Shown here: piece by piece, positions 1 through 30,748 of the stretch
Layout of the letters: every line of letters starts with the position of its first letter
Position numbering within the stretch: position 1 is the first letter of the stretch
DNA from: a virus
Strand: one strand, 5' to 3'
IMG/VR virus record: IMGVR_UViG_3300010354_000365
Span: 1-30,748 of that record
Length of the DNA stretch: 30,748 nt
Translations under genes and position numbers: made by a program
The notes under the pieces: model-generated
Databases searched by the model: none
Told to the model about the DNA's origin: nothing
The model's input: the letters and a program-made list of their open reading frames with translations, nothing else

Positions 1-681
1 CCCCTCCCCATCTTCCTGCTCGCCGGTGACAGCGCCATCACTGACCACGACATGTTCGGCCAGTACCGTCCCGACGAGAACGGTGACCTGGTGTGGATGG
101 AAGGCATCGTTGCGCTAGCCGCTAGGCTCGGCGGTATCTTGTACCTTGACGAGATCAACGCCATGCCCGGCAACGTCACGTCAGCCCTCCACCCACTGTG
201 TGACGACCGACGTCAGTTCGTCAACATCCGTCGCCCAGTCGATGACGGCCACGGTGGCAAGATGGCCGAGGTTGTGTACGCCAGTCGTGACCTGTGGATC
301 ATCTCCACTTACAACCCCGGTTACGCCGGTATGTCTCGTACCAACGAGGCTTTTGCAGCCAGGTTTGAGTGGTTGCCGTGGGATTACAACGACGATGTTG
401 AGCGCAAGCTCGTCAAGTCGCCTGCTATCCGACTCCTCGGCCAGGCACTGCGTAGTGCACGTGACACCCGTGCCATCTCCACTCCGGTGGGTACCTCCGC
501 TCTTCAGAGGCTTGAGCGTAATGTCGCACTCTTCGGAGTTGACTTTGCACTCTTTGCCTTCACTGGGCGGTTCACCTCTAAGTCCGAGAAGGCTGTGGTT
601 GACACCATCATCGAGGATCGTAGTATCCGAGTGATGCTCAACACCGAAGTGTCCGCACCCAAAGAATCAGACAGCAACTGA
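1..681 (+). CDS. MoxR/CbbQ-type AAA+ ATPase, C-terminal part (5' end outside window)
   Basis: The frame is open from base 1, so the ATG at base 52 is internal and the Walker A part lies upstream of the window. Visible are a Walker B block (GGILYLDEINAMP, bases 130-168), a sensor-like segment IISTYNPGYAG, and a likely arginine-finger region NEAFAARFEWLPW. This pattern is typical of the MoxR/CbbQ/NorQ/GvpN branch, whose ATPases remodel or activate partner proteins, usually with a VWA-domain protein. Such a protein (MIDAS motif) starts 12 bases downstream behind the Shine-Dalgarno AAGGAG, so the pair is very probably one functional unit. Family call secure; substrate unknown. Truncated only by the window edge. 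Confidence 0.85.
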   Translation, partial: PLPIFLLAGDSAITDHDMFGQYRPDENGDLVWMEGIVALAARLGGILYLDEINAMPGNVTSALHPLCDDRRQFVNIRRPVDDGHGGKMAEVVYASRDLWIISTYNPGYAGMSRTNEAFAARFEWLPWDYNDDVERKLVKSPAIRLLGQALRSARDTRAISTPVGTSALQRLERNVALFGVDFALFAFTGRFTSKSEKAVVDTIIEDRSIRVMLNTEVSAPKESDSN

Positions 682-693
682 TAAGGAGTACAC

Positions 694-2784
694 ATGACCA
701 CCATGTTTGAGTTTGACGAAGCTGAGCCCCCCATTGACGAAGATGACGATACATCATCTGTTTCACCCATGAGCGCGGGTAACCAGGTCATGACGCGTAA
801 GGAGCTCATCAACTCCCGAGCCCGTATGCGTAATGCTGTTAACCGTGACGCCAAGGAGGCCGAAACACGAGCTCGTAATACAGCGGCGATGCTGTTGTCC
901 TACAATGAGCGAGACAACTGGTACAGGAATCGTGACGAGCGAAATAGCAAGTACGAAAGTATTGCTTACGGTGTAGCGAACATGGCTAACAAGGTGTTGC
1001 ACAGCCTTGATATCAATGTTCCTCTACGTGTTGACGCTGAGCCACTTGCTCGTACGTACGGCATTACCGACTACGAGTCAATCTTCATCACTCTTGGCAT
1101 CCCGGCAAGTGATGTCGACAGCGTCAACAATCCCGAAGTGTTGTCTGACTTGGTGTTCAAGTCTAAGGGTATGGTGTACCACGAAGGTGGGCACATCATG
1201 TGGACCTACCCCTTTGACAACCTTGTTGAAGAGGTTAAAGAGACCATTGGTTTAGACGGCTGTAGTTCTCTCATTAACTCAGTACTAGGTACGTACGTGC
1301 TCAAGTACGCACCATCGTTACTTAGCGAGTACAACGAGAACGTAATCGGGTTAGAAGTTAGAACATCCATTACACGCATGACGACATTCATTCAACGCAT
1401 GGTGTTCCCTGCTTGGGGTGTGCTTGAGGATCAACGCATGGAGACCGCCATGTGTTATACCTCACCGATCATGTCTCGGTACTTCACCGAGATTGTGTTG
1501 GCTTCAGTGGTTGACCCACAGAACCCAGGCACTGCCTGGCCGTGGATTGCTGGGCGTACTTACTTGTCACGAGATATCCGGCAAGTGCTGAGAGAGCTGG
1601 CTGAGACTAACCGCTACAGCCAGATAATCGACGACATAAACGAGCAGGTGTTCAAGTACCGCAAATCAAACGACGTAATCGAGATGTTCGAGTGCGCGGT
1701 ACGCATGTCTGAGCTCATGTACTTGTGGTACAAGGGGTGCCCCGACGATGCCAAGCGACCACACAATGACCACAACAGAGATTCGGGTAATGGAGGAGCC
1801 AAACAACTTCCCGTTGTACCTAACCCATATGAACACGATATGGAGCAGCCTAACAAGGTGACTGGTAACCAATCTTCCAACGACGGTCAGGAAGAGAAGG
1901 ACGGCGACGAGCAAGGTGACCAACCGTCCGATACCCAATCAACTTCTGGCGACCTCGCCAGTAAGTACGGCGAGCTTAAGGACAACGAGAGATCCGACAA
2001 GACAGAGAGAAACCGCAAAGATGAGATTGAGTCAGTAATGTCTGATATCAATAAGCATCGTAACGCGGATATCAAACCGTTCCAAAACCCACAGGCTATG
2101 TCTTCCGATGAGGTCGACAAGTCCAAGTCTGTGGCTAACGGTATGATCTCGGTGCTTGAGTCACTCCACTCACAAGTTGACCCCAGTTGGCGCTTCTATC
2201 AGGATCATGGTGTCCTCGACCCCGTAGCATTCAGCATGTCTGAGCCCGGTGATGACCGTTATTGGTCTGGTTTAGACGATATCGGAGCTAATGGGCATAA
2301 CCTTGCAGTGTCCATCCTGCTGGACGTCTCGGGGTCCATGGGTGGCCATGAGCAAGAGTTGTCTGTAGCCGCTATGGGTATCCGCAAGGCTTGCGAGTAC
2401 TTCTCCATCCCGTGTACTATCACCACGTTTAGTGACTCGGCTCGTATGTTTATTGAAGGTGACGTTGAAGAGTCAGACTTCATATCCATTCGCGCCGGTG
2501 GTGGTACCAACGTGTACGGTGCTATCAGCAAGATTACGGACCAGACATACGGAAAGCACAATCACCTGGTGGTTGTCTTAACTGACGGTGAATGGTCTGA
2601 CATTGACGACGTCAGGCCGTGGGCTGACAACAACAAGTACATCATTTTGGTTGGCTTTAGAATGTACGACCACGCAATCAGTAAGATGCGCAAGAAGGGT
2701 GCCAACGAGGTGGTCAATATCCACGACCTTAGCAAGCTCCCTCAGCTTATGACTGAGGCACTAGCCGGGTTCATGGCCAAATGA
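694..2784 (+). CDS. VWA-domain protein with N-terminal HExxH metallopeptidase-like region
   Basis: 696 residues; ATG follows AAGGAG. The N-terminal half carries HEGGH at residues 163-167, a match to the zinc-protease HExxH motif, and EDQRME near 245-250, a block like that in CobT/DUF2201-type proteins. Residues about 350-450 are a hydrophilic, Asp/Glu/Gln/Ser-rich linker. The C-terminal third is a VWA domain with a complete MIDAS: D544-x-S546-x-S548, T605 and D631. VWA proteins of this type work with MoxR/CbbQ AAA+ ATPases, and the gene directly upstream encodes one. Probable role: the metal-dependent adaptor, perhaps protease, half of an ATP-driven remodelling complex. Whether the HExxH site is active cannot be judged from sequence. 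Confidence 0.85.
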   Translation: MTTMFEFDEAEPPIDEDDDTSSVSPMSAGNQVMTRKELINSRARMRNAVNRDAKEAETRARNTAAMLLSYNERDNWYRNRDERNSKYESIAYGVANMANKVLHSLDINVPLRVDAEPLARTYGITDYESIFITLGIPASDVDSVNNPEVLSDLVFKSKGMVYHEGGHIMWTYPFDNLVEEVKETIGLDGCSSLINSVLGTYVLKYAPSLLSEYNENVIGLEVRTSITRMTTFIQRMVFPAWGVLEDQRMETAMCYTSPIMSRYFTEIVLASVVDPQNPGTAWPWIAGRTYLSRDIRQVLRELAETNRYSQIIDDINEQVFKYRKSNDVIEMFECAVRMSELMYLWYKGCPDDAKRPHNDHNRDSGNGGAKQLPVVPNPYEHDMEQPNKVTGNQSSNDGQEEKDGDEQGDQPSDTQSTSGDLASKYGELKDNERSDKTERNRKDEIESVMSDINKHRNADIKPFQNPQAMSSDEVDKSKSVANGMISVLESLHSQVDPSWRFYQDHGVLDPVAFSMSEPGDDRYWSGLDDIGANGHNLAVSILLDVSGSMGGHEQELSVAAMGIRKACEYFSIPCTITTFSDSARMFIEGDVEESDFISIRAGGGTNVYGAISKITDQTYGKHNHLVVVLTDGEWSDIDDVRPWADNNKYIILVGFRMYDHAISKMRKKGANEVVNIHDLSKLPQLMTEALAGFMAK

Positions 2785-2819
2785 TCATCGTAAGTAACAC
2801 AACAGAAAGGGATACCAAC

Positions 2820-3176
2820 ATGAATGACTCACTGGAAGACACAGCGAGGGAGTACCTGGGTGTCAAGCGTGCAATTGACGACTTGACCGAGCGACTCAAG
2901 GGACTTGATAAGTCCATCAAGCAGATGATGGTTGATCAAGATCTCAAGAAGCTCAGCATCGATGGCAAGTCCATCAACTTGGTGCAGTACCCCCAGCGTT
3001 CGTTCAAGATTGATGAGCTTCGCAAGCTGATCTCAGCTGCAACTTTCAACTTGGTAACGGAGCCCAAGGTGTCCACCGAGATGTTTGACTCTGCAGTCAA
3101 CGTTGGCAAGATCTCGCAAGAGGTTGCCGACAAAGTCACCGTCAAGACTCCGGTGGCTCAACTCAGGGTCAAGTAA
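2820..3176 (+). CDS. Small helical phage protein of unknown function
   Basis: 118 residues from the ATG at 2820, which has GAAAGG nine bases upstream. An in-frame ATG at 2781 overlaps the VWA stop codon (ATGA) and would add 13 residues, but it lacks a good ribosome site, so 2820 is preferred. The first 45 residues are charged and helical with heptad-like hydrophobic spacing (EYLGVKRAIDDLTERLKGLD), followed by a short strand-like part (LSIDGKSINLVQYPQRSFK) and a helical tail. No enzyme motif seen. It is probably co-transcribed with the AAA+/VWA pair and could be its third component, but this is only positional inference. Confidence 0.75.
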   Translation: MNDSLEDTAREYLGVKRAIDDLTERLKGLDKSIKQMMVDQDLKKLSIDGKSINLVQYPQRSFKIDELRKLISAATFNLVTEPKVSTEMFDSAVNVGKISQEVADKVTVKTPVAQLRVK

Positions 3177-3243
3177 CAAAGCGTAAGGGCAAGATAACCG
3201 ACCCCGTCTCTCATCTACTCCTTTCTGAGAATGGGCTTGCCCT

Positions 3244-3325
3244 CCCTTGGCTGGACGCCGCTTCAAAACCTGTGCGGGTTGGTTGTTGACCGCAAGTTAG
3301 AGAAGCATCAGCGTCCAGTCAGGGG
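3244..3325 (+). ncRNA. Candidate structured RNA element in the 3177-3385 intergenic region
   Basis: In a compact genome this 209-base gap is exceptional. Bases 3244-3258 pair with 3311-3325 over 15 consecutive positions (13 Watson-Crick, two G-U: 3247/3322 and 3250/3319). The fold continues inward with 3260-3264/3302-3306 (GCTTC/GAAGC), 3267-3269/3296-3298, and 3273-3277/3290-3294 (TGCGG/CCGCA), closing on a 12-base loop. The two wobbles are G-U only in the + transcript; the - strand would have A-C mismatches, which favours function as RNA from the + strand. There is no T-run after it, so it is not a normal terminator. It could be a small RNA, a leader control element for the next gene, or an mRNA processing site. 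Confidence 0.5.
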
Positions 3326-3333
3326 TGAGTTCG

Positions 3334-3367
3334 GTTAGACTAACGCACAGCGCAATCGTGGCGCTGT
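3334..3367 (+). promoter_or_regulatory. Palindrome plus leader hairpin upstream of the 3386 gene
   Basis: Two further dyads follow the long RNA fold: GTTAG-A-CTAAC at 3334-3344, and ACAGCGC/GCGCTGT at 3347-3353/3361-3367 (7 bp, 7-base loop AATCGTG). The latter ends 7 bases before the Shine-Dalgarno AAAGGTG of the 3386 gene. The first could be a protein-binding operator, the second an mRNA leader hairpin. No convincing -35/-10 pair was found (TAGACT at 3336 lacks a good -35). Confidence 0.35.
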
Positions 3368-3385
3368 CCAAACAAAGGTGCAAGT

Positions 3386-3643
3386 ATGACCGAGCAACAT
3401 AGTTACAAGTTAATCTTCGATAAGTGCGCTGACGGAGGACCACCCCACATCCTGTGGTTGTTGCGTGGTTACAACATGACTTTCTTGCGTGACGGGGAGA
3501 ATATTGCGTGGGGAACCGTCGTGTCGTCTAACGATATTGACTGGACCGTTGATATCCAGACGTACACTGACGACCAATGGACTGTTCACGGGCCCATAGT
3601 CACTATTTCTATCGACTCGTTTGACACAGTTGTTTACCACTAA
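3386..3643 (+). CDS. Small hypothetical protein
   Basis: 85 residues; ATG follows AAAGGTG at a normal distance. The sequence is mostly beta-like with many aromatic residues and alternating polar/hydrophobic positions (NMTFLRDGENIAWGTVVSS, VTISIDSFDTVVYH), suggesting a small beta-rich fold. No Cys cluster, no membrane segment, no recognised family. It is the first gene after the structured intergenic region, so it may head a new transcript that runs on into the HNH gene 9 bases downstream. Confidence 0.65.
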   Translation: MTEQHSYKLIFDKCADGGPPHILWLLRGYNMTFLRDGENIAWGTVVSSNDIDWTVDIQTYTDDQWTVHGPIVTISIDSFDTVVYH

Positions 3644-3652
3644 GGAACTCTT

Positions 3653-4123
3653 ATGGCGATGTGTCGTGGTCCGGTGTGTAACCGCAAAGTCGTATCAAAA
3701 GGATTATGCGCTGCGCACTATAAGCAAATGCAACGAGATGGCGTGTTGCACGTCATCGAAGATTCCAAACTTCCAGAGGACAAGTTCTGGAAGAACATCA
3801 AGAAAACAGAAGATGGGTGTTGGCTGTGGACAGGACCTGTGGATAAGGGTTATGGCCGCATGTACGTGGGTAACAAGGCGTACCAGGTGCATCGCTGGTC
3901 ATATGAGCAGCACAAGCACGTAAGCCTTACCAAGGCAGAGACTCTTGACCACCTATGCCGTAACACCACGTGCTGTAACCCAGAGCACCTCGAGAAGGTG
4001 TCGCTTATCGAGAACATCGAGCGCCAACACCTGTACCACGCCCTTAATGCAGAGATAAAGCGTTTGAGGGAGTTTTTAATTGACATCGGATATAACCCCG
4101 ATACCCTACAAAAGGAGATGTAA
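3653..4123 (+). CDS. HNH endonuclease (HNH_3 type) with N-terminal Cys/His knuckle
   Basis: 156 residues; AAGGA precedes the ATG. Residues 4-22 hold C4, C9, C19 and H22 (GLCAAHYKQ), a small zinc-knuckle-like module common on phage HNH proteins. The core matches the HNH_3 pattern: H80-R in QVHRWSYE, then D99-H100-L-C102 and C107-C-N109-P-x-H112-L. Such enzymes cut DNA and often act as free-standing homing endonucleases that spread between related phages; others help packaging or recombination. Position between hypothetical genes and beside an unusual intergenic region suits a homing enzyme, but no split gene or intron is evident. The stop overlaps the next ATG (TAATG). Confidence 0.85.
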   Translation: MAMCRGPVCNRKVVSKGLCAAHYKQMQRDGVLHVIEDSKLPEDKFWKNIKKTEDGCWLWTGPVDKGYGRMYVGNKAYQVHRWSYEQHKHVSLTKAETLDHLCRNTTCCNPEHLEKVSLIENIERQHLYHALNAEIKRLREFLIDIGYNPDTLQKEM

Positions 4124-4353
4124 TGAAGGTTTCCCAACTAATCCAAGCACTGACCAATGACTTTGGGCCCGACGACGAAGTGTGTGTTCTCATGTACGAC
4201 AAAAAGATGTTTGACTTCCCTGAAGACGACGAATTGACATTGACTGATGAAGGCTGGCGCAGCATGGTTGCGGACTTCGAGCAGGTGGATTTCCCTGATA
4301 TATGGGAATCTTTGTCAATGGCCGCCCTGGACTACGCCATGGAAAGTGAGTGA
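4123..4353 (+). CDS. Small acidic hypothetical protein
   Basis: 76 residues, translationally coupled to the HNH gene by a TAATG overlap; AAAGGAG lies 5 bases upstream of the start. Very acidic, with a beginning (MKVSQLIQALTNDFGPDDEV) that resembles small phage proteins of the form VSQLIELL...GPDDEV, often of DUF type. No catalytic motif. Phage proteins this acidic sometimes mimic DNA or bind host factors, but nothing here shows that directly. Confidence 0.7.
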   Translation: MKVSQLIQALTNDFGPDDEVCVLMYDKKMFDFPEDDELTLTDEGWRSMVADFEQVDFPDIWESLSMAALDYAMESE

Positions 4354-4355
4354 CA

Positions 4356-4610
4356 ATGACTGAAGTAGTTCATCCGCATAAGCTCGATGAGTTTAACGAC
4401 AGTGAAGTGCAGGAGTATCTGCGTAACCCAAACAAATGCCCGTACTGCCGCAGTACACACATCTGCAGGACCGGAGCTGACTGGGAAGAAGTTGACTTCA
4501 TTACCCACGTAATCAAGTGCTATGACTGCAAGCACAAGTGGGCAGAAGTGTACAACCTCGTAGCCATCGAATCCTATGGGGAAGACCCCTGCGACGACGA
4601 ACCGTTCTGA
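4356..4610 (+). CDS. Small four-cysteine zinc-ribbon protein
   Basis: 84 residues from the ATG at 4356, which has GGAAAG nine bases upstream; a GTG at 4350 would add two residues but sits too close to that site. Two CxxC pairs are visible, CPYC near residue 29 and CYDC near 57, framing about 25 residues, the layout of a zinc ribbon. The tail is acidic. Likely a small nucleic-acid or protein-binding factor; the partner is unknown. Confidence 0.7.
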   Translation: MTEVVHPHKLDEFNDSEVQEYLRNPNKCPYCRSTHICRTGADWEEVDFITHVIKCYDCKHKWAEVYNLVAIESYGEDPCDDEPF

Positions 4611-4630
4611 TAACAACAAGGAGAACCACC

Positions 4631-4855
4631 ATGAATACCAGGTATTACGCACACCTCGACCATTTAATTGGTAAGCGTGTGAGACTGCAATACACAAATG
4701 ACCCGTACACCGAGCTGAGGCAGGGTGATGAGGGGGTTGTCGACTTTATCGATGACTACGGAACAGTCTTTGTCAAATGGGACAAAGGTAGTTCTCTCGG
4801 CCTTGTCACCTCTGCAGGTGATCGTTTTGTCGTAGTAGAAGAGGAGGACCAATAA
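4631..4855 (+). CDS. DUF4314-like protein
   Basis: 74 residues from the ATG at 4631 with AAGGAG upstream. The body, with IGKRVRLQYTNDPYTELR, GDEGVVDFIDDYGTVFVKWD and GSSLGL, matches the DUF4314 consensus (IGKRVRL...D.YT.L..G..G.V..IDD.G...V.WD.GS.LGL), a small SH3-like beta fold found in phages and mobile elements. Biochemical role unknown in the literature I can recall. The TAA overlaps the next ATG. Confidence 0.85.
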   Translation: MNTRYYAHLDHLIGKRVRLQYTNDPYTELRQGDEGVVDFIDDYGTVFVKWDKGSSLGLVTSAGDRFVVVEEEDQ

Positions 4856-5208
4856 TGGGTAGGTATTACAGCGACGAAGAGTACGACGATTACGACCGTC
4901 CAGACCCCATATTTGAACGTGGGTGTCGGTGCAACAGTTTGTCCGTAGAGCCATGTAGCTATTGTCAAGGGGAATACAGGTGCCCTGGTGGGTGTGGTTA
5001 TTCCGCTGCTGACTGCGAATGCCCGCCAACTTGGGGTGAGCTTTCCGAAGAAGATCAAATGAAGCGAATCAAAGAAGCGTTTGAGTACTTATGTGATCGT
5101 GGAGAAGTACCTTACGGTGTCATGGTTGGAGACGACGGTACTTGGGATACCTACGACCCAGCTATCGAGTTGGCCGAAGAGTGGTATGACCACGAAAGGA
5201 TGGGGTGA
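4855..5208 (+). CDS. Cys-rich hypothetical protein
   Basis: 117 residues, coupled to the previous gene by TAATG. An acidic N-terminus full of Asp/Tyr (YYSDEEYDDYDRPD) is followed by eight cysteines between residues 23 and 61 (CRC, CSYC, CPGGC, CEC), dense enough for one or two zinc sites. The C-terminal half is helical and acidic. No family recognised. Could be a small zinc-dependent inhibitor or adaptor; this is speculation from composition only. Confidence 0.7.
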   Translation: MGRYYSDEEYDDYDRPDPIFERGCRCNSLSVEPCSYCQGEYRCPGGCGYSAADCECPPTWGELSEEDQMKRIKEAFEYLCDRGEVPYGVMVGDDGTWDTYDPAIELAEEWYDHERMG

Positions 5209-5210
5209 CA

Positions 5211-5642
5211 ATGCAAACATTTGTACCTTATGGTGCTGATTTCTTAGCTAATGCCCAGTGTTTAGATAACAAACGATTGGGTAAGCAGCGTGTTGAATGT
5301 CTACAGATTCTAAATGCGCTTATTGACCCTGCCGCCAAGGGTTGGCGCAACCACCCTGCCACCCGTATGTGGTCAGGGCATATACCTGCACTAGTGCATT
5401 ATGGCCTTGCCATGTGTAATGAGTGGACAAGTAAAGGGTATAAAGACACGTGTGCTGGAAAGATGTTGCAGAAAGCCACGGAAGCTGGCGTACAGTTGTT
5501 CTTCCCCAAGCTTCCCGATTGGTTATGGGATTACGAAGTAATGGAATCCCATAAGTCAAACCTACTACGCAAACTGCCTGAACATTACGGTCCGATGTGG
5601 CCAGGACTCAGGGATGACCTGCCTTACAAATGGCCTGTCTAA
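5211..5642 (+). CDS. Pyrimidine-dimer DNA glycosylase-like protein (MSMEG_6728-type)
   Basis: 143 residues from the ATG at 5211 (AAAGGA ten bases upstream; a GTG at 5205 is too close to it). Strong blocks are MQTFVPY at the N-terminus, LDNKRLGKQRVE (18-29), WRNHPATRMWSGH (45-57), and near the end SHKSNLLRK and HYGPMWPGL...YKWP. This pattern matches an actinobacterial family that annotation pipelines link to pyrimidine-dimer DNA glycosylase/endonuclease V. The presumed role is excision of UV-damaged bases from phage DNA; activity of this branch is not firmly known to me. Last gene of the + arm; its stop codon overlaps that of the convergent deaminase gene. Confidence 0.7.
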   Translation: MQTFVPYGADFLANAQCLDNKRLGKQRVECLQILNALIDPAAKGWRNHPATRMWSGHIPALVHYGLAMCNEWTSKGYKDTCAGKMLQKATEAGVQLFFPKLPDWLWDYEVMESHKSNLLRKLPEHYGPMWPGLRDDLPYKWPV

Positions 5643-6031
5643 GCTAGTACTAGCTCCCTGATTCGTGATCGACCCCAACCGTCCACCTCGGTCCATATAG
5701 CAGTGTTAACTCCGTGCTCGGCCAGAAGCTCTTGACACGCCTCACACGGCTTAGCGAGACCGATAAGACCACTACGTGTTACACGGGCAATATAGATAGT
5801 GGACCCCTGAGCATCCCCTGCCTTACGGAGAGCCACTTGCTCGGCGTGGTATGAAACCCCACCTGGCTCAACCTGTGACGGGTCATTACGGTACCGATTG
5901 AAACCGGTGCTTAGGACACGCCCTCCTCCAACAAGCACGGCCCCCACACGCCACTTGTCGTGAGGAGCCAGTAGTGCTTGTTGTACAGCGACGTTGATCC
6001 AGCGGAGATCAGACGTACTGATTTGCGGCAT
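5639..6031 (-). CDS. Cytidine/deoxycytidylate deaminase-like protein
   Basis: 130 residues from the ATG at 6031; a TTG at 6037 would add two. GAGAGA sits about ten bases upstream, inside the WhiB gene, whose 3' end overlaps. The zinc-dependent deaminase signature is complete: H62-A-E64 and P95-C96-E97-A98-C99. The family hydrolytically deaminates cytosine nucleotides (dCMP to dUMP, or cytidine); phage dCMP deaminases feed dUMP to thymidylate or modified-base synthesis. With only 130 residues and no obvious allosteric dCTP site, cytidine versus dCMP cannot be decided. No thymidylate synthase is in the window. Last gene of the operon starting at 7914. Confidence 0.85.
   Translation of the reverse strand: MPQISTSDLRWINVAVQQALLAPHDKWRVGAVLVGGGRVLSTGFNRYRNDPSQVEPGGVSYHAEQVALRKAGDAQGSTIYIARVTRSGLIGLAKPCEACQELLAEHGVNTAIWTEVDGWGRSRIRELVLA
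5642..5655. repeat. 14-bp perfect palindrome at the convergent gene junction
   Basis: AGCTAGTACTAGCT reads the same on both strands. It lies inside the last codons of the deaminase gene and touches the stop codon of the convergent gene. It could be a binding site, or a short hairpin (5-bp stem) slowing transcription from both sides; there is no T-run. Confidence 0.4.
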
Positions 6032-6482
6032 CAGCAATCAATCTCTCAGACTCTTCGATGGTGATGCTTAGATGGCAGGCCAAATCGTGGGTAATACCCT
6101 TTGACGGGAGTTTATTGAAAGACTTGAACTGCTTAAGACATCTGATAATCACGCTTACCGGCATGCGGCAATCAAGATTGTTGATGTCCATGTTACGCCT
6201 CTCCCGAGGCGCCAACCCACCATACACACCATGGTGTAGACCGTTCTCGAGGGCGAACGTCAAACATTCTTTACGGACGGTGCAAGTAGCACAAGTTAAC
6301 TTTGACTCACTAATACATATTTGCATTAAGTGAGACTCTTCCTTAGAAGGGAAGAAACATGTTGTTCCTTTACCCTTGCATGCCGCTTTGTCGCGCCACT
6401 TGTCGTCACCCCACGACCGTAGTTGGGGGAGATCTAGACCTCTATCGGAATTGGGGATTGTTTGGTTACTTGTTGTTTCCAT
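6009..6482 (-). CDS. WhiB-family iron-sulfur regulator with C-terminal helical extension
   Basis: 157 residues. The four cluster cysteines are C35, C64, C67 and C73 (C-xn-CxxC-x5-C), followed by the family turn GVYGGL (85-90) and a basic APRERR. WhiB proteins bind a 4Fe-4S cluster and the primary sigma factor of actinobacteria; phage copies can repress host whiB genes or alter host transcription. About 55 extra residues follow the usual end, with an HTH-like stretch (GITHDLACHLSITIEESERL) near 128-147, unusual for short phage WhiB proteins. The start has no good ribosome site, so translation may depend on the glycosyltransferase gene ending 13 bases upstream. Confidence 0.9.
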   Translation of the reverse strand: METTSNQTIPNSDRGLDLPQLRSWGDDKWRDKAACKGKGTTCFFPSKEESHLMQICISESKLTCATCTVRKECLTFALENGLHHGVYGGLAPRERRNMDINNLDCRMPVSVIIRCLKQFKSFNKLPSKGITHDLACHLSITIEESERLIADAANQYV

Positions 6483-6495
6483 GTTGTGGTCGATT

Positions 6496-7557
6496 CTACA
6501 AGTTGGTGATGATGTCTACAAGTCGATCACACCCATGCTGTATATCTCTTACAGAGATAGCTTCCCTGTTGAAGGCCCCCTCCTCAGCTCGGATTTGTGG
6601 GTTGCGTAGTTCTTCGATATGTCTAATCCATTTGATTGGCTTCTTGGCGATGCGCCCAACACCCAACGTGAAGTACAAGTCCAGGTACGAGTCGAGATTC
6701 TGGGCGATAAACGGAATGCCACTGGCAGAGTATTCCAATCCCTTGATATCGGACTTGGCCCGATTGAAAGGGATATTGGTCAAAGGAACTATACCAATGT
6801 CCATGGTCAGCAGCTTTGGGTAATGCTCAGCGGTACACACCGGAGCGGTTTCTACCTCGCTGTCTTTCATTCCAAGTTTGCTAGCAAAGCTTGGCGCGTT
6901 AACGATATGACCACCGTGGTAAAGCTTGATTTTTCCATCGTGAACCATTGGCGGAAGAATCCCGTTCATAGTCTCAATGTCCTTACTGCGGTGGAGAGTG
7001 CTCCCTACCCATCCAACTACTGGTACGTCGGAATCCGTGTGCTCTTTAACGGTGAACCTAGACAAGTCGATGGTGTTAAGAGAGACCTCTGTACGAGTGT
7101 TAAGCATGTCGTCCATACGCATAGCGAGATACGGGGTGCTACAGATCAACAAGTCTGACTTAGCAAGTGTGGCCTTGTAGTGGTTGATGTTTTCTAAGAG
7201 GTTGTTCTTAGGATTGTTTACGTGATAAGCGTAGTTATCTGTAGATAATCCCCAGTACCAGTCATCAACATCGTTAATGATCTTTTGACCGTACGCCTTG
7301 GCCGCGACAATATTGTCTGCAATACCTTTGTGCATTAGCCGTTGCATCAGCACGACATCAGGGTCGTACATCTCCCCGGTGTGGTCTTGGATTGAAAAGT
7401 GGGTCCTATTCCAAACGAGAACACCCACTGCGGTAGCCATTGGCAGCCTAGTTACGAATTGACCGAGGCGAGCCCATCCGGACCCTCCCCAATGCTCCTT
7501 ACCGTCAGGAGCCTTGCTCGGGGGCATCCAGTCCCCTGACGCGATTCCTAGTAGCAC
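6496..7557 (-). CDS. GT-B fold glycosyltransferase (GT4-like)
   Basis: 353 residues. GTG start at 7557 is supported by GGAGGT five bases upstream, and it gives an N-terminus GGSGWARLGQ at 24-33 typical of these enzymes. Other blocks are a DVDDWYW motif (96-102), VGWVGSTLH (181-189) at the start of the second Rossmann-like domain, DIGIVPL (253-259), and the sugar-nucleotide-binding region around KGLEYSASGIPFIA (272-285). It transfers a sugar from a nucleotide donor; acceptor unknown. In phages such enzymes modify DNA bases, virion proteins or host surface glycans. Being in one operon with a cytidine deaminase-like enzyme makes DNA decoration worth testing, but that is inference. Confidence 0.85.
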   Translation of the reverse strand: MLLGIASGDWMPPSKAPDGKEHWGGSGWARLGQFVTRLPMATAVGVLVWNRTHFSIQDHTGEMYDPDVVLMQRLMHKGIADNIVAAKAYGQKIINDVDDWYWGLSTDNYAYHVNNPKNNLLENINHYKATLAKSDLLICSTPYLAMRMDDMLNTRTEVSLNTIDLSRFTVKEHTDSDVPVVGWVGSTLHRSKDIETMNGILPPMVHDGKIKLYHGGHIVNAPSFASKLGMKDSEVETAPVCTAEHYPKLLTMDIGIVPLTNIPFNRAKSDIKGLEYSASGIPFIAQNLDSYLDLYFTLGVGRIAKKPIKWIRHIEELRNPQIRAEEGAFNREAISVRDIQHGCDRLVDIITNL

Positions 7558-7711
7558 CCTTTACCTCCGATACGAACGTCATGACATTGATCTTTCTGTT
7601 ACCCACCCCACAGCGATGAAGTGGAGGCTGTGTCATAGACACATACACCTCCACTTCACCACTGCACTTAGGACACTGGTAGCGCCCAGGCGGGTAGGAC
7701 TCTTTGGTCAC
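7505..7711 (-). CDS. Small zinc-ribbon-like protein
   Basis: 68 residues; GTG start overlaps the HTH stop codon (GTGA). Residues 11-35 contain YQCPKCSGEVEVYVSM...HRCG: a CxxC pair and one later Cys, a layout resembling half of a small zinc ribbon. The 3' end overlaps the glycosyltransferase start by about 50 bases and carries its ribosome-binding site. Function unknown. Confidence 0.65.
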   Translation of the reverse strand: MTKESYPPGRYQCPKCSGEVEVYVSMTQPPLHRCGVGNRKINVMTFVSEVKGATRNRVRGLDAPEQGS

Positions 7712-7914
7712 GACGTGGCTTCGGCCTTAGGACGACGACGGGTCCAGGTCTTGGCGAACTCACGGATCTGGTCGAGGTCCCACAAGGGGGTCGCAGCGAG
7801 AGTAAGTACGGGCTGGGGGAAATCCTTGCGCTTACGAAGCGCGTGGATCTGCTGCTTTGGGCAACCAAGCAGGTTGGCTACCTCAGCTGTTCCTCCGATA
7901 TTTGTGATGTCCAT
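7708..7914 (-). CDS. AlpA/MerR-like helix-turn-helix DNA-binding protein
   Basis: 68 residues; ATG preceded by AAGGAG. The fold pattern is that of excisionase/AlpA-type winged HTH: GTAEVANLLGCPKQQIHALR (8-27), then a wing ending in PLWDLDQIREFAKTW (43-57), then a basic tail TRRRPK. These proteins bind short DNA sites as transcription regulators or recombination directionality factors. No integrase is in the window, so a regulator is more likely. As first gene of a leftward operon behind a promoter that overlaps two dyads, autoregulation is a natural guess. Confidence 0.8.
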   Translation of the reverse strand: MDITNIGGTAEVANLLGCPKQQIHALRKRKDFPQPVLTLAATPLWDLDQIREFAKTWTRRRPKAEATS

Positions 7915-7939
7915 GTTGGTCTCCTTATGTTGTACACAT

Positions 7940-7982
7940 TACGTGTGGCTATATGTTACACGTACCGTCCGGGTTGCGCAAC
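7940..7982 (-). promoter_or_regulatory. Sigma70-like promoter with overlapping dyads, driving 7914-5639
   Basis: On the - strand TTGCGC (7981-7976) and TAACAT (7958-7953) are separated by exactly 17 bases and lie about 40 bases before the HTH start. The -35 is inside a 10-bp perfect palindrome GTTGCGCAAC (7973-7982). The -10 lies beside and partly inside an inverted repeat TACGTGT/ACACGTA (7940-7946 and 7958-7964, 11-base spacer). This is the arrangement of a repressible promoter; the adjacent HTH protein is the first candidate to bind it. Confidence 0.55.
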
Positions 7983-7984
7983 TA

Positions 7985-8503
7985 CTACTTACACTTTCTT
8001 GTCCAGGGAATAAAACCACACCCTTTATGGGCGTCAAACCAAATGTACATCTCCCACGCCCATGCAAAGTTGTAGTAGGGGTCTTTGACGTACTCCCAGC
8101 TTCCGTACTTGTCCTCAATTTCGTTGTGCCAAACCTGATTGATCTGCAGGGGTCCGTAATCGTGCCCGTTGAAGTTCTTGTGGCCGGGAATGATGTTCAA
8201 GCATCGAGACTCTGACCACGCTTCATCCAAAACGTCTACCAATAGCTCTTGGGGCCAACCAGCAGCAACTGCAATTGGTGCAAGTTCTTCACACTTGCTT
8301 CCTAGAGGAACCAAGGTAGTGGTGGTAGTGGGTGCAGAGGTTGTGCTTGTTGTGGAAGTAGTTGAAGTGCTTGTGGTTACTGGTGGTTCGGTAGTTGCTG
8401 TAGTTGTAGGTAACTGTGTTGTGTGGATGGCTTTTTGTGTGCTCACTTGTCCGCTGCACCCGACTAGTACGACGGCTGCAATCGTTAGGGTAAGTTTACG
8501 CAA
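7985..8503 (-). CDS. Lipoprotein with lysozyme/transglycosylase-like domain
   Basis: 172 residues. TTG start, with AAGGAG seven bases upstream. Residues 1-16 form a lipoprotein signal peptide (MRKL, hydrophobic core, lipobox LVGC with C16), followed by a Thr/Ser-rich linker (about 28-64) like cell-wall-spanning linkers. The C-terminal 100 residues resemble soluble lytic transglycosylase/lysozyme domains: ESRC with candidate catalytic E98, then YGPLQINQVW (116-125). Four cysteines (C71, C101, C162, C171) could make two disulfides. It should be exported, lipid-anchored and act on peptidoglycan outside the membrane. Unlike a normal endolysin it is isolated from any holin gene. Tandem terminators separate it from the WhiB gene upstream; its own promoter was not found. 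Confidence 0.75.
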   Translation of the reverse strand: MRKLTLTIAAVVLVGCSGQVSTQKAIHTTQLPTTTATTEPPVTTSTSTTSTTSTTSAPTTTTTLVPLGSKCEELAPIAVAAGWPQELLVDVLDEAWSESRCLNIIPGHKNFNGHDYGPLQINQVWHNEIEDKYGSWEYVKDPYYNFAWAWEMYIWFDAHKGCGFIPWTRKCK

Positions 8504-8530
8504 TAGTCTTCTCCTTGATAGGGGATAAGG

Positions 8531-8557
8531 AAAAGCCCTACTCGTAGGGGTAGGGCT
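8531..8557 (-). terminator. Rho-independent terminator T2 with alternative pairing arm
   Basis: Leftward transcription makes an 8-bp stem AGCCCTAC/GTAGGGCT (8534-8541 with 8550-8557, 8-base loop) followed by TTTT (8534-8531) and TTCCTTATCC-like sequence. A third copy of the arm (8558-8564, GCCCTAC on the + strand) can pair with 8550-8556 instead, which would break the terminator stem. It closes the unit ending with the WhiB gene at 8601. Confidence 0.6.
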
Positions 8558-8585
8558 GCCCTACAAGTTTACCACTGTGTTACGA

Positions 8586-8631
8586 AAAAGTCCTACCGAG
8601 TCAGCCAAGAAGGTCAAAGAGCAGGACTTTT
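8586..8631 (-). terminator. Candidate terminator T1 at the end of the WhiB gene
   Basis: AAAAGTCCT (8586-8594) and AGGACTTTT (8623-8631) are perfect inverted repeats around a 28-base loop that contains the WhiB stop codon. In the leftward transcript the stem is A-rich on its 5' side and runs into TTTTT on its 3' side, as in intrinsic terminators, although the loop is long. With T2 it forms a tandem pair. Confidence 0.45.
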
Positions 8632-8966
8632 ACGTCAAAAGTAGTCCTCTGCAGTGGCAACTTGTCTAGATCGACTGGTGTTGGTTTGGGCGGTCGCTTA
8701 CATTGGTCACAGTCGCACCCGCGCCTGTAGGATTCTGTTGTGCCATGCACTAACTTGGCTGTGCCCTTGCGTTCTTGTGGAGTTAACCCACCCCACATCC
8801 CCCATACTTCATCTGCTCCGTATGACAGACACCTTCTCCATACGGGGCATGAGTTACAAACTAGTTTACCTATGGCGTAGTAGTCACTAGGGGACGACGC
8901 ATCCAGTGGTGGGTACCACAAATCGTGGTGTTTACCACGGCAGGGAGCGTCCTCAAGCCAGTCCAT
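8601..8966 (-). CDS. WhiB-family iron-sulfur regulator with extra CxC/CxxC tail
   Basis: 121 residues. Cluster ligands C9, C37, C40 and C46 (CxxC-x5-C), then WGMWGGLTPQER (55-66), the canonical WhiB turn and basic motif. The tail carries HGTTESYRRGCDCDQCK (74-90), a short Cys module also found fused to other actinophage proteins and perhaps a second metal site. Expected to bind a 4Fe-4S cluster and the host principal sigma factor. ATG three bases after the stop of the upstream gene with no good Shine-Dalgarno, so coupled translation is likely. It differs clearly from the WhiB at 6009-6482 and is not a recent duplicate. Confidence 0.92.
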   Translation of the reverse strand: MDWLEDAPCRGKHHDLWYPPLDASSPSDYYAIGKLVCNSCPVWRRCLSYGADEVWGMWGGLTPQERKGTAKLVHGTTESYRRGCDCDQCKRPPKPTPVDLDKLPLQRTTFDVKVLLFDLLG

Positions 8967-8969
8967 CTA

Positions 8970-9287
8970 TCAGTAACGCCAACCACTGGTCTCTCGTCGA
9001 AACAGGCAAACAGCAATTACGGCGTACGTAGCAATATCAAGAAGGCTGTCTTCGATACCCTCGTTCTGAAGAGTAGAGCCCTTGGATGCCGACTGTAACC
9101 GGACGACCTTATCATTAGCCCGCATCATTGCACCGACCCATGGACTAATGCCCCAATCTTTTGAGGCACTAACATTTGCAAAGAAATCCTCGTCAGTACC
9201 GTAGTCAGCACCTTTACGGCGGTGCATGGCAAGTACCTCTTCGATAACTGCTTCAAATTCAGGATCACCGTGGATATCAGGCATCAT
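8970..9287 (-). CDS. DUF1599/MazG-like nucleotide pyrophosphohydrolase-type protein
   Basis: Taken as 105 residues from the ATG at 9287, with GGAAAG five bases upstream; the next codon is also ATG. A longer open frame to 9410 exists but overlaps the upstream gene heavily and looks non-coding. Blocks EEVLAMHRRKGADYG (16-30), RANDKVVRLQS (56-66) and EDSLLDIATYAVIA (79-92) match the DUF1599 group, all-helical proteins related to MazG, which hydrolyse nucleoside triphosphates using acidic residues on the helices. Phages use such enzymes to reshape nucleotide pools or lower host alarmone. Substrate not predictable. Confidence 0.7.
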   Translation of the reverse strand: MMPDIHGDPEFEAVIEEVLAMHRRKGADYGTDEDFFANVSASKDWGISPWVGAMMRANDKVVRLQSASKGSTLQNEGIEDSLLDIATYAVIAVCLFRRETSGWRY

Positions 9288-9495
9288 CTTCGCTTTCCAA
9301 GAAAATATCAAGGACTCGGGTAACAACAGCAGGACCGGAGGCCAACAGGAAAAAGAAGGCAAATGTTTGGAAAACCGGCCATCCACTTCCCTTTTCGGCA
9401 ATAAGGTCAAACAAGGTAGCTACTACGGCAATCAAAACAGCCGCAGCTGCGTATCGTCGTGTTCTATACGGCTCGGTATCGCGCATTGTTCGCAT
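9277..9495 (-). CDS. Small two-helix membrane protein
   Basis: 72 residues; ATG preceded by GGAGG seven bases upstream. Basic N-terminus (MRTMRDTEPYRTRR), hydrophobic segment about 15-33, short polar turn with EKGSG, second hydrophobic segment about 40-60, acidic tail. Predicted hairpin in the inner membrane with both ends probably in the cytoplasm. Size and topology fit a holin, or an exclusion or sensor protein; it is not next to an endolysin, so holin is only one option. It overlaps the coiled-coil gene at 9432-9611 by 64 bases in another frame. Confidence 0.65.
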   Translation of the reverse strand: MRTMRDTEPYRTRRYAAAAVLIAVVATLFDLIAEKGSGWPVFQTFAFFFLLASGPAVVTRVLDIFLESEDDA

Positions 9496-9611
9496 TTGTT
9501 ATCCTCCATTTTGTGTAGTTTTGCTTCCAATGTTTTAATTTTCTTTTGTAGAGAGTCAATCTCATGATTAAGAACGTTAATCATGGCTTGTTTAGAAGCG
9601 TCAAAGTCCAT
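9432..9611 (-). CDS. 59-residue coiled-coil protein
   Basis: Short gene found by reading the gap. The ATG overlaps the preceding stop codon (TAATG at 9613-9609), the same coupling used throughout this genome. Residues 11-35 show a clean heptad: I11, L14, I18, L21, I25, L28, L32, M35, so a dimeric or trimeric coiled coil is expected. The tail has one CxxC (C40, C43). Its 3' end overlaps the membrane protein gene by 64 bases and contains that gene's GGAGG site, so the two are probably made together. Confidence 0.65.
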   Translation of the reverse strand: MDFDASKQAMINVLNHEIDSLQKKIKTLEAKLHKMEDNKCEQCAIPSRIEHDDTQLRLF

Positions 9612-9946
9612 TAGATGTCTACACTAGGGTCTTTGACAAAGCGGTAGTCTGGCACTACCTGATTAATGTAGGTCCTAAACGCGTCAGTTACCCACGAATT
9701 AGCGGCTTCGCGGTAAAAGGCGTCAACTACATCTTCAGGTAGTTCTACTTCTTCTCCATTTATGATCACAATGATGGATGACCTGAGGCGGTAATGATTT
9801 GCCTCGTCGGCCAAATGGGTGATAATAGTAGAGGCTTCCGCCAACGTAGCCGTTATGTCCACGATGGAAACCCCAACAGTGTTACTTTGTAGATCTTCAG
9901 CCAAGTTTTTAATTCGTCTGGCGAATCCGTAGTAGTCCGTGTTCAT
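9611..9946 (-). CDS. Hypothetical helical protein
   Basis: 111 residues; AAGGAG upstream of the ATG. Predicted helical at the N-terminus (YYGFARRIKNLAEDLQ and ITATLAEASTIITHL), with a central strand-like SSIIVIINGEEVELP and a helical C-terminal half. No Cys, no membrane segment, no recognised motif. Its stop codon overlaps the start of the coiled-coil gene. Confidence 0.65.
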   Translation of the reverse strand: MNTDYYGFARRIKNLAEDLQSNTVGVSIVDITATLAEASTIITHLADEANHYRLRSSIIVIINGEEVELPEDVVDAFYREAANSWVTDAFRTYINQVVPDYRFVKDPSVDI

Positions 9947-9980
9947 GCTTTCTCCTTTTTGGTAATCCTATAATCAACTA

Positions 9981-11414
9981 TTACTGCTCGTCAATGTTTA
10001 TTACATCAGCAATAAACTGGTCGGTCATAGACCGGTCCAACCCACCGCCAGGTAGTTGGCGAGAGACTTCTCCGGCCTTGGCCCCAAATAACCTAGACAA
10101 GACACCAGCGTTACCTCGGGCCTCCACCTCCATACGGATGACGTCTCGGCTATCTGAGATGTTCTTAAATTTGTCAACTAGAGAGAACAGCCTGTCCATC
10201 TCTGACGACAGGGCAGGGTCAAGACCCTGACCTTCTAGCTCTTCGGCAAATCTGGCAAACAAAACGCGGCTAGCTTGCATCTCGATCATGGCCTGAAGGA
10301 CTGCTTGTAGTTGGTCCTTGGTGCGTATCTCTACAGGCAGCTTGAAGCCACAATCAGAATGTTCGCGGAATGCAGGACAACGAGCAGCCAGGTAGCAACT
10401 ATCACACTGTCGAAGTGGGTTCGATTGATACCGTATTACAGGGGTCTCTTCAGGGCTTATTTCTATGTATTCTCCCTGATCAGAGTCGGTTTGTGTGCCC
10501 ATGGACAAGATGCTTTCTATGCCCATAACCGGTAGCAATACACGATCACTGTCGTGCCGCTTCTCGAGTTGCCCGGTAGCAATAGTTGACGGCTTGGATG
10601 CTGCTTTAGTAGAGGTAGGTGTTTCATGGGGTATATCAACTATCTCCCCACTTTCGCTGTTTACGAACTCCTCTTCGTCACCGATCTCTTGGGGGTCATA
10701 GGCCCCAAAAGACTTGGTCTCCCACGCCATCCATGAACGGATGGCCAGAGTACCTAATGCACTCACGTCGTCTTCCATAACGGCCTCATAGTCAACCCCC
10801 AGACGGAGAATATCTGGGCGGTGCTTCTTACGTGACGACTCTTTTTGCTGGGCTGGGTACCGTCGTAAGCCGTGCCCATCCCACACCTGGGTCTCCCCGT
10901 ATCGGATAGTCGATGTCCACGAACCGACAACCACAGCATCCCAGGGGAGGGCTTCAATGATGTCTGGCTTACTCGTGAGGCCAATGAGGCTGGCGTTCCA
11001 CCTCTGTGATAGCGACCTAATTCTGGGTGTTGTTTTAGATGTGACAGCCTTGTCAGAAATGGCGGCTCGACCGTACCTCTGGCATAGCCACGCTAAGCGT
11101 TCCAGATCATCGTTGTCTGACCATAGGGGGATGTACTTATCCCCCATCCAGTCACCGTCATACCCGGGGCGTCCTACAACGTAGGTCAGGTCGTCGATGT
11201 GCTGGCGCACAAAGTCGGTGTAGCGGGTTTCGTCCTCATCATTTTCAGATGTGTACAAAAGAACCTCAGCGTTATTGAACACCGTGGGGATGTGGAACTC
11301 TTTGATCTTGGGGATTGGTAGGTGGGTAAGGTTGACAGCCATATGCTTTACGTTGTTAGCGATAAGCATGTTTCGGTGGGCGCCCTTTTCAGCACCGCCT
11401 AGGAATACTCTCAC
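9981..11414 (-). CDS. Large protein with possible TGT/DpdA-like TIM-barrel domain and C-terminal Cys cluster
   Basis: 477 residues; GTG start overlaps the upstream stop (GTGA). Residues 1-235 look like alternating strands and helices of a TIM barrel, with KYIPLWSDNDDLERLAWL (93-110), SLIGLTSKPDIIEALPWD (142-159) and VVGSWTSTIRYG (162-173). The last blocks resemble DpdA/tRNA-guanine transglycosylase-like phage proteins, in which a SVDSxSW-type motif carries an Asp; here that position appears to be V162. Residues 240-330 are a polar linker. C337, C340, C346 and C355 could bind an Fe-S cluster or zinc, followed by a long helical region. Family call tentative; if right, the base-exchange activity may be lost. 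Confidence 0.5.
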   Translation of the reverse strand: MRVFLGGAEKGAHRNMLIANNVKHMAVNLTHLPIPKIKEFHIPTVFNNAEVLLYTSENDEDETRYTDFVRQHIDDLTYVVGRPGYDGDWMGDKYIPLWSDNDDLERLAWLCQRYGRAAISDKAVTSKTTPRIRSLSQRWNASLIGLTSKPDIIEALPWDAVVVGSWTSTIRYGETQVWDGHGLRRYPAQQKESSRKKHRPDILRLGVDYEAVMEDDVSALGTLAIRSWMAWETKSFGAYDPQEIGDEEEFVNSESGEIVDIPHETPTSTKAASKPSTIATGQLEKRHDSDRVLLPVMGIESILSMGTQTDSDQGEYIEISPEETPVIRYQSNPLRQCDSCYLAARCPAFREHSDCGFKLPVEIRTKDQLQAVLQAMIEMQASRVLFARFAEELEGQGLDPALSSEMDRLFSLVDKFKNISDSRDVIRMEVEARGNAGVLSRLFGAKAGEVSRQLPGGGLDRSMTDQFIADVINIDEQ

Positions 11415-11884
11415 TCGTCCCTCCAGGTCCGTTCAGCGGCTTTAAGGGCCTGGGTATCCATTTCATCAACTAGGTTTACCCATTCTTTAATCTTCCTACC
11501 CGTGTCCCATTCGGGGCGCACAATGTAGGGGGCAGCAACTACAAGGGTGGGTACCCCCAACTTCAAGGTTTCGGCGCACACCCGTGGGTCGTTATCTACG
11601 TACCATTCAATACGACCAGCTGCTGAGCCCAACCGGTGGATTGTTTCTGCTTTCAAAACAGGGTCGACGTGGTCAATGAAGTCGATCATTGACGCTTTGA
11701 ACTGCTCTCGTTTGAGCCAGTCCGTAAACAACGCCCTGTCATACTGTTCATTACAGACGAGTAGGATCCGTCCCATGTACTTGTCGAACATGGCTCCCCA
11801 AATGGCTCTACCATTTGTATCAGGTTGCCTAGTGACTAGCGAGTCCGCAGGGCGGGCCAGCACGTCAAAGTTAAATACGATCAC
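11411..11884 (-). CDS. HAD-like hydrolase-type protein (tentative)
   Basis: 157 residues; GTG start overlaps the stop of the gene before it (GTGA). The protein begins with a buried strand ending in Asp (MIVFNFDVLARP, D7) and later has WYVDNDPRVCAETLKLGVPT (94-113) followed by a Pro/Trp-containing segment. This resembles the first and last motifs of HAD-superfamily phosphatases, where two Asp-containing strands flank the Mg site; the second Asp of motif I is missing (D-V-L). It may be a nucleotidase or a fold relative without activity. A similar C-terminal pattern occurs in the partial gene at 30302-30742. Confidence 0.5.
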   Translation of the reverse strand: MIVFNFDVLARPADSLVTRQPDTNGRAIWGAMFDKYMGRILLVCNEQYDRALFTDWLKREQFKASMIDFIDHVDPVLKAETIHRLGSAAGRIEWYVDNDPRVCAETLKLGVPTLVVAAPYIVRPEWDTGRKIKEWVNLVDEMDTQALKAAERTWRDE

Positions 11885-12339
11885 CCGTCATACATCCCTT
11901 TAGCCTTACGGGCCTGATGTACTACAAAGGCAGATGCTGGGCAGTAATGGCAAAGGTACTGCTGGCTCTCTTTGGGTACCCCAAATGTGCGCCCAATAGA
12001 CTTTGATGGGTCTTCGTAGTCGGGGCACATTCCGGAAGGGCGGTTGTGCCTGTTAAAGCACCGTAGTGCGTCTACCTTGAGGTCATCACGGAGCTCTCGT
12101 ACTTCCCACTCGTTCTTTAGGAGTTCCTTTTGAACAGAGGTTTCATCTCCAAGCTTCTCCCAAGTCTCCTCGTCGACACGGAAGATCAAAGACATGTGAG
12201 CGTCAGGGTTAGGGTCCTTAGCCTGACCGAGGTGCCTCTTGACGAGCTCCTGAAGCTCCATGTCATAGTCGGGCTGACCTTCGTAGTCACGCATTTTGTA
12301 CATTGTGCCGCACGAGCGGCAGGCCAATAGCCTCGGCAT
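11881..12339 (-). CDS. Hypothetical multi-cysteine (zinc-binding) protein
   Basis: 152 residues; ATG with AGGAG six bases upstream. Three Cys groups are visible: CRSC at residues 7-10, RCFNRHNRPSGMC in the middle, and LCHYC near the C-terminus, enough for at least one zinc or Fe-S site. The centre is helical and acidic. No family recognised. First of three start/stop-overlapping genes (12339-9981), implying coordinated production with the HAD-like and TGT-like proteins. Its ribosome site lies inside the palindrome TCCTAATTAGGA (12347-12358). Confidence 0.65.
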   Translation of the reverse strand: MPRLLACRSCGTMYKMRDYEGQPDYDMELQELVKRHLGQAKDPNPDAHMSLIFRVDEETWEKLGDETSVQKELLKNEWEVRELRDDLKVDALRCFNRHNRPSGMCPDYEDPSKSIGRTFGVPKESQQYLCHYCPASAFVVHQARKAKGMYDG

Positions 12340-12361
12340 GTTGTGCTCCTAATTAGGAATT

Positions 12362-12595
12362 TCAGTCCTCAGCGTAGCCGCTTTCATACTCATGGTCAAG
12401 GACCTTTGGTGTTACACCCTGCAAAAAGTCAGTTACGTTGTACTGGGCCTGTAGCTGGCCGGAGCGAACCATGACGTTAGGATCCTTATCTAGCTCACCG
12501 CCACGACCTGGGGTGAGGCTCTTGAGGCGCCCATCATTGAGTCCGGAGTGTAGATCGTTATTCATTGAGCGTGAATTGTTAACGGCCATAATCAT
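12362..12595 (-). CDS. Small hypothetical protein of the disordered-protein block
   Basis: 77 residues; ATG overlaps the upstream stop (ATGA at 12595). A second ATG two codons later is also possible. Rich in Asn, Gly, Asp and Ser with few hydrophobic residues except a short C-terminal part (QYNVTDFLQGVTPKVLD). No recognised motif. Last gene of a nine-gene run of low-complexity proteins, so perhaps a virion-associated component; that is inference from context. Confidence 0.65.
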   Translation of the reverse strand: MIMAVNNSRSMNNDLHSGLNDGRLKSLTPGRGGELDKDPNVMVRSGQLQAQYNVTDFLQGVTPKVLDHEYESGYAED

Positions 12596-13440
12596 TTCTT
12601 CTTTCTGGAGGTTGACCTGCGAGTAGATTGCTTCTTGCGAGTAGATTGCTTGGCACGGGTGGGCGGTATAAAATCGTCTGGCATACCAGTTACCCGTGCT
12701 TGTGCGCTTCCAGGCTTAGGAACCGTGGGCAATCCCTTACGGTAATCCAAATCTGGGTTAAAGGGGGTATTTGATGGCCTCTCAGCAGTTAACGGACTAT
12801 CGAGATTTTTGATAGTCCAGGCAGCATATTGGGAAACACCGCCAGCGCCTGGATTAGGGTTCTTTTCAGTATCACGTGGGTCACTAAAGGGTACATCTGT
12901 ATCGAGCATCCCCATAGCTTCCCCATGCTTTGGCTCGTTAGGTTTGCCATAGAACATGTCTCGTCCAACAATTGCAATAAAGTTGGCCCTGCCGCGCTGA
13001 GCACCAGCTACTTTTGCAGCTGCTGTCGCTGCAGCATACTCTTCGGCCTGCTTGGCTTGCGCAGCCTGCTCCTGCTCCAGTTTACGCTTCTTACTAAACC
13101 GCCAATCCACGGTTGCTCCTATCGCTGAACCGAGTAACGAACCTGCTGTGTTAGCTACACTGGCCAGTGTAGCCCAGTTGTGTCCACCGGGGTTAGACCT
13201 ACCGCCACCGCCGTAGGATTCAATACCAGCTGAGCCCGATCCCATCCAACGTCCAGCCGGAGATGGTGACGCACCGCCCCTGCCTTGGATCCCCTGGGCC
13301 AACCCAGAGTCGTCGGTTAGAAGTCCGTACCGTCCGTAATCAAAGAAGCGGGGATCGCTGCCTGCCACGTGGCGCATACGTACATCCCAGCCACTTTGAA
13401 GGCCAGTTGCTGACATCTGTGTCTTTGGTGCATCAGCCAT
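12592..13440 (-). CDS. Gly-rich protein with basic tail, possibly virion-associated
   Basis: 282 residues from the ATG at 13440, nine bases after GGAG; a GTG at 13455 would add five residues. Gly/Ser-rich stretch near 60-90, a small hydrophobic helix (TLASVANTAGSLLGSAIG), a long Ala/Glu/Gln helix with coiled-coil character (KLEQEQAAQAKQAEEYAAAT), then a Pro-rich half ending in a strongly basic Lys/Arg/Ser/Thr tail encoded by an 18-base tandem repeat. Such a tail would bind nucleic acid. Could be an internal virion or DNA-condensing protein, but no homologous family is recognised. Confidence 0.65.
   Translation of the reverse strand: MADAPKTQMSATGLQSGWDVRMRHVAGSDPRFFDYGRYGLLTDDSGLAQGIQGRGGASPSPAGRWMGSGSAGIESYGGGGRSNPGGHNWATLASVANTAGSLLGSAIGATVDWRFSKKRKLEQEQAAQAKQAEEYAAATAAAKVAGAQRGRANFIAIVGRDMFYGKPNEPKHGEAMGMLDTDVPFSDPRDTEKNPNPGAGGVSQYAAWTIKNLDSPLTAERPSNTPFNPDLDYRKGLPTVPKPGSAQARVTGMPDDFIPPTRAKQSTRKKQSTRRSTSRKKK
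12618..12651. repeat. 18-bp period tandem repeat in the basic tail of the 12592-13440 gene
   Basis: The 16-mer TGCGAGTAGATTGCTT occurs at 12618-12633 and again at 12636-12651. On the - strand it codes for two copies of a Lys-Gln-Ser-Thr-Arg unit, so the duplication is in frame and lengthens the basic tail. Confidence 0.8.
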
Positions 13441-13442
13441 GA

Positions 13443-13742
13443 TTAGGCGCTCCACAAACTGTTCATTGAATACCGACTCGAGCCAGAAAACGAACCGTCT
13501 TCAAAAGCGCTGTGCATTACCGGCATACCGGATACCCATGACCTGTAAGACGGTGCTCCGTAACGGCTCATGTTGAGGACACTGAGGATGTCGGGCGACT
13601 GCTTAGCAAATCCATTACGCTTTGGAAAAAGCTGCTGGGGTACGACAGGGCGTGTTTGCCTGATGGTCTCCGGATCGCTAATAGCGCTCTGAAGAGCCAG
13701 GTCAACAAGCATCTCTTGCCGGGTAGCCCAGGGCTTAGCCAT
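13443..13742 (-). CDS. Small hypothetical protein
   Basis: 99 residues; its ATG overlaps the stop of the previous gene (TGATG at 13744-13740). N-terminal third helical (TRQEMLVDLALQSAISDPETI), the remainder rich in Ser, Pro, Arg and Tyr with little predicted order. No known motif. Part of the 18105-12362 block. Confidence 0.65.
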   Translation of the reverse strand: MAKPWATRQEMLVDLALQSAISDPETIRQTRPVVPQQLFPKRNGFAKQSPDILSVLNMSRYGAPSYRSWVSGMPVMHSAFEDGSFSGSSRYSMNSLWSA

Positions 13743-13972
13743 CAGTCTTCTTTCTTTACCTGCAGTGTGGGCCTTACTTTCAACATGGGGCGTGCCTTTT
13801 CTTCTGGTTTACCAAATACTTGGTGCACCCGAGCAGCAATGGCTTCACCCATAGAACTGATCGCTTCTCCGGCTTGTTGACCAGCAAGAGATTCACGGCT
13901 TACAGGGATACGAGACCCTGGAGCAATAGGTTTTCCATTTGCCCATAGACCACGGTTACGTGGAGCTGCCAT
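13742..13972 (-). CDS. Small basic hypothetical protein
   Basis: 76 residues; ATG with GAGG eight bases upstream. Begins MAAPRNRGLWANGKP, contains one amphipathic Ala-rich helix (GQQAGEAISSMGEAIAARV) and ends in a charged Lys-rich tail. No recognised family. Short basic N-termini starting MA-x-x-R recur in this gene block. Confidence 0.65.
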   Translation of the reverse strand: MAAPRNRGLWANGKPIAPGSRIPVSRESLAGQQAGEAISSMGEAIAARVHQVFGKPEEKARPMLKVRPTLQVKKED

Positions 13973-13994
13973 TGTAGTTACCTCGTCTCTCTAA

Positions 13995-14342
13995 TCAGTT
14001 GTAACCGCCAAGCTGATCTTTTGTTGGGGGCATGAAGCGTGGGCCATTACGTTTTGCTGCTTTAGCTGGTTTTCCTAGACTTGCCAATTTTTGACCGGCG
14101 GCCTCTGTTTCAGCAGTCCTGTTATTCATAGGGGAGAACGGATCAGAAAAACTGCTGACGTCGCTGCCGTATACCCCAGTCCAATTGCTTTGCTGGCCTT
14201 GCTGTACCTGTCGGATTAAATCAATGTTTTTACGTGCTGAACGTGGTGATGTGATACCGTGAGCCTTGGCTGTCTCCATATCACCAGCGGTTAGTTGTGG
14301 CCCTTTGCTACGGCCAAGAATACTGCGTACGTTAAATGCCAT
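13995..14342 (-). CDS. Hypothetical protein, mostly disordered
   Basis: 115 residues; GAGGT lies upstream of the ATG, provided by the end of the 54-residue gene before it. Starts MAFNVRSILGRSKGP, has one helical stretch (RSARKNIDLIRQVQQGQQ), and ends with FMPPTKDQLGGYN. The F-x-P-P-T pattern also occurs in the 12592-13440 product (FIPPTR) and the 975-residue protein (FSPPTD). No enzyme motif. Confidence 0.65.
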   Translation of the reverse strand: MAFNVRSILGRSKGPQLTAGDMETAKAHGITSPRSARKNIDLIRQVQQGQQSNWTGVYGSDVSSFSDPFSPMNNRTAETEAAGQKLASLGKPAKAAKRNGPRFMPPTKDQLGGYN

Positions 14343-14344
14343 TT

Positions 14345-14509
14345 TTACTTACCTCGTTTCTTAATAGCGGCGTTAGCCGCTTTAACGGCCTTAGCATCAT
14401 CTCCTGTAGATTTTAGCACCTTGTTAGCTACCGTTGCCCACTGTTTCTTTTCGGCTGGGGTATCGGCTTTCTTGTTCTTTTTCTTAGCGTCCGATGGTTT
14501 CCAAGGCAT
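14345..14509 (-). CDS. 54-residue basic phage protein
   Basis: Short gene found by reading the gap; ATG with GGAG six bases upstream, stop just before the next gene. N-terminus MPWKPSDAKKKNKKADTP is Lys-rich; the C-terminal half WATVANKVL...GDDAKAVKAANAAIKK follows the pattern W-x-x-VAN-x-x-L-x-x-x-GD-x-x-x-A-x-x-x-AN seen in small phage and mobile-element proteins of unknown function. Predicted two short helices. Confidence comes from the ribosome site, tight fit and familiar pattern. Confidence 0.7.
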   Translation of the reverse strand: MPWKPSDAKKKNKKADTPAEKKQWATVANKVLKSTGDDAKAVKAANAAIKKRGK

Positions 14510-14511
14510 AG

Positions 14512-15009
14512 TTATCTCCAGGGTGGGGCCAAAGTTTTTAATCTTGACTGGCGTTCTCTATCGATGATTTCTTGCTGTGGGCGCTCGAGTCCACGTGGGA
14601 TACCTCGGGGACCAGCCTTACCATCGTTGGTAAGGCGAACTGGCTCTGCCCCAGGGGGTGCAAACTTCTGTCCCACGGACTGTAGTTGTAAGCCGGTGTA
14701 CATGTTAAACTCATCAGGCCATAGGTAATCGCCTTGATTGATACGTTCACCCTTATGCACACCACGACTGTACGGCCTGGTGTTGGTGCGGGCTACGGCG
14801 TTAAGCAGCTTGTCCTGACGCCGGTTAGACGACATTGTGCCCAAGTAGCCATCGGGGTACTGAGCATCTGGGCTGGCTCCAAACGCAGCAAGTCTGGCAT
14901 CTTTGGCGTTACGAAATACAGGAGCAGGCCCTAACAAACCTTGGCTGTCGTTGGCGTATGGGTCGTAACCACCGCCCCAATCGGTAAAGGTCTGTTGGTT
15001 AGCGGGCAT
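14512..15009 (-). CDS. Hypothetical protein, Gly/Pro/Arg-rich
   Basis: 165 residues; its ATG overlaps the stop of the 49-residue gene (TAATG at 15011-15007), which also supplies AGAGGA as ribosome site. Rich in Gly, Pro, Arg, Gln and Asp, with aromatic residues scattered (DWGGGYDPYAND) and little predicted secondary structure. No domain recognised. Belongs to the block of presumed structural or DNA-associated proteins. Confidence 0.65.
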   Translation of the reverse strand: MPANQQTFTDWGGGYDPYANDSQGLLGPAPVFRNAKDARLAAFGASPDAQYPDGYLGTMSSNRRQDKLLNAVARTNTRPYSRGVHKGERINQGDYLWPDEFNMYTGLQLQSVGQKFAPPGAEPVRLTNDGKAGPRGIPRGLERPQQEIIDRERQSRLKTLAPPWR

Positions 15010-15158
15010 TAATCCTCTTTAAGGCCAAAGCGAACCTGTTCTCGCTTCTTTGATCTACTTTCCCGTACTACTTCTTCTTCGTACCACTCGTCATACTGGT
15101 CATCGTAATCTGGGCTATTGGCCAGGTTGCGAAGTTCTTTTTGTGATTTGTTACGCAT
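15009..15158 (-). CDS. 49-residue charged hypothetical protein
   Basis: Short gene found by reading the gap between 15009 and 15178. ATG at 15158 with AAGG close upstream (spacing only 3, so initiation may be weak). Very charged: basic start, acidic middle (PDYDDQYDEWYEEEVV), basic then acidic end. The TAATG overlap with the following gene is the best evidence that it is translated. Function unknown. Confidence 0.6.
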   Translation of the reverse strand: MRNKSQKELRNLANSPDYDDQYDEWYEEEVVRESRSKKREQVRFGLKED

Positions 15159-15177
15159 ATACCTTGTATTGTCGTGA

Positions 15178-18105
15178 TCACCCTACGTCAGTGGGTGGTT
15201 CTTCTTGACGGCTACCAAATTGACCCATGTTTAGTTTGTTGGGGTCGAGACCACCAAGTCCTCTACCACGACGTTTGGGAATACCACTTGCCGGGGCGGT
15301 ACGGCTAGACCCGGTAACTACGCGACGAGCCATATCACTCATGCTTTCTCCCTCCAATGGGATACGCGCAAATCCCCCAGCGCGTCGAGCGGCAACGAGA
15401 GCGTCCGCACGACGAATGTTCTCGTTGAGCTGTTCTTGTGAAGGTCCTTTTGGTGCTGGGCCCGTGGATGGGGCAGCAGTGGACAAGTCGGGAATTCTAG
15501 AACGGTACCCGCCAAACTGATTGTCATTAACATTCTTGAAGTACGGGTTACCCGTTGGGTTTTTAGATACAGCCCCACTAGGACTCCTATACTTATATTG
15601 TGCATTAAAGCCTTCTTGAGATGAAGGCTTTATGGTGTCACCAGTTACGGACCTCATTGCTCCGCCTGGACTTAATGATTGGTCAGCAGTAAATTGCTCA
15701 ACATCAGTACCGAGCATTCGGCTTACAAAATCAAGGTTAGCCGCACTGTCAAAGGGCTTGGGTTGTGGTACAGAAAGGCTGTAACCGGTAGTGGAAGAAT
15801 ATGGTAGGTCTTCCTGTGCACGGATAAAGCCAGCGGTGTCATAGAAGTCGCCCTTATTTTCAGACCCCTTAGGTGGTTCAGCGTTGGGTCCTTCACGTAG
15901 TGCTTTGTAGGCTCGTCGTGGGGCTTCTTCTTCCTCGATACGCCTTGCTTTGAGCTTACGGTCAAGAGCCTGCTGTGCCTTACTGGGGGGCTTTGGCATA
16001 CCTGCTTGACGCGCAGCTTTATCTGCGGCAGCACGATCAGCGTCCCTCTTAGCCATTTCTTCAGGGGTAAGTACCGACCTTGTCCCCGAAATGTAGGTTC
16101 GATCAATCCTTTCGGCGTATCGCTTCAGCAGTTCTGGGTCCGCTCGTTCTTCATCCGTTGGAGGGGAAAAGGCAATAGCCTCCTCAGCAGTTGGGATGTT
16201 TGTCCTAACGTTGGCTGTGCCACCACCCTTTAGGGCTACTCGTGTCATCTGCCCTTTCACAGAGGTTACTTGACCAGGCTTAGCCCTCAAAATGTTTAGT
16301 TCTTCACCCGAAGTAGTTACAGCCTCAGATCCTTCTGAAACAATATCCTCTTTACGCCTAAAAGATTCTGCGGCTGCTGCCAACCTTCTGGCAGCGTCTC
16401 GATTACTAATTCCATACTGCCTAGCAATTTTTTCAATGTCTGGGCCGTAGATCTCGGTGCTTGTTTGCTCCATGACAGTTGGACCAGGTAGTGGGTCTTT
16501 GCGCTTGCTTGGGCGTCGACCAGTGAATGAGGGGTCTTTTCCACTCCTCAGAACTGCAGCTTGGATCTCCCTTACTTTTTGCTCGCCCTCTGTTCCAGAG
16601 ATACTCCTAATTGGAATTTGTGGAGCGTTTGCGTAAGGTACATAATCGGGGTCCATCGGATCCCGTCCAACCTTGAGGGGATTAACCAACTCAAATTTGC
16701 CTGAATCAGTAGTGGTTACTTGGGTGGCCGGGTTGTCTAGGTCAACCTGTTTACGTTCACCGGTAACTGGGTCAGTTGACACGTCCCAAGAACCAAGCAC
16801 TGGTCCTAGAGCGGTTCCTCCAACTCGTCGAGTGACAGCGTCAGCGCCCTTCAACATGGCTCCACCTGACCGTGACCCGGCCCCGATAACCCCACCCATT
16901 TGGTTAGCGCGCAGGAATTCTTGTAGCTGAGTAGACATACCACTTACGTTAGGTTCACCAGTTTTTTCAGTAACCCTGGATTGGGCACGGTTAATGTTGA
17001 CGCGCCGTGGCCCTGTTGGGCGTCCTGGAACTGGGGCTGGTGCTTGGGGGGGATTAAGTTCGCTAGCACCAGTTACATCCCCGAGGGAAATAGTTGTCGC
17101 ACCGTCTCTAGTAACGGCGGGGCGTCCAGCTGCGTTGCTTGACCTTATAACCCGTCCCGGAGTAGGTGGTGTGACAGCGGCGGGTGCTTCTTCCACAGGT
17201 TGTGGGGTCGAAGTACTTCCCTCAGCGGGAATAGTCATTGATTCCTTACTGCCGCTTTCTACCCCAAGTCGCTCGTTTTCTTGGGCTACTAAAGCATTAA
17301 GTGTTCCAACAAGAAGTCGAACTTTGTTTTGTTCTCGAGCTTCCCTTGCTTCAGGAGTTGACGTAATAGCAGATACACCAAGATCCCTACCGGAGTCCCG
17401 GGTTGTTAGAGCCTGTGGCTGTACATAAGGACGCTCAATATTCCCCTTACGGTCTTCACCAGCCCACAATTCTTGCTCTTTGATTAACTCTTTTACAGTT
17501 TTAAGTCGTGGAACTGTGGTAGTGCGGCGTGATGAAGTGCGAGCAGGAGGTTGTACAGACCTCGATGGGATAAAACTACGGGCTGAGGTTGCGCCTTCTT
17601 CCAGACTACCTGTACGAACACCCCTGGACCTACGCTCCGTACCGAGTACCTCAGATATCGCTGAGGCGGTCAAACCACCAGCTAGATCTGCGGTCTCCAT
17701 GTCTTCTGGATCGGCGTACTCACTTAGGTCTTCTGAACCAATGCTGGCTACGTCTTTTGAGCCACCGAGAAATTCTTCTGGCTTTATACCAATCTTTTCA
17801 AGAGTTACTTCGTCCAACCCGGAGTCCTGGATGATTTTGTCAAACAACTCGGGGTCATATTCAGGGTGATTCTCGTTCAGTAGATTTTCAAGAGCTGGGT
17901 ATGTCCCAGTTTCATCGTCAAGATAATCTCGCTTAAAGGTGTTTTCTTTGGCGGCCTGGTCAATCCTGTACTGGCGTACTGCCTCGTCTGCCGCTTTTTG
18001 CGCTGCCTTGGTTGGCATGCCCTTACTGTCGCGACCTTTTCGGCGTAAGGTATTTTTTACTTCCTGAGCAACAGGATCGACAGGCTTTCTTTTTCTTGCG
18101 GCCAT
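15178..18105 (-). CDS. 975-residue, largely disordered protein, possibly virion-associated
   Basis: The second-largest gene in the window. ATG preceded by GAGGTG. Composition is dominated by Ala, Arg, Pro, Gly, Ser, Thr, Glu and Lys; hydrophobic cores are short and scattered. A basic N-terminus (MAARKRKPVDP) leads to an acidic region (about 60-140), then long Pro/Thr/Arg linkers. One part near residue 560 looks folded and HTH-like (IEKIARQYGISNRDAARRLA); charged helices lie around 690-740. The C-terminus is Arg/Gly-rich. No tail-fibre, protease or polymerase signature. Large phage proteins of this type are often capsid-internal or scaffold-like, but no family match is claimed. The upstream arm of a 6-bp dyad that could hide its ribosome site overlaps the SpoVS stop. 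Confidence 0.75.
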   Translation of the reverse strand: MAARKRKPVDPVAQEVKNTLRRKGRDSKGMPTKAAQKAADEAVRQYRIDQAAKENTFKRDYLDDETGTYPALENLLNENHPEYDPELFDKIIQDSGLDEVTLEKIGIKPEEFLGGSKDVASIGSEDLSEYADPEDMETADLAGGLTASAISEVLGTERRSRGVRTGSLEEGATSARSFIPSRSVQPPARTSSRRTTTVPRLKTVKELIKEQELWAGEDRKGNIERPYVQPQALTTRDSGRDLGVSAITSTPEAREAREQNKVRLLVGTLNALVAQENERLGVESGSKESMTIPAEGSTSTPQPVEEAPAAVTPPTPGRVIRSSNAAGRPAVTRDGATTISLGDVTGASELNPPQAPAPVPGRPTGPRRVNINRAQSRVTEKTGEPNVSGMSTQLQEFLRANQMGGVIGAGSRSGGAMLKGADAVTRRVGGTALGPVLGSWDVSTDPVTGERKQVDLDNPATQVTTTDSGKFELVNPLKVGRDPMDPDYVPYANAPQIPIRSISGTEGEQKVREIQAAVLRSGKDPSFTGRRPSKRKDPLPGPTVMEQTSTEIYGPDIEKIARQYGISNRDAARRLAAAAESFRRKEDIVSEGSEAVTTSGEELNILRAKPGQVTSVKGQMTRVALKGGGTANVRTNIPTAEEAIAFSPPTDEERADPELLKRYAERIDRTYISGTRSVLTPEEMAKRDADRAAADKAARQAGMPKPPSKAQQALDRKLKARRIEEEEAPRRAYKALREGPNAEPPKGSENKGDFYDTAGFIRAQEDLPYSSTTGYSLSVPQPKPFDSAANLDFVSRMLGTDVEQFTADQSLSPGGAMRSVTGDTIKPSSQEGFNAQYKYRSPSGAVSKNPTGNPYFKNVNDNQFGGYRSRIPDLSTAAPSTGPAPKGPSQEQLNENIRRADALVAARRAGGFARIPLEGESMSDMARRVVTGSSRTAPASGIPKRRGRGLGGLDPNKLNMGQFGSRQEEPPTDVG

Positions 18106-18174
18106 TCTTAAGCACCTCGCAACATGGGATCTCTAACTAAAATATTACCACTTATTAGCAGTGCCTTACCGAGG

Positions 18175-18459
18175 TCACCTAACCACTGGCTTGAATGTAA
18201 TGGCCGAAATGGTCTCTCCGTTTTCGCCCTTAATATCATCAAAGCCGATTACAAACGACAAGTCGATACCTCGTGGGGCAACAAATCCTCGGGCGATAGC
18301 GCAAGCTTTTGATGCCTGATTAACGGCACTTGCTCCGATGGCCCGCATCCTCGGTGTTTGCCCAGCTACTACAGCCCTGGCAACAATAGAGGCGACACTC
18401 TGTGGGTTACTGGTTCCTGAAACCTTTACGACTTCATCAACCTGTTGATCTTGTGACAT
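18175..18459 (-). CDS. SpoVS-family protein
   Basis: 94 residues; ATG with GGAG six bases upstream. The central run IGASAVNQASKACAIARGFV (41-60), followed by APRGIDLSFV, is a clear match to stage V sporulation protein S (IGAGALNQAVKAVAIARGFVAP.G.DL), and the N-terminal VKVSGTSNPQSVAS matches the family start. SpoVS is a small Alba-like fold protein known from endospore formers and from Thermus; it is thought to bind nucleic acid and affects sporulation and septation. In a phage it may coat DNA or RNA or alter host development. It stands alone between a nuclease gene and the 975-residue protein, behind a strong hairpin. Confidence 0.9.
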   Translation of the reverse strand: MSQDQQVDEVVKVSGTSNPQSVASIVARAVVAGQTPRMRAIGASAVNQASKACAIARGFVAPRGIDLSFVIGFDDIKGENGETISAITFKPVVR

Positions 18460-18469
18460 AATGTACTCC

Positions 18470-18501
18470 GTATAAAACAGTTAGTAATGACTGCTCTATA
18501 C
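18470..18501 (-). promoter_or_regulatory. Intercistronic hairpin abutting the SpoVS ribosome site
   Basis: In the leftward transcript GTATAGAGCAGT (18501-18490) pairs with ACTGTTTTATAC (18481-18470): 12 pairs including two G-U, 8-base loop. The two wobbles would be C-A mismatches on the + strand, so pairing fits only the transcribed strand. The stem begins on the last base of the upstream stop codon and ends directly before GGAG of the SpoVS gene. No T-run follows, so a processing or translation-control role is likelier than termination. Confidence 0.55.
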
Positions 18502-18863
18502 TATGAGTATCCAGCTTCCTTAAGTAGCTCAACCAAGTCACTCAAGCGCATCACAGCGTATGAATCACCCAGGGCTTTTTCGCCTTTACCAGGGCGTTTA
18601 ACAACGAGTGCAGGTACTGCCCCACCTAGGTTCTCGGCCTGCTCGACGGTGTCGTTCAACCACTGGCTAAGTGAGAATGACTTCTGATTCTTACATTGTA
18701 CAGTTACCTGTCGGTTAACCTGGTTACGGATACCGTTGATATCTCCTGTGTCTCCCCCGCCCTTTAGCACAGTACGGTGGGCAACTGGAAATCCGTTATC
18801 GTTCAAATACTGCCTTACCAAGGTTTCAAACGAGGTTCCTTTTTGCTTAGCCCTATTCGCCAT
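18501..18863 (-). CDS. PD-(D/E)XK nuclease, Holliday-junction-resolvase-like
   Basis: 120 residues. N-terminal KGTSFETLVRQYL with E13, then GGGDTGDING (D38, D41) and VTVQCKNQK (Q56, C57, K58), then a helix and KRPGKG. This is the Hjc/archaeal-resolvase-like or phage PDDEXK pattern, where E13, D41, the E/Q of the ExK motif and the Lys hold Mg and the scissile phosphate. The usual ECK is QCK here, a substitution tolerated in some members. It would cut branched or specific DNA during replication and recombination. ATG lies inside the end of the preceding small zinc-ribbon gene (11-base overlap). Confidence 0.75.
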   Translation of the reverse strand: MANRAKQKGTSFETLVRQYLNDNGFPVAHRTVLKGGGDTGDINGIRNQVNRQVTVQCKNQKSFSLSQWLNDTVEQAENLGGAVPALVVKRPGKGEKALGDSYAVMRLSDLVELLKEAGYS

Positions 18864-19020
18864 GGTACGGCCCTATGTACTCTTCCCAGATTATCTTGGG
18901 CACTTTACCACATTGTTTACAACTGCCACCTTGGCCTGGGGGGACGGCGGGCCAATCACGGCAACATCTGGCGATAATGAGACCCTCAAATACGCGGTAC
19001 CCTTCAAACAGGTCATTCAC
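18853..19020 (-). CDS. 55-residue Cys-containing protein
   Basis: Short gene found by reading the gap. GTG start six bases after GAGG; start overlaps the end of the gene before, stop overlaps the start of the nuclease gene, so it sits tightly in the operon. Residues 19-37 contain CC and CKQC, a possible zinc knuckle, followed by CGKVPKIIWEEYIGPY. No family recognised; a small nucleic-acid-binding helper of the neighbouring nuclease is conceivable. Confidence 0.65.
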   Translation of the reverse strand: MNDLFEGYRVFEGLIIARCCRDWPAVPPGQGGSCKQCGKVPKIIWEEYIGPYHGE

Positions 19021-19186
19021 CACGCACCTCGGCTCTCATCTTGTCAAACATGGCCTTCAGAGCGTGGAAGTCGTCGTCTGAGTCTCTGAGTTCTGCTCGC
19101 AGTCGCTCAATCTCGGCGGCGGCTTCCCAACAAACATCAGTTTCGTATGCGGTATCCCGTAGTCGGGTCACGATGTCGTCAGTCAC
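19013..19186 (-). CDS. 57-residue coiled-coil protein
   Basis: Short gene found by reading the gap. GTG at 19186 overlaps the end of the upstream gene and its stop overlaps the next GTG. The sequence MTDDIVTRLRDTAYETDVCW then AAAEIERLRAELRD follows a pattern very common in small phage proteins: a short N-terminal helix, an A-A-A-E-I-E-R-L-R-A-E-L coiled coil, and a charged tail. Function unknown; probably dimeric. Confidence 0.7.
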   Translation of the reverse strand: MTDDIVTRLRDTAYETDVCWEAAAEIERLRAELRDSDDDFHALKAMFDKMRAEVRGE

Positions 19187-19346
19187 GGTTCAGCTTCTCG
19201 GTGATCTTACGAAGTTCACTAAGGATATCCCGTAGTGTGTCATTGATTCTGTTGAGCGGCTCGGTGGTGTACTTATATGTGTCTTGTTGGCGTCGATACC
19301 GGTCGTTGGCTTCTTTTGCTGCTGTGTAACCGTATGGGTCTGACAT
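19179..19346 (-). CDS. 55-residue charged helical protein
   Basis: The frame is open to 19478, but the ATG at 19346 has GGAG six bases upstream and begins directly after the preceding stop, so this shorter form is chosen. MSDPYGYTAAKEANDRYRRQ leads to a helix with heptad-like spacing (LNRINDTLRDILSELRKITE). Likely a small coiled-coil protein, unknown role, in the recombination operon. Confidence 0.65.
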   Translation of the reverse strand: MSDPYGYTAAKEANDRYRRQQDTYKYTTEPLNRINDTLRDILSELRKITEKLNRD

Positions 19347-19347
19347 A

Positions 19348-19848
19348 TCATGCTCCAAATCTAGATGTACGTTGATCTTTTCCATGCAGCCCAATACGTC
19401 TACTGAGCTCTCGCGAAAGTAGCTGGGCTCCGCGCTCGCACCCTTCAAACATTGCTTCCATAAGTTTCCGGTAAGCACGTGCTACTTGGTACTTTTCTTG
19501 TTGGGTAATCACCCTGGTGTCAACATCTCGACGTGCCTTGGCAATAGTGACCCGATCACCCTTTGCGTCAGCACCCCACTGCTCGATCAACACCCTGGCT
19601 TCAATTACCCGGCAGTTGTTAGCCTCACGGTCTTCATCAATTTCTGCTTTTACTAGCTGACCTTTTGAATACGAAACCCACGACATAAATTGCGTGTATA
19701 GATCCATCAGATCACTGTCGTCCATGTCGTCAAGGTGTACTGGCAGAACTGGGGCTTCATCACCGGGGCGTTGTGGAAGAGAAAACTTAGAATTAAACCT
19801 CTCCATTGCCGGGTGTTCCGGTGGCTCTTGTGAAAGTACTCTTACCAT
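19348..19848 (-). CDS. Helical protein of unknown function next to the Cas4-like nuclease
   Basis: 166 residues from the ATG at 19848, which overlaps the nuclease stop codon (TGATG); the longer frame to 19911 would overlap the nuclease by 63 bases. After a polar N-terminus the protein is almost fully helical and charged (residues about 45-150), with many Arg, Glu and Lys. Strict coupling to the Cas4-like nuclease suggests an accessory subunit or a DNA-binding partner. No family named with confidence. Confidence 0.7.
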   Translation of the reverse strand: MVRVLSQEPPEHPAMERFNSKFSLPQRPGDEAPVLPVHLDDMDDSDLMDLYTQFMSWVSYSKGQLVKAEIDEDREANNCRVIEARVLIEQWGADAKGDRVTIAKARRDVDTRVITQQEKYQVARAYRKLMEAMFEGCERGAQLLSRELSRRIGLHGKDQRTSRFGA

Positions 19849-20714
19849 CACCAACACACTTTCTTGTAGGGGCAGTACATACACCCCTTGCACTTTGGGT
19901 CTGTGGCCCACGATGGGCGTTCCGGGGTGGTGCCTTCATCCAGGTGAGCGATTACAGTCTTGCAGTTTTCCAACAGAGGAGCAACTAGCTCTTCGTTGTA
20001 TTTTACGGAGAACTCTTTAACTTCTTGGGTGGGTTTCCACTCGTAGATAAACACCATGTCATGTACTCCGGTGCAGTACATGTATAAATTACCTTGTCTG
20101 AGGTGTGAAGCAAAAGGTGTCTTGATGTTCTTCCATACCTCGTCAATCGTGATTTGGCCCTTTTGGTAATCGGCATGTAGGGACGGCTTTTCAAAACGCA
20201 CAGTACCTAGACCGACACTCTTAATCTCGATTAACGCCGTTCCTTGAGCATCTTGTATCTCGCCATCTGCGTGTCCAAGGATCCGGTGTTCATCATTTTG
20301 TATAGGTACCTCGTGATACCTAATACTAGGAGAACCGCAGCTGACGCAGGAATCAGGAGAAGTTGCAACCCACACCACATGACACGCCTTGCACGTCCAC
20401 GCTCCATGAAGTACACCCGCTTTCCATAACCAGGTCTGCCACTTTTCGTGGATGGCATGACCTTCCTCAAATACGTTTAGTCGGCTAAATGACATTGAGT
20501 CTGGGGACGCCTCAACTTTGTTGATCTTATAAACAGCAGCCCTACCACACCAGTCCTTCTTCGAAAGCTCGCTAGGGTGAAGATGATCGGTGTCTCTATG
20601 ACTATTACGCTCAATCTGCAGACGCATGATCTGGGCTTCCGCCAATGGAATTACACGACCTTTGGACTTCATAGCCTTTTTGTAGTCCTTGAGGTACCAA
20701 GGTTCCTCGGTCAT
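19848..20714 (-). CDS. Cas4/RecB-like PD-(D/E)XK exonuclease with Fe-S cysteines and inserted zinc ribbon
   Basis: 288 residues. The Cas4/RecB-like layout is complete: first cluster Cys C56 (HPSELSKKDWC), helical EEGHAIHEKW (83-92), GHAD with D150, E163-x-K165 (LIEIKS), Q207 in RQGNLYMY, and terminal cysteines C275, C278, C281 and C287 that with C56 can hold a 4Fe-4S cluster. C108, C111, C123 and C126 between helix and core form an extra zinc ribbon not usual in Cas4. Predicted to resect DNA ends for recombination; RecA and another PDDEXK protein lie upstream. ATG overlaps the stop before it (ATGA). No CRISPR genes nearby, so it is a replication or recombination enzyme here. Confidence 0.85.
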   Translation of the reverse strand: MTEEPWYLKDYKKAMKSKGRVIPLAEAQIMRLQIERNSHRDTDHLHPSELSKKDWCGRAAVYKINKVEASPDSMSFSRLNVFEEGHAIHEKWQTWLWKAGVLHGAWTCKACHVVWVATSPDSCVSCGSPSIRYHEVPIQNDEHRILGHADGEIQDAQGTALIEIKSVGLGTVRFEKPSLHADYQKGQITIDEVWKNIKTPFASHLRQGNLYMYCTGVHDMVFIYEWKPTQEVKEFSVKYNEELVAPLLENCKTVIAHLDEGTTPERPSWATDPKCKGCMYCPYKKVCW

Positions 20715-21052
20715 CCTGCACCAATTATCTCTTGAAAGTCTGCCTCGTTAAGAACAACGTAATGACGCCCACCAAGGTCAAATTGTAGAACTGCAAGCCT
20801 GTCTTCTAGTACAGCTCGCTGAGTAAGTTCTTGTAGATCTTTGGCTTTAATCGAGTAGGACTTTTCGTTGTTAGTTAGCTTGTTCTCAATAAGAAGATCA
20901 TGGGTACGAACATCGTTCTTACGTAACCAGCCCGAACCAGAACCAGCGTTACGGCTTCCTTTATAGATTCTCGCTGAGCGATTCTCTTGTTTTTTAGAAG
21001 CACGCATGATTTCACGTTGCTGGTCTGCCCTGTCTTCACGACCAAAAATCAC
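20711..21052 (-). CDS. Small PD-(D/E)XK nuclease-like protein
   Basis: 113 residues; GTG start overlaps the RecA stop (GTGA). Core motif: GSGSGWLRKNDVRTHDLLIENK with D47 and E56-x-K58, the D...ExK of PD-(D/E)XK enzymes, then a helix (KAKDLQELTQRAVLEDRLAVLQF) and a final strand. It matches small phage proteins often labelled Holliday junction resolvase or VRR-NUC-like. Sitting between RecA and the Cas4-like nuclease, a role in processing recombination intermediates is likely; exact substrate unknown. Confidence 0.7.
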   Translation of the reverse strand: MIFGREDRADQQREIMRASKKQENRSARIYKGSRNAGSGSGWLRKNDVRTHDLLIENKLTNNEKSYSIKAKDLQELTQRAVLEDRLAVLQFDLGGRHYVVLNEADFQEIIGAG

Positions 21053-22065
21053 AGAAACTTCTCCAATGCCAGCTTCTTCAGCTCATCTTGCAGATCCAAA
21101 TCCTCACGTACACCAGCAAGTAGGGCATCCTTGCCCTGCCATTTTTGTCCGCCGTAGTTGTAGTAAGCACCAGTGCGGGTGATGATCTCTGTAGCAATAC
21201 AAATGTTTACAACGTCTTTGATTACATCAAACTCACCAAGATTAAATCCGTGGGAGTTAGCAAAGTAAAAATCAACTTGTGCTACTTGCTGCGGTCGGTA
21301 AGTTTTGTTTTTCATGGTGCGGCCACGGATGGTTTGGCCTACCGCCTCGTCCTTGTCCTTAATCCACTCGTCGCGTTTAACTTCCACACGTACAAAATAG
21401 TGAAAGTTCTTGGCCTTACCACCAGGGGTAGTGCGGGGGTCTCCATACAACACACCAATCTTTTCGCGCCACTGATTGATGATGAGCCCAGTACACCCAC
21501 GGTCTTCATTGATAAGGGAACGCTTTTGAGCTTTGCTGCTCTTACGGAAGAACTTTCCAGTGAGGCGAGCACCAAGTCCTACTGAAAACTCCTCCATCAT
21601 CTTCTCCGCTTCGTCACCAGGCACAAGTGCTGGGAGAGAGTCAAGAACGATGCAGTCAACAGCTCGGTTTTCCATTGCCCGAATAATCAAATCGTAGGCG
21701 TGTTCCATCACGTTGGTCTCGACCACCCAAAGACGTTCAAGGTCTACACCGATGGCCTTGGCGTAGTCAGGAACAAACTCTTCAGCAGCTACCCACATAG
21801 CAATCCAGTCCGGGTCTGCGGCTTGGTTAGCGGCAATGGTTTTATAAGCCAGGGCAGTTTTACCGGATGACTCGTCCCCAATGATCTCTGACCACTGGTT
21901 CATCGGCCACCCGCCTCCGAGCATCAGGTCAAACGCCAGGATACCGGTGGTAATCCTGGGTACTTCTTCCTTTACCCGATTACCTTGTACGATGATGTCC
22001 TCACCGTACTTCTTGTTGATGGACGCAACAATGGACTCAAGAGTCTCACGCTGTTCGCTTTTCAA
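21049..22065 (-). CDS. RecA-like recombinase
   Basis: 338 residues. TTG start with AGGAG six bases upstream. Walker A GDESSGKT (63-70), Walker B CIVLDS (138-143), and a RecA L2-like region INQWREKIGVLYGDPRTTPG (196-215) ending in a GG motif. N-terminal LESIVASINKKYGEDII and TTGILAFDLMLGGG (39-52) also match RecA. It should form ATP-dependent filaments on single-stranded DNA and promote strand exchange, replacing host RecA. First of a coupled set with two PD-(D/E)XK proteins; a resident SSB-like protein and polymerase are upstream. The C-terminal domain is shorter and different from bacterial RecA. Confidence 0.93.
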   Translation of the reverse strand: MKSEQRETLESIVASINKKYGEDIIVQGNRVKEEVPRITTGILAFDLMLGGGWPMNQWSEIIGDESSGKTALAYKTIAANQAADPDWIAMWVAAEEFVPDYAKAIGVDLERLWVVETNVMEHAYDLIIRAMENRAVDCIVLDSLPALVPGDEAEKMMEEFSVGLGARLTGKFFRKSSKAQKRSLINEDRGCTGLIINQWREKIGVLYGDPRTTPGGKAKNFHYFVRVEVKRDEWIKDKDEAVGQTIRGRTMKNKTYRPQQVAQVDFYFANSHGFNLGEFDVIKDVVNICIATEIITRTGAYYNYGGQKWQGKDALLAGVREDLDLQDELKKLALEKFL

Positions 22066-22078
22066 ATTGTGCTCCTAG

Positions 22079-22486
22079 TTAGACAGCCCAAGAGGACTGG
22101 GAACCTTGATCATACAGTCCGTTCCACCCACATTCAAAGCATCGTGGGGCTGGTGAGTTACCACCAATAGTGGTGTTACCACCTTTTGCTGTGCGCACAA
22201 ATACGTGCTGGCTGCCACATTCAGGGCAGGTCATGTCACCTTGTTTACGGGCAGCTTCTCCGCCTTTCCAAAGGCGTATGGCTTCTCCCATGGTTACGTT
22301 TTCATTTGGTGCTCGAGTTTCGTCGAGCACCCGTTGGTTACCAGCATTAGGCTGTTGTTGGGGCTGTACCGCTGGTACGGTAATACCAAACCTCATAGGT
22401 GGTGTAACTGGGGGGACTGATGATTCAGTCCTGTTTGGTTGCCGTGGGGCGGATCCGGTAAGCCGCTGTGACCACCAATCACTCAT
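22079..22486 (-). CDS. Zinc-ribbon protein with Pro/Gln-rich N-terminus
   Basis: 135 residues; ATG overlaps the end of the acidic gene. N-terminal 55 residues are disordered (Pro, Gln, Ser, Arg). A helix (ENVTMGEAIRLWKGGEAARK) precedes a classical zinc ribbon: C87, C90 (CPEC) and C116, C119 (CFEC). Probably binds nucleic acid or a replication protein. Lying between the polymerase/acidic protein and RecA, it likely belongs to replication or recombination, but no family name is offered. Confidence 0.7.
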   Translation of the reverse strand: MSDWWSQRLTGSAPRQPNRTESSVPPVTPPMRFGITVPAVQPQQQPNAGNQRVLDETRAPNENVTMGEAIRLWKGGEAARKQGDMTCPECGSQHVFVRTAKGGNTTIGGNSPAPRCFECGWNGLYDQGSQSSWAV

Positions 22487-22928
22487 CCTCGTCTTCCTCT
22501 TCCTCGTCTAGTTCTTCTTCGTCATCGTCGATTACAAAAGTAAACAAGTTAAATATAGCAGAGGCGTTAATGCTACCTGACCGTTCTGTAACTGGTATTT
22601 CAGGAAGAAGCAACTGCTCGTTGTCTATCAAATGGGATACCAACGCCATACCAAAGGACTGTATTACGTTCTTGGTGCTTTCGGCGTCCTCGTCATCCAG
22701 GTCATTATGTATTCTAACGACCTCCATCATCCAGTCTGTGCAGTTTTGTACCGTTTCAAAGATTCCTAAACCGGTTAGCACAACCCATTTACTGATGGTG
22801 TCCATGATCTCGCTCTCCTGAACTTCAGGAGAAGGCACCGAGAACCCAGCCGATGAAGCAATCTTTTGCCCTTCCATTATGGAGAGCGACAAATAAAAAT
22901 TGCGCTTGTCGACTGGAGTTGGTGGCAT
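22479..22928 (-). CDS. Hypothetical protein with acidic C-terminal tail
   Basis: 149 residues; ATG overlaps the polymerase stop (TAATG). Mostly helical with moderate hydrophobicity; the last 18 residues are nearly all Asp/Glu. Acidic tails like this occur on SSB-type proteins and DNA mimics, where they bind partner proteins, yet no OB fold is obvious. Possible polymerase accessory factor from strict coupling; unproven. Confidence 0.7.
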   Translation of the reverse strand: MPPTPVDKRNFYLSLSIMEGQKIASSAGFSVPSPEVQESEIMDTISKWVVLTGLGIFETVQNCTDWMMEVVRIHNDLDDEDAESTKNVIQSFGMALVSHLIDNEQLLLPEIPVTERSGSINASAIFNLFTFVIDDDEEELDEEEEDEDE

Positions 22929-25018
22929 TACTTACCTTTTGCTTCGGCCCAGCTCAAGGCTGAATGGCAGGAGACCTTTAGTGGTATCCCGTTGTATGTT
23001 ACACCATCACCCATAGAGGATACTAGTTTGCCCAGCATCACATCTACCTGGTCTTTTTCAACGAGAACGACTAACTCGTCATGCACTTGTACCAATATAC
23101 GGGCACCAAGTGGAGTTAGATCTTTGTAAACATCGACCATTGCTTTCTTACAGATGTCAGCTGCGGATCCTTGTACAACCGCGTTAACGGCTTGCCGTTC
23201 GGCTCTGGAGCGCAGAGCGTGATCGGTGGAAACCAGATCCGGTAGATGTCTTCTACGTCCTGACAATGTTTGTACGTACCCCTTGGCTCGACCTTCCGCA
23301 ATCACCGACTGTTTCCATTTAGTAATACCGGCAAACTGCTTGTAGTACTGATCAATGACATGGCGAGCATGTTCTTCATCAATGCCTGTGGTACGGGCAA
23401 GTTTCTGAGGCCCGCCTCCGTAGGCGGTCAAGAAGTTCACGCCCTTGCCAAGCTGGCGCTCTTCTGAAGTTACTTCGGTAACCGGTTTACCCAGTACCAA
23501 AGCGGCAGCACCAGAGTGGATGTCTGCCCCAGTCAAGAAGAACTCGCTCATCTTCTTGTCCCCAGAGAACATGCACATAACGCGCAGTTCGATCTGGTCG
23601 TAGTCGGCAACCAATAGCTCGTATCCCTCAGGGGCAACGAACAGACCTCTAACGCTACTGTCGCGTGGGATGTTCTGAAGATTGGGATTGCTGGATGACA
23701 AACGGCCAGTGGCAGTACGATGTAGATGGAACGAGGGATGCAGGCGGCTCTTGTTCAGCTTTGGCAACAACCCGTCAACGTATGTTGACACCAGCTTCTT
23801 TGTTTCGGCCCACTCTAAGAGCATCGGTACTACAGGATGTTTTGTTTCTAGTTTGTGGAGTGACTCTTCATCAACTGATGCACTTCCTCCGGGTGTGGTC
23901 TTTACGGGCTTTAGCCCGAGACCACCCTCCCTCTTCTTGTTAAACAGTAATTGTTGTTTATGTTTTGAACTGTCGGGGTTAAACCCTGGCGGTGCGTAGT
24001 CCATCATGGACACCAACAATTCATTCAAACGGTTTTCCAACTGCTTTCCAAGAACGGTCATGGACCTCTGGTTAACCGGGATTCCGTTGTCCTCCATCTC
24101 CATAAGTACACGAAGGACTTCCATGTCTTGGCGGAGGGAGTTAAGTAGTTCTGGCACAGCTGCAACTCTGCGGTACAGAGATTTGTACAGGTTCCATGTC
24201 CAGCGAACATCGAGGTGCACATACCGAAGAGCCTGTGTAAACGACGTCTCGCTTATGATCGCTCCAAGTTTCCCGTCTTTGCGGTAAGCCTTGAACGATT
24301 CAAAGTTGTGGGATATCAGGTGATCCAGGCTGTACTCAGACAAGTTTTCGTTGAGCACATGCTGCAAAAGCATGGTGTCTAGATACGGGCCAGGTGGTAA
24401 GTCACCGCCAAAGTATTTACGGATAGATCTAGCATCAAACTTTACGTTATGCCCGATCTTCACGATATCGCTAAAGAAGATAGGGCGTAGAGCATCAAAC
24501 ACCTGAGACGGTGTTAACTGTGTCGGCGGTGGGCTGTAGACGGCTGGCTTGTAGTACTTGGCCTTGGCCATAGATTCTTTACCATTTTTAAGAATGGCTC
24601 TGTAACCAGGTGGTGGTGTTGTAGACCCGTCGCCACGTTCAGCGGGTTCGATAACGCTCCCGTTCGGATGACCCATCGGTATAGCCCATGAGTGTCCTTG
24701 GGTTGCAATACCAATCCAGAATACGTTGTTACGTAAAGGGTCTAAAGCGAGTGTGTTACGCCAGCGATTGGTGATTATCTCTTTAGCTCTGTTGAGGATG
24801 TCTACATTGGTCGTTTTAAGAGTGGCAACATGGTCTTTCCACTCTTTTTCAATCCACTGCTGAACATCGGGGTGGCGCTCTACCGCTCCAATAGTCTCAA
24901 CATCGAAAGCAAACGCACCAACCGTTTTTACTACTTCAACTATTTCATGAAGTTGTTCTACGGTAGATACGAAGTGGGGGGCATTTCTGCCCCCCACGTC
25001 CGTCGTGATATGTCTCAC
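22928..25018 (-). CDS. Family A DNA polymerase with 3'-5' exonuclease domain
   Basis: 696 residues from GTG at 25018. N-terminal DnaQ-like exonuclease with FDVET (D39, E41) and later YLDTMLLQHVL; C-terminal polymerase with motif A VADYDQIELR (D472 as metal ligand), motif B RQLGKGVNFLTAYGG, and motif C QVHDELV (D647). No 5'-3' exonuclease domain, as in T7-like enzymes, so it is a replicative rather than repair form. The start is uncertain: only GTG 25018 or GTG 24997 fit, and neither has a good ribosome site, suggesting coupling to the SSB-like gene that ends 5 bases upstream. A very stable hairpin covers codons 8-15. Confidence 0.95.
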   Translation of the reverse strand: MRHITTDVGGRNAPHFVSTVEQLHEIVEVVKTVGAFAFDVETIGAVERHPDVQQWIEKEWKDHVATLKTTNVDILNRAKEIITNRWRNTLALDPLRNNVFWIGIATQGHSWAIPMGHPNGSVIEPAERGDGSTTPPPGYRAILKNGKESMAKAKYYKPAVYSPPPTQLTPSQVFDALRPIFFSDIVKIGHNVKFDARSIRKYFGGDLPPGPYLDTMLLQHVLNENLSEYSLDHLISHNFESFKAYRKDGKLGAIISETSFTQALRYVHLDVRWTWNLYKSLYRRVAAVPELLNSLRQDMEVLRVLMEMEDNGIPVNQRSMTVLGKQLENRLNELLVSMMDYAPPGFNPDSSKHKQQLLFNKKREGGLGLKPVKTTPGGSASVDEESLHKLETKHPVVPMLLEWAETKKLVSTYVDGLLPKLNKSRLHPSFHLHRTATGRLSSSNPNLQNIPRDSSVRGLFVAPEGYELLVADYDQIELRVMCMFSGDKKMSEFFLTGADIHSGAAALVLGKPVTEVTSEERQLGKGVNFLTAYGGGPQKLARTTGIDEEHARHVIDQYYKQFAGITKWKQSVIAEGRAKGYVQTLSGRRRHLPDLVSTDHALRSRAERQAVNAVVQGSAADICKKAMVDVYKDLTPLGARILVQVHDELVVLVEKDQVDVMLGKLVSSMGDGVTYNGIPLKVSCHSALSWAEAKGK
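24974..24997 (-). promoter_or_regulatory. GC-rich hairpin with GAAA loop in the 5' coding end of the polymerase
   Basis: Arms 24974-24983 and 24988-24997 are perfect 10-bp inverted repeats (GTGGGGGGCA on the + strand). In the transcribed - strand the 4-base loop is GAAA, a GNRA tetraloop, which gives extra stability; in the other strand it would be UUUC. It starts 21 bases after the GTG start. No T-run, so not a terminator. It may set initiation or bind the polymerase or another protein. Confidence 0.6.
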
Positions 25019-25023
25019 GCTGA

Positions 25024-25737
25024 TCAGTCGTCCAGATCCTCGAGAGCAATCTGCTGGAGATCCTTACGGGAAGGAATCTGAATGATGTCTGGGGTGTAAG
25101 CCTTGCCCTTGGAGGAGCGAATGTCCTCCGGGGTGAGGGGCTCGATGCTCCACTCTTCCAAGTCGCGCTCTTTGACCAACTGATGGTTGGTGGCAGAGGT
25201 GGCTCCCTTGCCGGAACGGCTGACCGCCCAGAAGTGCTTGGAGAGAGGTCCCTGACGTGGGTCGTTGTGGAAGTTCTTCAACTGGTCGATGACCCGTGGG
25301 CCGACCTCGTAGGACTTAACCGATGGCTCCGAGTCAGAGCTCAACAGCACCACGTTGAATGCAAATCGAGTTGACGGGCGGCTACCAGCATCGCAGAGCG
25401 GGCAACCCTTGGGGTCAATGTCTGCAATGCATGTGAATGACTTCTGTCCCGACCGCTCTACCCAGTGCTGGCGGTACGAAGCGTAGGGCTCGTCCTCCAG
25501 GAACTTGATGATGATCGGATCTTCCATCACTCGGAGTCGCTGTGCATAGGGGGAGTCGGCGTTCTTCACCGAATCCGCTGCACCCCAACCACGACGAATA
25601 ACTCGTGACGCTGATGCGGGGCGCTCCTCAGCTTCTTCCTTTTCCTCATCTTCTACAACGAGCTTCAATCCCTTGGTTGAGCGCACCGGGGCGTCTTCCA
25701 TGATTTCCTGCTCGTCGTCTTCGTCATACCTGCTCAT
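25024..25737 (-). CDS. Probable single-stranded DNA-binding protein
   Basis: 237 residues; AAGGAAC before the ATG. Acidic, disordered first 45 residues, then RVIRRGWGAADS, a compact central part with FLEDEPYASYRQHWVERSG and cysteines C103, C112, C115 (KGCPLCDAGSRP), which suggests a zinc site, and LSKHFWAVSRSGKG. This resembles the phage SSB proteins placed beside DNA polymerase genes and the gp32-type zinc-containing core, but I cannot align it securely. Role: coat ssDNA at the fork. Its position directly before the polymerase supports this. C-terminus acidic (ALEDLDD), as in SSB partner-binding tails. Confidence 0.55.
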   Translation of the reverse strand: MSRYDEDDEQEIMEDAPVRSTKGLKLVVEDEEKEEAEERPASASRVIRRGWGAADSVKNADSPYAQRLRVMEDPIIIKFLEDEPYASYRQHWVERSGQKSFTCIADIDPKGCPLCDAGSRPSTRFAFNVVLLSSDSEPSVKSYEVGPRVIDQLKNFHNDPRQGPLSKHFWAVSRSGKGATSATNHQLVKERDLEEWSIEPLTPEDIRSSKGKAYTPDIIQIPSRKDLQQIALEDLDD

Positions 25738-25747
25738 TGTTTGTTCC

Positions 25748-26182
25748 TTAATCGTTGGGCCATTGGTTTTTGATGTGCTGTCTGAATCCGTCCCAGTTGG
25801 CCTTGGCTGGGTCGTCTATCTCAAACCGCGACAGCGCGGTCAGTAGAAACTCTACTTGCTCTAGCGAGTAAAGTCTACGTCCTTTCAAAGCTTTTCCAGG
25901 AATTTGTTCTGCCTTTGGGGCGGGGGTCCTGTACTTGGCCTTGGGGATCCATCCTTTGGATTCCCACATCCTGATTGTAACGGGCTTACGGTTCAAAGCT
26001 TTAGCCAATTCACCAACCGTAAAGAACTGACGCTCTACACCATTTACCCTCATTACCTTGGACTTAGCTCCGTTAAAACGGTCCTCGATCAGGGAATCCC
26101 GTGTTTGTGCTTTCCTGTTCTTGGGCGGTGTCTTTCCTGGGAAGTCCGGAAGATCGTTGAACATATCCAGGGGATCGCGCAT
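25748..26182 (-). CDS. MerR-like winged HTH DNA-binding protein
   Basis: 144 residues; ATG with AGGAG five bases upstream. Residues 53-80 (FFTVGELAKALNRKPVTIRM, then WESKGWIPKA) are a MerR-type HTH, and GRRLYSLEQVEFL (101-113) is the wing/second helix. No effector domain or coiled coil follows, so it is not a classic metal sensor. Within the replication operon it may bind the origin or regulate the operon. N-terminal 50 residues are polar and unstructured. Confidence 0.75.
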   Translation of the reverse strand: MRDPLDMFNDLPDFPGKTPPKNRKAQTRDSLIEDRFNGAKSKVMRVNGVERQFFTVGELAKALNRKPVTIRMWESKGWIPKAKYRTPAPKAEQIPGKALKGRRLYSLEQVEFLLTALSRFEIDDPAKANWDGFRQHIKNQWPND

Positions 26183-26194
26183 CAGTACTCCTGA

Positions 26195-26614
26195 TCACTC
26201 GTCGTCGTAGCTTTTTTGGTCTACTACTTTGAAAGCCCATGATTCCCGGTCACTGTAAAAACCTTCTAAAGTCTTCTGGTGTTCTTGGTGGTCCCAGCAG
26301 TAAGAAAGCACGGCGTTTTCGGTAACCGCAATAATTGTTTCTTGTACATCTTCAAGAATGCCGAGTTCTTCAGCCCATTCTTCAGCAGCATTTAAATCGA
26401 ACGATCTGCTAACTCGGCGTTCGTGCTTTACTTGACTGTTGATTCCGGGAAGCCACTTGTGTCCACGGTCATCTGGAACACCATGCTCAGTGACCATGGC
26501 CAACAACTCTTTCTTTAAACTCTCGGTGCGAGCTGCGGCTTTATCTGAAAATTCTCTTGCTGCCTTGTATTCCTGGATAAGTCTTTCGACCATGCCCTTT
26601 TCAATCTTTGACAT
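26195..26614 (-). CDS. Hypothetical helical protein
   Basis: 139 residues; AGGTG before the ATG. N-terminal half is a charged long helix (VERLIQEYKAAREFSDKAAA), then VPDDRGHKWLPGI, VKHERRVSRSFD and an acidic helical C-terminus. This general shape, helix plus a short beta part containing a G-x-K-W-like turn, occurs in small actinophage replication-region proteins without known function. It sits directly after the SNF2 helicase stop. Confidence 0.7.
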   Translation of the reverse strand: MSKIEKGMVERLIQEYKAAREFSDKAAARTESLKKELLAMVTEHGVPDDRGHKWLPGINSQVKHERRVSRSFDLNAAEEWAEELGILEDVQETIIAVTENAVLSYCWDHQEHQKTLEGFYSDRESWAFKVVDQKSYDDE

Positions 26615-26615
26615 T

Positions 26616-28163
26616 TTACACCTGTGATTCTCGTAAGAAAGACGACAAGCTGCTCAACGAGATGTCAAAGCCACCTCGATGATCGTGGTGCTTACCGTCA
26701 ATAAATGCTTCGTTGATAGATCGCTTTTGCTGGAGCATTTCGTATTGGCGTTCTTCGATTGACCCCTGCATGACGAATGTAGCAATAGTAACGTGCGCAA
26801 ACTGGGAGGACAACCTAATGATTCGGGCTTCTCTCTGCTCTAGTTTCCCACTGCTCCAGGGCAGGTCGTACGAGATCAGGTAATTTGCCATTGGTAGGTC
26901 TACACCATAGCCACCGGCGTCTGAGGACAAGAACAGCCGTACGTCTTGGTCATTGGAAAACGCCTGCTTGGCTTCGTCTTTTTCTTCGGCGTTCATGTCG
27001 CCTGTAAACAAAACGCTTCGTGTCATAGATCTTGAGGCGGCTTGTATCAACTTTAGGTTGTCTTTAAAAAACGAAAAAAGAACGACTTTGTTCTTGGGGT
27101 CTTCATTAAGAACCTGCTGAATATACTCAAGAACTGCGTCAAGCTTGGGGGTGCCTATGTTTGCTGGCACTAATCCTAGTTTGTACACCTCATCGGCGTA
27201 GGCGCTCCCCTCCTTGGGGTAGTTAGGGTCGCTGTACTTACGTGCTGAGTTAACTACCAGTTGCGGGTTATCACACAGCATTCGTAGGACGGTGAGGCGG
27301 GACATGATTTGACCCTGGGCCTCGTTGGATTCTGGGTCGTTGTAATGCTTCCAAATGTTGAAAGCCCCACCGTGGCTACCAATTACCTGTTGAAGTTGGT
27401 GTAGCAAGTCAGTTGAAATAGTCCGATATAGCCTGGCTCCGACATCGTCAAAGGCGACCGGGATGGTTTGGTGAATGATGTCGGGGAGCTGATCGGCAAT
27501 GTCTTCCCTCGTCTTACGCACCATACAGTCAGCCATTGAGGCGTGCAGGTTCTTCAGGTTCCGGTACCTAGTGGGCTTACCAAAGTGATCGCGAACAATG
27601 AAGGTCCGGTCAAATTGATCGAACTTGCCCAGTACCTCCGGGTCAACAAACTCCATGATGGAGAATAGCTCCTCAGGGCGGTTCTCGATTGGCTGACCGG
27701 TGAGAGCAAATCGGTAAGGAACTCGCTTACCAATCTTCTTTATCATCTTTGAACGCTTGCTCACCCTGGACTTGATGATGGTGGCCTCGTCTACAACGAC
27801 GGCTTGGATACCAACTTTGAGACACTGAGCCATATCCCGTATCAATGTCTCTGGGTTTACGATGATGTAGTCAGCTGACAGTGTGGCCCGCCAGCATTTC
27901 TCGCGAGCTTTTGGTGACCCGTCGATTACCAAAACTCGAGAGTTAGTAAATCGTTTAATTTCCCTCATCCACTGGTACTTGAGGGAAGCAGGAACGATGA
28001 CAAGACATTTGTCAATGTCGTTAGACTCCATCAGCTTTTCGATAGCCGCAATGGTGGTGACGGTCTTACCTGCACCCATGACCAGACCAAGGAGCATCTG
28101 TCCGCGATCAACCATGCGGTCGACAGACTCTTCTTGGTAGGGGTACAGGGTTCCTTTAAACAT
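26616..28163 (-). CDS. SNF2-family (superfamily 2) DNA helicase/translocase
   Basis: 515 residues from the ATG at 28163, which overlaps the primase stop (TGATG); a longer frame to 28271 looks non-coding. Q-like YPYQEESV (7-14), Walker A GAGKT (30-34), Walker B DEAT (125-128), motif III LTGQPIEN (154-161), and C-terminal LSSDAGGYGVDL and QREARIIRLSSQ, the Q-x-x-x-R-x-x-R motif VI. SNF2 proteins translocate on duplex DNA; phage versions are suggested to clear bound proteins or assist replication and repair. No nuclease domain or chromatin reader. Tight coupling to primase suggests action at the replication fork. Confidence 0.92.
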   Translation of the reverse strand: MFKGTLYPYQEESVDRMVDRGQMLLGLVMGAGKTVTTIAAIEKLMESNDIDKCLVIVPASLKYQWMREIKRFTNSRVLVIDGSPKAREKCWRATLSADYIIVNPETLIRDMAQCLKVGIQAVVVDEATIIKSRVSKRSKMIKKIGKRVPYRFALTGQPIENRPEELFSIMEFVDPEVLGKFDQFDRTFIVRDHFGKPTRYRNLKNLHASMADCMVRKTREDIADQLPDIIHQTIPVAFDDVGARLYRTISTDLLHQLQQVIGSHGGAFNIWKHYNDPESNEAQGQIMSRLTVLRMLCDNPQLVVNSARKYSDPNYPKEGSAYADEVYKLGLVPANIGTPKLDAVLEYIQQVLNEDPKNKVVLFSFFKDNLKLIQAASRSMTRSVLFTGDMNAEEKDEAKQAFSNDQDVRLFLSSDAGGYGVDLPMANYLISYDLPWSSGKLEQREARIIRLSSQFAHVTIATFVMQGSIEERQYEMLQQKRSINEAFIDGKHHDHRGGFDISLSSLSSFLRESQV

Positions 28164-29080
28164 CACGCAATCCAAGGAGGAACAACAGTGGCGTTGAGCA
28201 GACCATACTCGATCTGCTCGTCTGTCATGTCCCCGATGTCCTTTACATCTACTCCCTTGTAGTTCCACCACTTTATACCACGTCGTGGTGTACCAAGGAA
28301 CTTATAAAGTTTTTTACTGGATTCCAGACCGGCTTCGTCATTGTCCATAGCCACAACTATCTGATCCGCCACGTGCAGAAGCAAGTCCATTTGATCCCGA
28401 GTCATGTGGGCGCCAAACGAAGCCAACGCTCGTGGTTTTTCAAAGACCGACGCAAAACGGACAATGTCAAGAGGTGACTCCACAATGACAGCGGTGCGGC
28501 CCCGGAACCGTTCGATACCGAACAAGGTGCTGCCTTTAGAAACCCCAACTGGATAGTTACGCACCCAGTCTCTTTTCTTCTCCTGCCACCCAATGAGTTG
28601 CCCGACTGGCGACACCACAGGCAATGCCCATGACTTATTCTCTGGATTCCATCTGACCCCAAATTGATACACCAGGTCTGGGTCCAGATTGCGGAATGCG
28701 CAATGCTTATCCGGAACTCGGGTGAACTTTGAAAAGGCCGATACGTTTAGAACAGGGTCTACAACTTCCTTGGTTTTGGTGGCTAGTAGACGATCCATCC
28801 CAGCATTGATTAGGAACTGCTGTGCTGACATGGCGTCGTTGCCAACCAGCTCGTACAGCAGTGAGGACAGGGAACCACGGGCACCGCACGAAAAGCAGAT
28901 CCACAAACCAGTAGTTGCGTTGATGCTCCATGATGGTGAGTTGTCCTCACGGCCTACGGTGCGGATATGTACCGGACACTTGCCGGTTATTTCCCGATCA
29001 CCGATCTTTGATATTTCAACACCGGCAGTCTCAAGGATGAGAGCGATGTCAGTCGAAGGACGGGTCGATGTTTCCGCCAT
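28163..29080 (-). CDS. DnaG-type DNA primase
   Basis: 305 residues; GAGGTG seven bases before the ATG; the start overlaps the helicase end by 32 bases. CHC2-type zinc finger C35-x2-H38 and C62-x2-C65 (WICFSCGARGS), then TOPRIM with E201 in VIVESPLD and D246-x-D248 in VVAMDNDEAG. This is a short primase lacking the C-terminal helicase-binding domain of bacterial DnaG. It makes RNA primers at the fork together with the DnaB-like helicase encoded upstream. Confidence 0.93.
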   Translation of the reverse strand: MAETSTRPSTDIALILETAGVEISKIGDREITGKCPVHIRTVGREDNSPSWSINATTGLWICFSCGARGSLSSLLYELVGNDAMSAQQFLINAGMDRLLATKTKEVVDPVLNVSAFSKFTRVPDKHCAFRNLDPDLVYQFGVRWNPENKSWALPVVSPVGQLIGWQEKKRDWVRNYPVGVSKGSTLFGIERFRGRTAVIVESPLDIVRFASVFEKPRALASFGAHMTRDQMDLLLHVADQIVVAMDNDEAGLESSKKLYKFLGTPRRGIKWWNYKGVDVKDIGDMTDEQIEYGLLNATVVPPWIA

Positions 29081-30302
29081 CCATCATCACCTCTTCAAAC
29101 TCCATCGTAGTCCAGTCCCACTTGATGTGTACTTCTCCAGTCGGAGAAGACCTAGCTAGTACAACACGGATGATCGCTTGATCGTCAATGTCTGGGTTGC
29201 GCTCTACACCAAGGATCAAGTCGGCATCTTGAGCAAATGATGATGTGTATCCAATGGCATCTGCGGTGACCGCACGGGTCTTCTTGTTGCCAAGCTTCCA
29301 GGAAAGCACCTGGGTAGTAGCGACAACTGGAATGTCAAACCTCTGAGCGAGTCTCTTGAGCGATCTAGTGATGTTGGTCAAGGCTTGCGGGGAACCCTTG
29401 GGCTCCCCCTCTTCGTCGTCCATCAAGTACACACCGTCTACCACCAACAAGTCTGGTTGGTACTCCTGCACCTTTCCTGCCAACGCGCTCACCGTGGTGA
29501 GGGATGAGGAATCTTCGCTGAACACGAACGGTTGCATGTTCTTGCGCAGGGCTAGGGCGCTCTTGATCTTGGCCATGTCCTGTTTGTTCAAGTCGCCAGA
29601 CAGGATGCGTCCGTATGGCACGCGAGAGATCAAGGCGTCATAGCGAGCCTCTTGCTCTTCAATACTCATTTCAAAGGAAACGAAGAGGGGCCGCTTCCCG
29701 TGGATGTGTGCAGCGTTACCAATAATGAGGGCGAAGAGAGACTTACCTCGTTTGGGTTCACCTGCGAAGACGATGAACTGCTGTGGACGTAATCCGTGGG
29801 TAATTCGGTCAAGCCCATGGAATCCGGTAGGAATGCCACGAAGAGCATTGGGTTGTTGGCGCATCTCTTCGTAACGAGCAAGGCGTGTCTCCCAGTTCTG
29901 AATAATGTCTACGTCACGTAGACGAGCGGACTCTACTGAAGCTTTCTGTAGGCCGGAGCTAAGTACCTCCATGGCCTTTGCAACGTTGTCATCGTTGAGC
30001 TCGTTGATGGCGGGCTGTAGTGCATCAAGCATGCACCGCTTCCTGTAGGCGTTAAACACCTCATCGAGAAGTCGGGAGAACGGTTCGTCATCTGCGTCAT
30101 ACAAGGTGATGCCGCCGAACTCCTGCATGAATACCCGCTCACTAGGCACGGTGCCATGAGCGCGGTAGAACTCCAAAATCCACTGCCAGATAGCAGGCCA
30201 CTCACCGGTTAGGTGATCTGGTTTAAGACCAGCCCGTACTACAGGCTGTATGTCTTTGCTGTGGATGACTTTAGAGATTAAATACAATTCACTAGACGAC
30301 AT
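29049..30302 (-). CDS. DnaB-like replicative helicase
   Basis: 417 residues from the ATG at 30302, five bases after GGAGG and overlapping the upstream stop (TGATG); a GTG at 30314 is less likely. N-terminal helical domain (about 1-115), then RGIPTGFHGLDRITHGL, Walker A GEPKRGKS (181-188), SFEMSIEEQ, Walker B LLVVDGVYLM, and ATTQVLSWK with a Gln sensor. This is the DnaB/Gp4-like RecA-fold hexameric helicase unwinding DNA at the fork. No primase domain is fused; the primase is the next gene. Confidence 0.93.
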   Translation of the reverse strand: MSSSELYLISKVIHSKDIQPVVRAGLKPDHLTGEWPAIWQWILEFYRAHGTVPSERVFMQEFGGITLYDADDEPFSRLLDEVFNAYRKRCMLDALQPAINELNDDNVAKAMEVLSSGLQKASVESARLRDVDIIQNWETRLARYEEMRQQPNALRGIPTGFHGLDRITHGLRPQQFIVFAGEPKRGKSLFALIIGNAAHIHGKRPLFVSFEMSIEEQEARYDALISRVPYGRILSGDLNKQDMAKIKSALALRKNMQPFVFSEDSSSLTTVSALAGKVQEYQPDLLVVDGVYLMDDEEGEPKGSPQALTNITRSLKRLAQRFDIPVVATTQVLSWKLGNKKTRAVTADAIGYTSSFAQDADLILGVERNPDIDDQAIIRVVLARSSPTGEVHIKWDWTTMEFEEVMMDGGNIDPSFD

Positions 30303-30742
30303 CACAGCCTCCACGCAGACTCAGGGCTGACCACTGTAGCGCGCATGCCAAGTGAATACGCAACATCTTTGTTCGGCGCGTACACCACCTTGATTGCTCT
30401 GTTGTATTTTAAGTCATCGGCATAAGCTTCTGGAGTTTCGTAGAAGTACACCGGTGTGGTAACGCCTTTGCGCAACAACCATCGGTAGATGGGGTCGACA
30501 GCATCGATCGACAAAAAGGTAATAACTTCAGTTGAAATACCCAGACGCTCTACAGAGTCAATCAAAGACTTGAGGGGTAGCTCGTTGGGAACCCACATCC
30601 CAAGTGCCGAATCCCAGTCATTACGGCGTGTGTAAAACTTCTCTTTAACTGCCGCAATACCAGACGGAGGTGAAGCAAGAACTCCCTCAAACACAGAAGC
30701 CTGACCCACTCCGCTGGAGATGGCAATGTCTCCGCGTTCCAT
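30302..30742 (-). CDS. Hypothetical protein, partial or full (upstream end at window edge)
   Basis: The ATG at 30742 gives 146 residues, but the frame stays open to the window end, so the true start may lie outside. The sequence alternates strands and helices (VITFLSIDAVDPIYRWLLRK, IKVVYAPNKDVAYSLGMRAT) and ends VVSPESAWRL. The last part resembles the closing strand-helix-strand of HAD-like proteins and of the 11411-11884 product. No catalytic motif is clear. It is coupled to the helicase by TGATG. Confidence 0.6.
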   Translation of the reverse strand: MERGDIAISSGVGQASVFEGVLASPPSGIAAVKEKFYTRRNDWDSALGMWVPNELPLKSLIDSVERLGISTEVITFLSIDAVDPIYRWLLRKGVTTPVYFYETPEAYADDLKYNRAIKVVYAPNKDVAYSLGMRATVVSPESAWRL

Positions 30743-30748
30743 CAAGCC

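Follow-up and report, generated by a model that had tools for sequence, protein, structure and literature searches.

In several phage homing endonuclease genes the ribosome-binding site (RBS) is sequestered by RNA, as described for I-TevI, mobE of phage Aeh1 and segB of phage T4, where simple stem-loop or intramolecular structures are involved (PMC3014915). Pseudoknot-bearing RNAs also lie directly 5' of HNH-containing ORFs, namely HEARO and the omega RNAs of IscB and IsrB, that of IsrB having 12 helices and a guide (PMC9581776). HDV-like ribozymes are present in phages (theta; PMC10879173) and can stand at the 5' end of a mobile element, as in R2 (PMC3774820). The RNA described here resembles the I-TevI, mobE and segB leaders in preceding a mobile endonuclease gene, which as in mobE is of the HNH type, with a structure predicted to hide the RBS. 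Unlike those leaders, it carries a covarying double pseudoknot of about 155 nt 5' of the predicted sequestering stem.

The window analyzed here is the whole 30,748-nucleotide stretch of an IMG/VR virus record. On its + strand, 209 noncoding bases separate a DUF7376/phrog_2362-like gene (2781-3176), whose stop codon lies about 10 nt 5' of the RNA, from an ORF starting at 3386. This ORF (3386-3643, +) encodes 85 aa, for which no family match was found; its single homologue (33%) is in the contig of L120/L032 (L-numbers designate the loci compared). The HNH endonuclease gene (3653-4123, +; phrog_1872/826, zf-His_Me_endon, HNH_3) encodes a 156-aa protein with HNH and zinc-binding matches only, and its stop codon overlaps the start of the next gene. 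The HNH and zf-His_Me_endon matches suggest that the RNA has a homing-type endonuclease downstream of it. In relatives the HNH gene follows the RNA directly, the 85-aa ORF being found in this interval in the window phage alone, where the HNH gene is thus the second ORF. A different small ORF occupies the same spot in L059 and L061, suggesting that ORFs are gained just 5' of the HNH gene.

Elsewhere in the window, positions 52-2784 encode a MoxR-type AAA ATPase and VWA protein pair, which resembles a CobS/CobT-annotated pair of Gordonia phages (~22% identity). A phrog_887 queuine tRNA-ribosyltransferase-like gene (9981-11414, - strand; no Pfam match) is possibly DpdA-like and involved in 7-deazaguanine DNA modification. 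The interval 5643-6057 was rejected as a noncoding gap: it lies opposite minus-strand coding sequence and its fold is not unusual.

Architecture and covariation of the pseudoknot domain

An earlier note on this DNA had proposed a long structured RNA at 3177-3385, built around a 15-bp stem whose wobble pairs pointed to the + transcript. The stem (3244-3258 with 3311-3325) proved exact, and its wobbles do favor that transcript. Folded as the + strand, 3177-3385 reaches -80.9 kcal/mol, compared to -65.0 +/- 4.2 kcal/mol in dinucleotide shuffles (z -3.8), and none of 200 shuffles folded as well; the element of a relative, L001, gave a z of -4.3. Together with the covarying helices found in relatives, this bears out the existence of the structured RNA, which is larger than had been described and spans 3182-3385. 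The helices P1 and P3 and the pseudoknot P2 were absent from the earlier description.

At its 5' edge stands a near-invariant CGUA (3182-3185, +; CGTAAGG in DNA, and CCTAAGG in L054 and L058). This is followed by the 5' strand of P1, AGGGCAAG (3186-3193, +), which pairs with CUUGCCCU (3236-3243, +); all eight pairs of P1 are formed in every lineage, with double changes in four of the eight columns. The 5' strand of the pseudoknot helix P2, UAACCGA (3195-3201, +), pairs with UCGGUUA (3331-3337, +) and covaries across lineages. Between the two strands of P1, and stacked directly on it, the P3 hairpin (3203-3235, +) presents a 12-nt loop with a conserved CCUUUCU (3220-3226); the loop is about 12 nt in most lineages and longer in L032 and L057, with CCUUUC present. 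P4, the 15-bp stem noted above (+ strand), spans 11-15 bp across lineages, and covariation is seen on both its strands. Its apical part (3259-3310, +) varies in length and fold among relatives, and the apical helices and 12-base loop at 3278-3289 that had been drawn there are accordingly not conserved. A junction, J4/2 (3326-3330, +; consensus (C/U)GA(A/G/C)), connects P4 to the 3' strand of P2. The order CGUA (CCUA in two), P1, P2 5' strand, P3, P1 3' strand, P4, YGA(A/G/C), P2 3' strand and UAGACU is the same in all lineages. The domain of about 155 nt is hence a nested double pseudoknot of P1, P3 and P4 with the crossing P2, and has CGUA, the CCUUUC loop and the YGA junction as its invariant core.

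The nearest relative is a sister phage represented by two IMG/VR contigs (L001/L002), which is about 82% identical overall and has the element at the same place. Seven pairs of the P4 stem differ in it, four through double and three through single compensatory changes, and none is lost; the flanking segments are identical, as are both strands of P2. The pairing of UAACCGA with UCGGUUA across the P1 hairpin is an arrangement that occurs in 0.7% of random 209-mers. The P4 stem remains paired in nine lineages despite heavy sequence variation, so that the compensation among relatives that the earlier note had asked for is present.

By hand count, standard pairs made up 80/80 in P1, 49/49 in P2, 49/49 in P3 and 129/130 in P4. 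We then considered an equal-length core alignment of P1, P2 and P4, which omits a bulged base in the P2 of three lineages (L048, L056 and L068). In this alignment 98.9% of cells were paired versus 77.4% in shuffles, the covariation score was 0.693 versus 0.221, and both-side changes numbered 47 cells versus 15. When the partner strand was slid by one column pairing fell to 61% or less, and strands swapped between lineages paired worse (p <=0.0002 per helix). Leaving out the bulged base means that the alignment is fitted to the structure, which in light of these controls is a small concern. This covariation establishes the pseudoknot fold. A loose scan of all loci for the topology drew in many chance matches, indicating that the topology by itself is not diagnostic and that the sequence core and covariation are.

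Distribution of the RNA and its link to the HNH gene

Close homologues of the window HNH protein were detected in about 37 of the viral contigs searched (70-97% identical). Among the IMG/VR phage contigs we recovered 11 distinct copies of the RNA, falling into about nine lineages of this one contig collection, and all 11 lie just upstream of an HNH gene. The link between RNA and HNH gene is thus observed throughout the sampled contigs; it is in part a product of the HNH-based search, and pattern scans were also run without the HNH protein. Scans for the RNA itself found members solely 5' of this HNH family, along with chance hits, and scans for the 3' hairpin returned the HNH-linked copies and two chance hits only. 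Viral-contig pattern scans with GGGGTGAGTTCGGTTA and with GATAACCGA..GTTCGGTTA gave the sister phage and chance matches only, and blastn of phage DNA databases with the elements of the window, L048 and L032 gave no real match.

The genes 5' of the RNA vary, and include HTH proteins, a small ORF and, in L001 and L054 as in the window, the DUF7376-like type. No close HNH homologue was found in bacterial genomes, in which distant relatives of at most 54% identity were the only ones detected. Given the recurrence of the same RNA and HNH gene after differing upstream genes, and this lack of close bacterial homologues, the cassette appears to be mobile among phages. Following the HNH gene, the window (4123-4353) and L001 have different genes, while the sisters are about 82% identical overall and 90% identical in HNH itself. 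In this pair the borders of the cassette thus look recombinogenic.

Many HNH leaders do not have the pseudoknot, and those that do are dispersed over the HNH tree, which is itself poorly resolved. The leaders of other HNH genes, many of them placed after WhiB genes, retain the 3' part alone. For example, L033-L047 have WhiB genes preceding and no pseudoknot 5' of the HNH gene, with TAGACT and the CAAnCGTG hairpin remaining, in some cases behind a strong terminator. The WhiB-bearing relatives suggest that these phages probably infect actinobacteria.

Predicted pairing of the 3' domain with the Shine-Dalgarno region

The 3' domain contains an invariant UAGACU (3336-3341), which together with the next, variable bases forms the strand (3336-3348, +) predicted to pair with the Shine-Dalgarno (SD) region and spacer in a helix we term P5. 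Within it lies an inner hairpin, ACAGCGC-AAUCGUG-GCGCUGU (3347-3367, +), which is kept in most HNH leaders, even those without the pseudoknot. The AAAGG of the SD region and the spacer of the next ORF (3374-3385, +) are predicted to be partly paired with 3339-3348. Of two further dyads proposed earlier for this region, that at 3347-3367 corresponds to this conserved hairpin; the one at 3334-3344 is not conserved, its bases being part of P2 and of the SD-pairing strand.

P5 is predicted to pair with the SD or spacer in eight of the nine lineages and is weak in L062. It takes the form of UAGACUCC/GGAGGUCUA in L032, UACCUC/GAGGUA with ACU/AGU in L054/L055, UAGAC/GUCUA in L001, and, in the window, ACU/AGU with a short GC helix; it is re-formed where the spacer has changed, as in L048, L054 and the window. 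Cognate strands paired better than strands swapped between the nine lineages (p 0.013; 0.023 and 0.027 on subsets), a modest support that phylogeny limits, and the same test over all 19 leaders was not significant (p 0.20). The predicted P5 energy is -3 to -4 kcal/mol in the pseudoknot-less L040-44 and L063, which lie behind a terminator, versus a mean of -7.6 kcal/mol in the pseudoknot lineages. We regard the pairing as a prediction with moderate support from covariation. In most lineages P2 and the next helix abut or share up to 2 nt, two bases being shared in L001. UAGACU is invariant even where the spacer pairing is incomplete, suggesting that it has a further role besides P5.

Loop 3 (ACUCCUUUCU, window 3217-3226), or the loop CUCCUUUCU, is similar to the 3' end of the 16S rRNA of actinobacteria, and would act as an anti-SD mimic. 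Its predicted pairing with the SD amounts to -9.3 kcal/mol in L001 and -3.8 kcal/mol in L048, and is strong in some lineages only; we consider this potential interaction no more than a lead. We rejected a pyrimidine triplex between loop 3 and P1, as it fits L048 and not the other lineages.

Competing readings and a proposed leader function

The earlier note had left three readings side by side: a small RNA, a leader switch and an RNA-protein binding site. Every copy of the RNA directly precedes the HNH gene family in the same orientation, and its 3' end is predicted to pair with the ribosome-binding region of that gene, which favors the leader switch. We retain protein binding as an alternative with a modest chance of being correct, in which the RNA would be a site for the HNH or another phage protein, serving autoregulation or a homing RNP, instead of a ligand-responsive leader. 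The tight link to one protein family and the invariant single-stranded CCUUUC, YGA, UAGACU and CAAnYGUGG would suit such binding; against it, close HNH homologues without the pseudoknot exist, and no known RNA-binding domain was found among the matches of the HNH protein.

It is unlikely that TAGACT and the hairpin act as DNA, either as a -10-like promoter element or as the recognition site of the endonuclease itself, independently of the RNA fold. TAGACT does fit the pattern TANNNT, and most HNH leaders retain both it and CAAnCGTG, even when a terminator lies upstream and a promoter would be needed. However, neither the window nor L043 yielded a promoter-like site, and a DNA site would leave the covarying helices unexplained.

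Self-cleavage by an HDV-like ribozyme, cutting the operon transcript 5' of P1 (CGUA/AGG) and creating a new 5' end for the endonuclease mRNA as in R2, seems to us quite improbable. The nested P1/P2/P3/P4 double-pseudoknot topology of these ribozymes is indeed present, with the same helix order and crossing, P3 stacked on P1, and a P1 that spans 7-8 bp and has GG close to the 5' end; J4/2 is short and reads CGAA in L048, L057 and L068, and a 5' position in a mobile element is shared with HDV-like ribozymes such as those of R2. However, the first base of J4/2, where HDV has its catalytic C, is U in six of the nine lineages, the window included, and C in three, and it differs between the sisters L056 (U) and L068 (C); in the drz and R2 ribozymes a C to U change abolishes cleavage (PMC10879173, PMC3774820). 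A P1.1 with loop 3 is lacking, as P1 runs directly into P4 (CCC) and G is missing from that strand. Moreover, the CGUA preceding the supposed cut is conserved although cleavage has no need of it, a predicted SD-pairing domain follows, and no match to the Rfam HDV models was found. The missing P1.1 and a catalytic C that is mostly U and switches between sisters lead us not to class the RNA as an HDV-like ribozyme, and HDV-type catalysis is unlikely.

A free phage small RNA acting in trans is highly improbable: the fold is compact and stable, but no promoter or terminator was found, every true member returned by the pattern scans adjoins the HNH gene, and the RNA always lies beside that gene and is predicted to pair with the SD of the gene that follows.

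Other known classes were likewise compared. HEARO and the omega RNAs share the placement of a pseudoknot-bearing RNA directly 5' of an HNH-containing ORF, but differ in fold, and the HNH protein here is stand-alone and matches no further domain; this assignment was rejected given the absence of RuvC and PLMP domains and of any Rfam HEARO match at E up to 10 (window, L001) or up to 5 (seven loci). A group I intron was rejected as there is no Rfam match, the 3' half is missing and the HNH stop overlaps the next start. Searches of 3177-3385 yielded neither a tRNA nor any site resembling a promoter or terminator, in agreement with the earlier note, which had seen no T-run in support of simple termination, and tRNA, tmRNA and terminator were rejected on the features of the element. 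No Rfam match was found even at E 10, nor any description in the literature searched; the RNA is thus previously uncatalogued, as had been suspected.

We therefore return to the leader switch, and think it probable that the RNA is a cis-acting leader of a mobile HNH (homing-type) endonuclease gene, in which the pseudoknot and an SD-sequestering stem limit translation. The pseudoknot domain would be followed by P5, enclosing the conserved inner hairpin, and the leader would keep endonuclease translation low on read-through operon transcripts, its rearrangement being needed for good translation. The pseudoknot may modulate the SD block on a signal, which could be a small molecule, the infection stage or a protein, be it the endonuclease or a different one. 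In the window the inserted 85-aa gene would be the first controlled ORF and the HNH gene the second. The joining of an aptamer-like pseudoknot to a predicted SD-sequestering platform is shared with translational riboswitches, no known class of which matches; any switching by a ligand is putative here. More tentatively, the RNA may represent a new class of gene-control RNA, with a scaffold of HDV-like topology that senses instead of cutting and is joined to an SD-sequestering stem, forming a portable on/off switch that accompanies a mobile endonuclease from phage to phage.

Mobile endonucleases need to be expressed without harm to the phage that carries them. T4-like phages use a simple hairpin over the RBS; here, in what are probably actinobacterial phages, a large, conserved and pseudoknotted RNA absent from Rfam appears to be used instead. 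An HDV-like topology without the HDV catalytic features bears on whether non-catalytic RNAs share that fold, and should the RNA act as a sensor, a selfish gene would be carrying its own switch.
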